A DNA stretch of 64,000 nucleotides from Paludisphaera borealis (lineage in GTDB: Bacteria; Planctomycetota; Planctomycetia; Isosphaerales; Isosphaeraceae). Where the stretch lies: contig NZ_CP019082.1 of the NCBI RefSeq assembly GCF_001956985.1, forward strand, positions 2,232,001 to 2,296,000, read 5' to 3'. Below are positions 1-64,000 of the stretch, piece by piece; position 1 is the stretch's first letter, and each line of letters starts with the position of its first letter. The notes under the pieces were generated by a model, which saw only the letters and a list, made by a program, of their open reading frames with translations, had not been told where the DNA came from and did no database searches. A program made the position numbers and the translations under genes.

Positions 1-1010
1 ATCACGGTCGTCACCTTCTCCATCAGCGGCAACGGGCACGGAGCGCCCGCCATGATGCCGGTGCGCAGGCTCGACAGGTCGTGCTTGGCGAAATCGGGAT
101 GTTCGAGCTGCGCGACGAACATCGTCGGCACGCCGTAGATCGACGTGCAGCGCTCGCCGCTGATCGCCGCGAGCGTCGCGCCGGCCTCGAACGCCGGCGC
201 GGGAACGATCATCGCCGCGCCCGCGACCGTGCACACGGCGGTCCCCAGCACGCAGCCGAAGCAGTGATAGAACGGCACCGGCACGCAGACCCGATCGCGC
301 TCCGTGTAAAGAAGCCGCCGGCCGACGTAATACGCATTCATCAAGACGTTACGATGCGTCAGCATCGCGCCCTTGGGCAGGCCGGTCGTCCCCGAGGTGA
401 ACTGGATGTTGAAGACGTCGTCGGCCCGCATCGGCGCCTGCCGGGCGGCGAGATCGGCGGCTGTCGCGCGCGGGCCGTTCTCAAGCTCGCTCCAGCTCAG
501 CCATCCGGGAGACGGCCGCGCGCCGAGCGAGATCAAGCGACGGAGCCGGGGGAACCGCGACGAGGACCACTCGGGTCCGTCGGCCGTCGCCGCCTCGGGG
601 CAAAGTGATTGGGCCATGCCGACGAAGTCGGAGCCTTTGAACGGGCTGCCGACGATCATGGTCGAGACGTCGGCGAGCCGGAGCGCCTCCTCCAGCTCAT
701 GCAGGCGGTACGCCGGGTTGATGTTCACCAGAACGGCGGCGGCCCGGGCGGCGGCGAACTGGGACACGACCCATTCAGGGACGTTCATCGACCAGATCCC
801 GACGTGCTCGCCAGCCTCGATCCCCTGCGCGATCCAGGCCGACGCCATGCGATCCGCGCGCGCGTCGAGGTCGCTCCACGACCAGCGGACGCCGAGCGCC
901 GGGAAGACCAAGGCGTCGCGCTCCGGCCAGGTCTCGGCCGCTCGCCGCAGCACGCCGCCCATCGTCTGGTCGTACACCCAGGGGAGGGAGTCGAGCCGCG
1001 TTCCGGTCAT
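1..1010 (-). CDS. Acyl-CoA synthetase (AMP-binding), 3' end beyond window
   Basis: The visible N-terminal 336 residues belong to an acyl-CoA synthetase that activates a carboxylic acid with ATP and CoA. The adenylate-forming P-loop motif reads FTSGTTGLPKGAMLTH, and downstream PFYHCFG and YGVPTMF match the usual substrate-pocket segments of fatty-acyl-CoA ligases. The C-terminal lid domain lies outside the window. The ATG at 1010 is preceded by GCGAGG, and the gene begins 36 bp after the hydratase stop, so it is the last visible gene of the AtuA/carboxylase operon. In that setting it probably activates a branched or isoprenoid acid. The exact substrate cannot be read from the sequence. Confidence 0.9.
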   Translation of the reverse strand, partial: MTGTRLDSLPWVYDQTMGGVLRRAAETWPERDALVFPALGVRWSWSDLDARADRMASAWIAQGIEAGEHVGIWSMNVPEWVVSQFAAARAAAVLVNINPAYRLHELEEALRLADVSTMIVGSPFKGSDFVGMAQSLCPEAATADGPEWSSSRFPRLRRLISLGARPSPGWLSWSELENGPRATAADLAARQAPMRADDVFNIQFTSGTTGLPKGAMLTHRNVLMNAYYVGRRLLYTERDRVCVPVPFYHCFGCVLGTAVCTVAGAAMIVPAPAFEAGATLAAISGERCTSIYGVPTMFVAQLEHPDFAKHDLSSLRTGIMAGAPCPLPLMEKVTTV

Positions 1011-1046
1011 GGAGCACCTCGCGAGAGCCAACCGACGACGTCGTGG

Positions 1047-2201
1047 TCAGGATACCCAGCGCGGCGGGCGCTTTTCCAGGAACGCGCGCATGCCCTCCCG
1101 CGCTTCTTCCGAGCCGCGCATCGCGGCGCTGACGGCCGCCGCGCCGCGGAGGTCGGCGGGCTTGCCGTCGGTCTCGACGAGCAGCTTCTTCACCATCGCC
1201 TGGGCCCCCGGCGCGCCTCGGGCGTAGCGCTTGCCCAGTTCGACGGCGGCGGCGAGACATCCGTCGTCGGGCGTGATCTCGTTCACGAGCCCCCAGGCGT
1301 GAGCCACTTCCGCCGTGATCGGCTCGCCACTCAGCAGCAATTGGCGGGCTCGACGGCCGCCGATAAGACTCGTCAGGTCGTGCATGACGACCACCGGCGC
1401 GAGGCCGCGAAGCACCTCGGGATAGCCGATCCGGGCCTTGGCGACGGCTACGGCCACGTCGCAGGCGGTCATCAGCCCCGCGCCGCCGGCCAGGGCGTCG
1501 CCGTTGACGGCGGCGATCACCGGTTGGGGCAACGTGTGCAGCCGTCGGATCAGGTCGGCGAAGGCGTGCATCGCGTCCACGCCGGCCTGCTGGGCCTCGG
1601 TCGACGCGTCGTCGGCCGCCGCCTCCTTCAGGTCCATGCCCGAGCAGAACACCTTCCCCTCGCCCGTCAGAACGACCGACCGAATCCGCGGCGTCTTGGC
1701 GATCCGGTCCAATTCGTCGCGGAGCTTCGAGATCAGGTCGCGAGAGAGCGCATTACGCTTGGCCGGCCGCGCGAGGGTCAGGATCGTCACCGGGCCGTCG
1801 ACGTCGGTTTTGACCAGTGCATGGGTCATGGCGCATGTCTCCTCGAACGCGGTTTGATGGGCTCCGTCGGGTTTGGGGTCTTCCAATCTCAGCTCCAGAA
1901 GCGCCGTCCCCAGGGCCTTGCCCTGCGAGTCGAGCCGGAGCGACCGGCTGGCGCCGCCTCCGAGCGCATGTTCGATCACGAAATTGAAGGCCAGCAGGTT
2001 GGGAAGCTCGAATCGCTGGACGCGACCGACGCCGAGCCCGCACAGGTGGTCGGCGACGGCCTCGGGCGTGAGGCGGTCGCGAAGCCACTGGAAGGCGGCG
2101 GGATCGCGAGCGACGACGCCGATGTTGGAGCCGTCCCCCTTGTCGCCGCTCCGCGTGTGGGCCAGTTCCCCCAGGCGAACGAATCGCGATTCAATCGACA
2201 T
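1047..2201 (-). CDS. AtuA C-terminal-like domain fused to enoyl-CoA hydratase
   Basis: This is one 384-residue frame with two parts. Residues 1-108 resemble the C-terminal domain normally attached to AtuA/DUF1446 proteins (LGELAHTRSGDKGDGSNIG). Residues about 125-384 are a complete crotonase-fold enoyl-CoA hydratase/isomerase of ordinary length (LARPAKRNALS, then GEGKVFCSGMDL for the oxyanion hole). The second catalytic glutamate is in GYPEV; the first is replaced in ALAGGAGLM, so this may be a methylglutaconyl- or carboxygeranoyl-CoA hydratase-type paralogue or an isomerase. There is no stop between the parts. ATG 2201 follows GGGAAGGGAGG and overlaps the atuA stop by 11 bp. A second start at 1829 with its own GAGGAG could also make the 260-aa hydratase alone. 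Confidence 0.85.
   Translation of the reverse strand: MSIESRFVRLGELAHTRSGDKGDGSNIGVVARDPAAFQWLRDRLTPEAVADHLCGLGVGRVQRFELPNLLAFNFVIEHALGGGASRSLRLDSQGKALGTALLELRLEDPKPDGAHQTAFEETCAMTHALVKTDVDGPVTILTLARPAKRNALSRDLISKLRDELDRIAKTPRIRSVVLTGEGKVFCSGMDLKEAAADDASTEAQQAGVDAMHAFADLIRRLHTLPQPVIAAVNGDALAGGAGLMTACDVAVAVAKARIGYPEVLRGLAPVVVMHDLTSLIGGRRARQLLLSGEPITAEVAHAWGLVNEITPDDGCLAAAVELGKRYARGAPGAQAMVKKLLVETDGKPADLRGAAAVSAAMRGSEEAREGMRAFLEKRPPRWVS
1827..1844 (-). promoter_or_regulatory. Internal ribosome binding site and start for the hydratase domain
   Basis: Inside the fusion frame GAGGAG (1844-1839) lies nine bases before ATG (1829-1827). The ATG opens MTHALVKTDVDGPV, which is where a free-standing enoyl-CoA hydratase would begin. 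This suggests that two genes became joined by loss of a stop codon and that separate translation of the hydratase may persist. This is inferred from sequence only. Confidence 0.5.
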
Positions 2202-3603
2202 GATCGCCCTCCCTTCCCACCCAGTCGCACGACGGTCGGACTTCGACTTGGGAATCGACCAGACCCCGAGGAACCAGGGCGGGCCAGTAGCCGAACGCTG
2301 GACGGACCGTGGGCCTCCCCGTCGCATAGCCCGCCAGGCCCGGCGGCCCCGACGTGATCAACGGCGCCAGCTCGCGACAGAACCGCTCGACCGCCGCGCG
2401 CGACGGGTCGCGAACCGTGACTCGCATCAGTACTTCCTCGGCCGGCTTCTCGGGACGGAAGACCCCTGGCGCAACGTCCCCCGCGCCAAAGCATTCGACC
2501 AGCGAATGCTCAAGCGTGAACCCAGCCCGCCGCACCCGCTCAAAGGCGAGTCCCGCCGCGAACCGGGCCTTGGCCTCGGCCGATCGGCCGACCACCGCGA
2601 GCATGCCGCTGGCCGTCCAGCCGTCTCGATACACCGCCGCCAGCTTGAGGAACTCCGACGGCCGTCGTCCCAAAGCCCCCCGCACGAGCACCCGGTCCGG
2701 CCCCTGGTCGTCGAGTGCGACGGTCGTGAAATCCACGTCCACGTCGGGCGTCCGATAACACGAGGGGTCGCCGATCTCATAAACGATCTGCTCGGTCACT
2801 GTCGCCCGCGAGACGACGCCGCCAGTCCTCTCGACCTTCGTGACGACCGTCGAGCCGTCAACGGCGACCTCGGCGATCGGGTAGCCGATCCCGGCCGGGT
2901 CGGGCATCCCGTCCCAGCCTTCCCACAAGCCGCCCGTCACCTGAGCGCCGCACTCGATCAGGTGGCCCGCGACGCTCGCGCCGGCCAGACGGTTCCAATC
3001 GTCCCACTTCCAGCCGAACCGGTCGACGACCGGACCCACGGTCAGTGAGGCGTCGGCGACGCGGCCCGTCAGCGCGATCCGCGCCCCCTGCTCCAGCGCC
3101 TCGGCGATCGGCCGCGCGCCGAGGTAGACGTTGGCGCAAACCAGGCGATCGGCGACGCGCTCGATCGGCTCGCCGGTCTCCATGTGATCGAGCGCAACGC
3201 CCTCGGCTCTCCACGACGCGATCCGACCGAGGACGTCGTCGCCGGTCACAACGCCGATCGGCATGTCGTCCAGCCCGTTGCCCGCCGCGATCCTTGCGCA
3301 GACAGCCGCGCACGACGCCGTGTTCAGGCCGCCGGCGTTCGTGACGATCTTCAAGTCGGCCTGCTCGACCAGGATCGGCGCGAGCCGTTGGAGCAAAGGC
3401 GGAAAATCGGTCACGTAACCGGCGTTCGGATCTTTCGATCGAAGGTGGCTGAGAATCGCGAGGGTCAGCTCGGCCAGGTATTCGAGCGTGAGGACGTCGA
3501 GCCGACCGTCGCGCGCGAGGTGGAACGGGGCGTCGAGCGAGTCGCCCCAGAAGCCCGCGCCGTTGCCGATGCGGATCGGCCGGCGGTTCGTCTGCTGGTC
3601 CAT
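2191..3603 (-). CDS. atuA: AtuA-family (DUF1446) acyl-CoA catabolism protein
   Basis: A 470-residue protein of the AtuA/DUF1446 family. It opens with the family signature IRIGNGAGFWGDSLDAP and contains IVTNAGGLN, IALTGRVADASL and HLIECGAQVTGG. AtuA is required for acyclic terpene (citronellol/geraniol) use in Pseudomonas, where it is encoded beside geranyl-CoA carboxylase; its biochemical activity is not settled. Longer AtuA proteins carry an additional C-terminal domain. Here that domain is missing and appears on the next gene, fused to a hydratase. The start is 34 bp from the carboxylase stop. The neighbours support a role in branched or isoprenoid acyl-CoA breakdown. Confidence 0.85.
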   Translation of the reverse strand: MDQQTNRRPIRIGNGAGFWGDSLDAPFHLARDGRLDVLTLEYLAELTLAILSHLRSKDPNAGYVTDFPPLLQRLAPILVEQADLKIVTNAGGLNTASCAAVCARIAAGNGLDDMPIGVVTGDDVLGRIASWRAEGVALDHMETGEPIERVADRLVCANVYLGARPIAEALEQGARIALTGRVADASLTVGPVVDRFGWKWDDWNRLAGASVAGHLIECGAQVTGGLWEGWDGMPDPAGIGYPIAEVAVDGSTVVTKVERTGGVVSRATVTEQIVYEIGDPSCYRTPDVDVDFTTVALDDQGPDRVLVRGALGRRPSEFLKLAAVYRDGWTASGMLAVVGRSAEAKARFAAGLAFERVRRAGFTLEHSLVECFGAGDVAPGVFRPEKPAEEVLMRVTVRDPSRAAVERFCRELAPLITSGPPGLAGYATGRPTVRPAFGYWPALVPRGLVDSQVEVRPSCDWVGREGDHVD

Positions 3604-3637
3604 GATCGACCTCCGGGGCTTCGGGTTTGCACCGCCG

Positions 3638-5284
3638 TCATACCTGGTAAACGCCCGTCGTGATCGGCGAAGGGGCTCGGGTGCGCACGGCCAGGTCGAG
3701 GGCGAACGACAGCACCTCGCGAGTGCGCGCGGGGTCGATGATCGCGTCGACCCAGAGCCGCGCGGCGGCGTACCGGACGTCGGTCTCCCGATCGTACCGG
3801 GCGCGCAGCTCGGCGGCCATCCGGCTCTGCTCTTCGTCGTCGATCGTCTTCCCTTGCCGTTTCAGCGCCGCGACGTTGATATCGAGCATCGTCTTGGCGG
3901 CCTGGGAGCCTCCCATCACCGCGTATCGGGCACCCGGCCAGGCGAACAAAAACCGAGGGTCGAACGCCCGGCCACAAAGCGCGTAATGCCCTGCGCCGAA
4001 CGAATGGCCGACGATCAACGTCAGCTTGGGGACGCGGCAGTTGCTCACGGCGCTGACGAGCTTCGCCCCGCGGCGGATGATCCCGCTGCGCTCGGCGTCG
4101 CGGCCGACGTCGAAACCGTTCACGTCCTGAATGAACAGGATCGGCGCTTCGGTCTGATTGCACTCCATCACGAACCGCGCGGCCTTGTCGGCGCTGTCGC
4201 CGTAGATCACGCCGCCGAACTGCATCGGCCCTCCCCCCTCGGGCCGGAACCGCAGCTTCTGGTTGGCGACGATCCCCAGCGGAATTCCCTTCAGCCGGCC
4301 GAAGCCGCAGAACAGCGACTTGCCGTACTCGGCGCGGTACTCGTCGAAGAGACCGCCGTCGAGCAGGCAGGCGAGCAGGTCGCGGACGTCGTACTGGGCC
4401 GAGGCTTCGGCCCGAACCACCGAATAGAAGTCGCCGGCCGGTCGCGCCGGAGGCTCGACGACGGCTGAGTCCAATCGCTCCTTAGGATCGTCGGGCAGGA
4501 CGGCGATGAGGCGGCGAAGGCGATCGATACAGGCGTCGTCGTCGGGCTCGCGATAGTCGATCGTGCCACTGAAAGCCGCGTGCACGTGCGCGCCGCCGAG
4601 GTCCTCGTGCGAGACGTCCTGACCGATCGCCGCCTTCACGAGCGCCGGACCCGCGAGGTAAAGGCCCGAGCCTTCGGTCATCAGCACGGTGTCTGACAGG
4701 ACCGGCAGATAGGCGCCGCCGGCGACGCAGTTGCCCATGATCGCCGCGTACTGCGGGACGCCCTCGGCCGAGAGCACCGCGTTGTTGCGGAAGATCCGGC
4801 CGAAGTCGTCCTCGTCGGGGAAGACCTCGTCCTGCATCGGCAGGAACACACCTGATGAATCGACGAGATAGACGAGCGGCAGGCGATTCGTCCGGGCGAT
4901 CTCCTGGGCGCGGAGGATCTTCTTGATGGTCAGAGGGAAACACGCGCCGGCCTTCACGGTCGCGTCGTTGGCGACGACGATCACCCGGCGGCCCCGAACG
5001 ACGCCGATCGTGACGATCACCCCGGCCGACGGCGCGCCGCCCCATTCGGTGTACATCTCGTGCGCGGCCCAGAGGCCGATTTCGAGCTTCGGTGTGTCGG
5101 TGTCGAGCAGGCATTCAATTCGCTCACGCGCCGTCTTCCTCCCCTTGGCGTGCTGCCGCTCGATCGCCTCGGAGCCGCCGCCGAGGTGAATCCGGTCCTC
5201 GATCGCCGCGAACTCCTCGGTCAAGCCGCGCAGGTCGCGCGGCTCGGGGCGTCGCTCGCTGGGTCGCGTATCCACACCGGTCAT
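3638..5284 (-). CDS. Acyl-CoA carboxylase, carboxyltransferase (beta) subunit
   Basis: A 548-residue biotin-dependent carboxyltransferase, close to the length of methylcrotonyl-CoA and geranyl-CoA carboxylase beta subunits. It has the crotonase-like N half (LVYLVDSSGVFLPMQDEVFP, then NCVAGGAYLPV) and the C half that accepts carboxybiotin (LFIQDVNGFDVG, GHSFGAGHYALCGRAFDP). ATG 5284 was chosen; the frame stays open further upstream but runs into the inverted repeat at 5328-5458, which is unlikely to be coding. The biotin carboxylase alpha subunit is not in the window and may lie to the left. With AtuA and a hydratase beside it, leucine or acyclic terpenoid catabolism is likely, but methylcrotonyl- and geranyl-CoA cannot be told apart here. 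Confidence 0.9.
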   Translation of the reverse strand: MTGVDTRPSERRPEPRDLRGLTEEFAAIEDRIHLGGGSEAIERQHAKGRKTARERIECLLDTDTPKLEIGLWAAHEMYTEWGGAPSAGVIVTIGVVRGRRVIVVANDATVKAGACFPLTIKKILRAQEIARTNRLPLVYLVDSSGVFLPMQDEVFPDEDDFGRIFRNNAVLSAEGVPQYAAIMGNCVAGGAYLPVLSDTVLMTEGSGLYLAGPALVKAAIGQDVSHEDLGGAHVHAAFSGTIDYREPDDDACIDRLRRLIAVLPDDPKERLDSAVVEPPARPAGDFYSVVRAEASAQYDVRDLLACLLDGGLFDEYRAEYGKSLFCGFGRLKGIPLGIVANQKLRFRPEGGGPMQFGGVIYGDSADKAARFVMECNQTEAPILFIQDVNGFDVGRDAERSGIIRRGAKLVSAVSNCRVPKLTLIVGHSFGAGHYALCGRAFDPRFLFAWPGARYAVMGGSQAAKTMLDINVAALKRQGKTIDDEEQSRMAAELRARYDRETDVRYAAARLWVDAIIDPARTREVLSFALDLAVRTRAPSPITTGVYQV

Positions 5285-5327
5285 AGGGCGTCCTCGACGG
5301 GGAGTGATAACCGATCGGAGCGGAATT

Positions 5328-5458
5328 CCCTTCTCCCCCTGCGGGAGAAGGTGCCTCGCAGAGGCGGATGAGGGGTATTCGATCGGCGTGGCGCTGGACG
5401 AAGCCCGTGGTTCCCCCTTATCCGGCCTTCGGCCACCTTCTCCCGCAAGGGGAGAAGG
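5328..5458. repeat. Dispersed palindromic repeat, two inverted units
   Basis: Two units of about 46 bp face each other. The left unit (5328-5375) contains CCTTCTCCCCCTGCGGGAG and ends in GGATGAGGGG. The right unit (5413-5458), read in reverse, contains CCTTCTCCCCTTGCGGGAG and ends in GGATAAGGGG. Each unit also holds its own small hairpin. The element fills most of the 205-bp gap upstream of the carboxylase gene and could affect the mRNA between the two genes. It looks like a REP-type intergenic element. Confidence 0.75.
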
Positions 5459-5489
5459 CATGATCGCGACAGCTTCCTTTGATGGTTTC

Positions 5490-6902
5490 TCAATGCAGGC
5501 GAGGGTCGGTCGCCGCGATGATCGCGCTGACAGCCTGCTGGTTGAAGCCTTTGAAACCCTCGCGGCGCTGGAGGTTTTCGAGGTGGCTGCCGAGCGCGCC
5601 GTCGCGAACGAACTTGTCGCGCTGGTCGGTGGTGATCCAGCCCTTGGCGAGCGCGAGGTCGGCCCGGTGGGGCGCGACCGGCCAGCGCTCGCCGGCGGTG
5701 AACGCTTGCCGCAGGAACGGGAAGTTCGAGAACGGCGCCATGGTCTCGACGCCCGCCTCGGCTTTCAGGCCGTCGCGGAGGGCGTCGAACTCGAACTGGG
5801 CTTCGAGATGGTGCATCCCGGCTTCGAGGATCGACTCGCCGTGGAGCGCGACCCAGAGGCCCACCGTGCCCAGCTCGGGCAGTTCGGGCAAGGCCTGGCG
5901 GGCGAAATCGTGGGTCGCTTCGTCAGGCGCCAGGTCGAGGTCGGCGAAGATCACGATGCCGGTGGTCGGATGTTCGAGAACCTGCGCCCCCCAGCCGGCG
6001 TGCTCTCCAGCGTGGAACCGCTCGCGAAGCTCGAAACCGAGCCGCTGGAAGATCTTCATGACTCTCGGGAAGAACCGCCGTGAGCATCGGAACGTGTGGT
6101 GGTCGTGGTTCGCCCAGCCGAGTCCGAGCCGATCCTGCCGCGCCTTCTGAACCTGCGCCGCGCGATTGCGCGATTGCCAGTAGTCTCGCTCGACCTCGAA
6201 GATCAAATGACACGCCAGATCGCGCGAGCCGGCCAGATCGATCACATCGCCCACGAGGGTCTCGGTGATGTTAAAACCTTCGGCGTCGTCGTCGAACCGG
6301 CGCTGACGTGCCAGCCACAAATCGCGGGCCGCGAGCGCGTCGCGCGCCGCGTGGGGCTTCATCAGCCCCAGCCGGGCCGGCTCGCTCGGGTAGGCTTCGA
6401 AGCCGAGATACCCGCGGCGCTCGACCACGACCAGGTCGGTCGCGTCGCCGAAAACGCGGGCGAAACGGTACGGACCGAGCGGGTAGCCTTGCAGCTTCAA
6501 CCCCAGATTGTGCGCCCCCGAAAACGCGGCGGCCGATTCGACCTTGATCGCCAGGTCTTTCACGATCGTCACGCCCTTTGCACCCGGCGCGTGCGCGATC
6601 CTCGGGAAGATCGCGCCGGGGTGCGCGTAGAGCGCGACCCCGACGGCGTAGGTCGCGGCCTGGCGCTCATAGCCCAGGCCGATAAGCTGGCTGCCGAACG
6701 ACGGGGGGGCGCTCACGACGAGGTGGTCGAGCCAGTTCTGGATGATCGTCCCGGTCTCGGGGGTCATCCGCTCGGCCAGCCGGTGCGCGAACGCGTTGCC
6801 CGCGAGGGCCTGCTGGACCAGCTCGTTGACGACCGATTCAGTTTCGGGCCAGCGCCGCCATTCGAATGCGGCGGGGGGTTCCGGAGCCGTGGCGAGCGAC
6901 AT
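5490..6902 (-). CDS. Conserved hypothetical protein, 470 aa, possible metal enzyme
   Basis: I do not recognise this protein. It is soluble, with no signal peptide or membrane segment. It is rich in histidine, with clusters GWANHDHHTFRCS, ERFHAGEHAGWGAQVLEHP and GMHHLEAQFEFD, which could form a metal site like those of vicinal-oxygen-chelate enzymes. Its length and its place beside an aminotransferase recall the DUF1338 2-oxoadipate dioxygenases of lysine catabolism, but the characteristic DUF1338 motifs are not evident, so this is only a weak suggestion. ATG 6902 follows TCGGGAG. It lies 28 bp after the aminotransferase stop and 205 bp before the carboxylase start, so it probably works with the aminotransferase. 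Confidence 0.6.
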   Translation of the reverse strand: MSLATAPEPPAAFEWRRWPETESVVNELVQQALAGNAFAHRLAERMTPETGTIIQNWLDHLVVSAPPSFGSQLIGLGYERQAATYAVGVALYAHPGAIFPRIAHAPGAKGVTIVKDLAIKVESAAAFSGAHNLGLKLQGYPLGPYRFARVFGDATDLVVVERRGYLGFEAYPSEPARLGLMKPHAARDALAARDLWLARQRRFDDDAEGFNITETLVGDVIDLAGSRDLACHLIFEVERDYWQSRNRAAQVQKARQDRLGLGWANHDHHTFRCSRRFFPRVMKIFQRLGFELRERFHAGEHAGWGAQVLEHPTTGIVIFADLDLAPDEATHDFARQALPELPELGTVGLWVALHGESILEAGMHHLEAQFEFDALRDGLKAEAGVETMAPFSNFPFLRQAFTAGERWPVAPHRADLALAKGWITTDQRDKFVRDGALGSHLENLQRREGFKGFNQQAVSAIIAATDPRLH

Positions 6903-6930
6903 GGTGATTTCTCCCGACGGTATGTGGGGT

Positions 6931-8250
6931 TCAGAGGCTCGCTCTCACGGTCGCGGCGTCGTGATCGGCCTCGCGGACGTCGCCAATGGCAGCGTCGAGC
7001 AGCTCCAACCCGATTTCAACCTGGCGCCTGGTCAGGCACAAGGGGGGACAGAACCGAACCGTGCTCGGTCCGCACGGCAGCAACAGCAGCCCGCGATGGA
7101 ACGCCGCGTCGATGATCTCGTCGCGCGTCGCCGGGGCGGGACGGCCGGCGTCGTCTTGAATCTCCATGCCGATCATCAGCCCCGTGCCGCGAACTTCGCG
7201 GATAATCGAGCGCCGACGACCGAGCGCTTCGAGGCCCTCGCGAAGCTGCGCCCCGCGCGTCTGGGCGTTGCGAAGGTATTTCGTCTCGATCAGCTTCAAC
7301 GACGCCAGGGCCGCCGCGCAGGCGACCGGGTTGCCGCCGAACGTCGACGCGTGACTGCCGCGCGGCCAGTCCATCACCGACGCCCTGGCGACGATCGCCC
7401 CCAGCGGAAGGCCGTTGGCGATCCCCTTGGCGAGGCAGATGATGTCGCCCGCGACGCCCCAGTGCTCGGCGGCGAACATCTTGCCCGTCCGGCCGAATCC
7501 GCTCTGGATCTCGTCCAAAACCAGCAAGACGCCGTGCTCGTCGCATAGCCGTCGCAGCCCCGGCAGGAAGCCGGCCTCGGGGACGATGTAGCCCCCCTCC
7601 CCCTGGATCGGCTCGACGAAGATCGCCGCCAGCTCGTCGGGCGGACAGACGGTCTTGAGCAGGGCCCGGACACTGTCGAGATCGCCGTAGCGCGCGTGGT
7701 GGATCTCGGGGACCAGCGGCGCGAAGCCCTTGCGATGGATCGGCTTCGAGGCCGACAGCGATAGCGCGCCGTAGGTCCGGCCGTGGAACGCGTTGAAGAA
7801 GGCCATCACGCGCGGACGCCCCGAGTGCCGGCGCGCCAGTTTCATCGCCGCCTCAATCGACTCGGACCCGCTGTTGGTGAAGAAGACGCGCTTGGCCTCG
7901 GCTCCCGGCGCCAGCCGCGCCAGGTGCTCGGCGAGCCGGATCTGCGGCTCGTAGTAGAAATCGGTGCCCGACATGTGGATCAACCGGCGGCTCTGACGCT
8001 CGATCGCCTTCACGACCATGGGGTGCGAATGGCCGACGTTCGTCACCGCGATCCCCGCTGTGAAGTCGAGGAAGCGGTTGCCGTCCATATCCTCGATCAT
8101 CGCCCCCTTGGCCCGACGGACGACTAGCGGGTAGACGCGCGTGTACGACGGCGACATCACGCGGTCGTCGCGCTCCAGCCACGCCTCGCTCTTCGGCCCC
8201 GGAAGCGGTCCGACGATCCTGGGTTCGTCTCGATGCAATGCGACCATCAT
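6931..8250 (-). CDS. Class III PLP-dependent aminotransferase
   Basis: A 439-residue fold-type I, class III aminotransferase (acetylornithine/4-aminobutyrate group). Visible motifs are FTNSGSESIEAAMKLAR for cofactor phosphate binding, AFFNAFHGRTYGALSLS, LVLDEIQSGFGRTGKMF with the PLP-nitrogen aspartate, CLAKGIANGLPLGA with the Schiff-base lysine at K275, and SHASTFGGNPVACAA. The N-terminus (VYPLVVRRAKGAMIEDMDGN) resembles archaeal-type GABA aminotransferase/amino-acid racemase homologues, so an omega-amino acid or lysine-like substrate, or a racemase, is possible. ATG 8250 follows GGAGGAG; further in-frame sequence upstream is not needed. It is the first gene of the minus-strand catabolic run. 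Confidence 0.9.
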   Translation of the reverse strand: MMVALHRDEPRIVGPLPGPKSEAWLERDDRVMSPSYTRVYPLVVRRAKGAMIEDMDGNRFLDFTAGIAVTNVGHSHPMVVKAIERQSRRLIHMSGTDFYYEPQIRLAEHLARLAPGAEAKRVFFTNSGSESIEAAMKLARRHSGRPRVMAFFNAFHGRTYGALSLSASKPIHRKGFAPLVPEIHHARYGDLDSVRALLKTVCPPDELAAIFVEPIQGEGGYIVPEAGFLPGLRRLCDEHGVLLVLDEIQSGFGRTGKMFAAEHWGVAGDIICLAKGIANGLPLGAIVARASVMDWPRGSHASTFGGNPVACAAALASLKLIETKYLRNAQTRGAQLREGLEALGRRRSIIREVRGTGLMIGMEIQDDAGRPAPATRDEIIDAAFHRGLLLLPCGPSTVRFCPPLCLTRRQVEIGLELLDAAIGDVREADHDAATVRASL

Positions 8251-8441
8251 GGCGCTCCTCCGCAGACGAAAGGAAAACGCGGCCGTTGATGACACGACTA
8301 CCGAAACCGCACCCGTTCTACGAACGAACCTCCTCGTTCGCTCGATCTCACCGAGAAATGGCTTTCCTTATCCATTATCGGCCCTGCCTGGCGATTAATC
8401 AAATCGACGCCGATCGACGTGGCCAGCGCACCTCGCGCGGC

Positions 8442-8990
8442 TCAGTGGTGCTCGTTCGACGCCCAGTCGTGAAGGAACCTCAGGTGCTCTCCGTGGCTCT
8501 GGTCGACGCCGAGAAGGTCGCTGAGGCGGATGATCCGACGAATCCACGCTTGTTCGGTCGGGTCGAACTTTTCGAGCGGGTTGTGCTCGATGGTCGCCGA
8601 CCAGTAGTGGAGTTCGGAGCTGACGATGTCGCGAAGGGTCGACTCCTTCTTCCGGATCTGCTCGCTGCGTTCCGGCGGCAGTTTCGCTCGATTCTCCTGG
8701 TCGGGGTTGAGGGCGCGGATCTGCTCGAGGACCCGGTCGACCATCCCCATGTGACGTTCGATCCGAGCATCGAGGGGCGATTGCGTCGGTGTCGGCGTCG
8801 GCGTCGGCGCCGCTTCGGGCTGAGCGACGGCGACCGCGCTCTCGTCGCCCGAGGCCGCACGATCGCCGTCGAGAATATGTAGGAGGGCCAACGCCCCGTC
8901 GCGGAACTTCGCGAGATGCCGGAGCATCAACTGGTAAGTCGGGCGGTGTTCCTCGTCAGGTCCGTCCGCAGCGTCAGGCTTCGAAAGCAT
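8442..8990 (-). CDS. Hypothetical protein, 182 aa
   Basis: A small, apparently cytoplasmic protein of unknown function. Residues 1-50 are mixed charged sequence, followed by a low-complexity linker with a repeated Pro-Thr stretch (about residues 65-72). The C-terminal 100 residues are predicted to be helical and charged (ERHMGMVDRVLEQIRALNPD, then LSDLLGVDQSHGEHLRFLHD). ATG 8990 is chosen because GGAGAGG lies just upstream; the frame is open further upstream but that sequence looks non-coding and overlaps the region before the divergent oxidoreductase gene. It stands alone between the aminotransferase and the divergent oxidoreductase. Confidence 0.6.
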   Translation of the reverse strand: MLSKPDAADGPDEEHRPTYQLMLRHLAKFRDGALALLHILDGDRAASGDESAVAVAQPEAAPTPTPTPTQSPLDARIERHMGMVDRVLEQIRALNPDQENRAKLPPERSEQIRKKESTLRDIVSSELHYWSATIEHNPLEKFDPTEQAWIRRIIRLSDLLGVDQSHGEHLRFLHDWASNEHH

Positions 8991-9237
8991 GAACCTCTCC
9001 CAATCGAGAACTCCGTCGCTCGGTCGAACGCCGGGCGGCGCAACCATTGTAGGAAATCGAAGCCGGCCGAGGTATGGACAGCCCAGGCGACCGGCGTCGC
9101 GACATCCCGGTTCCCGCCCCAACAAGACACTCATCTCGCATAATGGACGCATCTTGGGGAATACTGGAGGGAACGAAGGTCGACGGCCGACCGATATCGA
9201 AAAAACGTCGCTCTCTCCGGGATTTCGGGGTCGTTCC

Positions 9238-10293
9238 ATGATTCGAACAGTCGTCGTCGGGTACGGCCTGGCCGGTCGCGAGTTCCACTGTCCCCTGATC
9301 GACCGCCAGCCCGAGCTGACGCTGTACGGCGTGGTCGCGCGCGACGCCGCCAAGCGAGCGCAGGCCGAGGCCGAGCGGGGCCTCAAGACGTTCGCGAGCC
9401 TCGACGACGCTCTCGGCGACCCCAACGTCGACCTGGTGGTCCTCGCGACGCCGCACAACATCCACGCCGAGCAGGCGGTTCTAACCCTTGACGCGGGCCG
9501 ACACTGCGTCGTCGACAAGGTGATGGCCCTTTCGACCGAAGAGGCCGACCGGATGATCGCCGCCCGGGAACGGTCGGGGCAGATGCTCTCGGTCTTTCAC
9601 AATCGGCGCTGGGACTGGGACTTCGCGACCATCAAGGAGATCGTCGCGCAAGGGTTGATCGGCCGGCCGTTGCTGTTCGAGAGCGCGGTGTGCCGCTTCA
9701 AGGCGCCGCAAGGCTGGCGGGGCAGCGTCGACGCCTCGGGGACGATCCTGCACGACTGGGGGGCGCACATGGTCGACCACGCGCTGCAGCTGGGGCTCGG
9801 CCCTTGCCGGCGGGTGACCGCCTGGCTGTTCGAGAGCCCCTGGACGGGCGTCGACAACGGCGGTCACGGGCGACTGGTCATGGAGTTCGAGAACGCGGTC
9901 TTCCAGGCGGAGACCAGCCGGATCTGCCGGATCGACCGCCCGCGGTGGTGGATCGTGGGGACCGAGGGGGGCTTCGTGAAGTTCGGAATCGACCCCCAGG
10001 AAGACGCCCTCCGCGCCGGCGACATCGACCAGGCGCACGAGCCCGAGAGCCTTCAAGGAATACTCAGCACCGGGGCCGAGGGCAACCCCGAGGCCCACAC
10101 CACCGTCCAGCGCCGAGTTCCCCCCGTCCGCGCCCACTGGGACGGCTACTACGGCAACATCGCCGCCCACCTGAAGCACGGCGAGTCCCTCGCGGTGACC
10201 GCCGAGCAAGGCCGCGACGTGGTGGCGATCCTCGAAGCCGCGATCGAGTCGTCGCGCGACGGCCGCACCGTCAGCGGTTCGTGGGGACGTTGA
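9238..10293 (+). CDS. Gfo/Idh/MocA family oxidoreductase
   Basis: A 351-residue NAD(P)-dependent dehydrogenase of the Gfo/Idh/MocA family. The Rossmann fold starts at once (RTVVVGYGLAGREFH), followed by DLVVLATPHNIHAEQ, and the HCVVDKVMAL segment carries the lysine equivalent to the EKP motif of the family. The C half contains GTILHDWGAHMVDHALQLG, the usual catalytic histidine region. No Tat signal is present, so it should act in the cytoplasm, in contrast to the exported paralogue at 43744-45069. ATG 9238 is picked because the protein begins directly with the dinucleotide-binding strand. The substrate, probably a sugar or cyclitol, is unknown. Confidence 0.88.
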   Translation: MIRTVVVGYGLAGREFHCPLIDRQPELTLYGVVARDAAKRAQAEAERGLKTFASLDDALGDPNVDLVVLATPHNIHAEQAVLTLDAGRHCVVDKVMALSTEEADRMIAARERSGQMLSVFHNRRWDWDFATIKEIVAQGLIGRPLLFESAVCRFKAPQGWRGSVDASGTILHDWGAHMVDHALQLGLGPCRRVTAWLFESPWTGVDNGGHGRLVMEFENAVFQAETSRICRIDRPRWWIVGTEGGFVKFGIDPQEDALRAGDIDQAHEPESLQGILSTGAEGNPEAHTTVQRRVPPVRAHWDGYYGNIAAHLKHGESLAVTAEQGRDVVAILEAAIESSRDGRTVSGSWGR

Positions 10294-10352
10294 CCCGCAT
10301 CCACTCGAAGTCGAGTTGAGTCGTCTCGTCAGACCGCCGGAGGTTTCTCCCC

Positions 10353-13010
10353 TTGGTGATCCACTGTCCGTCGTGCAACCACGCGATCCGCATCGTCGAC
10401 ATCCGGCCGGGCCGATTCAGCCCGCGCTGTCCCGGCTGCGAGAAGACGTTTCAACTGACGATACCTGCCGACGGCGCGAGCGGCGCGGTCGCCTCGCCGT
10501 TTGCGAAATCATCGGTCGAGCCGGTTGAGCCCGCGCCGTCGCTGGAGGCGCTGCCGGCCTCGCTCGACGCGCCCGACCCCGGGTTCAAGCTCGGCCGGCT
10601 TCCGCGTGGGACGCCCCGGCTGGTCGGGCGATACCTCGTGCTGAGACTGCTGGGACACAGCCCGCGCGGCAAGTCGCTGCTGGCCCGGCCGCTGTCACTC
10701 GCCGGGCCGGTCGTGCTCAAGCTTGTCGAGGCCGACCGCGCGAACGATCCGATCTTCGTCGAGCGTCACTTGCGCGAGGCGCTGGCCTCGGCCCAGCTTG
10801 CGAGTCCGTACCTCGCGCCGATCGTCGAGATCGGTCGAGCCGGCCCGTCGACTTATACCGCGCTGGAATACTTGCCGGGGGCGTCGCTGGCCGAAGAATT
10901 GGCTCGGCGGGGCCCGATCGACGGCCGTCAGGCGGCGGCGTGGATTCTCCAGGCCGCGCGCGGGCTTGCGGTCGCGCACGCCCAAGGCATCTGGCATCGC
11001 GACGTGAAGCCCGAGAATCTGCGGCTCAGCCCCGACGGACTGGTCGTGGTCGACGACCTCGGTCTGGAGACGACGCCGTCGCTGGCGGCGGCCGAGAGCG
11101 GGCTCGACCAGGCGGGGCGGAAAGGTCCGCGCGGGCGCGGTCAGTCCGCTTCGCAAGACGCCGCGCCGGCCGCGCCCAAGATCGCCCGCGCGGCGGTCGG
11201 CACACCGATCTACATGGCCCCCGAGCAGGCCCGCGACGCGATCCTGGTCGACGGCCGTGCCGACGTCTACTCGCTCGGCTGCACCTTCTATGAACTGGTC
11301 ACCGGCCGCCCTCCGTACGCCCGGACGAACGCCTCCGAGCTGATCGCCGGCCATCAGAACGAGCCGCTGATTCCCCCGCGCGAGTTCGCGCCGAACCTCC
11401 CGCACGCCCTCTCGGACGTCATCCTGACGATGACCCGGAAGACCCCCGAGGAACGCTACCCGAGCATGGACGTGGTGATCGACGTCCTTGAGAATTGGCT
11501 CGGCCTGCGAGCCGGACCGAAGACGCCCGACGAACGCGCCTTTAACGAAACCATCCAGCAGGCGGCGCAGGTCTTGAGCGACTCACCCGCCGCTCGTCTC
11601 CGACGCCTGATCTTGCTGGGAGCGGGGGGCGTCTGGCTGGCGTTCCTGCTGCTACTCGTCGGGCTGGGCGCGTATCGGGTCGCCGTCGTGATCGCCGGGT
11701 TCGGAATGCTGACCGCGTCGGCCCTGGCCCTCACATCGAAATCGGCGCGGCCGTCGGGGCTCGTAGATCTTGTTCGTGAAGTCCTCCTCGGCGGTGGACT
11801 GCGGTCGTGGATCGTCACGAGCGTCGGCCTGCTCGTGCTCGTCGGGCTGGTGTTCCAGAGTGGGCTCGCCTGCTCAATGGTCTTCCTCGGCCTGTGCGTC
11901 GGGTCGCTGTTGGGGGCGTTCACTTATTTCGTCGATCGCCCGTTCGCGGCCGAATCGTCGCAGGCGGTCGCCGCCGTGAGCGCCGTGCTGAGACGGCTCC
12001 GTCAGGCGGGCTACGACGAGCGGCTGTTGCGCGAGAAGCTCGCCGCGACGGCCGGGCGCGGCTGGGAGCCGCTGTTCGCGGCCGTGTTCGGCGACCGCGC
12101 GGTCGCCGCCGAGCGACTCCGCAGGCTTTACGACCCCTCAGCGGGCTTCGTGTCCGGCCGGCTCTCGTGGAAGGGGGCCGTCGAGCGCGGGCTGGCGAGC
12201 CTGCTCCAATGGCGGCGCGACAACCGCCTGCGACGGCTGTTCCAGACTGTCGAGGAGGCGCGGTTGGAGGCGGAAGGGCTGAACCTGATGACCGCGCGCC
12301 GCCGCTCATGGCGGATCTCCAAGGCCCTGATCCTCGCCGCCGCCGAATGGCGCGACGAGCAGCATGCGCTCGCCGGAGGCGGCGCGCCTCGGGCTGCGGG
12401 GCCGAACCTGCCGCAACGCCTGCGAAACGCCGTCGAGGAACCCGACAACGTCCTGACGCAGCACGAATCACACCCCGGGCCGCTCGGCCGTCAGTTCGAC
12501 GCTCTTACGGGCCTCGCGTTCGGCCGCCTGGCCCGGCTGGCCCTCGGCGCGGTCCTTCTCGCGGGGCTGGCGGCCTGGTCGCACTCGCACCAGATCGTCA
12601 CCGCCGAACAGGTTGGAGAAGCCGCTTCGCAGGTCGGCGAGTTCGCCCGCAAGGCCGCCGAGAACGCCGACCCCGGCTTGCTGACCGACATAAAAGTCGA
12701 CGTTCAGGTCGAGCGCGCGAAGTTCTTCCAGCCGCTCGGCGAGCCGTGGCTGCCCGAATCCCTGCGCGCGATCCTGGCCGCCAACCTGGGCGTGGCGGGA
12801 CTGCTGCTGGTGATCGCGGCGTTGTTCCGATCGCGGATCGTCGGCGCCTTCTCGTTCCTCGCCGCCGCGATCATCCTCTTCGGCCCGGCGCTCGGGCTCA
12901 CGAGTTCCTGGCTCTCGCCCCACCTCAGCGCCCCGACGCAAGCCATGTTCGTCGGCGCCGTCGTGCTGGTCGCCGGTCTATTCGTCGCGAGGAGGAGCGG
13001 GTCGGCGTGA
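10353..13010 (+). CDS. Membrane Ser/Thr protein kinase with N-terminal zinc ribbon
   Basis: An 885-residue PknB-like kinase. Residues 1-30 form a CxxC...CxxC zinc ribbon (IHCPSCNHAIRI, then PRCPGCEKTF). The kinase domain spans about 85-375: VVLKLVEA supplies the ATP lysine, HRDVKPEN (H215) the catalytic loop, and GTPIYMAPEQ (from 283) the activation segment. The metal-binding DFG is altered to DDLGL and the glycine loop is poor (LGHSPRGKSLL), so activity may be weak. Two hydrophobic clusters follow (about 415-530 and 720-880), giving several membrane helices around a soluble middle region. The start is TTG 10353 or GTG 10356, after GGAGG. No partner gene is evident. Confidence 0.88.
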   Translation: MVIHCPSCNHAIRIVDIRPGRFSPRCPGCEKTFQLTIPADGASGAVASPFAKSSVEPVEPAPSLEALPASLDAPDPGFKLGRLPRGTPRLVGRYLVLRLLGHSPRGKSLLARPLSLAGPVVLKLVEADRANDPIFVERHLREALASAQLASPYLAPIVEIGRAGPSTYTALEYLPGASLAEELARRGPIDGRQAAAWILQAARGLAVAHAQGIWHRDVKPENLRLSPDGLVVVDDLGLETTPSLAAAESGLDQAGRKGPRGRGQSASQDAAPAAPKIARAAVGTPIYMAPEQARDAILVDGRADVYSLGCTFYELVTGRPPYARTNASELIAGHQNEPLIPPREFAPNLPHALSDVILTMTRKTPEERYPSMDVVIDVLENWLGLRAGPKTPDERAFNETIQQAAQVLSDSPAARLRRLILLGAGGVWLAFLLLLVGLGAYRVAVVIAGFGMLTASALALTSKSARPSGLVDLVREVLLGGGLRSWIVTSVGLLVLVGLVFQSGLACSMVFLGLCVGSLLGAFTYFVDRPFAAESSQAVAAVSAVLRRLRQAGYDERLLREKLAATAGRGWEPLFAAVFGDRAVAAERLRRLYDPSAGFVSGRLSWKGAVERGLASLLQWRRDNRLRRLFQTVEEARLEAEGLNLMTARRRSWRISKALILAAAEWRDEQHALAGGGAPRAAGPNLPQRLRNAVEEPDNVLTQHESHPGPLGRQFDALTGLAFGRLARLALGAVLLAGLAAWSHSHQIVTAEQVGEAASQVGEFARKAAENADPGLLTDIKVDVQVERAKFFQPLGEPWLPESLRAILAANLGVAGLLLVIAALFRSRIVGAFSFLAAAIILFGPALGLTSSWLSPHLSAPTQAMFVGAVVLVAGLFVARRSGSA

Positions 13011-13018
13011 GAATCACG

Positions 13019-13088
13019 AGCCCGAAGCGCCAGCGAGTGAATCGATGCGAACGGCCGACCGGAAATTCACTCGCCGGCGCTTCGGGCT
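13019..13088. repeat. Dispersed 70-bp palindrome, copy 1
   Basis: The left arm 13019-13042 contains GCCCGAAGCGCCAGCGAGTG and the right arm 13065-13088 is its inverse with one mismatch; a 22-bp spacer separates them. A second copy with the same spacer length lies at 40788-40855. The right arm codes for the last residues and stop codon of the M14 peptidase on the minus strand, so the insertion has set the end of that gene. Confidence 0.85.
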
Positions 13089-15628
13089 TGGATTCGGATT
13101 TTGACCAGGGCATTGAACAAGAGTCGATACGTCCCGTGCGTCCAGCCGCGGTGCTGGGGCGGGAATCCGAACAGGACGACGCGGCCGGCGCCTTGCGCGA
13201 CTTCGACGAGCGCCGGCTTGCCCTCGATCCGCTCCGCGCCGATCATCCAGCCGCTTTCGAGCGGCTTCGAGGCGTAACGGGCGGCGACCCGAACGCCCTG
13301 CTCCTCGGCGTTCGGCGGAACCTCGAAGGCCAGCGATCGGTCGAAGTAGACGAAGAACGCCTCGGGCATGCCCATCGACAGGCGGCCGTCGCCGGCCAAC
13401 GTCGCTCCGAGCACCGATCCCGGACAGAGGAAGAGGCTGGACGAAACGCCCTGGAGCGCGTTCTTGATCGGCGGCTTCAGTTCCTCGATCGCGTACGAGC
13501 ACGCGTCTTCGAGGCACACCAGAACCCCTCCCGACGCGACGAACCGCCGGATCGCCTCCGCCCCTTCAGGCCCGAGCCCGCCCGTGTACTTCGGGTCGGA
13601 CTGCCCCGGCTCGTACCCCCGGCGCAGGATCGACGCCGGGCTCGAAGGCACGATCAACACGTCGATCCGCCGGGCCAGGTCTTCGCCCCGGACGTCGGCG
13701 TCATGCATCGTTTCGTAAGCATACTCGTACTGTTCAAGCACGTACCGCGTCCAGCCCTCGTCGGTGCTCGGAACCCACGACTGATAGACGCCGATCCGGG
13801 GCGCGACCAGGCGCTCCGCTCGGGCCGCGTCCGGCGCCAGGGCCGCCGAAAGCCGCACTGCCAATCCCTTGAGCATCGGCTCGATCCGCTCGCGCGTCGC
13901 GGGATCATCGGCGATCCGGAATCGGCTCGGGGAGGCCGGCGACGACTCGATTTCGACGGCGACACCCGATTTGAGCAGCCGGTTGAGCAGCCGATAGTCG
14001 TCGTTGCTCCGGCCGTCCATCGTCAGAAAGCCGCCCACGGGGGCGGCTTCGCCGATGATCGAGCCTGACGGACGAACGATGGAATCGAGGCGATCGGCGG
14101 CGACCGTCAACAACTCGGCGACTTCGACGGCCGAAACGCCCATCATCAGCGGAAGGGTCCAGCCGGCGACGTCGTAGGGCGACTCGGCCCGACCTCGGGC
14201 GTCGAGCCGCGCCGGGTAGTGTTGACGCTCCATCAGGTCCTTGACGTGGCCGCGGTACGGCTGCGAAGCGTATACGATCCAGTCGCCCGCCTCGTAGTCG
14301 CGGCCGTCGGCCCGGAACGGCGCGACCGCCTTGTGGACCTCGACCCCCGAGTCGTGAAGAATGCCGACCATCGTCGCAGCGGCGCCTGGGTCGTGCTGCT
14401 CGGCGGGGATGATCCAGGCGCCCGGCGCTTCCTCGCGTCCCCTGGCGATCGCCGTTCGCGCCACCGTCAGCAGGTTCGTCTGAAATTCGCGCCGATACCG
14501 CGCGGCGAGCCTCAAGAGCGACCGGGCGCAGACCAGCTCGCAGTCGACGACGTCGCGCAGCCGCCAGTCTCCGCCGGGCCACAGGTCGTCGGAACCGGGC
14601 CGTCGCCGGGAGGGCCTTCGCCGTTCCTCGGCGTCGGTGAAGATCGGAGAAGCGATCCGCACCGAGGCGGTTTCGGTGAGCACCGAAACGATGTTGTGCC
14701 GCTCGGGGGTCGTCCGGGCGCCGCCGTTCCACCAGTCGTCGAACAGCGTCGAGCTGATGATCCCCCGCGTGCCGGCCGCCGTCAAATCGGCCCGCATGTG
14801 GGCGCCGATGGTGCCGACCGACTGGCGGATGCGATGGTCGACGTTCGGGTTGAAGGGCCCTCGGTACGGCGGCACAAATACGCGCGGGCCGTTCGCCACC
14901 ATCTCGTGAACGTCGTAAAGGATCGTCGGGAACCATTCCTTGTAGAGCACCCGAGTCAGAATCCGCGTCTCCGGCAGGTTGAGCATGAACCAGTCGCGGT
15001 TCGTGTCATGGCCGGCGTGACGATGATATAGCTCAGGCTCTCCGCTCCCTTCCCACGGCTTGCCGCGCGAGAGTTCGTACCAGGTTTTCACCTTGTCGAC
15101 GCCGTCCGGATTGGCCGAAGGGACCAGGATTACGATCACGCCGTCGAGAATCTCGCGTGTGTCGCGGTCGTCGCCCGAAGCCAGTTGATGCAGCAGCTCG
15201 ACGGCCGCCAAGGTCGACGCCGGCTCGTTCGAATGGATCGAGCACGTGATCACCACGACGGGCTTGCTCTCCTCGACGGCGAGCCGCTCTTGCTCGGGAC
15301 CGCTCAGCAGGCGAGGGTCGTGCAACCGGCGCTGGTGGTCGCGATAGACGTCGAGCCGGCCGATCGTCTCGGGCGCGGAAATCACGGCGGTCAGATAGGG
15401 CCGCCCCTCGGTCGTCTTGCCCGCCTCGACGACCGACACGCGGTCGGAGGCTGCGTCGACCGCGCGGAAGTAATCGACGACGGTCGCCCAATCGGCGAGC
15501 TTTCCATCGGCCCCCGGCTCGAACCCCAGCCGCTCCGAGGGGGAGGGAACCGGCTGGGCCGAGGCGATCGAGCGATCGACCGACGGAGTGACCAGCAGGC
15601 AAACGAAGATTGCGATCGCTTGACGCAT
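13067..15628 (-). CDS. Exported M14 zinc carboxypeptidase-like protein
   Basis: An 853-residue secreted protein. A signal peptide (RQAIAIFVCLLVTP) is followed by an M14 metallocarboxypeptidase domain of about 350 residues. Zinc ligands are H132 and E135 in SIHSNEPAS and probably H241 in LYDVHEM; DTNRDWF supplies the substrate-carboxylate Asn/Arg. The C-terminal 450 residues resemble the accessory region of large planctomycete M14 proteins, with a glutamine-amidotransferase-like segment (IDVLIVPSS, RRFVASGGVLVCLED). ATG 15628 overlaps the upstream stop as TGATG, so translation is coupled to the YfhO-like gene. The frame is open as far as 17410, but that is a shadow of the upstream gene. The C-terminus is encoded by a dispersed palindrome. 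Confidence 0.88.
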   Translation of the reverse strand: MRQAIAIFVCLLVTPSVDRSIASAQPVPSPSERLGFEPGADGKLADWATVVDYFRAVDAASDRVSVVEAGKTTEGRPYLTAVISAPETIGRLDVYRDHQRRLHDPRLLSGPEQERLAVEESKPVVVITCSIHSNEPASTLAAVELLHQLASGDDRDTREILDGVIVILVPSANPDGVDKVKTWYELSRGKPWEGSGEPELYHRHAGHDTNRDWFMLNLPETRILTRVLYKEWFPTILYDVHEMVANGPRVFVPPYRGPFNPNVDHRIRQSVGTIGAHMRADLTAAGTRGIISSTLFDDWWNGGARTTPERHNIVSVLTETASVRIASPIFTDAEERRRPSRRRPGSDDLWPGGDWRLRDVVDCELVCARSLLRLAARYRREFQTNLLTVARTAIARGREEAPGAWIIPAEQHDPGAAATMVGILHDSGVEVHKAVAPFRADGRDYEAGDWIVYASQPYRGHVKDLMERQHYPARLDARGRAESPYDVAGWTLPLMMGVSAVEVAELLTVAADRLDSIVRPSGSIIGEAAPVGGFLTMDGRSNDDYRLLNRLLKSGVAVEIESSPASPSRFRIADDPATRERIEPMLKGLAVRLSAALAPDAARAERLVAPRIGVYQSWVPSTDEGWTRYVLEQYEYAYETMHDADVRGEDLARRIDVLIVPSSPASILRRGYEPGQSDPKYTGGLGPEGAEAIRRFVASGGVLVCLEDACSYAIEELKPPIKNALQGVSSSLFLCPGSVLGATLAGDGRLSMGMPEAFFVYFDRSLAFEVPPNAEEQGVRVAARYASKPLESGWMIGAERIEGKPALVEVAQGAGRVVLFGFPPQHRGWTHGTYRLLFNALVKIRIQARSAGE

Positions 15629-17898
15629 CACGACGCCCCTCTCGCCACGAATCGCCGCGCTTCGACGGCCAGGCCTCCCATCGCAAGCACCAACGCCCCC
15701 GCGCTGATCCACGACGCGGGCCACAGGGTCGTCGGTCGATACGAGAACCGCACGCGATGCGTCCCGGCGTTCGGGAGATGAACGACCTGGACGCCCAGCT
15801 CGGCCCGGCCGACCGGCCGTTGGGGGCCGTCGTCGATCGAGGCCGACCAGCCGGGGTAATACGTCCGGTTGACGACGAGATCGCACGGTCCGTCGTGCTC
15901 GACGGTCGCCTCCCGGCCATTCCAGGCGACCACCCGCGCGGCTGTCGCCCCAGGTTCCGGATCTTTCCGGCGATCCTTGGCCAGATACCAGACGACCGAT
16001 GGATCGAGGTCGTAGCTGATCCCCGCGATCAGAGCGGGCTCGTCCGGCGCGAAGCGCGCCCGGGTCGCCGCGCGGACCTGCGGCATGACGTCCTTGTACC
16101 GAACCAGTCGCCAGTTCGCGTGCGGAGGCGCGCCGGGGGGCTTGTACACCAGGCGGTCGAGCGTGGCGTCGGGCCCGGTGTGGATCGTCTCGATCCCGTC
16201 GTCGTCGACGGGCCCGTCCCACACGCCGTGCGTCACGCCGAACCGCCGCAACAGGCCCCGGCCCCAGGGCGTTCCGGCCGCCGCGCGCTGTTCCAGTTGT
16301 TCGAGCAACGGATGAGGAGGCGGCGGCGCGAACCCGGTGTGGGGATACGCGGGCGTCGCCGCAAACCGAAGCGGCAGGTCGTGCAACAGGCCGGCGACTC
16401 GGCCGACGTCGCGTTCCTCGGCCAGCCGGGCGAGCACCGGGCTTTGCTCCGGGACGGCGATCGCCCATCCCCAATCGGTCGTCGAGGTGTAGTAGAGGCC
16501 GCCGAGTTCGAGGGCCGTCGCCGCAAGCAAGACGCCAGGGCCGATCCGCCTTCGAACCGTGGCGGCGATCAGGATCGTGGCGACGACCCACGAAGCCGCC
16601 GTGAGCGCGAGGCTGAGCAGGAGTCGATCGCCGCCCAGAATGGACGCATGATCGGGTCGCAAGCACCAGCTCAGTCCCCACCACGCGGCGACCGCCGCGA
16701 ACAGCCAGCTCAGCACCAGGCCCGGCCAGGTCCTGCCGCCGCCGGACGCGGAGTCGAGACCTCGTCCGGCGGCCAGGCAAAGGCCGAGGCTGGCGATCGC
16801 CAGGAACCGCCCCGGCGCGCGAAACAGGCCCATCCCGGGGATCGTGACGACCCAGGCAAAGCCCTGAAGCCAGAGCACCGGGAGGATCGCCACGATGAAG
16901 CTCGCGAGGGAAGTCGCAACCCAGAAGCTTCGGCCCCGGCCCCGTCCCCGGCCCGAGCAAAGACCGATGACCGCCAGAATGAGCGGGATCGTTCCTACAT
17001 AGAAACACGCCTCGTAACCCGTGGTCCCCTGGGAGTACCAGTACGACGCCTCGGGCCCTCCCGGGATGCCTCGGAACAGCGTCGGGGCGAACAGCTCGAC
17101 CCAGTGCGCCGGGGGAAACCCGAAGAAGGCCAGGTCGGCGAACGAGCGGCGGTCGAAGCCCACGAACCGGGCCAGCTCCCAGCTCGCCCCGAGCTGCACG
17201 GCGGCGATCGCACCGCCCCAGACCAAGGCCGCGAGCAGGCCGAAGACTCTCCCGACGAGTCGAGGCGACCCGGCTAGGCGCCAAACGCCCGTGAGCAAAA
17301 CAAGGCCCGCCGTCCACGATTGGATCTGGAAATGCCCGACCGAAAGCTGCAACGCATAAACAATCGCAAGCAGGACCAGGCCCCTCCCCCTGCCCTCGGC
17401 CAGAAACCATTCCGCCAGGTAAAGGCAGAGCGGCAGGTAAGCCAAGGCGTGATAGAACACCTCATGGCTCGAATGGATCGATTGAAAGCCACAAAAGCCG
17501 AAGCTCAACGCCGCAACCGCCGCGCCCGTCGGCCCGATCTCCAGCCGCCGCGCGTAGGCGAAGGTCGCGGCGACGAGCAGCAAGTAATGCAGGAACATCG
17601 ACAGCCGATACGCAGCCGGGACCGAGAGGAACCGATAGAGCAGCCAGTTGGGCGGATAGAAGGCCGCGGCGTGGCTCTCGGCCACGAGCGGGAAGCCCAG
17701 TCCCAGATGGATGGTCCAGAACGGCAGCCGGCCCTCGGCGAGCGCGCGGGCCAGCTCAGCCTTGATAGGCCGGTACAACCGATCGGGATCGCCGCCGACC
17801 GGCTCGATCCCGATCAGCAGCCCCGCGAGCAGGACGCCGGCCAGACAGAGGGGCGGAAACGCGGGTGAGCGAAACACGGCGGACGCGAGTGTTCTCAA
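15628..17898 (-). CDS. YfhO-like polytopic membrane protein
   Basis: A 756-residue integral membrane protein with about a dozen hydrophobic helices in the first 480 residues, a soluble extracytoplasmic region (about 480-715) and a final helix (WISAGALVLAMGGL). Motifs such as PFWTIHLGLGFPL, PPNWLLYRFLS and FRAPGRFLAIASLGL are typical of the YfhO group, relatives of GT-C glycosyltransferases. The C-terminal YYPGWSASIDD segment also matches YfhO proteins. In Bacillus YfhO contributes to sugar decoration of lipoteichoic acid; here the substrate is unknown. The gene overlaps the M14 peptidase by one base, pointing to a shared transcript. Confidence 0.82.
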   Translation of the reverse strand: MRTLASAVFRSPAFPPLCLAGVLLAGLLIGIEPVGGDPDRLYRPIKAELARALAEGRLPFWTIHLGLGFPLVAESHAAAFYPPNWLLYRFLSVPAAYRLSMFLHYLLLVAATFAYARRLEIGPTGAAVAALSFGFCGFQSIHSSHEVFYHALAYLPLCLYLAEWFLAEGRGRGLVLLAIVYALQLSVGHFQIQSWTAGLVLLTGVWRLAGSPRLVGRVFGLLAALVWGGAIAAVQLGASWELARFVGFDRRSFADLAFFGFPPAHWVELFAPTLFRGIPGGPEASYWYSQGTTGYEACFYVGTIPLILAVIGLCSGRGRGRGRSFWVATSLASFIVAILPVLWLQGFAWVVTIPGMGLFRAPGRFLAIASLGLCLAAGRGLDSASGGGRTWPGLVLSWLFAAVAAWWGLSWCLRPDHASILGGDRLLLSLALTAASWVVATILIAATVRRRIGPGVLLAATALELGGLYYTSTTDWGWAIAVPEQSPVLARLAEERDVGRVAGLLHDLPLRFAATPAYPHTGFAPPPPHPLLEQLEQRAAAGTPWGRGLLRRFGVTHGVWDGPVDDDGIETIHTGPDATLDRLVYKPPGAPPHANWRLVRYKDVMPQVRAATRARFAPDEPALIAGISYDLDPSVVWYLAKDRRKDPEPGATAARVVAWNGREATVEHDGPCDLVVNRTYYPGWSASIDDGPQRPVGRAELGVQVVHLPNAGTHRVRFSYRPTTLWPASWISAGALVLAMGGLAVEARRFVARGAS

Positions 17899-18098
17899 CC
17901 CCTCGATCCTCGCCTTCGGGGCGATGCTTCGACCCCTTCGCCGGAGTCCGAAACACCTAGTTCAAGTGCTGACACCATGATCCGGCGTATTTTCTCAAAG
18001 AAGAGCGTCCTACGGCAGCCAGTTCATCGTAATGTCTCTGGGCCGTGCACGAAATGCACTAGGAGGTCCTAGTCGCAAGTATCAGGAGGGCCAATTCC

Positions 18099-18848
18099 AT
18101 GATCATCATGAACTGCCCCGCGTGCGGTGCAGAGGGCCGCGTTCCCAATGACAAGATCAACACCACGATGGTGTGCAAGAAATGCCTGAAGACATTCCAC
18201 ATCAAGCCCTCGGGCCGGGCGGCGATTGGCGAGGCGCCGATAACGGGGGCGACTTCGTTGCGGCATGAGGTCGACCCGCACAGCATCGACCACAGCCAGG
18301 ACGTCGACCAATGGTTCGAGAAGCTCAACACCTCGTTTCACAAGCTTGCCAAGGTTGCCGCGGTCTTCGCCGTCTTCCTCCTCCTCTACGGCGTTTACCG
18401 TTGGATACAGCCCGCGAGCCTTGAGGAGCAGGCGGTCAAGACGGCGACGGCCATCGCTCGCAACGACCTGACGGCGATTCGCGAGATGGCCCTCAAGGGA
18501 ACCAGCGACGAGGCGGTCGAGTGGTTCGACGCGGTCCATCCCGAGTTCAAGGACCTGGTCCGGATGTCGGCGTCGGTCGTTCCAAAAACCGAGATCCTCA
18601 GCACGAAGCGCGACCCCGAGCACGGGACGGCCGAGATCCTGACGCGGATCAGCCTGGCGGAACCGGTCGGCCGGATGGGCGTCTCCATGCCGAGCACCTC
18701 GATAGGATCGCTGGCCGGCCTGAGCATCGAGGTTCCGTTCGTCCTCTCCGACCGCGGATGGAGCGGCTGGCAGCTCGACGGCAAGCGAACGTTCGAGGCG
18801 TTCCGGAAGGAAGGCGAGAAGGAAGCGGCGAACGTCGGCCGCCCATAA
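18099..18848 (+). CDS. Zinc-ribbon single-pass membrane protein
   Basis: A 249-residue protein. Residues 3-30 form a zinc ribbon (NCPACGAEGRVPNDK and MVCKKCLKTFHI) like that at the N-terminus of the kinase at 10353. One membrane helix follows at about 88-105 (AAVFAVFLLLYGVYRWI), leaving a C-terminal domain of some 140 residues on the other side (AIARNDLTAIREMALKGTSD). ATG 18099 is supported by CAGGAGGG nine bases upstream. The function is unknown; the gene precedes murB by only 31 bp and may share its transcript. Confidence 0.75.
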   Translation: MIIMNCPACGAEGRVPNDKINTTMVCKKCLKTFHIKPSGRAAIGEAPITGATSLRHEVDPHSIDHSQDVDQWFEKLNTSFHKLAKVAAVFAVFLLLYGVYRWIQPASLEEQAVKTATAIARNDLTAIREMALKGTSDEAVEWFDAVHPEFKDLVRMSASVVPKTEILSTKRDPEHGTAEILTRISLAEPVGRMGVSMPSTSIGSLAGLSIEVPFVLSDRGWSGWQLDGKRTFEAFRKEGEKEAANVGRP

Positions 18849-18879
18849 ACGCGCGGGCTTCGCGGCTCGAACTCCCGTC

Positions 18880-19884
18880 GTGAAGACGGGATGCGAGTCG
18901 AGAGCGGCGGCGGTCGCGCGGCTTGACGATGGTTCGGCTTGCGGCTACCATGTGCCGGTCCATATTCGGGAACGATTCTCGCCACATGGGGCTCGACGCT
19001 TGCAGCATCCCTTCGAGGAATTCCGCGACTTCGTCACGGTGGGTCATCCCCTGTCTCCGCTCGTCTGGTTCCGGTTGGGTGGGCCTGCGGCCTACTTCGC
19101 CAAGCCTCGCTCGATCGAAGATCTATGCGGCGTGCTGAAACGGGCGCGCGACGCCGAGATCCCGTTCAAGCTCCTGGGCGGCGGGTCGAACGTCCTGGTG
19201 CGCGACGAGGGGGTCGAAGCGCTGGTAATCCATATGGAGAGTCCATTCTTCTCGGATGTGACGGTCGACGAGAACCGGATCACCGCCGGCGCGGCCGTCC
19301 CCTTGACCGCGCTCATCTCCCAGACCGCGCGGGCGGGGCTCGCCGGCCTGGAGATCCTGACCGGCATCCCGGGGACCGTCGGGGGCGCGCTGCGGGGCAA
19401 CGCCGGCAGCCGCCAGGGGGCGATCGGCCCGTTCGTGAACAGCGTGACGGTCCTCGACGCCGGCTTCGAGGTTCAGGTCCGCGAGCGCGACGACCTCAGC
19501 TTCGTCGATCGCGAGTCGAACCTCGACGAGCCGGTGATCCTTTCGACCGTGCTCGAACTTTCGCGCGAAGACCCCGAATCGGTCGTCCGGCGGATGCGGC
19601 GGATCTGGATCGTCAAGAAGGAGAATCAGCCCTACGGCCACCAGTCGTCGGGCTGCGTCTTCAAGAACCCCTCGCCCGACGTCTCGGCCGGAGCGCTCGT
19701 CGACCAGGCTGGCCTGAAGGGGACCCGCCACGGCGGGGCCGAGGTGTCCGACCGGCACGCCAATTTCATCATCGCCCACCCCGGCGCCAAGGCGGCCGAC
19801 GTGCTCCATCTGATCGATCAGATCCAGCAACGCGTCTGGCAGCAGTTCGGCTACGAGTTGGAACTTCAGCTCCAGATCTGGTAG
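18880..19884 (+). CDS. murB: UDP-N-acetylenolpyruvoylglucosamine reductase
   Basis: MurB reduces the enolpyruvyl group of UDP-GlcNAc-enolpyruvate to UDP-MurNAc with NADPH and FAD in peptidoglycan synthesis. FAD-binding motifs are KLLGGGSNVLVRDEG and GIPGTVGGALRGNAGS; the C domain has QPYGHQSSGCVFKNP and ends in a typical helix. The general-acid position usually occupied by serine is cysteine (C259). There is no tyrosine-loop insertion of the E. coli type. The start is uncertain: GTG 18880 gives 334 residues; GTG 18952 or TTG 19000 would give 310 or 294, nearer the family length, and none has a clear Shine-Dalgarno sequence. An FtsQ-like gene follows. Confidence 0.92.
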   Translation: MKTGCESRAAAVARLDDGSACGYHVPVHIRERFSPHGARRLQHPFEEFRDFVTVGHPLSPLVWFRLGGPAAYFAKPRSIEDLCGVLKRARDAEIPFKLLGGGSNVLVRDEGVEALVIHMESPFFSDVTVDENRITAGAAVPLTALISQTARAGLAGLEILTGIPGTVGGALRGNAGSRQGAIGPFVNSVTVLDAGFEVQVRERDDLSFVDRESNLDEPVILSTVLELSREDPESVVRRMRRIWIVKKENQPYGHQSSGCVFKNPSPDVSAGALVDQAGLKGTRHGGAEVSDRHANFIIAHPGAKAADVLHLIDQIQQRVWQQFGYELELQLQIW

Positions 19885-20032
19885 CCTGAGCCGTGCAAAG
19901 GGCCGGCCCACGGTGAATCGAAGGGCCGGTCTCTAATCGTCCCCGGGGTCGGTCCATGGTCGTTCGCCGACGCCAATGCAAGGATGCGGGGCCGATGTTC
20001 GTCTTTTCGAAGCTCTGGGAGGAACCCAGGAA

Positions 20033-21046
20033 ATGGAGTACCGCGAACCGTCCCGGATCGTCGCCTCCGAGCGGCGCGCCGACGGCCTGATCGAGGACGC
20101 GGACTCCCCGTCGCGGCTGCGCCGGTTCGAATTTGTCCGGCGCACGGGCCGTCTCGATGGTCGCCGCCTGCTCGGTGCGTTCCTGCTGGCCAGTGTCGCC
20201 GTCGTCGTCGTCCTTTACGTGGGCCGCCAGGCTCTCGACGGCTTGGTGAGCTGGCTGCACAAGCAGCCGCGCTACCAGATCCGCTTCGATCAGATCCAGC
20301 TCGCTACGCCACCGCCCGACTGCTTCCGAGGGGGCGCGGCGGCCTTCCTGGAACGAGTGCGGAAGACGGCCAACGAGCCCGAGACGCTCTCGGTGCTCGA
20401 CCTCAAGCCCGACCAGATCGTCAATGCGTTCAAGCGATTTCCGTGGGTGGAGAATGTCGAGAGCGTGGCGTTTCCGCCCGGTTCCATCGTCGTCCAGCTC
20501 GCCTACAACGAACCGGCGGCCGTCGTCCAGGTTGGGACCGTCGAGCAGGTTGTGCTCGACCGCCACGGCGTCCTGCTCCCCATCGAAGACATCGACTCCG
20601 CTCGCCTCGGCCGGCCGATCCGGATCACCGGTACGGGACTCGTCGCGCCGGCTTCGACGCGGATCGGGCTCGTCTGGAAAACCGAGACCCCCGAGCAGCC
20701 GGAGCTGGCCAAGGTCGACCGTCGCATCCTCCAGGCCGCCAAGCTCGCCGGCTTCTTCATGGAGCCCAAGCGGAAGCGCGAAGCCGAATCCTCTCAGGCG
20801 TTACGGATGCTGGTCATCTTCGCCACCGACCGTCGCGGGCTGTTCGTCCAGAACGCCGAGAATGCGATGCTCCTCTGGCGCGAGGCCCCCGGCGAGGAGA
20901 AGCCCGACGAGCCCTCGGCGGACGAGAAATGGCGAATCCTCGCCGCGAAAGCCAAAAGCAACGCCCTCGAGCCCCAGAAGAAGCCCGGATACTGGACCTT
21001 CAGCCACAACGACATGCAGTTCGCGCCGACCGGCCCGCGGTCCTGA
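20033..21046 (+). CDS. ftsQ: FtsQ-like POTRA-domain membrane protein
   Basis: A 337-residue bitopic protein. A basic cytoplasmic tail (about 45 residues) leads to a membrane helix (LLGAFLLASVAVVVVLYVG), and a POTRA-type domain follows in which LKPDQIVNAFKRFPWVENV and LAYNEPAAVVQ match the FtsQ/DivIB pattern, as does VVLDRHGVLLP. The C-terminal part is longer and charged (PKRKREAESS, GEEKPDEPSADEK). FtsQ links divisome proteins in other bacteria; Planctomycetes lack FtsZ, so here it may serve a residual or altered wall-synthesis role. ATG 20033 follows GGGAGGAA. Its position after murB is the ancestral division/cell-wall cluster order. Confidence 0.75.
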   Translation: MEYREPSRIVASERRADGLIEDADSPSRLRRFEFVRRTGRLDGRRLLGAFLLASVAVVVVLYVGRQALDGLVSWLHKQPRYQIRFDQIQLATPPPDCFRGGAAAFLERVRKTANEPETLSVLDLKPDQIVNAFKRFPWVENVESVAFPPGSIVVQLAYNEPAAVVQVGTVEQVVLDRHGVLLPIEDIDSARLGRPIRITGTGLVAPASTRIGLVWKTETPEQPELAKVDRRILQAAKLAGFFMEPKRKREAESSQALRMLVIFATDRRGLFVQNAENAMLLWREAPGEEKPDEPSADEKWRILAAKAKSNALEPQKKPGYWTFSHNDMQFAPTGPRS

Positions 21047-21211
21047 CAGTCGCCGCCGATCGGGAAACCGCCGACCTCCTCGGGAAGTCCGGCGGTCTGG
21101 GCGTCCTGTTGTACTCGGACGGTCCGACCGGGAGGCCGTCCGCATGCGCCGAAGAGCCCGTTCGGGCGAGAGATCGCGGACCGGTTTGAGCGTAATGGGG
21201 AGACGAGCACC

Positions 21212-23161
21212 ATGGCAAACCCCCTCGGGGTAGGTTGGATCAACCAGGTTTCCCGGCTGGCGAAGCCGACGCCCGCGGGCCGTTTCGGCTCGTTCGCGAT
21301 CCAGGTCCAGCGGGTCAACGCGCTCGAGCCCAAGTTCGAGCCCATGACCGACGTCGAGCTGCGCGAGCACGCCCATAAGCTTCGCCTCCGCGCCCGACAG
21401 GGGGACTCGCTCAATTCGCTCTTGCCCGAAGCCTTCGCCCTGGTCCGCGAGTCGGCCAAGCGGACGATCGGCCAGCGGCAGTTCGACGTCCAAGTCATGG
21501 GCGGGATCGCGATCCACAACAAGTGCATCGCCGAGCTTGAGACGGGCGAGGGCAAGACGCTGGTCGCGACGATGCCCACATTCCTTAACGCCTTGCCGGG
21601 CAAGGGGGTGTACGTCGTCACCGTCAACGACTACCTCGCCAAACGCGACGCCGACTGGATGGGCGAGGTCTACCGCCACCTGGGCATGACCGTCGGCTGC
21701 ATCCAGACCGGCCAGCCCGACGGCTCGCGACGCGCCGCGTACACCTCCGACATCACTTACGGCACCAGCAAGGAGATGGGCTTCGACTTCCTCCGCGACG
21801 AGTTGAAGCGGCTCCAGCTCGGCGACACCCACCGCAAGTCGTTCGAGCAGGCGTTCCTCGGTCGCGGCGAGCACCAGGAATCGGAAACGCCCGTCCAGCG
21901 GACGCACTACTTCGCCGTGGTCGACGAGGCCGACAGCATCCTGATCGACGAGGCCCGGACGCCGCTGATCATCGGCGCCAACAACCAGCCGACCAACGAA
22001 GAGGCCACGGCCTACTACGGCGCCGACCAGCTCGCCGAGACGTTGGTTCGAATCAAGGATTACAAATACGACCCGATCGAGCGCAAGGCCGAACTGACCG
22101 CGACCGGGCGCCGCAAGGTGCAAAGCCGCGCCGCGCATCCGTCGTTCGTCGCCCTTACGGTCGACAGCGTCTACGAGTACGTCGAGCGGGCGCTGCGGGC
22201 CCAGATCGCCTACCTGCGCGACCGCGACTATGTGGTCCATGACGGCGAGGTGATCATCGTCGACGAGTTCACCGGCCGTATGATGCCCGGTCGCCAGTGG
22301 CAGGACGGCCTCCACCAGGCGATCCAGGCCAAGGAAGAGATCGAGATCACGCTCGAAACGATCACCGCCGCGCGGGTGACGGTCCAGGACTTCTTCAAGC
22401 GGTTCGGCAAGCTCGCCGGCATGACCGGCACCGCGACCTCCGACGCGTCCGAGCTGCGGCGGATCTACAAGGTCGGCGTAATGAAGATCCCGACCAACCG
22501 GACCTGCGGCCGCGTCTGGCTCCCCGACCGCGTGTTCTCGACCGAGGAAGAGAAGTTCCGTGCCGTGGCGGCCCAGGTCGTCGACTGGAACCAGCACGGC
22601 GCGCCGGTCCTGATCGGTACGCGGTCGATCGAGAAGTCGGAGAAACTCAGCGCCCTGCTCGCCGAGTCGGGGATCGAGCACCAGGTGCTCAACGCCAAGA
22701 ACCACGAAATCGAAGCCCAGATCGTCGTCCAGGCGGGTCAGAAAGGCCGAGTGACCGTCGCCACGAACATGGCCGGTCGCGGAACCGACATCAAGCTCGG
22801 CGAGGGCGTCGCCGCGCTCGGCGGCCTGCACGTGATCGGCACCGAGCGCCATGAGTCGCGGCGGATCGACCGTCAGCTCGCCGGCCGGTCGGCTCGACAG
22901 GGCGACCCCGGCCTCTGTCAGTTCTTCGTCAGCCTCGACGACGAGATCGTCGAGGCCTTCGGCGAAAAGTCCGCCGCCCGCATCCGCAAGCGCAACGCCG
23001 GCAAAGGCGAACTCACCAGCATCGGCTGGCGTCGGTTCTTCGTCACCGCCCAGCGGAAGAAAGAGCATCAGCACTTCAAGGATCGCAAGATGCTGATGCA
23101 CTACGAGAAGCAACGGGCCGAGATGCGGAAGAACATGGGCCTGAACCCCGTGCTCGGCTAA
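21212..23161 (+). CDS. secA: Shortened SecA-type preprotein translocase ATPase
   Basis: A 649-residue SecA homologue, against 830-950 or more for ordinary SecA. NBD1 has the Walker A motif ETGEGKT (K115) and the Walker B region VVDEADSILIDEARTPL; the preprotein cross-linking domain is present (about 215-360); NBD2 has TNMAGRGTDIKLGEGV and DRQLAGRSARQGDPG. The protein ends soon after the start of the helical scaffold (AQRKKEHQHFKDRK), so the wing domain, two-helix finger and zinc-binding tail are absent. It is therefore probably a second, accessory SecA rather than the housekeeping one. ATG 21212 lies 165 bp after the FtsQ-like gene. No frameshift is visible at the end. Confidence 0.88.
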   Translation: MANPLGVGWINQVSRLAKPTPAGRFGSFAIQVQRVNALEPKFEPMTDVELREHAHKLRLRARQGDSLNSLLPEAFALVRESAKRTIGQRQFDVQVMGGIAIHNKCIAELETGEGKTLVATMPTFLNALPGKGVYVVTVNDYLAKRDADWMGEVYRHLGMTVGCIQTGQPDGSRRAAYTSDITYGTSKEMGFDFLRDELKRLQLGDTHRKSFEQAFLGRGEHQESETPVQRTHYFAVVDEADSILIDEARTPLIIGANNQPTNEEATAYYGADQLAETLVRIKDYKYDPIERKAELTATGRRKVQSRAAHPSFVALTVDSVYEYVERALRAQIAYLRDRDYVVHDGEVIIVDEFTGRMMPGRQWQDGLHQAIQAKEEIEITLETITAARVTVQDFFKRFGKLAGMTGTATSDASELRRIYKVGVMKIPTNRTCGRVWLPDRVFSTEEEKFRAVAAQVVDWNQHGAPVLIGTRSIEKSEKLSALLAESGIEHQVLNAKNHEIEAQIVVQAGQKGRVTVATNMAGRGTDIKLGEGVAALGGLHVIGTERHESRRIDRQLAGRSARQGDPGLCQFFVSLDDEIVEAFGEKSAARIRKRNAGKGELTSIGWRRFFVTAQRKKEHQHFKDRKMLMHYEKQRAEMRKNMGLNPVLG

Positions 23162-23201
23162 GTCGGCCCAGCTCAGAGTCCGTGCCACAAGCGCGTATTA
23201 C

Positions 23202-23237
23202 GGTAGGGCGAGCCGGTTTTCACCGCCTCGCCCTACC
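23202..23237. terminator. Hairpin between convergent genes
   Basis: GGTAGGGCGAG (23202-23212) pairs perfectly with CTCGCCCTACC (23227-23237) across a 14-base loop, midway between the convergent secA-like and DUF1570 genes. No T-run follows on the plus strand. It may be a bidirectional terminator or a single copy of a dispersed palindrome. Confidence 0.45.
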
Positions 23238-23253
23238 CTTACCAGACAGACTC

Positions 23254-24243
23254 TCAGCCGCGAAGCAAGCTGCGCACTTCTTTCCTGATTCGCTCGTCCA
23301 TGCGGGCCAGCGAGCCGAGATGCTCCTCCGCCGTCTTGACCCGGTCCGCGCCCGCCTGGGGCGGGATGCTCGCGAGCACCTTCAGGTAGTCGACCAGCTT
23401 GGGCTGCCAGGTCGGGCTCTGAAGCAGGTAATGCACCAGCAGCCAGCTTTGCCCGTAAGCGAGTTGCTCGGTCTGCTCGTCGTCGAACAGGTCGTCTTCA
23501 ACAAGCAGCCGACTGGTCTCGATCCACGGCACGTTGCCATCATGCGCCTGGCGGATCGCCAGCAGGCGGGGACGGTTGATCGCGCCGACGCCGGCGCGTG
23601 CTTTGGGCCGCCACATCTCGAAGTACGTCGCCAGCCCCTCGGTGATGCACTTGGGGGGCTCGTGATCGGTCGCCAGCAGGGCGGTGTTGAAGCAGAGCAA
23701 GTGGGCCGTCTCATGGACCAACGTGAACGTGTTCAGCCGCTCGGCGCCGGCCTTCTTCGGATCTCCCCCGCGCGGTCGGAAATCGAAGATCACCAGCCGG
23801 TTGGCGTCGAGGTCGTAATGTCCGCCGACGGCTTGCCCCGGCTCCTCGCCCAGGAACGCCTCGTAGGATTTCGCGTCCTTCAGGGCGACGACCATCATCC
23901 GATTGGGCGGCGTCGCCACTTTGAATCCGCGATCGCGGAGATGGGGCGTGAAGACCTTCGCCAGCGCCTCGCAGATTTCGAGCGCCGCCTCGCGGTAGGA
24001 GTCGGGCGCGTTCCCCAGACATAGGAAATGCTCGGTTCGCGAGGACCGGAACGCCGCCAGGCCGGCCTCTTTCGCCCGCGCCTCGACCCGGGCCGTCTGG
24101 TCGGCCTCGCCGGCCGATTCGGGCTTGCGCCCCGCGCCCGGCCGCTGCGCCCCGCCCGATAGAATCGCCAGCCCGGCGGACGCCGACGCCCAGCCGAGCA
24201 GCTCGCGGCGTGTCAGGCCGTCTGGATCGTCAGAGTAGATCAT
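23254..24243 (-). CDS. Tat-exported DUF1570-type putative metalloprotease
   Basis: A 329-residue exported protein. The N-terminus has a twin-arginine signal (GLTRRELLGWASASAGLAIL). The zincin motif HETAH (H177, E178, H181) lies in TLVHETAHLLCFN, and CITEGLATYFEMW downstream supplies the third glutamate region, as in the DUF1570 family common in Planctomycetes. The enzyme should act outside the cytoplasmic membrane; its substrate is unknown. The gene is convergent with secA-like and divergent from the epimerase gene. Confidence 0.82.
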   Translation of the reverse strand: MIYSDDPDGLTRRELLGWASASAGLAILSGGAQRPGAGRKPESAGEADQTARVEARAKEAGLAAFRSSRTEHFLCLGNAPDSYREAALEICEALAKVFTPHLRDRGFKVATPPNRMMVVALKDAKSYEAFLGEEPGQAVGGHYDLDANRLVIFDFRPRGGDPKKAGAERLNTFTLVHETAHLLCFNTALLATDHEPPKCITEGLATYFEMWRPKARAGVGAINRPRLLAIRQAHDGNVPWIETSRLLVEDDLFDDEQTEQLAYGQSWLLVHYLLQSPTWQPKLVDYLKVLASIPPQAGADRVKTAEEHLGSLARMDERIRKEVRSLLRG

Positions 24244-24479
24244 GCCGAATCTCCTCCCTTTTTCAAGCTGGGAAGGTCCCCAACCGGCCGGCCGTCGAAC
24301 TCGTCTCGGCGCGTGGGGACGGCTTGATTATACTCCGCTCTCGACCAGAACGAGCCGAGGGGTCCCGATTCCCGGCTCGACAGGGATGGTTTTTGGATCT
24401 TGAAGCTACACCAGGTTCCCTCGCGTGCCGAGCTCGCCACCACTTTGATGAAGCTCCACATGCCGGAACGCTTGCGAGG

Positions 24480-25424
24480 ATGGACATGCCAGAGCGCATC
24501 TTGCTTACCGGTGGAACCGGTTTCTTCGGTCGTCGAATCGCCGAGGCGCTGAAGGCCCGAGGCCATACGGTCGTCACGCCGGGCCGCCCCGATTTCGATA
24601 TGATGGACCCCGCATCGACGCTCCGGACGCTCGAACAGGTGAAGCCCGAAACGGTCGTCCACTCGGCCGCTCACTACGGTGGGCTGGGCATCTGCGTGGC
24701 CGAGCCGATCCCGATCTTCCACCGCAACGTCCTTATGGGCGTCAATCTGTTCGACGCCGCGTCCAAGGTCGGCGTCAAGAAGATCCTCGCCGTCGGCTCC
24801 GCCTGCGCGTATCCCGGCCAAGTGGCCGGCGACATGAAGGAAAGCGACTTCTGGTCGGGCCCGCTGCACCCGTCGGTCGAGGCTTACGGCTTCACCAAGA
24901 AGGTGCTCGAAGTCGCCCTCCGGGCTTACAGTCGGGGCCAGGGGATCATCGGCCAGATGCCGATCGTCACCAACCTGTACGGTGAGAACGACGTCTTCGG
25001 CGAGTACCGGTCGCACGTCGCCGCCGCCCTGATCAAGAAGTTCGCCGACGCCGTCCAGTCGAACGCCAAGCAGGTCGTCTGCTGGGGCACCGGCGCCCCG
25101 GTCCGCGAGTTCATCTACTCGGCCGACGCCGCCGAAGCCGTCGCCCGGCTGCTCGAAAGCGGCTATACCGAGCCCCTCAACGTCGGCACCGGCATCGGCA
25201 CGACCATCAAGGAACTCTCCGAGATCGTCGCCCGGCTCACCCATTTCCAGGGCGAGATCGTCTGGGACACGACCAAGCCCGACGGCGTGCTCCGCAAGGT
25301 GCTCGACGTCTCCAAGATGGAAAGCGTCCTCAACTGGAAGCCTCCCACCAGCCTCGAAGCCGGCCTCGCCAAGACCATCAAGTGGTACCTGGCCAACAAA
25401 GCCGAGGCTGACGCCCGCCAGTGA
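24480..25424 (+). CDS. NAD-dependent epimerase/dehydratase (GDP-L-fucose synthase-like)
   Basis: A 314-residue extended short-chain dehydrogenase. The Rossmann motif is TGGTGFFG at residues 9-16; VGSACAYPG carries the catalytic serine region and VEAYGFTKK the Tyr-x3-Lys pair. The C half (GTGAPVREFIYSADAAEAV, then LNVGTGIGTTI) is typical of GDP-fucose synthase and related sugar-nucleotide epimerases. It probably makes an activated deoxysugar for surface glycans. ATG 24480 was preferred over the longer open frame because the protein then begins just before the first strand; ATG 24486 is also possible. Confidence 0.88.
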   Translation: MDMPERILLTGGTGFFGRRIAEALKARGHTVVTPGRPDFDMMDPASTLRTLEQVKPETVVHSAAHYGGLGICVAEPIPIFHRNVLMGVNLFDAASKVGVKKILAVGSACAYPGQVAGDMKESDFWSGPLHPSVEAYGFTKKVLEVALRAYSRGQGIIGQMPIVTNLYGENDVFGEYRSHVAAALIKKFADAVQSNAKQVVCWGTGAPVREFIYSADAAEAVARLLESGYTEPLNVGTGIGTTIKELSEIVARLTHFQGEIVWDTTKPDGVLRKVLDVSKMESVLNWKPPTSLEAGLAKTIKWYLANKAEADARQ

Positions 25425-25431
25425 GCCGACG

Positions 25432-26613
25432 TCATGGCCGAAGCGCCGCCCATCGGGTCGCCAGCTCCTCAGCCGCGACCCGGTGCCCGGCGCTCGACCA
25501 GTGGGTGTCGTCCGGCAGGTAAACGAGCGTTCCCGCCGCCTCGTCCCGAAGCCGTCGCGTCAGATCGACGAACGCGACGTCCGTGCCGAGGCGTTCGACG
25601 GCTTCCTTCATCGCAGCCGGCAAGTCGTCGAGCCGCCATTTTCGGCACGGGCTGGCCGGGTCGAAGGCGCAGAGGTCGCGGTAGACCCGGAACTTGGTCG
25701 GGATGAAAACGACCACGAAGGCGATCGCCTGCTCTCGGCAGATCTTCCGAGCCTCCGCGATCAAAGCCTCGACCCTCCCGAAATCCGGAGACGCCTCGCG
25801 CGGCGACTCGACCCGGTAATCGCCGCTGCCGAACGCCAGGTCGACCGACTCGCCCGAATGGGCCGCGAGTCGCCCGGTGAACAGCCGAGCGGGAACGCGC
25901 GGCTCGGGACGGATCAGTGTCCGGATCACGTAATCCAGGCTGTTGGCCGTGAACGAGGCTTCGATCGCGCGCCGCCACCAGGGCCGACGGGTCCAGAGTT
26001 CGACCCGCTCCTGATTCGCCTCGTATTCGGCCGCGTCGGCCAGGTCGTTGCCCTCGTAGAAGGTCCAGACGCAGACCTTCGGCCGCAGTCGCAGGCCGTA
26101 CCGTTTGAGGATCTCAAGCTCCTGTTGCGGGCCGTCGCCGCCACGCGCGAGATTGGCTACGGTCAGGCCCAAACGCTCGGAGAGCCGGGCGGTGACGATC
26201 TCGTGTTCGTTGATATGGAAGCCCTCGACGAGCGAATCGCCGAGGACCACGACGTCGGCCGCGTCGAGGTCGCGCGGGTTCCGGAACCCGTCGCGGTCGT
26301 GGCGGACGTCGCAACGGTAGAGCGTCGGCACCGGGCCGCCCGAGAGCCGGGCGACGTCGTTGCCCGCCAAGACCGGGCGCAACCGCCGATTCCCCTCGCG
26401 GGTGTAGAGCAGCCTGGCGTCGGGACGGTTATCCGACCGTTCCCAGGGGGCGGATCGGGTCTGGAACAGCGACCGGTAGTCGACCAGGCCCCAGAGCGCC
26501 GGGGCTTCAAACAGGCCGATCGCGAGAACGATCGAGGCCGCGCAGAGCAACAACTTCCCGGCGGCTCTGGCGCATCTACCATTAGTGCTCAACCGTCCCG
26601 ATCGTTGGAACAA
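25432..26613 (-). CDS. SGNH/GDSL hydrolase, membrane-anchored
   Basis: A 393-residue protein with an N-terminal hydrophobic anchor or signal (LLLCAASIVLAIGLFEAPAL) and an SGNH hydrolase domain. Block I is VVLGDSLVEGF with the nucleophilic serine; block III is WTFYEGND with Gly/Asn; block V is DDTHWSSAGH with the Asp-x2-His pair. Such proteins de-acetylate or acetylate extracellular polysaccharides (AlgX/AlgJ-like) or act as esterases. It faces the epimerase gene tail to tail with 7 bp between stops, which suits a shared surface-polysaccharide role, though they are not co-transcribed. Confidence 0.82.
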   Translation of the reverse strand: MFQRSGRLSTNGRCARAAGKLLLCAASIVLAIGLFEAPALWGLVDYRSLFQTRSAPWERSDNRPDARLLYTREGNRRLRPVLAGNDVARLSGGPVPTLYRCDVRHDRDGFRNPRDLDAADVVVLGDSLVEGFHINEHEIVTARLSERLGLTVANLARGGDGPQQELEILKRYGLRLRPKVCVWTFYEGNDLADAAEYEANQERVELWTRRPWWRRAIEASFTANSLDYVIRTLIRPEPRVPARLFTGRLAAHSGESVDLAFGSGDYRVESPREASPDFGRVEALIAEARKICREQAIAFVVVFIPTKFRVYRDLCAFDPASPCRKWRLDDLPAAMKEAVERLGTDVAFVDLTRRLRDEAAGTLVYLPDDTHWSSAGHRVAAEELATRWAALRP

Positions 26614-26872
26614 AGTCTGATTCCTCTGGCGCGTCCGGGTCGGGCGGCGAGCCCAGCCGCGATCCAGCGCCCGGGCTGAGCGATTTGTACGTCGCCCCCG
26701 GGAATTGTCAATCCCACATGCCGCCCGGCGCTCGCCGCAAATTCAGCCCACCGCGTGACGCCTCGAAAAAAGTCTGTCACCATGAAGCCGTCCCGCGCCA
26801 CGAATCCGAGGGGCGCCGCACCGACTTGTACTCTTAACGAGGCGTCCCGATCCTTTCGAGGAGCGGACGGCG

Positions 26873-29845
26873 ATGAACACCGTGGCGACCGATCGCATTA
26901 TCGATGAGAAACTGTGGCGATCCGTCCGCGAGGGAGACGCCGAGGCGTTCGAGCAGGTCGTGCTCCGGCACCAGGCGCTGGTCAGCGGGGTCGCCTACAA
27001 CGCCTGCGGAAACCTGGCTCTCAGCGAGGACGTCGCCCAGGAGACGTTCTGGGCCGCCTGGCGACAGCGGGATTCCCTGATCGATCCGGGCCGGCTGAAA
27101 TCGTGGCTCTGCGGGATCGCCCGGAACCTCGGCGCCAACGCCTTGCGGCGGTCGTCGGCCGGCAAGCCAGCGGGCTCGGTCGAGCGAGTGAACGACCTCG
27201 CCGACGACGATCCCGGACCGGACGACGTCGCCATGAGCCGGGAAGAGGAGGCGCGGCTCTGGTTGTTGCTGGAGCAGATCCCTCCCACGTATCGCGAGCC
27301 CCTTATCCTCTTCTACCGCCAGGACCAGTCGGTGGCCGAGGTCGCCTCGTGCCTCGATCTGACCGAGGACGCCGTCAAGCAACGGCTCGCGCGCGGCCGG
27401 TCGATGCTCCGCGACCGGATCGCCGACCAGGTGGAGGCCGGCCTCCGCCGGAGCCGCCCCGGCCGCTCGTTCACGGCCGGCGTCATGGCCGGGCTGTCGC
27501 TGGGCGCCGCCGGCGCGAAGTCGGCCGTCGCGGCGGGGACCTCGGTCACGGCCGGGACCGTCGCCAAGGGCGCTCTCGCATCGGGGCTGTCGGGGGGCCT
27601 CCTGGGCTCGCTGATCGGGATCGCGGGAGGCTGGCTCGGCGTCTGGCTCCCCGCCCAGATGGCTCCGACCGTGCGCGAGCGCGAGCTGTACCTTCGGGCC
27701 GGGCGTCGGATGGTGCTCGCGTCCCTCATCTTCACTGGCGCGATCCTCGTGATGGCCAAGACCTTGGCCGGTACGCCCCGGTACATGATCGGATTGGGAC
27801 TTGCGATCGTCCTGTTTCAGGTCTACATTTTCGCGGAAGCGATCCGGCTCAGTCGTATTATCAAGGCCATCCGCAAGACAGTCCCCGCCGCCACCGACCT
27901 CAACCAGACGGCCATGCGGCGGGGTGCGGCGTCGCTGGCGGGAAAGATTCGCGGCCGGGTCTACCAGAGCCCGATCCGGCTGCTCGGCCTGCCGCTGCTC
28001 GATATCCAGGTCGCCGACCCTGTCTTCGTGACGGGGCACGAGTCATCCCCTCTGCCTCGGGTCGCTCGCGGCTGGGTGGCGATCGGCGACGACGCTCGGG
28101 GAATCCTGCTGGGCGTCGGCTCGAAGGGTTATGGGCTGGTGGCGATAGGCGGCAGGGCCGTCGGCGGGTTGAGCATGGGGGGCGTCGCCGTCGGAGTCGT
28201 CGCGATCGGCGGCCTCGGCCTGGGCCTGGTCGGGCTCGGCGGGCTCGCCGTGGGCGTGCTCGCGTTCGGGGGTGGGGCGGTGGGCTGGCAAGCCTGCGGC
28301 GGGTTGGCCGTCGCCTGGGATCTGGCGATCGGAGGTGGGGCGATCGCGTGGAACACGGCTGCTGGAGGCGCCGCCGTGGCTCACGGCGTGGCCGGGGGCG
28401 ATCCGGCCGGTTTTGATCAGCCGGCGGGACGACTGATGCGCTGGACGCTGAATCACCGCGATCAGGTCAGGCTCGGCTTCATCGCGCTCGCGGTCGTGGT
28501 CGGGGCGTTGCCCTCGCTGCTCATGTACCGTCGAAACCGTGGTTCGGGGCTCAAGGCGTCGGCCGTCCTCGTGCCGGTCTTTCTCCTCTTCTACTTCGCG
28601 TACACGAAGGCGGAAAGCCCCGATCGCGTGGTCCGGTTCGGACTCGACAACGGCCTGACGGTCCTCGCGCGGCCGATCGCCGGGGCGAAGCAGACGGCCC
28701 TGGTCGTGCTCTACAACGTCGGCGGCGACCACGACCCGGAAGGCCGCTCGGGCCTGGCTCATATCGTGGAACACATCTATGTGACGGCCAAGGCCGGCGA
28801 GACCCCGGCGCGGTCGGCCGTCGACTTCTTCCGGAGCTATCAGGCCGGCTGCAACGCCCAGACGGGCGACCGCTACACGGCCGTCGCGACCGTTTTCCCC
28901 AGTGAGCAGCTCGACGACGAGCTGCGCCAGGCCGCGGCCCGGATGAGCGAACTCACAATCACGGCGTCGGACCTCGACCGCGAACGCCCTCGGCTGCTCG
29001 ATGAAGTCGCCAACATGTTCGAGCGCGTCCCCTCCCTCGCCGCCCAGAACAACGCCCGCGAGCTGGTCCGCCCGACGCCCCGAGGAGGACGCCGAGGCGG
29101 TCTCCCCGCGCAGGTTCAAGCCCTGCCCCTGGACGACGTCCGAGCCCACTGGAAACGGTATTACAAGCCGCGAAACGCCGTCCTTGCGGCGGCCGGGGCG
29201 ATCGATCCGGCCACCTTCCGCGCGGCCGTGACGAAGCACTTCGGGACCATTCCCGGGGGCGACCCCGCGCCGTCACCCGGCGAGCCCGGCGCGGCGGTCC
29301 TGGGCGAAGAGCGGAAGCTCGCAGCGGCCGGCTCGCCGGCGACGGCCTGCCTGGCCATGGCCCCGCCTCAACCTGGAAGCGACCTCTACGCTCCTTACCT
29401 CGTCCTTGGCACCCGGCTCATGAAGGCCGGCGCTGGGCTGGGCGGCGGGCCGGGCATGGCACCCGTTTACATGCCCTTGCTCGACGACCCCTCCCTGGTC
29501 GCCGTTTCGAGTCCCGCCAGGCCGGGCGAAACCCCGGAACAGATCGCAGGCCGGCTGTCGGCCCTGCTCGAAGAGGCGGTCAAACCGGATCTGGGCCCGG
29601 GAGAGGTTACGGAGGTCGAACAGATGTTCGGGCTCTTCCTCGGCACGGTCGAGCCTCCTGATCAAGCCCTGGCCTTGAACCCGTACGCCGTGGCCTTCAC
29701 TCTGGGGCGTCGCGAGCAGCTCGGCCTCGACCCGGTCAAGCTGCGGGCCGCGTTCCAGGCGATGAAGCCCGAGGCGGTCCGCCGGGCGGCGACGGAGGTT
29801 TTCGGGCCGTCGCGCCGGGCGAGGGTTTTCCTCGCTCCTCAATAA
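26873..29845 (+). CDS. ECF sigma factor fused to membrane domain and M16 peptidase
   Basis: One uninterrupted 990-residue frame. Residues 10-85 are sigma region 2 (LSEDVAQETFWAAWRQRDSL) and 125-180 region 4 (LTEDAVKQRLARGRSMLRD). About 195-330 hold several membrane helices. Residues 385-500 are a domain with GLPLLDI and GWVAIGDDARG followed by glycine-rich hydrophobic repeats. Two more helices lie near 530-550 and 563-580. Residues 585-990 are an M16 (pitrilysin/insulinase) domain: H630-IVE-H634, then exactly 76 residues to E711 in LLDEVANM, the full HxxEH-x76-E zinc signature, plus an M16 C-terminal half. It could be a membrane-tethered sigma factor linked to a protease. ATG 26873 follows GAGGAG. 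Confidence 0.88.
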   Translation: MNTVATDRIIDEKLWRSVREGDAEAFEQVVLRHQALVSGVAYNACGNLALSEDVAQETFWAAWRQRDSLIDPGRLKSWLCGIARNLGANALRRSSAGKPAGSVERVNDLADDDPGPDDVAMSREEEARLWLLLEQIPPTYREPLILFYRQDQSVAEVASCLDLTEDAVKQRLARGRSMLRDRIADQVEAGLRRSRPGRSFTAGVMAGLSLGAAGAKSAVAAGTSVTAGTVAKGALASGLSGGLLGSLIGIAGGWLGVWLPAQMAPTVRERELYLRAGRRMVLASLIFTGAILVMAKTLAGTPRYMIGLGLAIVLFQVYIFAEAIRLSRIIKAIRKTVPAATDLNQTAMRRGAASLAGKIRGRVYQSPIRLLGLPLLDIQVADPVFVTGHESSPLPRVARGWVAIGDDARGILLGVGSKGYGLVAIGGRAVGGLSMGGVAVGVVAIGGLGLGLVGLGGLAVGVLAFGGGAVGWQACGGLAVAWDLAIGGGAIAWNTAAGGAAVAHGVAGGDPAGFDQPAGRLMRWTLNHRDQVRLGFIALAVVVGALPSLLMYRRNRGSGLKASAVLVPVFLLFYFAYTKAESPDRVVRFGLDNGLTVLARPIAGAKQTALVVLYNVGGDHDPEGRSGLAHIVEHIYVTAKAGETPARSAVDFFRSYQAGCNAQTGDRYTAVATVFPSEQLDDELRQAAARMSELTITASDLDRERPRLLDEVANMFERVPSLAAQNNARELVRPTPRGGRRGGLPAQVQALPLDDVRAHWKRYYKPRNAVLAAAGAIDPATFRAAVTKHFGTIPGGDPAPSPGEPGAAVLGEERKLAAAGSPATACLAMAPPQPGSDLYAPYLVLGTRLMKAGAGLGGGPGMAPVYMPLLDDPSLVAVSSPARPGETPEQIAGRLSALLEEAVKPDLGPGEVTEVEQMFGLFLGTVEPPDQALALNPYAVAFTLGRREQLGLDPVKLRAAFQAMKPEAVRRAATEVFGPSRRARVFLAPQ

Positions 29846-29964
29846 GGCCGAAGCCGCTCGCGTCGGGCTCACGCGCCGTTGACCCCAGCATCGGAAGGCC
29901 GTAAATTAGGGTCTTGATTGAGCGTTCCCGCCACCCGTCCGACAGCGCCGAGAGGTTGAAGTCC

Positions 29965-30948
29965 ATGAGTGCGTTCGAGCCGCGTCCGCCGTTCTACCTG
30001 GGAATCGACCTTGGTGGAACGAATATCAAGAGCGGCGTGGTGGAGGATTCGGGGCGTCCGCTCTCGTCGGTCAGCATCGAGACGCAGGCCGACCTGGGGC
30101 CGGTGGTCGGGGTCGAGAACCTGGCTGAGGCCGGACGACTCGCGGTGCAGCAGAGCGGCCTGAAGTGGGACCAGATCGCCGCCGTCGGCCTGGGCTCGCC
30201 CGGTACAATGGACCTGTCGCGGGGGATGCTGCTCGAACCGCCCAACCTCCCCGGCTGGAACCAACTGCCGATTCGCGACCTGCTCGCCGCCAAGCTCGAC
30301 AAGCCCACGATCCTTCAGAACGACGCCAACGCCGCGGCGTTCGGCGAGTACTGGGCCGGGGCCGGCCGCAACACGCGCAGCCTGGTGCTGTTCACGCTGG
30401 GCACCGGCGTCGGCTGCGGGATCATCAGCGACGAGCGGATCATCGAAGGCCGCCACAGCCACGGCGGCGAATGCGGCCACATCATCATCCAGATGGAGAA
30501 CGGCCGGCGGTGCGCCTGCGGAGCCTACGGCCACCTCGAAGCTTACGCCTCGGCGACCGCGCTGGTCAAGCGGGCCCACGAGCTGCTGGCCGAGCAATCG
30601 ACCCGCAGCAGCCTGCGCGAGATCCCCGCCGAAGAGCTGACCAGCCGGGCGATCAACGAGGCGGCCGACGCCGGCGACGGCCTGGCCCGGCGGCTGATGC
30701 GCGAGACCTCGTACTACCTGGCCGTGGGCGCGGTCACGCTGATGCACACGATCGACCCCGACATCGTCCTGTTCGGCGGCGGCATGATCGCCGCCGGCTC
30801 GACGTTCCTGGAAGACATCCGCCAGCACATCCAGAAGATGGCGTTCCCGACCGTCGCCAAGGGCTGCAAGATCGAGTACGCCGAACTGGGGGGCGACGCC
30901 GGATTCATCGGCGCGGCCGGCTGCGCCCGCGCCGCGTTCGGCCGCTGA
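29965..30948 (+). CDS. ROK-family sugar kinase (glucokinase-like)
   Basis: A 327-residue ROK kinase that phosphorylates glucose or a related hexose with ATP. The ATP-binding motif is YLGIDLGGTNIKSG; LQNDANAAAFGE carries the catalytic aspartate; the ROK signature region is FTLGTGVGCGIISD. The zinc site is formed by HGGECGH and CACGAYGHLE. There is no DNA-binding domain, so it is an enzyme and not a NagC/Mlc repressor. ATG 29965 was selected because GAGAGG precedes it and the protein then starts just before the phosphate-binding strand. It stands alone between the sigma-M16 gene and the convergent recJ. Confidence 0.92.
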   Translation: MSAFEPRPPFYLGIDLGGTNIKSGVVEDSGRPLSSVSIETQADLGPVVGVENLAEAGRLAVQQSGLKWDQIAAVGLGSPGTMDLSRGMLLEPPNLPGWNQLPIRDLLAAKLDKPTILQNDANAAAFGEYWAGAGRNTRSLVLFTLGTGVGCGIISDERIIEGRHSHGGECGHIIIQMENGRRCACGAYGHLEAYASATALVKRAHELLAEQSTRSSLREIPAEELTSRAINEAADAGDGLARRLMRETSYYLAVGAVTLMHTIDPDIVLFGGGMIAAGSTFLEDIRQHIQKMAFPTVAKGCKIEYAELGGDAGFIGAAGCARAAFGR

Positions 30949-30960
30949 GCCTCGCGTGGG

Positions 30961-32796
30961 TCAGGCTTCAGCCCCGACGACCGCGGCCGGCTCGGCGACG
31001 CGCGCCAGGTCCGCGGTCACGGCGAAATCCCTGATTTCAAGTTGGACCCGACGGTAGCCGTTCCACTCGTCGACGCAAGGGTGGAAGACGACGCTGCACG
31101 AGACGTCGTGGGCGAGGTCCTTCCCCTTCTCGGCCAGGTTCCAGCCGATCGCCTTGAAGACCGAGCCCCCCTGGCCGAGCTTGAGCTGGAGGTGCTTCTT
31201 CTGGTCGCCGACCGCGCGGGGCTCGCCGACCACCCGCACCTGACTCGCGAGGAACAGCGGCCGGGGATTGCCCATGCCGTGCGGTTCGAGCTTCTCCAGA
31301 TCCTCGACGACGGGGAGGCTCAGCATGGCGAGCGGGACCTCGGCGTCGATATGCAGCACCTTCTCGCGAAGCTCGGGCGTGAGGCTGGTCCGACATCGTT
31401 CGTCGAACAGCTCGGCGAATCGGGGGAAGTGGTCCTCGGTCATCCGCACGCCGGCCGCCGCCGAGTGGCCCCCGAACGACAGCAGACCGTCCGAGCAGTC
31501 CTTGATGGCGTCGTAGACGTTGAACCCAGGGACCGACCGCGCCGAGCCCTGCGCGAACTCGTCGCCGAACGCGACGATGATCGTCGGCCGGTGGTAGATG
31601 TCGACCAGCCGGCTGGCGACGATGCCGATGACCCCCGGATGCCACCCCTTGCGACCGAGCACGAGGGCTCCGCGATCCTTGAGGCCCCCTTCGCCCCGGA
31701 TCTGCTCAAGGGCCTGATGGAGGATCTCGCGCTCGACCTCTTGGCGGCGGGCGTTGACCACGTTCAGCTCGTCGGCGATCTCGTCGGCGAGTCGTCCGTC
31801 GCCGGTCGTGAGCATCTCGACCGCCCGCATCGCGCGTTCGAGCCGCCCCGCCGCGTTGATCCGAGGCGCGAGGTTGAAGCCGACCGTGCCGGCCGACAGC
31901 TTCGACCGACCGAGGCAGCCCGCCACCCGCATGAGCGCCTTCATCCCAGTCGTCGGCGCCCCCATGATGCCGGCCAGGCCGTGCCGCACGAGAACCCGGT
32001 TCTCATCGTTGAGGGGGACGACGTCGGCGATCGTGGCCAGGGCGACGAGGCCGAGCGATTCCACGAGGTAGTCGCGCAGATGCGGCGACGCCTTCTTGCC
32101 GTCGCCGAAGCTCTTGCAGATCTGCCAGGCCAGCTTGAAGGCGACCGCCGCGCCGCAGAGGTCGCCGAACGGATACGAGCCCCCCGGCAGGCGCGGATGC
32201 ACCAGCACCTCGGCCGCCGGCAGTTCCTCGCCGATCGTGTGGTGGTCGGTCACGATCATTTCCAGGCCCAGCTCGCGCGCCAGTCGGGCCTCGACGACGG
32301 CCGAGATGCCGCAGTCGACCGTGACCAGAAGCGCGCCGGGGTGGTCGGCGGCGATCTTTCGGACGGCGTCGCCGTTGACCCCGTACCCTTCCTCGACCCG
32401 GTGGGGGATGTAGTACGAGACCCGCTTCGCCCCGGCGAGCTTCAACGCGGCCCAGAGCACGCTGGTGCCGCACACGCCGTCGACGTCGTAATCGCCGTAG
32501 ATCACGATCGACCGATCCTCGCGGATCGACCGGACGATCCGATCGGCGGCCTCGACCGCGCCGGGCAGCAGCGCGGGGTCGTTCAGGCCGCTGAGCCGCG
32601 ATTCCAGGAACACCCGCGCCCGGTCGGGCTCGGTGATCCCCCGGTTGATCAGCGCTTGAGCGACCAGAGGCGCAACGCCGACGGCCCGACTGAGCGCGGC
32701 GGTCTGGTGTGAATCAAACGGCTTGAGCCGCCAGCGGGTCGTCATCGCGGCTGTGTTCTCCCGCAAGTCGCCGACGTCGGTCGTCGACGCCGCCAT
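30961..32796 (-). CDS. recJ: Single-stranded-DNA-specific exonuclease RecJ
   Basis: A 611-residue 5'-3' single-strand DNA exonuclease acting in RecF-pathway repair and mismatch repair. The DHH phosphoesterase motifs are all present: YGDYDVDG (D102), VTVDCGIS, VTDHHTIG (D184-H185-H186), and the DHHA1 motif SFGGHSAAAGVRM. The C-terminal OB-like domain follows. The length is typical. Start 32796 (ATG) is used; an internal ATG (MTTRW, residue 18) is possible. It is convergent with the ROK kinase, with only 12 bp between. Confidence 0.95.
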   Translation of the reverse strand: MAASTTDVGDLRENTAAMTTRWRLKPFDSHQTAALSRAVGVAPLVAQALINRGITEPDRARVFLESRLSGLNDPALLPGAVEAADRIVRSIREDRSIVIYGDYDVDGVCGTSVLWAALKLAGAKRVSYYIPHRVEEGYGVNGDAVRKIAADHPGALLVTVDCGISAVVEARLARELGLEMIVTDHHTIGEELPAAEVLVHPRLPGGSYPFGDLCGAAVAFKLAWQICKSFGDGKKASPHLRDYLVESLGLVALATIADVVPLNDENRVLVRHGLAGIMGAPTTGMKALMRVAGCLGRSKLSAGTVGFNLAPRINAAGRLERAMRAVEMLTTGDGRLADEIADELNVVNARRQEVEREILHQALEQIRGEGGLKDRGALVLGRKGWHPGVIGIVASRLVDIYHRPTIIVAFGDEFAQGSARSVPGFNVYDAIKDCSDGLLSFGGHSAAAGVRMTEDHFPRFAELFDERCRTSLTPELREKVLHIDAEVPLAMLSLPVVEDLEKLEPHGMGNPRPLFLASQVRVVGEPRAVGDQKKHLQLKLGQGGSVFKAIGWNLAEKGKDLAHDVSCSVVFHPCVDEWNGYRRVQLEIRDFAVTADLARVAEPAAVVGAEA

Positions 32797-32834
32797 CGAA
32801 AGTCCCTAAAGCGGTTTACGTAGAGGTTGCACTC

Positions 32835-32920
32835 GTAGGGGCGTCCCTTGTGGGCGCCCGATCGGCGACGGCAACCGCGACGGCCTTGGCGACTCGGGCA
32901 CCCACAAGGGGCGCCCCTAC
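32835..32920. repeat. Dispersed 86-bp palindrome (GTAGGGGCG type), copy 1
   Basis: Arms of 25 bp (32835-32859 and 32896-32920) are inverted copies with two mismatches; the right arm read in reverse begins GTAGGGGCGCCCCTTGTGGG. A second copy with a spacer of the same size (36 bp) lies at 40673-40758. It sits upstream of recJ in the gap to corA. Confidence 0.85.
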
Positions 32921-33078
32921 AAGATACGGGCTCGGTGCGCACACCGGCTGTGTGCAACCCATACGCACACCGCTCTATCTCCAATATACTCGTGATCACC
33001 GGAAGTCGGAGGACGATCGGTCGGTTTTCCGGAACGCCGCCGACCGTCGCCGCCGGTCGTCGCGGTTGCGCCGGCGGA

Positions 33079-34134
33079 TCAGAACCACTTGTGCCGCCGG
33101 GCGTAATTGAGCATCAGGATGGGCGACAGGCACATGACGATCAGCGAGGCGATGAACAGTAGGGCCTTGGGCAACGGCGCCTGGAAGGCCAGGGTCTCGC
33201 CGAAGAAGTTCATGCCCCAGAAGCCGACGATGAACGACATGGGCATGAACATGACGGTCACGAGCGTCAGGGTCTTCATGATCTCGTTGGTGCGGTTCGA
33301 CATGACCGAGAGGTAGGTGTCGAGCGTGCCGGCGATCAGGTCGCGAAGGCTCTCCGAGATGTCGTGGATGCGGACGATGTGGTCGTAGACGTCGCGGAAG
33401 TAGACCCGATGCTCCAGCCTGACCGGCTTGTACGGGTCGCGGGCCAGCTTGTTGAGGACCTCGCGCTGGGGGCCGAACGTCTTCTGGAGATGGATCGCGG
33501 ACCGCTTGATCCGGAAGATGGACTGAAGGCTCTCGGGGCTGGGCCGGGCGATGATCTGATCCTGGATGTCGTCGATCCGCACGTCGAGGACCTCGATGGC
33601 CTTCAGCGACTGATCGACCGACCGTTCCAAAAACCGGAACAGCAGGTGGTCGGCACCGTCTTTCATCCGGTCGCGCGGGTCGCGTTCGATGGCCTGCCTG
33701 CCTTCGTCGAGGTAGGCCATCGCCCCGGTGTGGTAGGTCACCAGGTAGTTCGAGCCGAGGAAAACGTCCAGCTCCTGGAGGACGAGATCGTCGGTCCAGG
33801 GGTCGATGGCGCTGGTGTGGAAGACCACGTAGACGTAGTCGTCCCAGTCGTCGATCTTCGGGATGTGGGTTTCCTTGAGGGCGTCCTCGATCGCCAGGGG
33901 GTGGAAGTGGAAGACGTCCTGGAGGATGCTCTCGGCGAGCCGCGTCGGCCCGTCCTCGGGATCTTCGATGTCCAGCCAGAGGGTCCCGTCGGCGTCCCGG
34001 AGGGCTGTTTCGAGGTCTTCCCTCGGCCAGTCCAGGTGCATCGTCCCCGCGCCGTCGCGGTAGAGGATGCGGACCTTCGGACCGGACGGATTAAGGGTTC
34101 CGCCCTGCGGCGTCGCCCCGGCGAGCGCGGTCAT
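33079..34134 (-). CDS. corA: CorA-type magnesium/cobalt transporter
   Basis: A 351-residue CorA family channel. The large N-terminal cytoplasmic domain ends in a long helix, followed by two C-terminal membrane helices. The selectivity motif GMN (G307-M308-N309) lies in FIVGFWGMNFFGE, and the basic tail NYARRHKWF is typical. It forms a pentamer in the inner membrane. The ATG at 34134 overlaps the stop of the upstream lipoprotein as ATGA, so the two are translationally coupled; it is the last gene of a four-gene run beginning at 36774. Confidence 0.95.
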   Translation of the reverse strand: MTALAGATPQGGTLNPSGPKVRILYRDGAGTMHLDWPREDLETALRDADGTLWLDIEDPEDGPTRLAESILQDVFHFHPLAIEDALKETHIPKIDDWDDYVYVVFHTSAIDPWTDDLVLQELDVFLGSNYLVTYHTGAMAYLDEGRQAIERDPRDRMKDGADHLLFRFLERSVDQSLKAIEVLDVRIDDIQDQIIARPSPESLQSIFRIKRSAIHLQKTFGPQREVLNKLARDPYKPVRLEHRVYFRDVYDHIVRIHDISESLRDLIAGTLDTYLSVMSNRTNEIMKTLTLVTVMFMPMSFIVGFWGMNFFGETLAFQAPLPKALLFIASLIVMCLSPILMLNYARRHKWF

Positions 34135-34586
34135 GGTCGGGGTTCCCCCTCGCGAGCGGTCTGAGGCTTGGGGGCCTGCGCGTTCTGGTGGCGCACCAAT
34201 TCGTCGATCACGTCGATCCGGATCGGACCGGCGGGCTCCCTGGGGATCGTCCGGCGGATCGGCGAGCCGTGGCCGAGAACGCCCGCGACGCCCGGCGGCA
34301 TGCCAGGAAGGTCGATCAGGCTGACCACGTTCACGCCGATCGGAACCCGGTCAGTGCGGAACGTCCCGTCGGACTCGATCCGCGCGGATCGGAAGTCGCC
34401 GATGGCGCCGTAGGCCGGCTGGAATTCGACCCAGCCGCCCGTGACCGGCTCGCCCGATTTCAGGATCACCCCCGAGACGCTCGCGGTCGGAAACCGCTCC
34501 GGGCCAAGCTCCTCGCGACAGCCCGAGGCCGACGCGACGACGACCGCGGCCAGAAGCATCGAGAGTGGTTGGGGACGACGTCGCAC
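34131..34586 (-). CDS. Small lipoprotein with carboxypeptidase-regulatory-like fold
   Basis: A 151-residue exported lipoprotein. A short basic start is followed by MLLAAVVVASASGC, with a lipobox ending at cysteine. The mature part (SVSGVILKSGEPVTGGWVEF, then IESDGTFRTDRVPIG) matches the transthyretin/carboxypeptidase-regulatory-like beta-sandwich proteins abundant in Planctomycetes. GTG 34586 is chosen because GAGGAGAGG lies just upstream and it gives a normal signal peptide. It overlaps corA by ATGA. The function is unknown. Confidence 0.8.
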   Translation of the reverse strand: MRRRPQPLSMLLAAVVVASASGCREELGPERFPTASVSGVILKSGEPVTGGWVEFQPAYGAIGDFRSARIESDGTFRTDRVPIGVNVVSLIDLPGMPPGVAGVLGHGSPIRRTIPREPAGPIRIDVIDELVRHQNAQAPKPQTAREGEPRP

Positions 34587-34597
34587 GGGGCCTCTCC

Positions 34598-35170
34598 TCA
34601 GGAGAAACGGAGCCTCGCCCGCAATGCGGCGTCCACCGTCGACCGCACGCCGCCGCGGGCGTTCCAACCGGCGTGAGGGCCGACGTCGGTCGTCGGCAGG
34701 TAGAGCCGGCCGCCGGTTTGTCCCTCCCCCGCCAGCGGACCTGCCGAGGTCGACAGCACGAGTTCGCCGCCGCTCATCCTTAGACCCGCTCGGGGACCGA
34801 CGGGACCGAGGGCGACGATCAGCCCCCCCGCCTGGGCGTAGCCGACGGCCGTGCCGGTCGGCCCGTGCAGCAACAAGCTGCCGGCCTTGAGACCGCTTCC
34901 CGCCCCATCGGCGGACGAGCCACGGCAGACGACGACGATCCCGGGCGCGTCCATTCCGGCCGCCAGCTCGGGGCCGGCGTCGCCGACCAACTCGACGGTC
35001 GCCTCCCAGGGGCCCGTCAGTCCGGCGACGAGCAGCCGCTGCCGCTCCACCCCCTCAAGCCGGACGTGCGTCTCACCCCGATTCAAGCGGCGGACGATCT
35101 CGGCGTTGATCTGGTGGTAGTCGCGCAGCTCGGGAACGGCGATCGGGGGGGGCGGCTCGGGCTCGGTCAT
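34598..35170 (-). CDS. GXGXG-motif (glutamate synthase C-terminal-like) protein
   Basis: A 190-residue protein made up mainly of a right-handed beta-helix of the kind found at the C-terminus of GltB and in formylmethanofuran dehydrogenase subunit C. Regularly spaced glycine turns are visible (GLKAGSLLLHGPTGTAVGYA, GGLIVALGPVGPRAG, TGGRLYLPTTDVGPHAG). N-terminal DYHQINAEIVRRLNRGE resembles the lead-in of GltB's last domain. It has no catalytic domain of its own, so it may be structural or a partner of an enzyme elsewhere. It overlaps the upstream gene by ATGA and is 11 bp from the lipoprotein start. Confidence 0.7.
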   Translation of the reverse strand: MTEPEPPPPIAVPELRDYHQINAEIVRRLNRGETHVRLEGVERQRLLVAGLTGPWEATVELVGDAGPELAAGMDAPGIVVVCRGSSADGAGSGLKAGSLLLHGPTGTAVGYAQAGGLIVALGPVGPRAGLRMSGGELVLSTSAGPLAGEGQTGGRLYLPTTDVGPHAGWNARGGVRSTVDAALRARLRFS

Positions 35171-36774
35171 TGCTTGCCGCGACCCTTGCTCGCATCGGCT
35201 TGCACGGGGTCGCCCTTCTCCTTCGGCTGGCCCTTCTGCTCGGCTTTGTTCTGATCGTCGCCGGCCACGGCCGCGGCCGGCGCGGGAAGTTGCGGGCCTC
35301 CCTGGAACAGCTCGGCGCTCGCCGGCGGGTTCTTCGCCAGGAAGTCCTTGAGGGCCGCGACGCGGGCGGTCAGCTCGTCGTTGCGGGCCTTCGCCTGGCC
35401 GGCCGGTCCGCCCACCAGATCGATCGCCGCCTTGGTCACCGGACGGATCGCATCAATATATTTCTGCACATCCGCTTTATTAGTGAGCAACGGGCTATTG
35501 AGAAACCCGCTCTCGCGAAGTCCGGCGCGGCCCTCGAACGCCTGGAGGACGGGCCCCATCAGCATCGTGGTGAGCTTCTGGGCGTAGAGCTTGTTCTCGG
35601 TGAACCCCTTGGCGATTTGATCGCCGATCTCGGCGGCGAGCTGGGCGGCGGCGTGGGCGGCGGTCGCTACGTTGTATTTGGGGACGACCGTCGTGATCTG
35701 CATCAAGCCCAGGGCCAGAGCGGCCTCGGCCCGGACTTCCTTGCGCAGCTCTCCGTTGATCAGATACTGGAAGGTCGTCGCCGCCATGTCCGCGGTCTTC
35801 GGCGAGGTGGTCAGGAAGCCTTGCCGAAGAGTGGCGAGCGCCTCCAGGCCTCGGAACTGAACCGGCCAGGGCCATTCCTGGTTCTTCACAAGTTGATCGG
35901 AGACGGCCTTGGCCGCGTCCATCTCCTGCGACGTGCTCAGCTTGTTGGTCAACTGCTTGATGTTGGTCAGGCCTCGGAAAGCCCAGAGCTTGACCCACAC
36001 GGTCTGCGTCGGGTTCTTGATCTCGGCGAGGAAGATCTTGTAGGCGTCGACGTTCCCGCTCTGGGCGAGAATGATCATCGCCTGGATGCGGGGGATCAAG
36101 TGGTTCTTGAGGACCGGCTCCAGGCGTTGGGCGAGGATCCGATTGAACTGCGTCTGGAACTGGACGTTCTTGGCGCTGCGAGCCAGGAAAATCGGCTCCA
36201 GGAGGCTCTGGGTCGCATCCTGAATCGCCTTCGCATCTTCCGGTTTCGGCTTGGCGCCCTCGGGGTCGAGATTGGCTTCGATGTTCTTGTGATTCGTGAG
36301 CTTGGCGACCACATCGTCGATGACCGCGGTGATGACCCTTGGGTCGACCGGAACCAGGGGGTCGCCGGCCATCACCTTGAGCTGTCCGGCATCCTGCTTG
36401 GCCTGCGTGACGTCCGCGGGGGTCGTCCCCCGGGGGCTCTTGAGCTCCTTGAACTTCTTGAGATCGAGCTGAGCCACGGCGTTGGGATCGAGGAAGACCT
36501 CGAGCGAGGCGCCCTTCTGGGTCTCGGACGGATCAACGGGGGGCTGCTTGGCCGCGTCGTCGTCTTCGTCGGCCTTGGGCTCCTCGCCTCCCCCACCTGG
36601 AGGAGTCGGCTGAGACGGAGCATCTGGCTTCGTGGCCGGCGGCTGCGGCTTGGGGGCCTGGGCCTGCACATACCCCTGAAGTTGAAGACAGAAGACCAGG
36701 AGGGCGATCAAGCCGGCCCAAGATCCTCCGAAGCGGGACGCATCCCGCCCCCCGGCGGTGAACACCTTGATCAT
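35167..36774 (-). CDS. Exported helical-repeat protein of unknown function
   Basis: A 535-residue protein with an N-terminal signal/anchor (SWAGLIALLVFCLQLQGYVQA), a low-complexity Pro/Gly/acidic linker (about residues 40-85), and a long alpha-helical region reminiscent of HEAT or armadillo repeats (VKLWAFRGLTNIKQL, RGLEALATLRQGFL, AEAALALGLMQITTV). The tail is Lys/Gly-rich. ATG 36774 follows CGAGG; an in-frame extension to 36825 adds residues before the signal sequence. It is the first gene of the run leading to corA and should work on the outer side of the membrane, perhaps as a scaffold. Confidence 0.72.
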   Translation of the reverse strand: MIKVFTAGGRDASRFGGSWAGLIALLVFCLQLQGYVQAQAPKPQPPATKPDAPSQPTPPGGGGEEPKADEDDDAAKQPPVDPSETQKGASLEVFLDPNAVAQLDLKKFKELKSPRGTTPADVTQAKQDAGQLKVMAGDPLVPVDPRVITAVIDDVVAKLTNHKNIEANLDPEGAKPKPEDAKAIQDATQSLLEPIFLARSAKNVQFQTQFNRILAQRLEPVLKNHLIPRIQAMIILAQSGNVDAYKIFLAEIKNPTQTVWVKLWAFRGLTNIKQLTNKLSTSQEMDAAKAVSDQLVKNQEWPWPVQFRGLEALATLRQGFLTTSPKTADMAATTFQYLINGELRKEVRAEAALALGLMQITTVVPKYNVATAAHAAAQLAAEIGDQIAKGFTENKLYAQKLTTMLMGPVLQAFEGRAGLRESGFLNSPLLTNKADVQKYIDAIRPVTKAAIDLVGGPAGQAKARNDELTARVAALKDFLAKNPPASAELFQGGPQLPAPAAAVAGDDQNKAEQKGQPKEKGDPVQADASKGRGKQ

Positions 36775-37211
36775 TGCGGCAAACCTCGTGAAAAGCCCTC
36801 GGATGCTTCTTCGATCAAGGAGCAAGCCCCGAAGTTCACCCCGCGAGCTGCGAGCGATTCGAGCCGCGATCCACGATCATTCGACAAACCACCCGGGATG
36901 AAGGGCGACGATTGCTCGAAGTCGATCCGGACCACGGAGAAAGGGATCGGCGGTGCGGTGGAATCTGGAATCGGGAAAGCTCGTCGCCGTCACGGCTGTT
37001 TCGTCGTCGTCAACTCATCTCGCGTGATTCATTGTACTTCCAACGAAACGGACGAATTCAAGCTACCCCACCGCCGGCCCTCTGTCAAGTCGCCGGACGA
37101 CGCCGTCTGGGCCGTTTCGTGGTGGTTTTCGCTCGTCGCGGACCGGCCGTCGCAAGGGTTGTTCCGGATGTGCCGAACGCGCCGAAAACGAGGGCCGGCG
37201 GCGGCCTCGGC

Positions 37212-37730
37212 GATTGGGTTCCTTCGCGCGTTATTTGCCTTTCCCACCTCGTCGCCGAGCCTTCCGTACCGCCTCCGGCCCGGGCCGGAGAATTGGGTTG
37301 GTTCGCACGCGATTCCGTGGGCGGAGGGGGGCTTCCGAGACTCGACCGCCGGACGCGGCGTCCTTCGACCGGCTCCGGCGATTGGGTTCGTTCGGGCCGG
37401 TGAATTCCGCGGAATGCTCACCGTAACATTCTACTATTTCAGATCTTATCGATGAGTCATCGAATTGGCTTCGATCGGCTGAAAACGTTGGGCGGACACG
37501 TTTCCGCCTCGCTCTCCGATGGGCCGCGACCCGCCTTGGAATCCGTCGCGCGGTTGGGTTCGTTTGACCGAAATCGACGATGGTTCGCCGCCGTCGGCCG
37601 CGGTTCGCGACCAGTCGAGAACCGCGTCGGGCGTTGGGTTCGTTCGACTCGTTTTCGACGAATCCGCCGGGGCCTCGCCACGACGCGTCACGTCGGCGTG
37701 TTCTCCTTGCTTCTCGAATTGACAAAGACC
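37212..37730. repeat. Degenerate tandem array, about 84-bp period
   Basis: In the 1.2-kb stretch 36775-37974 without a credible gene, the motif TTGGGTTCGTTCG or a close variant recurs at 37212, 37291, 37380, 37463, 37552 and 37633, with a remnant near 37716. The steps are 79, 89, 83, 89, 81 and 83 bases; sequence between is poorly conserved. On the minus strand the motif reads as NEPN or TNPI in shifting frames, so the open frames across it (for example 37231-37725) are repeat artefacts. The period is not a multiple of three, so this is not a coding repeat. Nothing else was seen in the stretch. Confidence 0.7.
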
Positions 37731-37974
37731 GTCGAGGGGTTCGACGGCCCCCCTACCTCTCAAGTATGCGACAGCGACGCGTCCTTCGTCGCGCGACGCT
37801 CGGAATCGGCCTGGAGTTTTTGGATCCGCAAGCTCCGCTTCGGTCGATTCGTACGGATCATAACGACGATCCGGGCTCTGCCCGATCGACGCCGGCGTGG
37901 GACCATGTCTAATCTGTAAGCAACTCGCGCGAGGCGAGGCCATTTCCTCCTAGAAAGCGAGGTCACGAGGCACC

Positions 37975-39402
37975 ATGAAGACACATCTCTCGATGGTTCT
38001 GAGCCTTGCCTTGGTCGTCACAATCGTCCCATCTCGACCCGTGTCGGCGGACGCGCCGAACGCCGCGCCACGGCTTTCGGAGGAGGAGCTAGGCGAACTC
38101 GCGGTGGACGCCTACGTCTACGCGTATCCGCTCGTGATCATGGAGGCGAGCCGGCGAGTGGGAACGAACCACGCCGCGCCGGACCCGACGACGGGGATGG
38201 GCGCGCCTGTGAATCAGTTCGCTCACAAGCGGACGTTTCCGGACGCGACGTTCACCGACGTGGTTCGGCCCAACGCCGACACGCTGTATTCTTCGCTCTG
38301 GTTCGACGTGACCGACGAGCCGCTGGTCATCCACGTCCCCGATTCGGGGGGCCGGTACTACCTGTTGCCGATGCTCGACATGTGGACCGACGTTTTCGCG
38401 TCACCGGGCAAGCGCACCACCGGCACGGGCGAGCAGACCTTCGCCATTGTCGGCCCATCGTGGCAAGGCGAGTTGCCCCCCGGGGTCGAACTCCTCCGCG
38501 CCCCCACGCCGTACGGGTGGATCATCGGGAGGACCCAGACCAACGGCGTCGGCGACTACGCGAACGTCCACCAGTTCCAGAACGGCCTCGTCGCCACGCC
38601 GCTCAGTGCGTGGGGGAAACCGTACACGGCGCCGAAAGGGACGGTCGACCCGAACGCGCCCAAGGTTGCTCCCGTGGAGTGGGTGGCGAAGCTGGACGCC
38701 GCGACGTACTTCGCCCTGTTCGCCGACGTCCTCAAAACCAACCCGCCCCACGCCAACGATCAGCCGATTTTGGCCCGGCTGGCCCGGATCGGGTTCAAGC
38801 CAGGCAAGTCGTTCGATCTGAACGCCGCGCCCCCCGAGATCCGCTCGGCCCTCTCGAACGCTATGCAAGCCGGACCTCGGCGGATCGTGGCCGCGATCGA
38901 GCACGCCGACCCGGAGGTCAACCGCTGGCGGATGATCGGCAATCCGATCGGCACCTACGGCACCGCCTACCTCAAGCGCGCCCTCATCGCCTTCATGGGC
39001 CTGGGTGCCAATACTGTCGAGGACGCCATCTATCCGAGCGCTCTGGTCGACTCCAAGGGACGGCCGCTCGACTCCGCGAAGAACTACATGGTCCGGTTCG
39101 CGAAGGACCAGATCCCGCCGGTCCGAGCCTTCTGGTCGCTCACCATGTACGACGAACGCCAGCTCTTCACCGCGAACCCGATCCATCGGTTCGCGATCGG
39201 CGACCGCGACGCGCTGAAGTTCGACGCCGACGGCTCGCTGACTCTCTACATCCAGCGCTCATCGCCCGGAGCCGAGAAGGAGGCCAACTGGCTCCCCGCG
39301 CCGCACCAGGGGTCGTTCAGCATGAACCTCAGGCTCTACTGGCCGATAGCCGCCGCCCTCGACGGAACCTGGGCCCCCCCGGTCGTCGAGGAGCGTGAAT
39401 AG
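37975..39402 (+). CDS. Exported DUF1254/DUF1214 protein
   Basis: A 475-residue secreted protein. A signal peptide (SMVLSLALVVTIVPSRPVSA) precedes a DUF1254 domain (AYVYAYPLVIMEASRR, PNADTLYSSLWFDV) and a C-terminal DUF1214 domain (FWSLTMYDERQLFTANPIHR, LYIQRSSPG). Members are found in many bacteria with no settled function. ATG 37975 follows GAGG. The gene stands alone after the repeat array. Confidence 0.9.
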   Translation: MKTHLSMVLSLALVVTIVPSRPVSADAPNAAPRLSEEELGELAVDAYVYAYPLVIMEASRRVGTNHAAPDPTTGMGAPVNQFAHKRTFPDATFTDVVRPNADTLYSSLWFDVTDEPLVIHVPDSGGRYYLLPMLDMWTDVFASPGKRTTGTGEQTFAIVGPSWQGELPPGVELLRAPTPYGWIIGRTQTNGVGDYANVHQFQNGLVATPLSAWGKPYTAPKGTVDPNAPKVAPVEWVAKLDAATYFALFADVLKTNPPHANDQPILARLARIGFKPGKSFDLNAAPPEIRSALSNAMQAGPRRIVAAIEHADPEVNRWRMIGNPIGTYGTAYLKRALIAFMGLGANTVEDAIYPSALVDSKGRPLDSAKNYMVRFAKDQIPPVRAFWSLTMYDERQLFTANPIHRFAIGDRDALKFDADGSLTLYIQRSSPGAEKEANWLPAPHQGSFSMNLRLYWPIAAALDGTWAPPVVEERE

Positions 39403-39779
39403 TCCTGACAACGTCTTTTGCAATCAGCCACGCACGCAATCGATCGCCGACGTTTGTTGAAATAGGCGCCTGAATTGCCTCGGGCGCTTCTCTTTCGACG
39501 TCGTCGGTCGAACAATCGCTACGTGGCCGGACGGCTCGGCCTGTATTTGTGTTGAGCAAGTCGGGCGCGGCGACTTAAAATCAGAGACGGCGGGGCCGCT
39601 ATTCAGTCGAAGTTGCGAGCGCCCGCGAGCCTTGCGTCCCTTGCTCACTTCGGTTCGGTGAGGTGGAGTGCTCGACGGCCCGGATCGTTCCCGTCGTTCT
39701 CGGACGGGCCGTGGGTCGCATGCGGACGAGACGACCCATGCGCGAGCCCTCTTCCGGCTCTGGAGACTGGATTTCTGAT
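39403..39779. other. Intergenic region without recognised features
   Basis: This 377-bp gap separates the DUF1254 gene and the metallo-beta-lactamase gene. Short open frames are present on both strands but lack ribosome binding sites or recognisable composition. The plus-strand frame upstream of ATG 39780 is open but reads as basic, non-conserved sequence. No promoter, hairpin or repeat could be supported. Confidence 0.5.
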
Positions 39780-40562
39780 ATGACCGAGCGGCTTTATCTG
39801 TTCCCCGGCGTGATCGAGATGAATTATCAGGCCCGTCGCCGAATGGGCGTGAACGTCTACCTGATCGACGGGGGGAGCGAGTACGTCCTCATCGACGTGG
39901 GGTTCCTCGACGATCTGGTGGGCGTCCTCCAGTTGATCCGCGAGCTGAAGTTCAACTTCTCCGACTGCAAGATGGTCCTGGCCTCGCACGCCGACGTCGA
40001 CCACACTCAGGGCCTCGCCCGGGCCCGTGAAGTCCTCAAATGCCAGGTCGCGGCGCATCCCAAGAGCGTAAAGGCGATCGAGGAAGGGGACGAGGTCTTC
40101 ACCTACGCCCGGATCGACGCCCAGAATATCAGCATCCCCATGCCCCGCTGCAAGGTCGACGTGGTCGTCAATGACGGCGACAAGATCAAGGTGGGCGACC
40201 GGACCCTGGAAGTCTGGAGCACCCCCGGCCACACCGCCGGCCAGCTCGCCTTCCGGATGGGCAACCTGCTGTTCTCCGGCGACAACATCTTCCGCGACGG
40301 CTGCGTCGGCGTCATCGACGCCCACCACGGCTCGAACATCCCCGACTACATCGCCAGCCTCAAGCGCATCCGCGACAGCGACGTCGAGTTCCTCCTCCCC
40401 TCCCACGGCCCGATCTTCCGTAAAGACGACGCCTTGCTCGACAAGACCATCGCGCGCCTCGAATCCTACACCCACATGGCCGACTTCGGCACCTGCGCCA
40501 TCGACTGGCCCCTGATGGACCAGTGGGAAGAAGAACTGACGCGCGACAAATTCGAGTTCTGA
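39780..40562 (+). CDS. Metallo-beta-lactamase-fold hydrolase
   Basis: A 260-residue metallo-beta-lactamase-fold protein. The first metal motif is [10 protein letters not shown], i.e. H70-x-D72-x-D74-H75, with aspartate where the usual HxHxDH has its second histidine. Further ligands are in [16 protein letters not shown] and PSHGP. No signal peptide is seen, so it should act in the cytoplasm, as in glyoxalase II-like or thioester hydrolases. The start at 39780 places the first beta-strand about ten residues in. The substrate is unknown. Confidence 0.87.
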
Positions 40563-40672
40563 GACCTCCCGCGTGACGATCGGGGAGCGAAATACAAACC
40601 ATCATGACGCCGTGGGGACACCCGGCCTCATGAAAATGGGGGGCTTTTCGCATGGCGTCACGACCGGGTCCG

Positions 40673-40758
40673 GTAGGGGCGCCCCTTGTGGGTGCCCGGT
40701 TCGTTTCACGCCGACCGCTCACCCTCGGCGATCGGGCACCCACAAGGGGCGCCCCTAC
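40673..40758. repeat. Dispersed 86-bp palindrome (GTAGGGGCG type), copy 2
   Basis: Arms 40673-40697 and 40734-40758 are perfect inverted copies (left arm starts GTAGGGGCGCCCCTTGTGGG), spacer 36 bp. It matches the copy at 32835-32920, and lies 29 bp from a copy of the other dispersed palindrome. The two together fill most of the gap 40563-40882. Confidence 0.87.
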
Positions 40759-40787
40759 GGCAAACCACGGATCGGAATTTCAGAGCG

Positions 40788-40855
40788 GCCCGAAGCGCCA
40801 GCGAGTGAATCGATTCCAACGGTCGATCGGAAATTCACTCGCTGGCGCTTCGGGC
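40788..40855. repeat. Dispersed palindrome (GCCCGAAGCGCC type), copy 2
   Basis: Arms 40788-40810 and 40833-40855 are perfect inverted copies around a 22-bp spacer, matching the element at 13019-13088 in arms, in spacer length and in much of the spacer sequence. It ends 27 bp downstream of the interrupted helical-repeat gene's final stop. Confidence 0.87.
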
Positions 40856-40882
40856 TTCCATTCGGAGGCCGCCCGCGGCGGC

Positions 40883-41431
40883 TCACTTCTTCCAGACGCT
40901 CGCGTACTTCTTGCGGTACTTGAGGTCCGGTTCCGTCTCGATCCATTCCAGCGCCTTTTGGCGGATCGTCTCATCCTTCGATTGGTCGTACAGCTTCCGA
41001 AGACCCTGGACGATGTCGAAGCGGATCAGGGTGCAATTCTTCTCGGCGATGCAATCTGCAAAGCGGCCCGCGAGTCCGTCGATCAGACGGGCCTACTGCT
41101 GCTTACCCGCGAGGCCGATCTTCCAGAGCGAGAGCAGGCAGTGCCTCGCCGTGACGAACCGCTCGTCGCGGGTGACTTCGAGAAGGGCGTCGAAGTCCTT
41201 CAGAATCCTGCCCTCGGGATCGCTCTTGGCGAGGTTGCAGAGAAGCTGGGCGCCGATCGCCCGCTGGTGGTTGTCGCGATGGGTCAGGGTCTTCAACAAT
41301 TCGTCCCAGGCCTCGTAGGTCCAATCGACCGGTGTCTCCGTCGCCTCCATGAGCGCGGCGAACGCCTGGCCTTGCGCGACCCGGTCGCCGGACTGGATCG
41401 TGGCGACATGCCCCTTGATGATCTCGTCCAT
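40883..41431 (-). pseudogene. Helical-repeat protein gene split by an in-frame TAG
   Basis: From ATG 41431 (after CAGGGAAC) the frame codes for 112 residues of a HEAT-like helical protein (DEIIKGHVATIQSGDR, HRDNHQRAIGAQLLC, FVTARHCLLSLWKIG) and then meets TAG at 41095-41093. The same frame continues without further stops for 69 codons of equally protein-like sequence (RFADCIAEKNCTLIRFDIV, KALEWIETEPDLKYRKKY) to TGA at 40885-40883. The intact product would be about 182 residues. A single base change in a sense codon such as CAG or TGG explains the stop. It may be a recent pseudogene, a sequencing error, or, less likely, a readthrough codon. The function is unknown. Confidence 0.7.
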
Positions 41432-41513
41432 GAATCGTTCCCTGGGAAGAGAAGGCATGCTCGCGACAGCCTGTTTTGACTGTCGCGCGCGACTCGAATG
41501 CAATCCCCGCCAT

Positions 41514-42554
41514 CTACCGCGAGCCTGGCGTCCCGGCGCCCGGGGGCGGGGTGGTCGCGGGAGCGGAGGCACCCGGCATCGGCGGGTCGGGCTCGACGGG
41601 GAGCCACGGCTCAAGCCGGGCCTTCTCGTACTTTTCGGCGAGCTCCTTGAAATAGTCGACGATCCGGCTGTAGACGTCGACGTTGCTGAGTGCGATATCA
41701 GCCAGCCGCTGCTCGCCGTCGGCGATCAGACCGTAGCGATACTTCTTGTATTCCTCGGTCGCGGTCTGGTCGAGCGACCTCAAGAAATCCTTCTGAGACT
41801 GGAGGATTCCTTCAGGGATGCGACCCGCGCGAAGCTCCTCGGCGTTCCGCTTTCGTCCCAGGTCCGCGATCTGCTGGTCGAGGATTCCCTGGAAGACTCC
41901 CCCCGTCGTCACCGCGTTCCGAGCTTTGAAGTGATAGATCTTGGCGGCGCCGCTGACCCGCGAGGTCTGAACCGCAACGGCAAGGCAAATCGCAAGGTAC
42001 GCCGTCAGGATCATCAACGTCCGCATCCGGAAGCGGAGATTCCGGATTGATGGCTTCGGGTCGCCCGGCTTCAGACTCAGGTTGAGACCGAGTAACGCGC
42101 CGAAGTAGGGAAAGAAGAAGAGACTGAACAACAGCATCTCCGAAACATACGGCCAGCCCCGCCAGGCGAAATCGAGGGCCGACGCCGTTGCGCCGACCAC
42201 GATCCCGGTGCCGAAGCCGGTCCATACGGACTTCCGGACCCGTCGCCCTCGCGCCTCATCTTCCTCCGCCGAGAGGGGCTCGGTCGCGAAGAATGCAGTC
42301 GGCCGCCTCCACCGCCTCGCGGCTGGATTTCGGGACTGAATCCACCCGATGATCGCGAAGACCACCGGGTAGACGATCAGGAATGTGGTCAGGGAGACGT
42401 CGCGGACGTTTCGCGCACGCAAGAAGTACTCGAGCGCCGACTGCAAGACGCCCACAAGTGCGCCGATCGCAGCCCCGCCGAGCGCGAACCAGACAATCGA
42501 GACTGGTCGCTCGGCGCTGGTGGACGTTCCCTCCGACACCGTCGTTTCGGACAC
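41514..42554 (-). CDS. Polytopic membrane protein of unknown function
   Basis: A 346-residue protein with about five membrane helices in the first 220 residues (WFALGGAAIGALVGVLQSAL, FLIVYPVVFAIIGWI, GIVVGATASALDFAW, LLFSLFFFPYFGALLGLNL, LMILTAYLAICLAVAVQT), then a charged, helical soluble domain (QKDFLRSLDQTATEEYKKY) and a Pro-rich tail. GTG 42554 is used because GAGGAG precedes it; upstream sequence in the same frame looks non-coding. The function is not recognised. It lies between the interrupted helical-repeat gene and the LRR gene on the same strand. Confidence 0.7.
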   Translation of the reverse strand: MSETTVSEGTSTSAERPVSIVWFALGGAAIGALVGVLQSALEYFLRARNVRDVSLTTFLIVYPVVFAIIGWIQSRNPAARRWRRPTAFFATEPLSAEEDEARGRRVRKSVWTGFGTGIVVGATASALDFAWRGWPYVSEMLLFSLFFFPYFGALLGLNLSLKPGDPKPSIRNLRFRMRTLMILTAYLAICLAVAVQTSRVSGAAKIYHFKARNAVTTGGVFQGILDQQIADLGRKRNAEELRAGRIPEGILQSQKDFLRSLDQTATEEYKKYRYGLIADGEQRLADIALSNVDVYSRIVDYFKELAEKYEKARLEPWLPVEPDPPMPGASAPATTPPPGAGTPGSR

Positions 42555-42719
42555 GGCGCGCTCCTCGCGGGGTTTTTCGACTCGCCCCGCTCCAAGGTAT
42601 GAGAGACAAACACCTGCGACGAAGCACTCCACTCGATTGGGGAACTCTCGTCGAGCCGGTCGAACATCGGGCAGAGATCGCTCTGGAATCGAACATTCAG
42701 GGGTCGATCGGCGGTCGGC

Positions 42720-43658
42720 TCACTGACGTAGCACCGTCAAATCCGGCTTGCACTCGATCAGGTCGTCGAGGTCCTCGTCAAGCAGGCCGCAGCCGGAGAC
42801 GTCCAAGTGTTCGAGGCTGGGGATCGACTTGAAGTCTGATACGGCCCTCTTCGTCAAGGGCACTCCCCTGAGCGAGAGGCCGTGGAGGGTCGACGCCCTC
42901 AACAGCGCCGTGATCTGGTCCTCGTCGACCTCGCAGCCGTCGAGGTTCAAGCTCGACAGCAAGGAGAGCAATCGGAATCGCGCCAAGCCGGCTCCGCTCA
43001 CCCTGGTCCGCCTGAGAGTGAGAGTAGAGAGCGACGGAAGGTCCTCGATCGTTGCGATGCCGGCATCAGTGACGGGCTGACCGCTCAGGTCGAGACTCAT
43101 TAGCCGCGCGAGCCCGTTCAGGTGTCTCAAGCCGGCGTCGGTGATCATCGGAGCAGGCCCGTCGGAGTCGACGCGTCCGGCGCGATTGCTGATCTCGAGG
43201 CGTTGGAGCAAGGCCAGATGCCGAAGATGCACGAGTCCCGCAGCCGTGACTCCCGTGTCTTGCAGCGAGAGTCCTTCGATCCAAACGCCTTGCAACTCCA
43301 CGAGGTGGGCGAACGCATCGTCGTCGAAAGTCCCTCCTCGAAATCTGGCTTCGAACCACTCCGAGCCCGCCGAGACTCCCAGCTTGGTCGGTACCACGCG
43401 CGCTTCGCCGCCGAGGGCCTCGACGTCCTCGATAAACCGCTGGGCCGCCGCGCTGCGCCTCAGCTTCGTTCGGGTGCGAAGGTTGAACAGGTCGTACACG
43501 TCTTCGGCGAGAGATCCGAACGACTCGACTGTGGGCCGATCGAGGTGCGTAAAGCTGAAGAACAGGAGGGCGAGGACGTTCAGACTGAGCAATACCCTCA
43601 ACCGTCGGCTCGATCGCCTCGGTTGCGACGTCGCGAGAGACGGCTGCTCAGTCGTCAT
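42720..43658 (-). CDS. Membrane-anchored leucine-rich-repeat protein
   Basis: A 312-residue protein. A basic N-terminus leads to one membrane helix (VLLSLNVLALLFFSFTHL). The second half has leucine-rich repeats of about 24 residues (LQRLEISNRAG, LMSLDLSGQPVTDAGI, LSTLTLRRTRVSGAGL, LSSLNLDGCEVDEDQI, LEHLDVSGCG), of the type common in planctomycete exported proteins. It probably mediates protein binding outside the membrane. ATG 43658 is favoured; the upstream extension has no membrane-protein character. Confidence 0.78.
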   Translation of the reverse strand: MTTEQPSLATSQPRRSSRRLRVLLSLNVLALLFFSFTHLDRPTVESFGSLAEDVYDLFNLRTRTKLRRSAAAQRFIEDVEALGGEARVVPTKLGVSAGSEWFEARFRGGTFDDDAFAHLVELQGVWIEGLSLQDTGVTAAGLVHLRHLALLQRLEISNRAGRVDSDGPAPMITDAGLRHLNGLARLMSLDLSGQPVTDAGIATIEDLPSLSTLTLRRTRVSGAGLARFRLLSLLSSLNLDGCEVDEDQITALLRASTLHGLSLRGVPLTKRAVSDFKSIPSLEHLDVSGCGLLDEDLDDLIECKPDLTVLRQ

Positions 43659-43743
43659 GATCGTTCGCCCCCACAACCGATGCCCGGCCGGCTCGACAAG
43701 AACAGCCGGGCTCATCGGACTACCATGACACCTCACCGATCAC

Positions 43744-45069
43744 TCACAGCCCCGGAACTTCCCACCCGCTCCGATACGACTTGCGGACGAAGGCGTTGGC
43801 CTCGGGGACGTTCGTCACCTTGAGGCCGGCCGCGTCCCATTCGAGGGTCGTCTTGCGGAAGCGGGTGGAGAGGCAGCCGAGCAGGACCGTCTCCGTGAGC
43901 GGGCCCGAGTAAGCGAACGGGGCCGAGGTTTCGCCGTTGCCCCGGCAGGCCTCGATGAACTGAACGTAGTGGTCGTTGCCGCCCGGATTGGGGAGCTTGT
44001 ACTCCTTGAACTTGTCGTCCGGCAGCAGGATGGGCGCGTCGATGTACGGCGAGTAGAGAACCCCCTCGGAACCGATGTAGATCGATCCCTGGTCCGACAT
44101 CGCGCGCTTGCCGATGAGCGATTTGACTTCTTCCGAAGGTCGCTGCGCGCCGTTGTACCAGTGGAGAGTCAGCTCGTCAGTCGTGTGCGGTGTCTTCGGG
44201 AAGACGTAGCGCACCCGATTATCGAGACCCCAACTGTCGGAGTTGGGCGCGTCGCCGTCGGAGCGGACCGACTTGGGGGCGGTCAGGGCCAGCGACGCAT
44301 AGACCGGGTCGAGGATGTGGCAACCCATGTCGCCGAACGTCCCGGTGCCGAAGTCGAGCCGCTTCCGCCATTCGCCCGGATGGTAGTACCCCTCGATGAA
44401 CGAGCGCGGCGACGCGACGCCCAGCCAGGCGTCCCAGTTCAATTGGGCCGGTACGGAGTCCTGACGGGCGGGCCGAGGGTTCCTGTCGCCCCAGTCCTTG
44501 CCGCTCCAGCTATGCACTTCCTTCACCTTGCCGATCGCGCCCGCCTGGATGGTCGCGACGACCGTTCGGTGAACTTCATGCGAGTGGATCTGGATACCCA
44601 TCTGCGTAACGAGCTTCTTGTCGCGGGCCGCTTCGGTCAAGCGGCGGGCTTCGTAGATCGTCTGCGTGAGCGGCTTCTGGGTGTAGACGTGCAGCCCGCG
44701 CTCCATGGCGCTCATCGTGATCGGGGCGTGCATGTGGTCGGGAGTCGAGATGTTGACCGAGTTGAGGCTCTTTTCCTTGTCGAGCAGCTCGCGCCAATCC
44801 TGGTAGATCTTCACGCCGGGGAACAGCTTTTGAACCTGCTCCGTCCGGGCGAGATCGACGTCCGCAACGGCGACGAGCTTGAAGTGCTTGCTGGCCGACA
44901 GGCTCTGGATGTCGGCGAGCGCCATTCCCGACGCGCCGAAGCTGGCGTGAAGGACCGTCTCGCTCGGCGCGGCGAAGGCGTGGCTGCGAAACGCGGAAGG
45001 AGCGCAAAAAGCGGCGGCGGCCGCCATCTGCTTCATTGCGAAACGTCGGGAGACGCGCGAATCAGCCAT
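43744..45069 (-). CDS. Tat-exported Gfo/Idh/MocA oxidoreductase
   Basis: A 441-residue member of the secreted Gfo/Idh/MocA group widespread in Planctomycetes. The N-terminus has a twin-arginine-type signal (SRVSRRFAMKQMAAAAAFCA). The Rossmann region is degenerate at the first strand (HASFGASGMALADIQ), then LVAVADVDLAR, VNISTPDHMHAPI and HVYTQKPLTQTI with the EKP-equivalent lysine. The C half has FGDMGCHILDP. The predicted site is the periplasm, probably with a tightly bound cofactor carried across by Tat. ATG 45069 follows AAAGGAA. It diverges from the cytochrome-domain gene. Confidence 0.88.
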   Translation of the reverse strand: MADSRVSRRFAMKQMAAAAAFCAPSAFRSHAFAAPSETVLHASFGASGMALADIQSLSASKHFKLVAVADVDLARTEQVQKLFPGVKIYQDWRELLDKEKSLNSVNISTPDHMHAPITMSAMERGLHVYTQKPLTQTIYEARRLTEAARDKKLVTQMGIQIHSHEVHRTVVATIQAGAIGKVKEVHSWSGKDWGDRNPRPARQDSVPAQLNWDAWLGVASPRSFIEGYYHPGEWRKRLDFGTGTFGDMGCHILDPVYASLALTAPKSVRSDGDAPNSDSWGLDNRVRYVFPKTPHTTDELTLHWYNGAQRPSEEVKSLIGKRAMSDQGSIYIGSEGVLYSPYIDAPILLPDDKFKEYKLPNPGGNDHYVQFIEACRGNGETSAPFAYSGPLTETVLLGCLSTRFRKTTLEWDAAGLKVTNVPEANAFVRKSYRSGWEVPGL

Positions 45070-45252
45070 CAACGGTCATTCCTTTCTTTAAACTTTGCTT
45101 AACTCGACTCAAACATTTTACGAGGCGCTGCGTGAGTGGACAACCGGGAGCGCCGCCGCGGTGGCGTGCGGCTCCTCGGGACACGGAGAGAGGCGGCCGT
45201 TTGAGTCCGTTGATTATCGGCAAGCCGTCTCGCCTTTCAGGTTAAACTTTCG

Positions 45253-45258
45253 TATAAT
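45253..45258 (+). promoter_or_regulatory. Putative -10 element for the DUF1592/DUF1552 pair
   Basis: A perfect TATAAT occurs in an AT-rich patch (TTAAACTTTCGTATAATC) 61 bases before ATG 45319, unusual in this GC-rich sequence. No convincing -35 box is seen at the expected distance, so the call is tentative. Confidence 0.35.
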
Positions 45259-45318
45259 CTTCCGTGAGCGCCCACGCCCACCCAAGCTTGCCGCCCACCC
45301 CGCCTGGCTGGAGATGCG

Positions 45319-47685
45319 ATGATGCCCATGACTGGGATTGCAAGAATCCTGGCCGCCGCGATGCTCTCCCTCCCCGCCGTGGCGAGCCCGCTCTTCGCCG
45401 AACCCCCGGTCGGCCCTCCGGCCCCGGCCGCTGTCGATCCGAACGCCGCGTCCGCGCCGGTGCGGGCGATGTTCACGAAGTACTGCAACGCCTGCCACGT
45501 CGGCGAGAAGGCCAAGGGGGGCGTCGACCTGGAGAAGCTGCTCGGCCAGGGGCCGCCGGCGAGCCACCGCAAGCCCTGGGCGCGGCTCAAGGAGAACGTC
45601 GAGGGGGGGACGATGCCCCCGGACGATCATCCCCAGCCGTCGCAGGAGGAGATCAACGCCCTCCGCGATTGGGTCGACGCCGAGCTGAAGAAGATCGACT
45701 GCGGCCGGACGGTCGATCCCGGTCGCGTGACGATCCGCAGGCTCAACCGGGTCGAGTACGACAACACGATCCGCGACCTGCTGGGGGTCGACTTCCATCC
45801 CGCCGACGACTTCCCGTCGGACGACGTCGGCTACGGCTTCGACAACATCGGCGACGTCCTCTCGCTGCCGCCGATCCTGATGGAGAAGTACCTCGCGGCG
45901 GCCGAGACCATCGCCGAGCAGGCCATCGTGACCGGCTCGAACGCGCGGCCGTTGGTGAAATCGTACGACGCCGACAGCATGTCGGCGGCCGACGGCGAGC
46001 CGCAGGACGACGCCCGGATCTTGACGAGCGACGGCGAAATCGCCGTTGCGCACGCGTTCCCCCGCGACGCCGCCTACATCGTCCGGGTTCGGGCCTACGG
46101 CCAGCAGGCCGGCAAAGAGCCGGTGAAGATGGCGATCCTGGTCGACGGCAAGACGCTTAAAACAGTCGAGGTCAAGGCGAAGTCGGGGGCGCCCGAAATC
46201 TACGAGGTGCGCGAGAAACTCCGCCACGGCTCGCGACGCGTGGGGGCGGCGTTTCTCAACGACTTCTACGACCCGGACAACCCCGACGAACAGCAGCGCG
46301 ACCGCAACCTGGTGGTTGAGTCGATCGAGATCGAAGGCCCGATCACCGCCAAGGACGACCCCCTGCCCGAGAGCCACAAGCGGCTGATCTTCCGCACGCC
46401 CAAGAAGCCCGAGGAATTCCCCGAGTGCGCCTCGGCGGTGCTCGAGAAATTCATGTTGCGCGCGTTCCGGCGACCCGTGACCGGCGGCGAGGTCTCCAAG
46501 CTGGTCCGGCTCGTCGAGATGGCTCGCGAGAACGGCGACAGCTTCGAGCGCGGCGTTCAGCTCGCCGTGCAAGCGGTCCTGGCCTCGCCGCAGTTCCTCT
46601 TCCGGGTCGAGCTGTACCGCCCCAAGCGGGACAAAAAGGGCAAGCCGATCAACGCCGAGTCGGGCGCCCCGCTGAACCCGTTCGAGATCGCGTCGCGGCT
46701 GTCGTACTTCCTCTGGAGCAGCATGCCCGACGACGAGCTGTTCAAGCTCGCCCTCGACGGCGGCCTCACCAAGGACGAGGTGCTCGAAAAGCAGGCCAAG
46801 CGGATGCTCCGCGACCCCAAGGCCCAGGCGTTCGTCGAGAACTTCGCGGGCCAGTGGCTCCAGCTTCGCCTCCTCAAAACGGTCAACCCCGACCGCGGCC
46901 AGTTCGCGACGTTCGACGAGCCGCTCCGCAACGCCATGCAGCAAGAGAGCGAGCTGTTCTTCGCGTCGATCATGCGCGAGGACAAGAGCGTCCTGGACTT
47001 CATCGACAGCGACTACACGTTCCTGAACGAGCGGCTCGCCCAGCACTATGGAATTCCCGACGTCACGGGGCCCCAATTCCGCCGCGTGAAGCTCAAGGGC
47101 AAGGAACGGGGCGGCCTGATCACCCAGGCGAGCGTGCTGACCGTGACGTCGAACGCCTCGCGCACCTCGCCGGTGAAGCGCGGCAAGTGGGTGCTCGAAC
47201 AGATTCTGGGAAGCCCTCCGCCCCCCGCGCCGCCCAACGTCCCGCAGCTTGCCGACGACGCCAAGGGGGTCTTGACCGGGACGCTCCGCCAGCGGATGGA
47301 GCAGCACCGTTCCGACCCGAGCTGCGCGTCGTGCCACGCGCGGCTCGACCCTCCCGGTTTCGGTCTCGAGAACTACGACGCCGTCGGCGCGTGGCGGGCG
47401 AAGGAGGGGGAGTTCCCGATCGACGCCTCGGCCAAGCTGCCCACCGGCGAGTCGTTCAGCGGAGCCGCCGAGTTGAAGGCGATCCTCTACAAGACCCGCA
47501 AGACCGAGTTCGTCACGTGTTTGAGTGAGAAGATGCTCACCTACGCCCTCGGACGCGGCCTCGAAGACTTCGACGTCTGCACGGTCGAGAAGATCGTGAA
47601 GGACGTATCCGCCGATCAGTACCGTTTCTCCCGCATGGTCCTGGAAATCGTCAAGAGCGACCCATTCCGGAAGCGCCGAGGATAA
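45319..47685 (+). CDS. Exported cytochrome-domain DUF1587/1592/1588/1585 protein
   Basis: A 788-residue secreted protein characteristic of Planctomycetes. A signal peptide is followed by a cytochrome-c-like domain with a haem site CNACH (C56-C59-H60). Then come DUF1587 (IRRLNRVEYDNTIRDLLGVD), a carbohydrate-binding-like middle region, DUF1592 (LRAFRRPVTGGEVSKL, ASRLSYFLWSSMPDDELF), DUF1588 (VLTVTSNASRTSPVKRGKWV) and DUF1585 (EKMLTYALGRGLEDFD). DUF1588 contains a second possible haem-type motif, CASCH. The role is unknown; electron transfer during polymer breakdown has been suggested for such proteins. The next gene, 10 bp downstream, is its usual partner. Confidence 0.92.
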   Translation: MMPMTGIARILAAAMLSLPAVASPLFAEPPVGPPAPAAVDPNAASAPVRAMFTKYCNACHVGEKAKGGVDLEKLLGQGPPASHRKPWARLKENVEGGTMPPDDHPQPSQEEINALRDWVDAELKKIDCGRTVDPGRVTIRRLNRVEYDNTIRDLLGVDFHPADDFPSDDVGYGFDNIGDVLSLPPILMEKYLAAAETIAEQAIVTGSNARPLVKSYDADSMSAADGEPQDDARILTSDGEIAVAHAFPRDAAYIVRVRAYGQQAGKEPVKMAILVDGKTLKTVEVKAKSGAPEIYEVREKLRHGSRRVGAAFLNDFYDPDNPDEQQRDRNLVVESIEIEGPITAKDDPLPESHKRLIFRTPKKPEEFPECASAVLEKFMLRAFRRPVTGGEVSKLVRLVEMARENGDSFERGVQLAVQAVLASPQFLFRVELYRPKRDKKGKPINAESGAPLNPFEIASRLSYFLWSSMPDDELFKLALDGGLTKDEVLEKQAKRMLRDPKAQAFVENFAGQWLQLRLLKTVNPDRGQFATFDEPLRNAMQQESELFFASIMREDKSVLDFIDSDYTFLNERLAQHYGIPDVTGPQFRRVKLKGKERGGLITQASVLTVTSNASRTSPVKRGKWVLEQILGSPPPPAPPNVPQLADDAKGVLTGTLRQRMEQHRSDPSCASCHARLDPPGFGLENYDAVGAWRAKEGEFPIDASAKLPTGESFSGAAELKAILYKTRKTEFVTCLSEKMLTYALGRGLEDFDVCTVEKIVKDVSADQYRFSRMVLEIVKSDPFRKRRG

Positions 47686-47695
47686 GGAGCTGAAC

Positions 47696-49045
47696 ATGAG
47701 CCGACCTTCACGGATTTCCCGCCGCGCGATCTTGCGGGGAGTGGGCGCCACGATCGCCCTGCCCTGGATGGAAGCCATGGCGCCGGCCGCCGGCCTGGGC
47801 GGTCCGTCGGGCGCCGCGCCCGTCGCCCCCAAGCGGATGGCCTTCTTCTACGTCCCCAACGGCGTCCACATGCAGGACTGGAAGCCGAAGGACGAAGGGG
47901 CGGGCTACAACCTCCCCTGGATTCTCGAACCGCTGGCCTCGGTCAAGGACGACCTGCTGGTCCTCAGCGGCCTCGAACAGCACAACGGCCAGGCCCTCGG
48001 CGACGGCCCCGGCGACCACGCGCGGTCGCTCTCCTCGTTCCTGACCGGCGCCCATCCCTACAAGACCGACGGCGCGAACATCAAGGTCGGGATCTCGGTC
48101 GACCAGATGGCGGCCGTCCACATCGGCGGTCGCACGCGGCTGCCGTCGCTGGAGCTGGGCATCGAGCGCGGCGGCCAGTCGGGCAACTGCGATTCGGGGT
48201 ACAGTTGCGCTTACTCGTCGAACATCTCGTGGCGGTCGGCGACGACGCCGATGGCCAAGGAGGTCAACCCCCGATTCGTCTTCGACCGCCTGTTCAGTGG
48301 GCGCGGCAAGACCGGAACGGCCGCCGAACGGCAGAAGCGCGAGTTGTACGAGCGGAGCATCCTCGATTACGTCCTCGAAGACGCCCAGTCGCTTCGCGGC
48401 CGGATCGGGCTCAACGACCGTCGCAAGATGGACGAGTACCTGACCTCGGTCCGCGAGATCGAACAGCGGATCGCCAAGGCCGAGACCCCGGTGCAGCTCG
48501 ACGGCGGCGTCGCGCGGCCGTCGGGCGTCCCGAAGGACTACGCCGAGCACGTCCGGCTGATGTTCGAGTTGATCGCCCTGGCCTTCCAGACCGACACGAC
48601 CCGGATCTGCACCTTCATGTTCGCCAACGAGGGGAGCAGCCGCCCCTACCCGTTCCTGGACGTTCCCGAAGGCCACCACGACCTGTCGCACCACGGCGGC
48701 GACGCCAAGAAGCACGCCAAGATCCGCAAGATCAACCGGTTCCACATCGAGGAGTTCGGACGCCTGCTGACCAGGCTCAAGTCGATCCGCGAGGGAGATC
48801 AGTCGGTCCTCGACAACTCGATGATCGTCTACGGCAGCGGCATCGGCGACGGCGACCGCCACAACCACGACGACCTCCCGGTCCTCTTCGCCGGCAAAGG
48901 CGGCGGCTCGATCAAGACCGGCCGTCACGTCGTCTACAAGCCGGAACCGCTCAACAACCTCTACCTCTCGATGCTCGACAAGATGGGCGTCCCCTGCGAC
49001 CGCATCGGCGACAGCACGGGCAAGCTTGGCAAGCTCGACGGCTGA
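47696..49045 (+). CDS. Tat-exported DUF1552 protein
   Basis: A 449-residue DUF1552 protein with a twin-arginine signal (SRISRRAILRGVGATIALPW). Recognisable segments are RMAFFYVPNGVHM, LSGLEQHNGQALGDGPGDHA, FANEGSSRPYPFL, GHHDLSHHG and SMIVYGSGIGDGDRHNHDDL. Histidine/aspartate clusters suggest a metal site, as in the related DUF1501 sulfatase/phosphatase-like proteins. It sits 10 bp after the cytochrome-domain gene with AAGGAG as ribosome binding site, so the two form an operon seen repeatedly in planctomycete genomes. The substrate is unknown. Confidence 0.92.
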   Translation: MSRPSRISRRAILRGVGATIALPWMEAMAPAAGLGGPSGAAPVAPKRMAFFYVPNGVHMQDWKPKDEGAGYNLPWILEPLASVKDDLLVLSGLEQHNGQALGDGPGDHARSLSSFLTGAHPYKTDGANIKVGISVDQMAAVHIGGRTRLPSLELGIERGGQSGNCDSGYSCAYSSNISWRSATTPMAKEVNPRFVFDRLFSGRGKTGTAAERQKRELYERSILDYVLEDAQSLRGRIGLNDRRKMDEYLTSVREIEQRIAKAETPVQLDGGVARPSGVPKDYAEHVRLMFELIALAFQTDTTRICTFMFANEGSSRPYPFLDVPEGHHDLSHHGGDAKKHAKIRKINRFHIEEFGRLLTRLKSIREGDQSVLDNSMIVYGSGIGDGDRHNHDDLPVLFAGKGGGSIKTGRHVVYKPEPLNNLYLSMLDKMGVPCDRIGDSTGKLGKLDG

Positions 49046-49073
49046 CCGAGCGAGGCTTGAGCACAAGCGCTGT

Positions 49074-50102
49074 TCATTTCTCTCCGCACGCCGACAGAGC
49101 CATCAGGGCGAAGCCGGTTCCGGCGTGGGTAAGGTAGTGGGCGTGGTCGAGGCTCGGCGAGCGAGTGAACCACCGCCCGGAGGCGCGCTGGTGGGTCTTG
49201 AGCCACGCGACGCCCCGCCGGATCGGCTCGGCGTCCGGGGCCACGCCCGCTTTCCGTAGCACGTAGACGACGTAGCCCGTGCCGTAGCCGTCGGAAGGGG
49301 CGTCCTCGGGGTTCGCCGTCCCGTCGCGCCGCTCCCATTTCCCCAGCGAGGTGAGGCACCAACCGCCGTCGGGGCGCTGCTTGGCAAGGAGGTCGGCGAT
49401 CGTCCGCTCGCGGTCGGCCTTGTCCATCAGGTCGTCGACGCCGGCCGAGGCCCAGAGCAGCAACGCCCGATGGTGAAGGTGGGGAGCTGGCGTGGCCCGA
49501 AGATAGCCGCGAAGCTTGTCGAGCCCGCGCCGGGCCGCATCGGTCTCCTTGTACGCTTCCGGAGCGTGGCCGGCCGCGATCGCGGCGAGGACCGTCCCGT
49601 AATAGTCGTCGTCCTCGGAGGGGGGCAGGTCGCAGTCGAACCAGTTCCAGCCCCCGTCGGGCCGCTGGATCGTCCACATCCGATCGAGCGCGGCGCGGGT
49701 GATCGGGTGGAGCTTGCCGGTCGAGGCGGCGTCGTTGAACGCGAGGGCCGCCGCGGTGGCGACGATCTCCCCCTCCGCGATCGGCTTGGCCGATTTCTCG
49801 GGCTTATCCCAACCGCCGGCCCGGCCCTCGAAGAAGTTTCGGACTTCGAGCAGCTCGGGCGATTCCTTGACCAGCGGCCCGGCCATCATGTGCGCGTAGT
49901 TCGTGTGGCAGGTGCCGCACTTCCGCTCCCGCGTCCATTTGACGGAGACCTCGCCGAGGAATCGCGCCCCGCGCTCGGTCGAGAATTCGCCCATGGCCTC
50001 CGTGTCGGAATTCGGGCCGAGCTTGGCCGGCGCGTCGGCGCCGAAGCCGAGGGCGGGAATGAGAACGCTCAAGGCGAACAGCAACGTCGTTCGTGGGGAC
50101 AT
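49074..50102 (-). CDS. Exported prenyltransferase-repeat protein with CxxCH motif
   Basis: A 342-residue secreted protein. A signal peptide (TLLFALSVLIPALGFGA) is followed by a haem-c type motif CGTCH (C62-C65-H66). The remainder is an alpha-alpha barrel of squalene-cyclase/prenyltransferase-type repeats (TIQRPDGGWNWFDCDLPPSE, LLAKQRPDGGWCLTSLG, GVAWLKTHQRASGRWF). The DxDD motif of squalene-hopene cyclases is not seen; DDDYYG is the nearest acidic patch, so cyclase activity is doubtful. It may be a c-type cytochrome built on a barrel scaffold. It is convergent with the DUF1552 gene. Confidence 0.8.
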   Translation of the reverse strand: MSPRTTLLFALSVLIPALGFGADAPAKLGPNSDTEAMGEFSTERGARFLGEVSVKWTRERKCGTCHTNYAHMMAGPLVKESPELLEVRNFFEGRAGGWDKPEKSAKPIAEGEIVATAAALAFNDAASTGKLHPITRAALDRMWTIQRPDGGWNWFDCDLPPSEDDDYYGTVLAAIAAGHAPEAYKETDAARRGLDKLRGYLRATPAPHLHHRALLLWASAGVDDLMDKADRERTIADLLAKQRPDGGWCLTSLGKWERRDGTANPEDAPSDGYGTGYVVYVLRKAGVAPDAEPIRRGVAWLKTHQRASGRWFTRSPSLDHAHYLTHAGTGFALMALSACGEK

Positions 50103-50186
50103 CGGAAGCCTCCGCCGGATTTCAGGGTCGACCCGCGGATCATCCTATCGGCGAAACGCAACCAAGTCTCCCCTCCACCGACACGG

Positions 50187-52001
50187 TCAGACGTCCAGCC
50201 CCACGGCGCGCATCAGGGCGAGGGCGTTGGAGTGCTGGACGACGCCGGGGTGCATCCGGTAGTCGAACCGCATGCGGCCGTCTTCGAAGTGGTCTTCGAA
50301 GTGGACGTTGAGCGTCCGGGGGCCGAGGCCGGCGACGACGTCGGCGAGGGCCAAATCGTGGGTCGTGATCAGGCCGATGCTCCCACGTTCGAGGAGGCCG
50401 CGAAGGACCGCTTCCGCGCCGATGCGGCGGTCGTGCGAGTTCGTCCCGCTGAACAGCTCGTCGAGCAGGAACAAGAGCGGGATTGGCCCGCGTGAGACGT
50501 CGACGATCTGCCGGACCCGGGTGATCTCCGCATAGAACCGCGACTTGCCGGCCTGGAGCGAATCCTGGACGCGGAGCGTCGCGCCCACAGCCAGTGGCGC
50601 GATCCGCAGCCGCTTCGCGCGAACCGGCGAGCCGGCCAGGGCCATGACCGTCGAGACCCCGATCGATCGCAGCAGCGTGCTCTTGCCCGACATGTTCGAT
50701 CCGCTGACGACCAAAGCGTGAATCTCGCCGCCCAGCGTCACGTCGTTGACGACGCAATCAAGGCGGGGGAGCAACGGATGTCCCAGGCCCTCGGCCTCGT
50801 AGCAGACCTGATCGACGACGATCTCGGGGAACGGGTCGCCCGGATTCTCGGCCGCGTAGGCCGCCAGGGCCGAGAGCGCCTCGAAGTCGCCGACGGCCGC
50901 GAGCCAACGGCCGATGGCCGGGCCCGACTCGGCCCGCCAGGCGTCGATCGCCATCGCTAACTGTGTTCCCCAGAGCATTACGGCGGCGAACGGCGCGAAG
51001 AACTGGTTGTTCCGGCAGTCGAGCAGGTGGATCAAACGCGCGAGCCGCTGAATCTGCTTCGACGCCGGCCGCCCCTCGGTTTCGAGCGCCTTGCGAAGCG
51101 ACAAGAGCAACGGCGTCTCTAACGGCTCGCGTTCCAGACGTTCGAGCAGGCCCGAAAGTAACACCAGGTCGTGCCCGCGCTCATCGACGGCCGCCACGAC
51201 GTGCTTCACGCGCTTCGCCAGCCACATCGCGAAGGTCCCCTCGACAGCCAGCATGAAGAACATCGGCAACAGGCCCGTGTCGAAGAACAGCCAGCCGATC
51301 ACGGAAGAGACGCCGAGGATGGAAAGCGTCAGAGTCGCAACGTGGATTGACCGGTCGGGAAAGACCCGGGGGGCGTTCCCCCATTCCGCGAGCACCACCG
51401 GATCGAGCCCCGCCCGGACGTCGGCGCCGAGCAATTCGAGGTCTTCGCGAAGGTCGAGGCGCGGGCGCAGCTCGTCCACCGCCTGGTGCCGGGCGGCGAT
51501 CACCTCGGGCGTCGCCGGAGCCAGCAGCCAGGACGCCAGAGCCTCCTCGCCGGCCCGCGTCCGCGCCGTGCAGAGGCGTTCGAACAGCGAGCCCGGCCCG
51601 AACAGGTCGAGATCCGCCGCGTAGGGGTGTTCGAGGTCGAGGAAATTCAAGCCCTGGACGCCGCCGCCGGCCCAGCGGTCCTCCATCCGGGCCAGCCCCC
51701 GCTTGTAGAAGTCGATCGCCCGGTTCGCGCGGCGGGCGCGCAGCCGGATCGGCTCGTGCACCAGCAAGAGCGCAACGAAGGCCGCGCCCGGAGCCGCCAG
51801 CCAGACCGCCGACGGCCGACCCAGCCGGTAGACGAAGAAGGCGAGGGCCAGGGCCGCGACGAACACGATCAGCCGGGCGTCGGCCACGCGGCGGTCGACC
51901 CGCTCCCAGCGCGCGAGGGCCCGCTCGTGGTTCGCCTGACGACGAGTGTATTCGGAGTGGAGATCGTCGCACGCGGGCGGAAGAGCTTGGCGTTCGAGCA
52001 T
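50187..52001 (-). CDS. Membrane-associated MutS-family ATPase
   Basis: A 604-residue MutS homologue without mismatch-recognition domains. Two pairs of hydrophobic helices lie at about residues 40-75 and 215-255. The C-terminal ATPase has Walker A SGSNMSGKST (K440), a Walker B region LLFLLDELFSGTNSHDR, and the signature histidine in LITTHDLALAD. It is similar to the short, membrane-containing MutS-like group; a role in mismatch repair is unlikely. ATG 52001 was chosen; the open frame upstream is low-complexity and overlaps the promoter region of the divergent operon. A promoter region of 277 bp separates it from that operon. Confidence 0.82.
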   Translation of the reverse strand: MLERQALPPACDDLHSEYTRRQANHERALARWERVDRRVADARLIVFVAALALAFFVYRLGRPSAVWLAAPGAAFVALLLVHEPIRLRARRANRAIDFYKRGLARMEDRWAGGGVQGLNFLDLEHPYAADLDLFGPGSLFERLCTARTRAGEEALASWLLAPATPEVIAARHQAVDELRPRLDLREDLELLGADVRAGLDPVVLAEWGNAPRVFPDRSIHVATLTLSILGVSSVIGWLFFDTGLLPMFFMLAVEGTFAMWLAKRVKHVVAAVDERGHDLVLLSGLLERLEREPLETPLLLSLRKALETEGRPASKQIQRLARLIHLLDCRNNQFFAPFAAVMLWGTQLAMAIDAWRAESGPAIGRWLAAVGDFEALSALAAYAAENPGDPFPEIVVDQVCYEAEGLGHPLLPRLDCVVNDVTLGGEIHALVVSGSNMSGKSTLLRSIGVSTVMALAGSPVRAKRLRIAPLAVGATLRVQDSLQAGKSRFYAEITRVRQIVDVSRGPIPLLFLLDELFSGTNSHDRRIGAEAVLRGLLERGSIGLITTHDLALADVVAGLGPRTLNVHFEDHFEDGRMRFDYRMHPGVVQHSNALALMRAVGLDV

Positions 52002-52278
52002 ATTGGAGTCGTCACCGCGAAGTGTGGGAATCAATGATCCAACCGTAGCCGATCCCCGCTCCGGTCTCAAGCCGTCCACGTCGACGCTCCGCCGCGGTTC
52101 CGGGCGAGTGGGGCATCCCTTCCGGCCGCCGGAACGATTAGAATGGGCTTCGCCGACATCCTCGGTGCGTTCGCGAGGTCGTTTCGCCGTCGCTGGCGAC
52201 GTCCCGCCGCGCTGTGCTCGTCGCGTGCTCGTTCGAGCCGGCGAGTCCCAGGCTTCCACACGACGTGCGAGAGACGCA

Positions 52279-52902
52279 ATGAGCAGCCAGGTCGAGGCTC
52301 AGTCCATCGAGGCGCTCAAGGACTTCCGAACGGCGCTGGCGCTGTACGGCGAGGACACGCTCTCCGCGCTGGGAGCGGCCGAGGCCGAGGTCCGGCGCAC
52401 CGTGCTCTGGCTCCAGCAGGACCGACCGTACTACTGGCAAGAGCAGATCAAGCGGCGTCGCGAGCGAGTGGCGTCGGCCAAGGCCGACCTGTTCCGGCTC
52501 AGGCTCCAGAAGTCTCCCGAGCATCACCCGTCGATGGCCGAGCCCAAGGAACGGCTGCGGCTGGCCGAGGCGAGCCTGCAAGACGCCGAGAAGCGGCTCA
52601 TCCTGGTCCGTAAATGGCAGCCGGCGCTGCAACAGGCGATCCTCGAATATCACGGCGGCGTTCAGCGACTCAAGGACTTGGCCGCCAGCGACGTTCCGGG
52701 CGCCGTCGCCCTGCTCGGCCGCCTCGTCGACGCCCTTGAAGCTTACCTGCGGGTCGAAGTCCCCAGGGGAACGGCCGCCGAACCCGTGGGGGGCGTCGGG
52801 CGGTCGCCGGCCCACTTCGACGCGATCGCCGAGACCATACTGGATCAAGCCGCGCCCGTCGCCGCAGCCGACGAGGGGCCCGAAACACACGAGGACGCGT
52901 AG
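52279..52902 (+). CDS. Helical protein, first gene of the FtsK-type operon
   Basis: A 207-residue, strongly alpha-helical and charged protein of unknown family. Residues 10-145 form long amphipathic helices, likely coiled coil (ALGAAEAEVRRTVLWLQQD, IKRRRERVASAKADL, RLRLAEASLQDAEKRL), with a conserved-looking RPYYWQEQ segment. The C-terminal 50 residues are acidic and probably disordered. There is no signal peptide. The next gene starts one base after its stop, so it is translated together with the WXG100-like protein and the FtsK-type ATPase; it may be a substrate or an adaptor of that ATPase. Confidence 0.75.
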   Translation: MSSQVEAQSIEALKDFRTALALYGEDTLSALGAAEAEVRRTVLWLQQDRPYYWQEQIKRRRERVASAKADLFRLRLQKSPEHHPSMAEPKERLRLAEASLQDAEKRLILVRKWQPALQQAILEYHGGVQRLKDLAASDVPGAVALLGRLVDALEAYLRVEVPRGTAAEPVGGVGRSPAHFDAIAETILDQAAPVAAADEGPETHEDA

Positions 52903-52903
52903 C

Positions 52904-53143
52904 ATGGCGAACGCGAAGGTCGTGGCGGGAGCCACCCGTCTCAAACAGACGATCCGGGTCCTCAACGATCACTGGATGCTGACCGAGGCGACCTGGACCG
53001 ATTCGGTGCGGAAGCGGTTCGAGGACCGCCACCTCGCGCCGCTGTCGTCGGCCGTCGAGTCGGCGGTGATCGGCCTCCAGAAGCTCGCCGACGTGCTCGA
53101 TCAGGTCCGCCGCGACTGTTCCGACCGGAGTGAATCCCTGTGA
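52904..53143 (+). CDS. WXG100-like small helical hairpin protein
   Basis: A 79-residue protein composed of two predicted helices around a W-x-D turn (TEATWTDSVRKRFEDRHLAP, W31), followed by a helix ending QVRRDC. Size, two-helix layout and central tryptophan resemble WXG100/ESX proteins, which are exported by FtsK-type ATPases in type VII secretion; the third position is Asp instead of Gly, so assignment is tentative. Its stop overlaps the GTG start of the ATPase gene as GTGA, indicating coupled translation. Confidence 0.6.
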   Translation: MANAKVVAGATRLKQTIRVLNDHWMLTEATWTDSVRKRFEDRHLAPLSSAVESAVIGLQKLADVLDQVRRDCSDRSESL

Positions 53144-56100
53144 GCCCCTCGACCTCTCTGAGAACCACCGGCGGCGAGGCCGACGCCGAGTCCTCTCACG
53201 ACCCGGCCGGACCGGACCATGCGCCGGTTCCCGACCTGATCCGCCAGGAACGCGAGGCCGTCCGCTCGATCCTCGAACTGATCGCCGACCGGGCGACGAC
53301 CGAAACGGAGATCGAGGAAACCCGCCGATCGCGAACCGCCGAGGCGGATTCGGAATACAACCGCAAGAAACAAGGGCTCAAGGCGAAGGTCGAGCAGCTC
53401 GACCGCGATTCGCGGTCCGGCGACGAGCAGAGGAGGCGGTCGATCGTCGAGGCGGCGACGGCCGGCGAAGCCCAGGCCAAGACCGAGTTCGCGTTCGCCA
53501 GCCGGCGGATCGCCTCGGAGTTCGACACCCTCCGCGAGACCGCCAGAGCCAGCCACGCCCGAGCCCGGTCGGAAGCGACAGCCCAGCACGAAGCCGGACA
53601 GAAGGTCGCGCTCAGAGACCACGCCGTCGCCAAGAAGCCGGTGACCGACGCCCTCGACATCGCCAAATCGTACCGCAACCGCCTCGTCGCCCTGGCGGAG
53701 TCGTACCGCAAGTTCGGCCTCGACCCCGAGATCCCGCCCCCCACCCGCGAGTCGTACACCAAGTTCGCCAGCGGCGCCGATGAGCTGTTCACGCGGGTCT
53801 CGCGGATGAACGAGCCCCTCAAGCTGCTCGAAAAGCTGGTGATCCCCAAATCGTTGAAGGGGACGAACGAGGCGTGGGTCTACGTCACGATGGTCGCGCT
53901 CGCGCTGACGCTCGCCGTCCTCGTCGGTGCCGACCTCACCGTCGCGGCGGTCCTGGCCGGCGTCGGCCTGGTGCTGGCCCTCGCGCTCCGGATGTGGCTG
54001 GTCAACCTCTCGAAATTCCAGCTCGAACGCCTCTACAAACCCCTGACGCAGTCGCTCGCCGACGCTCAGGGGCTGGGCTCGTACTGCAACGCCCAGGTCG
54101 ACCTCCAGTTGCAAGAGGCCCTCAAACGGCTGACGACTCAGCAGGAAGTCGACCTCCAGCGAGCCAAGGACGACCACGCCCGGACGGTCGCGCAGGGCGA
54201 GACCGACCGCGACGAGAAGCTCCGTAAGATCAACGAGGTCTACGCGCAGAAGCTCACCGACCTGCAAACCCATCAGGCCAAGCAAATGATGGAAGCCGTG
54301 CAGGCTCACGACAACCGCATGGCCGACCTGAAGTCAAAGAACGAGGCCGGAATCACCAAGCTCGAAGACGGCTACCGAGCCGTCAAGGAGCAGATCCGGG
54401 CGGCCTACGAAAACGACCGCCGCATCCTCACGGCTCGCTGGCGCGAGGGCTTGAGCCAGGCGGCGGACGCGCTCGACGACGTGACCCGCCGGGCGCGACT
54501 GCTGGGCGTCGACTGGGAAGATCCCGAATGGCCCCAGCGCGAGCTTCCGCGGTCGGCCCCCTCGGCCCTGCCGTTCGGAACCTTCGCCTTCGACCTCGCG
54601 GCCATCCCCCACGGCCTGCCGGCCGACGCCTCGCTGATGGAAGGGCTGCCGTCGAGCTTCCGCCTGCCGGCCCTCCGCGCGTTTCCGTCGTCGGCGAACC
54701 TGCTGGTGGAGACCTCGGCCGAAGGGCGGACAACGGCCCTGGTCGCGCTCCAAGCGGCGATGACGCGGATTCTCGCCAGCGTGCCGCCAGGGATGGTCCG
54801 GTTCACGATCATCGACCCGATCGGCATCGGCCGCAACTTCGGGGCGTTCATGCACCTGGCCGACTTCGACGAGGCGCTCGTCAACGGCCAGGTCTGGACC
54901 GACGCCCGGCAGATCGAGGAGCGGCTTGCCGACCTCGAAAGCCACATGGAGCTGGTCACCCAGAAGTACCTCCGCAACGAGTACGCCGCGATCGAGGACT
55001 ACAACGCCGTGGCCGGCGAGGTGGCCGAGCCGTACCGCGTGTTGGTGGTCGCCGACTTCCCGACCAAGTTCGACGAGAAGGCCGCCGCCCGGCTGTCGGC
55101 GATCATCGCGGGAGGCACGCCCTGCGGCGTCTTGACGATGATGGCCGTCGACGTCACCCGCGAGCTTCCCACCGGCTGCCGGCTGACCGACCTCCGCCCC
55201 TACTGCACGCGGCTGAGCTGGGACGACGGCAAGCTCGTCTGGGACGACGACCAGCTCGGCGGCTACCCGCTGAAGCTCGACGCGCCGCCGGCCGTCGACA
55301 CGGCCACCCGGCTGATCCAGAAGATCGGCGAGGCCGCGCGGGTCGCCAAGCGGGTCGAGGTCCCGTTCGAGTTCATCGTGCCGACTCCCGATTCGTGGTG
55401 GACCGGCGACAGCCGGTCGGGCATCGACGTCTCGCTCGGCAAGGCCGGCGCCGCCAAGCGCCAGAACCTGACGCTCGGCCACGGCACCTCGCAGCACGTC
55501 CTGATCGCCGGCCGAACGGGGTCGGGTAAGTCAACGCTGATGCACGCGATGATCACCAACCTGGCGCTCTCGTACAGCCCCGACGAGATCGACCTCTACC
55601 TGATCGACTTCAAGAAAGGGGTCGAGTTCAAGGTCTACGCGACCTACAACCTGCCCCACGCCAGCGTCGTGGCGATCGAGAGCGAGCGCGAGTTCGGCAT
55701 CAGCGTCTTGCAGCGGCTCGACGCCGAGTTGAAGATCCGCGCCGATCGGTTTCGCGACGCCGGCGTGCAAGACATTCAAGGCTACCGCAACGCCCCCGGC
55801 ACGCCCCCCCTGCCCCGGATCTTGCTGGTCGTCGACGAGTTCCAGGAGTTCTTCGTCGAGGAGGACAAGGTCGCGCAAGAAGCCGCGCTCCTGCTCGACC
55901 GCCTGGTCCGCCAGGGTCGCGCTTTCGGCATCCACATCGAGCTCGGTTCGCAGAGCCTGGGAGGCGCGTTCACGCTGGCCCGGAGCACGCTCGGGCAGAT
56001 GGGCGTGCGGATCGCGCTCCAGTGCAGCGACGCCGACTCGCACCTGATTCTCTCCGAAAACAACGTGGCCGCGAAGCTGCTCTCGCGCCCCGGCGAGGCG

Positions 56101-57126
56101 ATCTACAACGACGCCAACGGCGCGCCCGAGGGCAACCACTTCTTCCAGGTCGTCTGGCTGTCGGAGAACGCCCGCGAAGACTACCTGCGGAAGATCCGCG
56201 ACCTGGCCGACGAGCGCAAGCCCAAGCTCGCGCGCACGCCGATCGTCTTCGAAGGCGACGCCCCGGCCGAGGTCGAGCGCAACCCGGCGCTCGCCGAGCG
56301 GATCGAGGCCGACGCCTGGCCCGCCTCGCCCCGATCGGCCATGGCCTGGCTCGGCGACCCCGTGGCGATCAAGGAGCCGACCTCGGCCCTGTTCCGCCGC
56401 CAGGGGGGAAATCATCTGTTGATCGTCGGTCAGAACGAGGAGGCGGCCCTCGGCGTGATCGCTTCCGGGCTCATCAGCCTGGCCGTCCAGTTCGCCCCGG
56501 CCGAGTCCGACACGGTCCGCGCCGGAGCGAGGTTCTGGGTGCTCGACGGCACCCCCGAGGATCACCATTTCGCCGACCGACTCAAACACGTCGCCGAGGC
56601 GCTGCCGCACGGCATCAAGGTCGGCGGCTGGCGCGAGGCGGCCGCGTTCCTGTCCGAGGTCGCCGGCGAGCTGGAGCGCCGCCAGCAGCCCGAGGCCGAC
56701 GACGGTCCCGAGCTGTTCCTGTTCATCCACGACCTGCCCCGGTTCCGCGACCTCCGCCGTCGCGAGGACGATTTCAGCTTCGGCCGCCGCGACGACGATT
56801 CCTCGCCGCCAGATCAGATCGACCTGATCCTCCGCGAAGGCCCGGGGTACGGAATCCACCTGATCGCCTGGTGCGACACCGTGAACAACCTCAACCGCTG
56901 CTTCACGCTCCAGCACCTCCGCGAGTTCGCCATGCGGGTCCTCTTCCAGATGGGGCCGACCGACTCGGGCCACCTGCTCGACAACCCGGCCGCGTCGAAG
57001 CTCGGCACCAACCGCGCCCTATTCTTCAGCGAGGAGCACAACCGACTGGAGAAGTTCCGCCCGTACGGACTCCCTTCGGAAAGCTGGCTCAGCCACATCC
57101 ATGACCGCCTGCATCAACGGTCGTAA
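53140..57126 (+). CDS. Membrane-anchored FtsK/SpoIIIE-type ATPase, 1,328 aa
   Basis: An unusually long FtsK/SpoIIIE-family motor. Residues 1-235 are charged, coiled-coil rich; two helices span about 246-290 (VYVTMVALALTLAVLVGADL); a second coiled coil covers 330-450. A first ATPase-like domain without a P-loop lies at about 520-680. The canonical FtsK domain has Walker A GRTGSGKST (K797) and Walker B LLVVDEFQEFF (D899, E900). A last domain (about 1090-1328) has a degenerate P-loop (VGQNEEAA). The multi-domain layout is like EssC/EccC of type VII systems, not FtsK of chromosome segregation, which has a gamma domain. It starts at GTG 53140, overlapping the WXG-like gene. Confidence 0.85.
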   Translation: MSPSTSLRTTGGEADAESSHDPAGPDHAPVPDLIRQEREAVRSILELIADRATTETEIEETRRSRTAEADSEYNRKKQGLKAKVEQLDRDSRSGDEQRRRSIVEAATAGEAQAKTEFAFASRRIASEFDTLRETARASHARARSEATAQHEAGQKVALRDHAVAKKPVTDALDIAKSYRNRLVALAESYRKFGLDPEIPPPTRESYTKFASGADELFTRVSRMNEPLKLLEKLVIPKSLKGTNEAWVYVTMVALALTLAVLVGADLTVAAVLAGVGLVLALALRMWLVNLSKFQLERLYKPLTQSLADAQGLGSYCNAQVDLQLQEALKRLTTQQEVDLQRAKDDHARTVAQGETDRDEKLRKINEVYAQKLTDLQTHQAKQMMEAVQAHDNRMADLKSKNEAGITKLEDGYRAVKEQIRAAYENDRRILTARWREGLSQAADALDDVTRRARLLGVDWEDPEWPQRELPRSAPSALPFGTFAFDLAAIPHGLPADASLMEGLPSSFRLPALRAFPSSANLLVETSAEGRTTALVALQAAMTRILASVPPGMVRFTIIDPIGIGRNFGAFMHLADFDEALVNGQVWTDARQIEERLADLESHMELVTQKYLRNEYAAIEDYNAVAGEVAEPYRVLVVADFPTKFDEKAAARLSAIIAGGTPCGVLTMMAVDVTRELPTGCRLTDLRPYCTRLSWDDGKLVWDDDQLGGYPLKLDAPPAVDTATRLIQKIGEAARVAKRVEVPFEFIVPTPDSWWTGDSRSGIDVSLGKAGAAKRQNLTLGHGTSQHVLIAGRTGSGKSTLMHAMITNLALSYSPDEIDLYLIDFKKGVEFKVYATYNLPHASVVAIESEREFGISVLQRLDAELKIRADRFRDAGVQDIQGYRNAPGTPPLPRILLVVDEFQEFFVEEDKVAQEAALLLDRLVRQGRAFGIHIELGSQSLGGAFTLARSTLGQMGVRIALQCSDADSHLILSENNVAAKLLSRPGEAIYNDANGAPEGNHFFQVVWLSENAREDYLRKIRDLADERKPKLARTPIVFEGDAPAEVERNPALAERIEADAWPASPRSAMAWLGDPVAIKEPTSALFRRQGGNHLLIVGQNEEAALGVIASGLISLAVQFAPAESDTVRAGARFWVLDGTPEDHHFADRLKHVAEALPHGIKVGGWREAAAFLSEVAGELERRQQPEADDGPELFLFIHDLPRFRDLRRREDDFSFGRRDDDSSPPDQIDLILREGPGYGIHLIAWCDTVNNLNRCFTLQHLREFAMRVLFQMGPTDSGHLLDNPAASKLGTNRALFFSEEHNRLEKFRPYGLPSESWLSHIHDRLHQRS

Positions 57127-57157
57127 TCGTCGCAAGACCGCCTGGAGGCGAGCTTTG

Positions 57158-57187
57158 TTGTCGAAGGGCGGCCCGCGCGGCTACAAT
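57158..57187 (+). promoter_or_regulatory. Putative promoter of the glycine cleavage operon
   Basis: TTGTCG (57158-57163) and TACAAT (57182-57187) are 18 bases apart, 59 bases before the gcvT start, in the gap after the FtsK-type gene. It fits a sigma-70 promoter. No glycine-riboswitch structure could be made out in the 120-bp leader. Confidence 0.4.
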
Positions 57188-57246
57188 CCACTTTCTTCGC
57201 CCCGCAAGTCATCTTTGAGATAGAGCAGACGCTCGGAGCGCCCTTG

Positions 57247-58377
57247 ATGGCCGACGCCACCCCGCTGAAGACCCCACTGTTCGACTGGCACCAGGCGCAC
57301 GGCGGCCGGATGGTGGATTTCGCCGGCTGGTCGATGCCGGTCCAGTACACGAGCATCGTCGAGGAGCACCGGGCGGTGCGCCGGGGGGTCGGACTGTTCG
57401 ACATCAGCCACATGGGCCGGCTCGCTTTCGAAGGCGCGGGGGCGCTCGGTTGGATCGACCGGGTGACGACCAACGACGCGTCGAAGCTGCAACCGAACCA
57501 GATCCAGTACAGTCTGATGGCCAACGACCTCGGCGGCCTGATCGACGACATCCTCGTCTACCGGCTCGACAAGGGGTATTACGTCGTCTGCAACGCCTCG
57601 AACCGCGCCGCCGTGGTCGCGCAGTTCCAAGAGCATCTTGAAGACGCCAAAGCCAAGCTCACCGACCGGACTCTCGAAACGGCGATGATCGCCGTTCAGG
57701 GGCCGTCGGCCCTGGCGACGTTGCAGCCGCTCTACGACCTGCCGCTCGACACGTTGAAATATTATCACGTCGCCATGGGCAAGGTGTTGGGGAGCGTCCA
57801 GGCGATGGTCAGCCGGACGGGCTACACCGGCGAAGTCGGCTTCGAGCTGATCGTCGCGGCGGCCGAGGCCGAGAGGGTCTGGGAAGCGCTTCTGGCTTCG
57901 GGCGCGAGCTTCGGCATCCTGCCGTGCGGTCTGGGCGCGCGCGACACGCTCCGGTTCGAGGCGGGGATGCCGCTTTACGGTCACGAATTGTCGGCGACGA
58001 TCAACCCGTTCGCCGCCGGCGTCGGCTGGGCCGTGAAGCTCGACAAGGGCGATTTCGTCGGCTCCGAGGCCCTCAAGCAGCATCAGGCGAGCCCCGGCGC
58101 CGCCCGCGTCGGCCTTCGTCTGGGAGGCAAGCGGATCGCCCGCCAGGGGTGCACCGTGTCGTTCCAGGACCGCATGGTCGGCGCGGTGACGTCCGGCACG
58201 TTCTCGCCCACGCTCGACGCCAGCCTGGCCATGGCGCTGGTCGATCCCGAAGCCTCGGCCCCGGGAACTTCGGTCGTCGTCGACGTCCGGGGCAAACCCG
58301 AGGCCGCCACGGTCGTCGCGCTGCCGTTCTACAAGCGTCCCAAGGCCGAGCCGAGCGCGGCCGCCGTCCCGTCCTGA
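57247..58377 (+). CDS. gcvT: Glycine cleavage system T protein (aminomethyltransferase)
   Basis: A 376-residue tetrahydrofolate-dependent aminomethyltransferase that releases ammonia from the aminomethyl-lipoyl H protein and makes 5,10-methylene-THF. Motifs are RMVDFAGWSMPVQY, GLFDISHMG, TNDASKLQPNQIQYSLM, and SRTGYTGEVGFELIV. The catalytic aspartate equivalent is probably in GLGARDTLRFEAGMPLYGHE. ATG 57247 follows GGAG. First gene of the four-gene gcv operon; gcvH begins 52 bp after. Confidence 0.96.
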   Translation: MADATPLKTPLFDWHQAHGGRMVDFAGWSMPVQYTSIVEEHRAVRRGVGLFDISHMGRLAFEGAGALGWIDRVTTNDASKLQPNQIQYSLMANDLGGLIDDILVYRLDKGYYVVCNASNRAAVVAQFQEHLEDAKAKLTDRTLETAMIAVQGPSALATLQPLYDLPLDTLKYYHVAMGKVLGSVQAMVSRTGYTGEVGFELIVAAAEAERVWEALLASGASFGILPCGLGARDTLRFEAGMPLYGHELSATINPFAAGVGWAVKLDKGDFVGSEALKQHQASPGAARVGLRLGGKRIARQGCTVSFQDRMVGAVTSGTFSPTLDASLAMALVDPEASAPGTSVVVDVRGKPEAATVVALPFYKRPKAEPSAAAVPS

Positions 58378-58429
58378 TTCTTCCCTCGATCCCTTCTCAA
58401 CGACCACGTAACGCAAAGGAATCCGATTC

Positions 58430-58816
58430 ATGGACCCCGCCCAGCTCCGGTACGCTCCGACTCACGAGTGGGTCGACATCCAAGGCGACACGGCCACCGT
58501 GGGGATCTCGCGGTTCGCCGTCGACCAGCTCACCGACCTGCTCACGATCGAGCTTCCGTCCGTCGGAACCCACGTGGTCGCCGGCAAGAGCTTCGGCGAG
58601 GTCGAGAGCGTGAAGTCGGTCAACGACGTCTACGCCCCGATCAGCGGCGAGGTCGTCGCGGTCAACGAGCCGCTCGCCGCCAACGTCCAGCTCCTCTCCG
58701 AAGACCCGTACGCCAAGGGCTGGCTGGTGAAGATCAAGGTCGCCGACCCGGCCGAGGCCGACAAGCTCCTCGATTACGCCGCCTACGAGAAGAAGATCGC
58801 CGAAGACGAGCATTGA
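58430..58816 (+). CDS. gcvH: Glycine cleavage system H protein
   Basis: A 128-residue lipoyl carrier that shuttles the aminomethyl group between P, T and L proteins. The lipoylated lysine is K62 in GEVESVKSVNDVY; the flanking beta-sandwich (HEWVDIQGDTATVGIS, PISGEVVAVNEPL) and the length are normal. Ribosome binding site AAAGGAA lies before ATG 58430. The gap of 162 bp to gcvPA is the longest inside the operon and has no evident hairpin terminator. Confidence 0.97.
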   Translation: MDPAQLRYAPTHEWVDIQGDTATVGISRFAVDQLTDLLTIELPSVGTHVVAGKSFGEVESVKSVNDVYAPISGEVVAVNEPLAANVQLLSEDPYAKGWLVKIKVADPAEADKLLDYAAYEKKIAEDEH

Positions 58817-58978
58817 TCGAGGGCTCACGAAGCCGCCGCCCGCCCCTGATGTGGCGAGTTGGAGTTGGTAGTCCGCTCTCTGACAGCCGGCTGATGGGTG
58901 CCACGGGTTCGGAAGCCGAACCCGTAACGGTCTTCTGAACGCGCCGCACTCTCTATTTGGTTCCTTCCTGGAAACACG

Positions 58979-60331
58979 ATGGCTTATATCGCGAACACTC
59001 CCGACGACGTGCGCGTCATGCTCGATGCGATCGGGCTCGACTCGATCGAGCAGCTTTTCGACATGATCCCCCGCGAGTACCGGCTCGACCGCCCGCTGAA
59101 CGTCGCCCCGGCGCTCACCGAGTTCGAGTTGACGAGCCGGATCGGCGGCCTGCTGGCGCTCAACCAGGGGGCCGACCAGCGCGTCTGCTTCCTGGGCGCG
59201 GGGAGCTACGACCACTTCATCCCCGCCGTCGTCGACGCCCTGGCCTCGCGCGGCGAGTTCTACACGGCTTACACCCCTTATCAGCCCGAGGCCAGCCAGG
59301 GGACGTTGCAGGCGACGTTCGAGTACCAGACGCTCATCACCCAGATCACCGGGATGGACGTCTCGAACGCCAGCCTGTACGACGGCGGCTCGGCCGTGAC
59401 CGAAGCCGCGCTGATGGCGCTCGCGGTCACGCGGCGGTTCGGCCGGATCGTCGTCGCCGGCTCGGTCCACCCTGAGTACCGGCAGATCCTGGCAACGTAC
59501 CTCGAACACCTCGACCCCGAGGTCGTCACCGTCCCGGCCGTCGACGGCAAGGTCGACCCCAAGGCGATCGCCGAGGCGATCACGCCCGACACGGCGGCCG
59601 TCGTGATCCAGCAGCCGAACTTCTTTGGCGAGCTGGAAGACGTCGAGGCAGTCGCGAAGACGGCCCACGAAAAAGGCGCGACGGTGATCGTGAGCGTCGA
59701 CCCGATCTCGCTGGGCCTGCTGCGGCGTCCCGACACGTACGGCGCCGACGTCGTGGTGGCCGAGGGCCAGGGGCTGGGCAACCCGATGTCGTTCGGCGGT
59801 CCGTACCTGGGCATCCTCGCCTGCCGCCAGGAGTATCTCCGCAAGATGCCCGGCCGGATCGTCGGCGAGACCACCGACCGCAACGGCAAGCGGTGCTGGG
59901 TGCTGACCCTCCAGACCCGCGAGCAGCACATCCGCCGCGAGAAGGCGACGTCGAACATCTGCACCAACCAGGGTTTGTTGGCCCTCCGCGCCAGCATCTA
60001 CCTGGCCGCGATGGGCCCGCGCGGGCTGCGCGAGGCCGCCGAGCTGAGCACCCGCAAGGCCCACTACGCCGCCGAAGTCCTGGGCGCGGTCGAGGGGCTC
60101 AAGCTCGCCTTCCCGGGGCCCTTCTTCAAGGAGTTCGTGATCCGCTGCTCGAAAGACCCGCGCGCCCTGCTCGCCGAGGTCGGCAAGCTCGGCTATCACG
60201 GCGGCGTCTGGCTCGGCCGCTGGTATCCCGAGATGGCCGACGGCATCCTGGTCGCCGTCACCGAGAAGCGGTCGCGCGCCGAGATCGACGGCCTGGCCGC
60301 GGCCTACCAGCGCGCACTCGAATCGATCTGA
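58979..60331 (+). CDS. gcvPA: Glycine dehydrogenase (decarboxylating) subunit 1
   Basis: A 450-residue N-terminal half of the split P protein, which with subunit 2 decarboxylates glycine. Typical segments are FLGAGSYDHFIPAVVDALAS, FYTAYTPYQPEASQGTLQA, NASLYDGGSAVTEAALMA and GNPMSFGGPYLG, with REQHIRREKATSNICTNQ toward the end. The PLP-lysine is in subunit 2. Split P proteins are usual in Planctomycetes and Firmicutes. ATG 58979; 57 bp gap to gcvPB. Confidence 0.96.
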   Translation: MAYIANTPDDVRVMLDAIGLDSIEQLFDMIPREYRLDRPLNVAPALTEFELTSRIGGLLALNQGADQRVCFLGAGSYDHFIPAVVDALASRGEFYTAYTPYQPEASQGTLQATFEYQTLITQITGMDVSNASLYDGGSAVTEAALMALAVTRRFGRIVVAGSVHPEYRQILATYLEHLDPEVVTVPAVDGKVDPKAIAEAITPDTAAVVIQQPNFFGELEDVEAVAKTAHEKGATVIVSVDPISLGLLRRPDTYGADVVVAEGQGLGNPMSFGGPYLGILACRQEYLRKMPGRIVGETTDRNGKRCWVLTLQTREQHIRREKATSNICTNQGLLALRASIYLAAMGPRGLREAAELSTRKAHYAAEVLGAVEGLKLAFPGPFFKEFVIRCSKDPRALLAEVGKLGYHGGVWLGRWYPEMADGILVAVTEKRSRAEIDGLAAAYQRALESI

Positions 60332-60388
60332 ACCACGCGGCCGAGAACCTGTCGCAACGACCTGTTCATTTCATAAAGCATTCCATCC

Positions 60389-61849
60389 ATGTACAAGCTT
60401 GAACAACCTCCGCTGCTGTTCGAATCGAGCCGGCCCGGGCGCTATACGGCGGTGTTGCCGACGAGCGACGTGCCCGAGAAGCCGCTCGACGCGCTGATTC
60501 CCGAGGCGTATCGCCAGGCGACGCCCGCCCCGCTGCCCGAACTGAGCGAGCTCGACGTGGTACGGCACTACACGATCTTGTCGTCCCTCAACATGTCGAT
60601 AGACGGCAATTTCTACCCGCTCGGCTCGTGTACGATGAAGTACAACCCGAAGCGGAATGAACGTCTGGCGAGCCTCCCCGGCCTGGGCGCCCAGCACCCG
60701 TACCAGGACGATTCGACGCTCCAGGGCTTGCTGACGATCCTTTATGATCTTCAGGAGCACCTCGCGGAGATCGCCGGCCTGGACGCGGTGAGCCTTCAGC
60801 CGGCGGCCGGTGCGCAGGGCGAGCTGACCGCCCTGCTGGTCGCGGCGGCCTACTTCCGCGACAAGGACCCGGGCCGGACGCGGTCGCAGGTCTTGATCCC
60901 CGACAGCGCCCACGGCACCAACCCGGCGTCGGCCCACCTCGCTGGCTTCGAGACCGTCACGGTCAAGAGCGACGCCAGGGGGCTCGTCGACCTCGACGAC
61001 TTCAAGGCGAAGCTGAGCGACCAGACCGCCGTGTTCATGATCACCAACCCGAACACGCTGGGCCTCTTCGACCCCCAGGTCGGCGAGATCGCCAAGCTAC
61101 TGCACGATCGGGGCGCCCTGCTCTATCTCGACGGCGCCAACATGAACGCGATCCTCGGCGTCGTCCGCCCGGGCGACATGGGGGTCGACCTCATGCACTA
61201 CAACCCGCACAAGACCTTCTCCGGCCCCCACGGCGGCGGCGGCCCCGGCGCGGGACCGATCGCCGTCCGCAAGCACCTGGCACCCTACCTGCCGGCCCCG
61301 ACGGTCGGACGCAAGAACGACGGAACCTACTTCCTCGACTACGACCGGCCGGAGTCGATCGGCCGCGTTCGGGCGTTCTTCGGCAACACGGGCGTGCTGT
61401 TCCGCGCCTACTGCTACATCCGCAGCCAGGGGCCCGACGGGCTGAAGCGGATCGCGCAGCACGCGGTGCTCAACGCCAACTATCTGTTGAGCCAGGTCCG
61501 CGACGTCTTCCCGGTCCCCGGCGGCGACCGCTGCATGCACGAGTTCGTCGCATCGGCCCGGACGCTGGCCAAGGACCGCGGGATCAGGGCGATGGACGTC
61601 GGCAAGCGGTTGATCGACTTCAACTTCCATGCGCCGACGGTGTACTTCCCGTTGATCGTGTCGGAAGCCCTGATGATCGAGCCGACCGAGACCGAGAGCC
61701 GCGAGACGCTCGACGCCTTCGCCGCGGCCCTCAAGACGATCGCCGCCGAAGATCCCGACATGCTGCACGACGCGCCGTTCACCACGCCGGTCAGCCGGCT
61801 CGACGAGGTCAAGGCGGCCAAGACCCCGGTCTTGCGCTGGACTCCCTGA
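60389..61849 (+). CDS. gcvPB: Glycine dehydrogenase (decarboxylating) subunit 2
   Basis: A 486-residue C-terminal half of the split P protein, carrying the cofactor. The PLP-binding lysine is K275 in YNPHKTFSGPHGGGGPGAGP. SLNMSIDGNFYPLGSCTMKY, LQPAAGAQGELTALL and DSAHGTNPASAHLAGF are diagnostic. It completes the T-H-P set; the L protein (dihydrolipoamide dehydrogenase) is not in the window and is presumably shared with other complexes. Confidence 0.97.
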   Translation: MYKLEQPPLLFESSRPGRYTAVLPTSDVPEKPLDALIPEAYRQATPAPLPELSELDVVRHYTILSSLNMSIDGNFYPLGSCTMKYNPKRNERLASLPGLGAQHPYQDDSTLQGLLTILYDLQEHLAEIAGLDAVSLQPAAGAQGELTALLVAAAYFRDKDPGRTRSQVLIPDSAHGTNPASAHLAGFETVTVKSDARGLVDLDDFKAKLSDQTAVFMITNPNTLGLFDPQVGEIAKLLHDRGALLYLDGANMNAILGVVRPGDMGVDLMHYNPHKTFSGPHGGGGPGAGPIAVRKHLAPYLPAPTVGRKNDGTYFLDYDRPESIGRVRAFFGNTGVLFRAYCYIRSQGPDGLKRIAQHAVLNANYLLSQVRDVFPVPGGDRCMHEFVASARTLAKDRGIRAMDVGKRLIDFNFHAPTVYFPLIVSEALMIEPTETESRETLDAFAAALKTIAAEDPDMLHDAPFTTPVSRLDEVKAAKTPVLRWTP

Positions 61850-61907
61850 CGCCTCGATCCGATCCATCCTCTCATTGCGATTCGTCCTGGATCGCGGAGC
61901 CGCACCG

Positions 61908-63224
61908 ATGAGCCACGACCCGGAAGACGCCGCTCCCCTGGAACCTCGACGACCGCGCCGCCCGCCGCAAGGCGACGACGAACCACCCCAGCACCCCGCG
62001 CGCGCGGGGTTCGGTGAGAGCACTTTCCAGCCGGCCCCCGGGCGCTCGGGATCGGCCGGCTCGAAACCGAGACCGAAGCCGAAGCCGTCGGGCGACGCGC
62101 CGTCGTCCCGGCCGGCCGGCGTTCGCGAGGTGGTCGAGGCCGGCCCGAAGTGGCACGAGCGCATCCTGTTCGGACGGGTCAGCTCGGGACAACTCGCGCA
62201 GTTCTGTCGCCAGTTCGGCGCGTATTTACAGGCCGGGGTCGATTTCAACCGGGCGCTGTCGAGCCTCGAACAGCAGTTCGAGCGGACGGCCCTCGGCCCG
62301 GTGATCGGCCGGATGCGAACCAACATCAAGGCCGGCTCGACGCTCGAAGAAGCCATGTCGCGCGACAAGCGGGTCTTCGGCACGATGTTCTTGAGCATGA
62401 TCCGCGTGGCCGAGGCGCGCGGGGGCGTCCCCGAAACGCTCAAGCTGCTGAGCCGGCACTATGAATCGCGGCAGCGGTTGATCCGCCAGGCCCGGTCGGC
62501 CATGATCTACCCAATCATCGTCCTGACGCTCGCCGGCGGCGTGGTCGCGCTGATCACGATCTTCTTGCTGCCGATGTTCGCCTCGCTGCTCTCGGACATC
62601 AGCCGGAAGGCCCAGCTTCCCTGGGCGAGCCGGGCGCTCTTGGCCTTCAGCGGGTTCATCTCGGCGGGCGGCTGGTGGCTGTTTCCGCTGGTGCTGATCG
62701 GCGTGCCGGTGTTTCTCTTCCAGGTCTACAAGGCCCCGGCCGGCAAGGCGATCCTCGACCGCGTGATCCTGAGGCTTCCGGTCTTCGGCTCGTTGTGCCG
62801 CAAGCTCGACACCAGCCGATTCGCCCGCACGCTGGCGACCCTGCTCGACGCCGGCGTTGACGTCGGCAGCTCGATGGATCTGACCGCGCAGGTCGTCTCC
62901 ATGACCCCGATCCGTAACGCCGTCCTGGCGGCCAAGGACCAGGTGATGCAAGGCAAGGATCTGAGCGCGGCGCTTCGGCCGTCGCGGCAGTTCAATCACG
63001 ACGTCTACGCCGTCCTCGAATCGGGCGAGGAGACCGGCAAGATCCCCGAGAGTCTCAATCACCTGGCCGACGACTACGAGGAACAGGTCACGCACATGGT
63101 CAAGAACATGGGCGAGCTGATCCAGCCGCTCTTGATCCTGATGCTCGGCGGCCTCGTCCTGTTCATCATTCTGGCCGTGATGATGCCTTACATCCAGATT
63201 CTGACGTCGCTGTCGGGGGGCTGA
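61908..63224 (+). CDS. Type II secretion/type IV pilus inner-membrane protein (GspF/PilC)
   Basis: A 438-residue GspF/PilC-family protein. The first 80 residues are Pro/Arg-rich and disordered; then two copies of the T2SSF cytoplasmic domain (LAQFCRQFGAYLQAGVDFNR and TSRFARTLATLLDAGVDVGS) are separated by two membrane helices (MIYPIIVLTLAGGVVALITI, WWLFPLVLIGVPVFLF), with a final helix near the C-terminus (LLILMLGGLVLFIILAVMM). It forms the inner-membrane platform for pilin assembly. ATG 61908 follows CGGAG. It is 58 bp after gcvPB and may be read through from that operon; no other pilus gene is in the window. Confidence 0.93.
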   Translation: MSHDPEDAAPLEPRRPRRPPQGDDEPPQHPARAGFGESTFQPAPGRSGSAGSKPRPKPKPSGDAPSSRPAGVREVVEAGPKWHERILFGRVSSGQLAQFCRQFGAYLQAGVDFNRALSSLEQQFERTALGPVIGRMRTNIKAGSTLEEAMSRDKRVFGTMFLSMIRVAEARGGVPETLKLLSRHYESRQRLIRQARSAMIYPIIVLTLAGGVVALITIFLLPMFASLLSDISRKAQLPWASRALLAFSGFISAGGWWLFPLVLIGVPVFLFQVYKAPAGKAILDRVILRLPVFGSLCRKLDTSRFARTLATLLDAGVDVGSSMDLTAQVVSMTPIRNAVLAAKDQVMQGKDLSAALRPSRQFNHDVYAVLESGEETGKIPESLNHLADDYEEQVTHMVKNMGELIQPLLILMLGGLVLFIILAVMMPYIQILTSLSGG

Positions 63225-63264
63225 TTCGACCGGCGGACGAATCGAATGAGCGGGGGGCAAACGA

Positions 63265-63296
63265 AACGAGGCCGGACCAAATGGTCCGGCCTCGTT
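63265..63296. terminator. Bidirectional hairpin terminator
   Basis: AACGAGGCCGGACCA (63265-63279) pairs perfectly with 63282-63296 across a two-base loop (or 14 bp with a four-base loop). It lies between the convergent gspF-like gene and the gene entering from the right edge, so it probably ends both transcripts. A short T pair only follows. Confidence 0.8.
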
Positions 63297-63325
63297 CGCG
63301 TTGACTACGACCTTGGGCTGTCGGC

Positions 63326-64000
63326 TCACCTGCCGGCCACGAAGCTCGGCGGGGTGCGACGGACGGTCGCGAGCTTGGGGGTCTTGACCGCGACGGGCGT
63401 TGGGCGAGCGGCTCGCTGGGCCGCTTGCCTGGCGGCGAGGGCGGCTTTCTGGGCCTGTTGCTTGGCGGCGGCGGCGGCCCGGTTGGCGGCCGCGGCGCCG
63501 GCGTTGGTTTTCACGGGCGTCGGCTTCCGGGTCGGCGTCTTGCCGCCCTTGCCGACGGTCACCGGCGCGGCGGCCGGAGGAGGCGTGACGGGCGCGGCCG
63601 GGGGCGCCGCCGGGTCGGGCGTCGTCGGCACGGAGGACGGCGGAACCACGACCGGGTTGGTGACGACCGGAGGCGTGACGACCGGGGGCGTAACGACCGG
63701 CGTGTTCGGCGCCGGGGCCGCGGTGTTCAGGTAGACCTTGTCGGCGTACCCGGAGACCGTCTGGCCGCTCTTGTTCTTGAGCGAGCCCGCCGCCACCGAC
63801 ACGTTCACGTTGCCGCTGGTGTTGAATTTCCCGCTGAGCGTGAACGCGACGGTGTGCGAGTCGAGCATCACGGCGGACGTCGAGACGATCGGCGAGGCGG
63901 AATTGACCCCCGCTCCGCTGAGCGAGAGGGCGTTGGCCTTCAGGCTCGAAGGGTCGACGTCGTTCGAGAAGTTGACGATGACGGTGTTGGGCAAGGCGGA
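63326..64000 (-). CDS. C-terminal part of a surface-type protein, 5' end beyond window
   Basis: The visible 224 residues are the C-terminus of a longer gene; the frame is open to the window edge and the internal TTG at 63994 is not a convincing start. The first 95 residues resemble an Ig-like (SbsA/Big_5-type) beta-sandwich (TVIVNFSNDVDPSSLKANAL, LSGKFNTSGNVNVSVAAG). A proline-rich stretch with repeated TPPVV units follows (about 97-145), then a basic Ala/Lys/Arg-rich tail (AAAKQQAQKAALAARQAAQR). This suggests a secreted or cell-surface protein with a cell-wall or polyanion-binding tail. The rest of the domain order is unknown. Confidence 0.75.
   Translation of the reverse strand, partial: SALPNTVIVNFSNDVDPSSLKANALSLSGAGVNSASPIVSTSAVMLDSHTVAFTLSGKFNTSGNVNVSVAAGSLKNKSGQTVSGYADKVYLNTAAPAPNTPVVTPPVVTPPVVTNPVVVPPSSVPTTPDPAAPPAAPVTPPPAAAPVTVGKGGKTPTRKPTPVKTNAGAAAANRAAAAAKQQAQKAALAARQAAQRAARPTPVAVKTPKLATVRRTPPSFVAGR

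Follow-up and report, generated by a model that had tools for sequence, protein, structure and literature searches.

The window, i.e. the whole stretch of 64,000 nucleotides from Paludisphaera borealis that was analysed, contains a single gene in which an ECF sigma factor is followed by a membrane module, then by a beta-solenoid rich in glycine and finally by an M16B peptidase protomer (Table 1). The joining is genuine and arose more than once, and the attached M16 peptidase and solenoid distinguish the protein from known extended ECF sigma factors. The putative ECF-like promoter motif that is conserved upstream of the sigma homologs is likewise new. We give about even chances to the view that the protein works as a one-component ECF sigma factor tethered to the membrane, which mainly drives its own gene and whose peptidase, placed outside the cytoplasm, serves as sensor or output.

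Table 1. Features of the fused gene and its upstream region (positions in the window)
Feature	Position	Strand	Basis and remarks
Predicted ECF-type promoter: TGTCACC (26775-26781), 14-base spacer, CGCCAC (26796-26801)	26775-26801	+	conserved motif; promoter function putative
Entire fused gene (990 aa) with ECF sigma part, membrane module, solenoid and M16 part	26873-29845	+	frame, Pfam, family genomes
Sigma-70 region 2 (aa 30-94)	26960-27154	+	Pfam PF04542 Sigma70_r2, E 4.3e-12
Sigma-70 region 4 (aa 128-179)	27254-27409	+	Pfam PF08281 Sigma70_r4_2, E 3.4e-10
Low-confidence Ala/Gly-rich linker (aa 187-237)	27431-27583	+	model pLDDT <50
Membrane module, helices aa 235-262, 267-298, 302-334	27575-27874	+	AlphaFold helices, hydropathy; 1, 2 or 3 may cross
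Glycine-rich beta-solenoid with N-terminal cap (aa 363-503), ten-residue repeat	27959-28381	+	models
Helix aa 529-551 with membrane helix 4 (hydropathy peak 534-552), then MYRRNRG	28457-28525	+	hydropathy, model
Hydrophobic segment 5 (aa 558-578)	28544-28606	+	relatives have a lipoprotein-type signal peptide at this place; no lipobox Cys here
M16B peptidase protomer (aa 585-990)	28625-29842	+	Pfam; PDB structure matches
HxxEH zinc motif (H630, E633, H634)	28760-28774	+	invariant 20/20
Third zinc ligand E711	29003-29005	+	invariant 20/20

The frame of 990 codons runs without internal stops, as the sequence-only reading had stated, and in all 19 segments of 50 codons, the junction included, GC is higher at third than at second codon positions. 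By its regions 2 and 4 the N-terminal part belongs to the ECF sigma factors, and TIGR02937 (sigma70-ECF) scores 75.6 bits against a cut-off of 42.9. Together with Peptidase_M16 at residues 604-718 (E 3.6e-6) and Peptidase_M16_C at residues 752-849 (E 4.3e-9), all four Pfam matches of the sigma and M16 parts exceed the curated cut-offs. The glycine-rich repeats noticed earlier are modelled as a beta-solenoid at residues 397-503 (block pLDDT mostly 85-94). No family was found for the solenoid part in Pfam, NCBIfam or PHROGs, and a PDB structure search with the middle module returned nothing at E 0.001; its likeness to GlmU and gamma-carbonic anhydrase reached an E value of about 1 only and was not taken as evidence. 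In the helix at residues 529-551 the pLDDT falls below 50 from residue 544.

A search of 45 genomes of the family for the same architecture revealed the fusion, free of stops, in seven of them and two adjacent genes in its place in two others. An assembly join is therefore very unlikely and the fusion is confirmed as real; a join or frameshift at 28560-28680 in particular is ruled out by five genomes of the genus, which stay in frame across the same junction. In three genomes a different ECF sigma factor (28 and 31% identity where blastp matched, in two of the three) is linked by a single helix to an M16 part of the same subfamily. The sigma tree requires the fused label to change at least twice; for this tree fused proteins were truncated before the M16 part, and some frames may start ahead of the true initiation codon. 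A single clade of all fused rows plus genome G032 is rejected, weakly (p-AU 0.036, an optimistic value as the clades were named after seeing the sigma tree). According to the tree, G032 lost its M16 part from within the fused group and retained the sigma gene and the motif.

An M16 part is missing from the protein in eight of the 17 sigma-membrane homologs, and their examined flanks show none that is convincing. This count excludes L017, a partial sigma sequence from the end of a contig that is the 18th homolog in the motif count, as well as L009, L011 and L012, which are copies of G030, G037 and G023; the close relatives L013 and L016 are each counted. A scan of these core-only loci for M16 remnants gave nothing convincing (best chance match E 0.012, antisense, within the L016 core gene), L061 with its 801 downstream bases being too short to be judged. 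No second M16 gene was found beside the fusion in the scanned fused and split loci; L082 shows a weak extra M16 match (18.3 bits) beside its separate M16. Conversely, M16 occurs without the sigma factor as the lone M16 of G038 and in seven genes outside the family. The split genes of G014 overlap as TGATG. Internal re-initiation of M16 translation was considered for the window and rejected, as the ATG noticed there belongs to MYRR and, by eye, no convincing Shine-Dalgarno sequence precedes it. In G029, AAAGGAG stands two bases ahead of an in-frame ATG.

The catalytic residues named in the sequence-only reading, H630, E633, H634 and E711, are present with the claimed distance of 76 residues between H634 and E711, and an alignment of 20 M16 sequences from the family shows no exception at any of the four. 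The M16 fold is that of one protomer of about 400 residues (the seven top-ranking PDB rows have Z 33.1-34.9, rmsd 3.1-3.7 and 370-393 residues aligned). In the same 20 rows the R/Y motif is absent at its canonical place; the segment is shortened, and most rows carry a PLDDP-type motif there instead. The description as a complete M16 was thus right about the zinc ligands and too strong as a whole, because there is one M16B protomer and the usual R/Y motif is missing. M16B enzymes work as dimers, and the R/Y motif may come from a partner in trans; such a motif (REKRGLCY) is present in another M16 of this genome, 425 aa long. Fold and zinc ligands resemble those of the M16B peptidases PA0372 of PA0371-PA0372 (the closest by sequence), Sphingomonas A1 3ami and TTHA1264/1265, but here the R/Y segment is shortened and the protomer is fused to a sigma factor.

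The M16 part probably lies outside the cell membrane, as judged from hydropathy and a model of mean pLDDT 83. Membrane helix 4 has its hydrophobic peak at the same place in 15 of 17 homologs, the exceptions being G001 and G002, which have neither segment 4 nor segment 5. Across helix 4 the net charge rises in 13 of the 15 homologs that possess it, as for a helix ending in the cytosol. Segment 5 exceeds the 19-residue hydropathy threshold in three of five same-genus fusions; in G028 and G030 it is no more than a short signal-like stretch. Both kinds of sigma-core fusion, with two segments or with none between solenoid and M16, would thus place the two domains on the same side. A lipobox just ahead of M16 is kept in four of the five same-genus fusions (LAGC, LAGC, FSGC, LAGC); the window junction reads FAYTKAES and lacks the lipobox Cys for signal peptidase II. 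All ten separate M16 genes, including those of both split genomes, start with hydrophobic export-like segments.

This location bears on the explanation offered by the sequence-only reading, that the M16 part cleaves the polypeptide to which it belongs, frees the membrane-held sigma factor and replaces both anti-sigma factor and site-1 protease. With Pfam (E up to 1) no anti-sigma domain was found in the protein, including the FecR-like or zinc-finger domain of the IutY and ECF52/53 type, nor was one found among the four neighbour genes tested. Since membrane helices follow the sigma part and no anti-sigma domain was found, tethering and built-in control are plausible. Release by the protein's own protease, however, found no support: an enzyme outside the membrane would be unable to cut the cytosolic linker between sigma part and membrane, lipoboxes and export-like starts point away from the cytosol, and the M16 part is dispensed with in the core-only homologs, G032 among them. 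M16 enzymes also admit small peptides into a closed chamber, not folded membrane chains. Self-release therefore appears improbable, even though the M16 part is joined to two different ECF sigma factors, its catalytic residues are invariant and the membrane-fused IutY is reported in PMC8999054 to be freed by proteolysis through Prc and RseP. The M16 part may still make a first-step cut in the extracytoplasmic part of its own chain.

An unlikely explanation, which we nevertheless take seriously, is a polyprotein in which segment 5 acts as an internal signal peptide and signal peptidase splits the sigma factor from M16 after export, similar to the cytochrome b/c1 precursor FbcH. The mature products would equal the two-gene arrangement, the lipoboxes stand where split genes begin their signal-like sequence, and the G014 overlap fits this reading; but the Cys has disappeared from the protein of the window, AYTKA-ES there may be cut by signal peptidase I or may be without meaning, and G001 and G002 do without such a segment. 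That co-transcribed neighbours were fused neutrally, with no functional link between sigma factor and peptidase, agrees with the occurrence of each part alone, but the two kinds of part were joined more than once, in one case with another sigma factor, which exceeds a single neighbourhood accident and leaves this reading little probability. Very improbable is a cytosolic M16 in the sigma-core fusions, with the solenoid inside and segments 4 and 5 forming a hairpin; the sigma factor or its partners would then be within its reach. Two observations do count against our model here: positive charges at both ends of helices 2 and 3 resemble an in-out-in hairpin, which would place the solenoid in the cytosol, and two solenoid relatives have a zinc-ribbon-like start (below the Pfam cut-off) and no export signal. 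Against them stand the retained lipoboxes, the export-like starts of separate relatives and the charge rise across helix 4.

The motif YGTCACS-N14-NGMCAC is found upstream of 16 of the 18 sigma homologs, counted in the same sequences from which it was derived, and the other two have weaker forms (best places TGTCACG-N14-CAACACA in L015 and TGTCACA-N14-AGGCACT in L017), the spacing being 14 in all 18. It is absent in the loci of the seven separate M16 genes from other families. The ECF consensus AAC-N14..18-CGT had only one match in 16 upstream regions and was rejected. In its own genome the strict form occurs once, ahead of the fused gene, and a relaxed form has eight matches, the other seven inside strong coding frames; weaker target sites would be missed by such searches. 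Across the 45 family genomes one form of the motif gave 10 matches (five at sigma genes, five elsewhere) versus nine for the reversed pattern. In the six genus genomes TGTCACC-N14-NGCCAC had four matches in three genomes (reversed control one), two of them away from the sigma gene (G028:C8 and G032:C12). In the same genomes YGTCACC-N14-YGCCACY, which misses the window site because this ends in G, had 22 matches (reversed control none), with five at sigma genes, 10 of the other 17 in strong coding frames and seven in no clear frame. As the relaxed form with its eight matches likewise had none in its reversed control, this control does not account for every match away from the sigma gene. The motif could also be the operator of another regulator.

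ECF sigma factors with long C-terminal extensions are common in planctomycetes (PMC8999054, PMC8567305). IutY/ECF243, ECF48, ECF52 and ECF53 likewise unite ECF sigma factor, membrane helices and an extracytoplasmic part in one polypeptide and are thought to be proteolytically activated, IutY being cut by separate proteases (PMC8999054); our protein has no anti-sigma domain by Pfam and carries an M16 protomer and a solenoid. ECF57 and planctomycete examples from Tuwongella have a similarly long extension, but with WD40 repeats. ECF41 carries a SnoaL-like C-terminal domain, for which Pfam gave no match here, and is distinguished from the membrane-bound protein of the window; its promoter TGTCACA-n16-CGTC has a similar -35 element (TGTCACC here) and a different -10 element (CGCCAC here). 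No paper on an ECF-M16 fusion was found among titles and abstracts of openly licensed PMC papers, and a peptidase as ECF sigma extension was not encountered in the papers searched.

In the tethered, mainly self-directed sigma factor that we favour, the sigma part would remain in the cytosol and one or three membrane helices would lead the chain to an extracytoplasmic beta-solenoid, after which segments 4 and 5 would cross in and out again and leave the M16B protomer outside as well. Activated by some signal, the module would steer RNA polymerase to TGTCACC-N14-CGCCAC. Because the strict form stands nowhere in the genome but ahead of its own gene, the main output would be more of the same protein, and hence more extracytoplasmic peptidase. 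Whether on the input side of the sensor or on the output side, the M16 part would most likely handle small peptides of the envelope space. It would not be the enzyme that frees the sigma factor; the latter may be active while tethered or may be released by an intramembrane protease of the cell, as in IutY.

The fused, split and peptidase-free forms represent a natural series in which signal, switch and output are separately testable; the promoter-like motif can be used directly as a reporter, and the enzyme has a defined active site. We tentatively extend the model, with rather less confidence, to a closed single-gene loop of sensor, initiation factor and extracytoplasmic enzyme, which has its own promoter as essentially the only target. 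If this holds, the sigma factor would exist to amplify its attached peptidase, and in the lipobox-bearing relatives signal peptidase II would also cut the chain, as a polyprotein. An ECF sigma factor would then, if such a single-target loop is real, serve a single envelope protein as its private means of expression.

In the 7.65 Mb genome of Paludisphaera borealis (G000, C1:2232001-2296000; other G numbers denote related genomes, L numbers locus sequences cut from genomes), the frame at 26873-29845 (+) encodes 990 residues. The observation from sequence alone that sigma regions 2 and 4 share one frame of 990 codons with an M16 peptidase was borne out by Pfam domains above cut-off and by a coding GC pattern running through the junction: GC at the third codon position exceeds that at the second in all 50-codon windows. 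The AlphaFold model, based on a 30-row alignment (mean pLDDT 83, pTM 0.53), places a membrane module and a beta-solenoid between both parts. No family was found for the solenoid in Pfam, NCBIfam or PHROGs, and a PDB structure search with the middle module gave no match at E 0.001. In other planctomycetes the glycine-rich solenoid is also encoded on its own, in short frames of 153-312 aa. Two of these proteins begin with a zinc-ribbon-like part, and the repeat fits no family model; the similarity among solenoid proteins may be inflated by glycine-rich composition.

Positions of protein parts, related loci and motif matches
Feature	Position	Basis or remark
Sigma-70 region 2	aa 30-94	Pfam, above cut-off
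Sigma-70 region 4	aa 128-179	Pfam, above cut-off
Sigma part		confident in AlphaFold model
Disordered linker	aa 187-237	AlphaFold
Helices of membrane module	aa 235-262, 267-298, 302-334	AlphaFold
Beta-solenoid	aa 397-503	AlphaFold; single unbroken beta stretch 407-492
Helices between solenoid and M16	aa 529-551, 563-578	AlphaFold; pLDDT <50 over 544-583
M16 domain	aa 585-990	AlphaFold, pLDDT mostly >90
Peptidase_M16	aa 604-718	Pfam, above cut-off
Peptidase_M16_C	aa 752-849	Pfam, above cut-off
Second-type fusions	L048:4357-6600 (-); L051:1-2370; L052:318-2612 (-)	three family genomes
Separate solenoid proteins	L084:3585-4076; L085:3850-4785 (-); L086:1617-2396; L087:3217-3675; L088:3584-4102	
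Methyltransferase-like gene	L057:7061-7849 (-)	Pfam on this copy; next after sigma gene
Methyltransferase-like gene	L009:9091-9879	clustering; next after sigma gene
Methyltransferase-like gene	L054:8564-9352	clustering; close after sigma gene
Methyltransferase-like gene	L056:3415-4212	clustering; farther downstream of sigma gene
Unexplained motif matches	G028:C2:2009088, G028:C2:3125380, G028:C8:12723, G029:C1:509132, G031:C1:252950, G032:C10:3892, G032:C12:2076	no clear coding frame

The search for the same architecture elsewhere detected the full fusion in 7 of 45 family genomes, namely G000, four more of its genus and, from a second genus, G001 and G002. In G037 and G014 the counterpart is split over two adjacent genes, the first stopping just past helix 4 (MYRR...) and the second opening with its own signal-like sequence; the G014 genes overlap as TGATG. 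A core-only form, sigma-membrane-solenoid with no M16, was found in G032, G022 and G023 and, in other planctomycetes, at five loci (L010, L013-L016), so that the 17 homologs comprise 7 fused, 2 split and 8 core-only. Scanning the flanks of the eight core-only genes for an M16 gave nothing convincing, with L061 covering just 801 bases downstream. G038 has the M16 alone (L050:8036-9382), at apparently the same locus as in G037 (L049; four neighbour clusters in common), and the absence of a sigma-membrane gene there would fit the sigma half having been lost. Among 392 genomes sampled from the phylum, 7 besides the source genome carry a closely matching M16 (E up to 1e-40), in frames of 449-633 aa that all have no sigma part. 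The next gene after the sigma gene is a ROK-family gene in the window (29914-30948); at some other loci a methyltransferase-like gene follows it, directly or at some distance.

A second type of fusion, present in three genomes (G037, G018 and G016), links another ECF sigma through a single hydrophobic helix to an M16 of the same subfamily. Compared with the window sigma by blastp, identity is 28% in G018 and 31% in G016, with no match in G037; Pfam assigns sigma regions 2 and 4 and M16_C to all three, PF00675 being under cut-off in G018.

In the sigma-membrane tree the five same-genus fusions are separate from G001 and G002, which stand beside split G014 (97/97), and core-only G032 is nested in the same-genus fused group. 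The simplest reading of these sequences would be two fusions and one M16 loss, plus a third joining with another sigma. A single fusion followed by fission in G014 would be a less likely alternative. With groups chosen after the tree had been seen, forcing all fused rows and G032 into one clade was rejected weakly (p-AU 0.036) and forcing G032 out of the same-genus group at 0.0005. Taken by itself, the M16 tree does not require two events, because its seven fused rows can make up one side of a branch. Directly after the G032 sigma gene, where the M16 was lost, an inverted repeat was seen by eye around CCCCTCGCGGGGGAAG (L054, ~8200-8400), perhaps a small mobile repeat.

The zinc signature H630, E633, H634 and E711, pointed out by the sequence-only reading, is invariant in 20/20 aligned M16 rows. 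The modelled domain superposes on the seven best M16B rows with Z 33.1-34.9 and rmsd 3.1-3.7 over 370-393 residues, and is closest by sequence to PA0372 of the heterodimer PA0371-PA0372. The same reading had called the M16 complete, which is too strong for one chain: compared with an M16 of 425 aa encoded elsewhere in this genome, the segment bearing R and Y (REKRGLCY) is shortened, a PLDDP-like motif replacing it in most rows. The fused M16 is therefore one catalytic-type protomer, which probably needs a partner or homodimer. Two ordinary M16 genes lying side by side, of which one has HxxEH and the other the R/Y motif (G000:C1:3260358-3262128, L001), are a possible source of a partner in trans.

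As to the side of the membrane, a hydrophobic export-like segment directly precedes the domain in 10/10 separate M16 genes; in some of them it carries a lipobox, most clearly in G083 (LLGC). Four of five same-genus fusions keep a mid-protein lipobox (LAGC, LAGC, FSGC, LAGC) at the place where the split genes begin; the window protein has lost the cysteine, and in G001 and G002 helix 4 and the signal segment are both gone. Since solenoid and M16 are thus separated by two segments or none, the same parity, both should lie on one side. Of 15 homologs, 13 show a net charge that goes up over helix 4, while in L010 it stays equal and in L015 it changes the opposite way; parity, lipoboxes and charge together make a location outside the membrane likely. 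Against it stand the fifth segment of G028 and G030, too short for the 19-residue threshold, the charges around helices 2 and 3, which suggest an in-out-in hairpin, and the cytosolic look of the two solenoid proteins with zinc-ribbon-like starts.

Upstream of the sigma start we found YGTCAC[CG], exactly 14 bases and NGMCAC in 16/16 regions examined; the lowest observed score was matched in 0.75% of draws of a simple letter shuffle with spacers 14-16, the motif being derived from the same sequences. L015 and L017, a sigma fragment at a contig end, have no strong form; their best places (TGTCACG-N14-CAACACA and TGTCACA-N14-AGGCACT) again show spacing 14 (13-15 tried). The motif was not found at the second-type fusion loci (upstream coverage 0 bases in G018, 2209 in G016), at the lone M16 locus of G038 or around the seven M16 genes that stand separately in other families. 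In the source genome strict TGTCACC-N14-NGCCAC occurs once, at window position 26775, and a relaxed form at 8 places (reversed control 0), the other 7 inside strong coding frames. Over the 45 family genomes TGTCACC-N14-NGCCACW gave 10 matches, 5 at sigma genes and 5 elsewhere, and the backwards pattern 9. Within the genus YGTCACC-N14-YGCCACY gave 22 (reversed 0): 5 at sigma genes, 10 in strong coding frames and 7 unexplained, which are possible extra targets. We infer that the sigma recognises its own promoter and has a very small regulon; the motif may instead be the operator of another regulator.

The sequence-only reading proposed that the sigma may be held at the membrane and freed or controlled by its own protease part, making anti-sigma and site-1 protease unnecessary. 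Over evolution the sigma has been able to do without the M16, which makes a release enzyme the less likely role for the peptidase and favours one in sensor input or in output. Either the sigma works in its tethered state, or an intramembrane protease of the cell may set it free, as reported for IutY (PMC8999054). ECF sigmas with C-terminal extensions, membrane ones included, are already known (PMC8999054, PMC8567305). No report of an M16 in this role was found in openly licensed literature, including passages of PMC8103513, PMC8999054, PMC8567305 and PMC3426412; relative to that literature, an M16 peptidase as the extension of an ECF sigma is apparently new.
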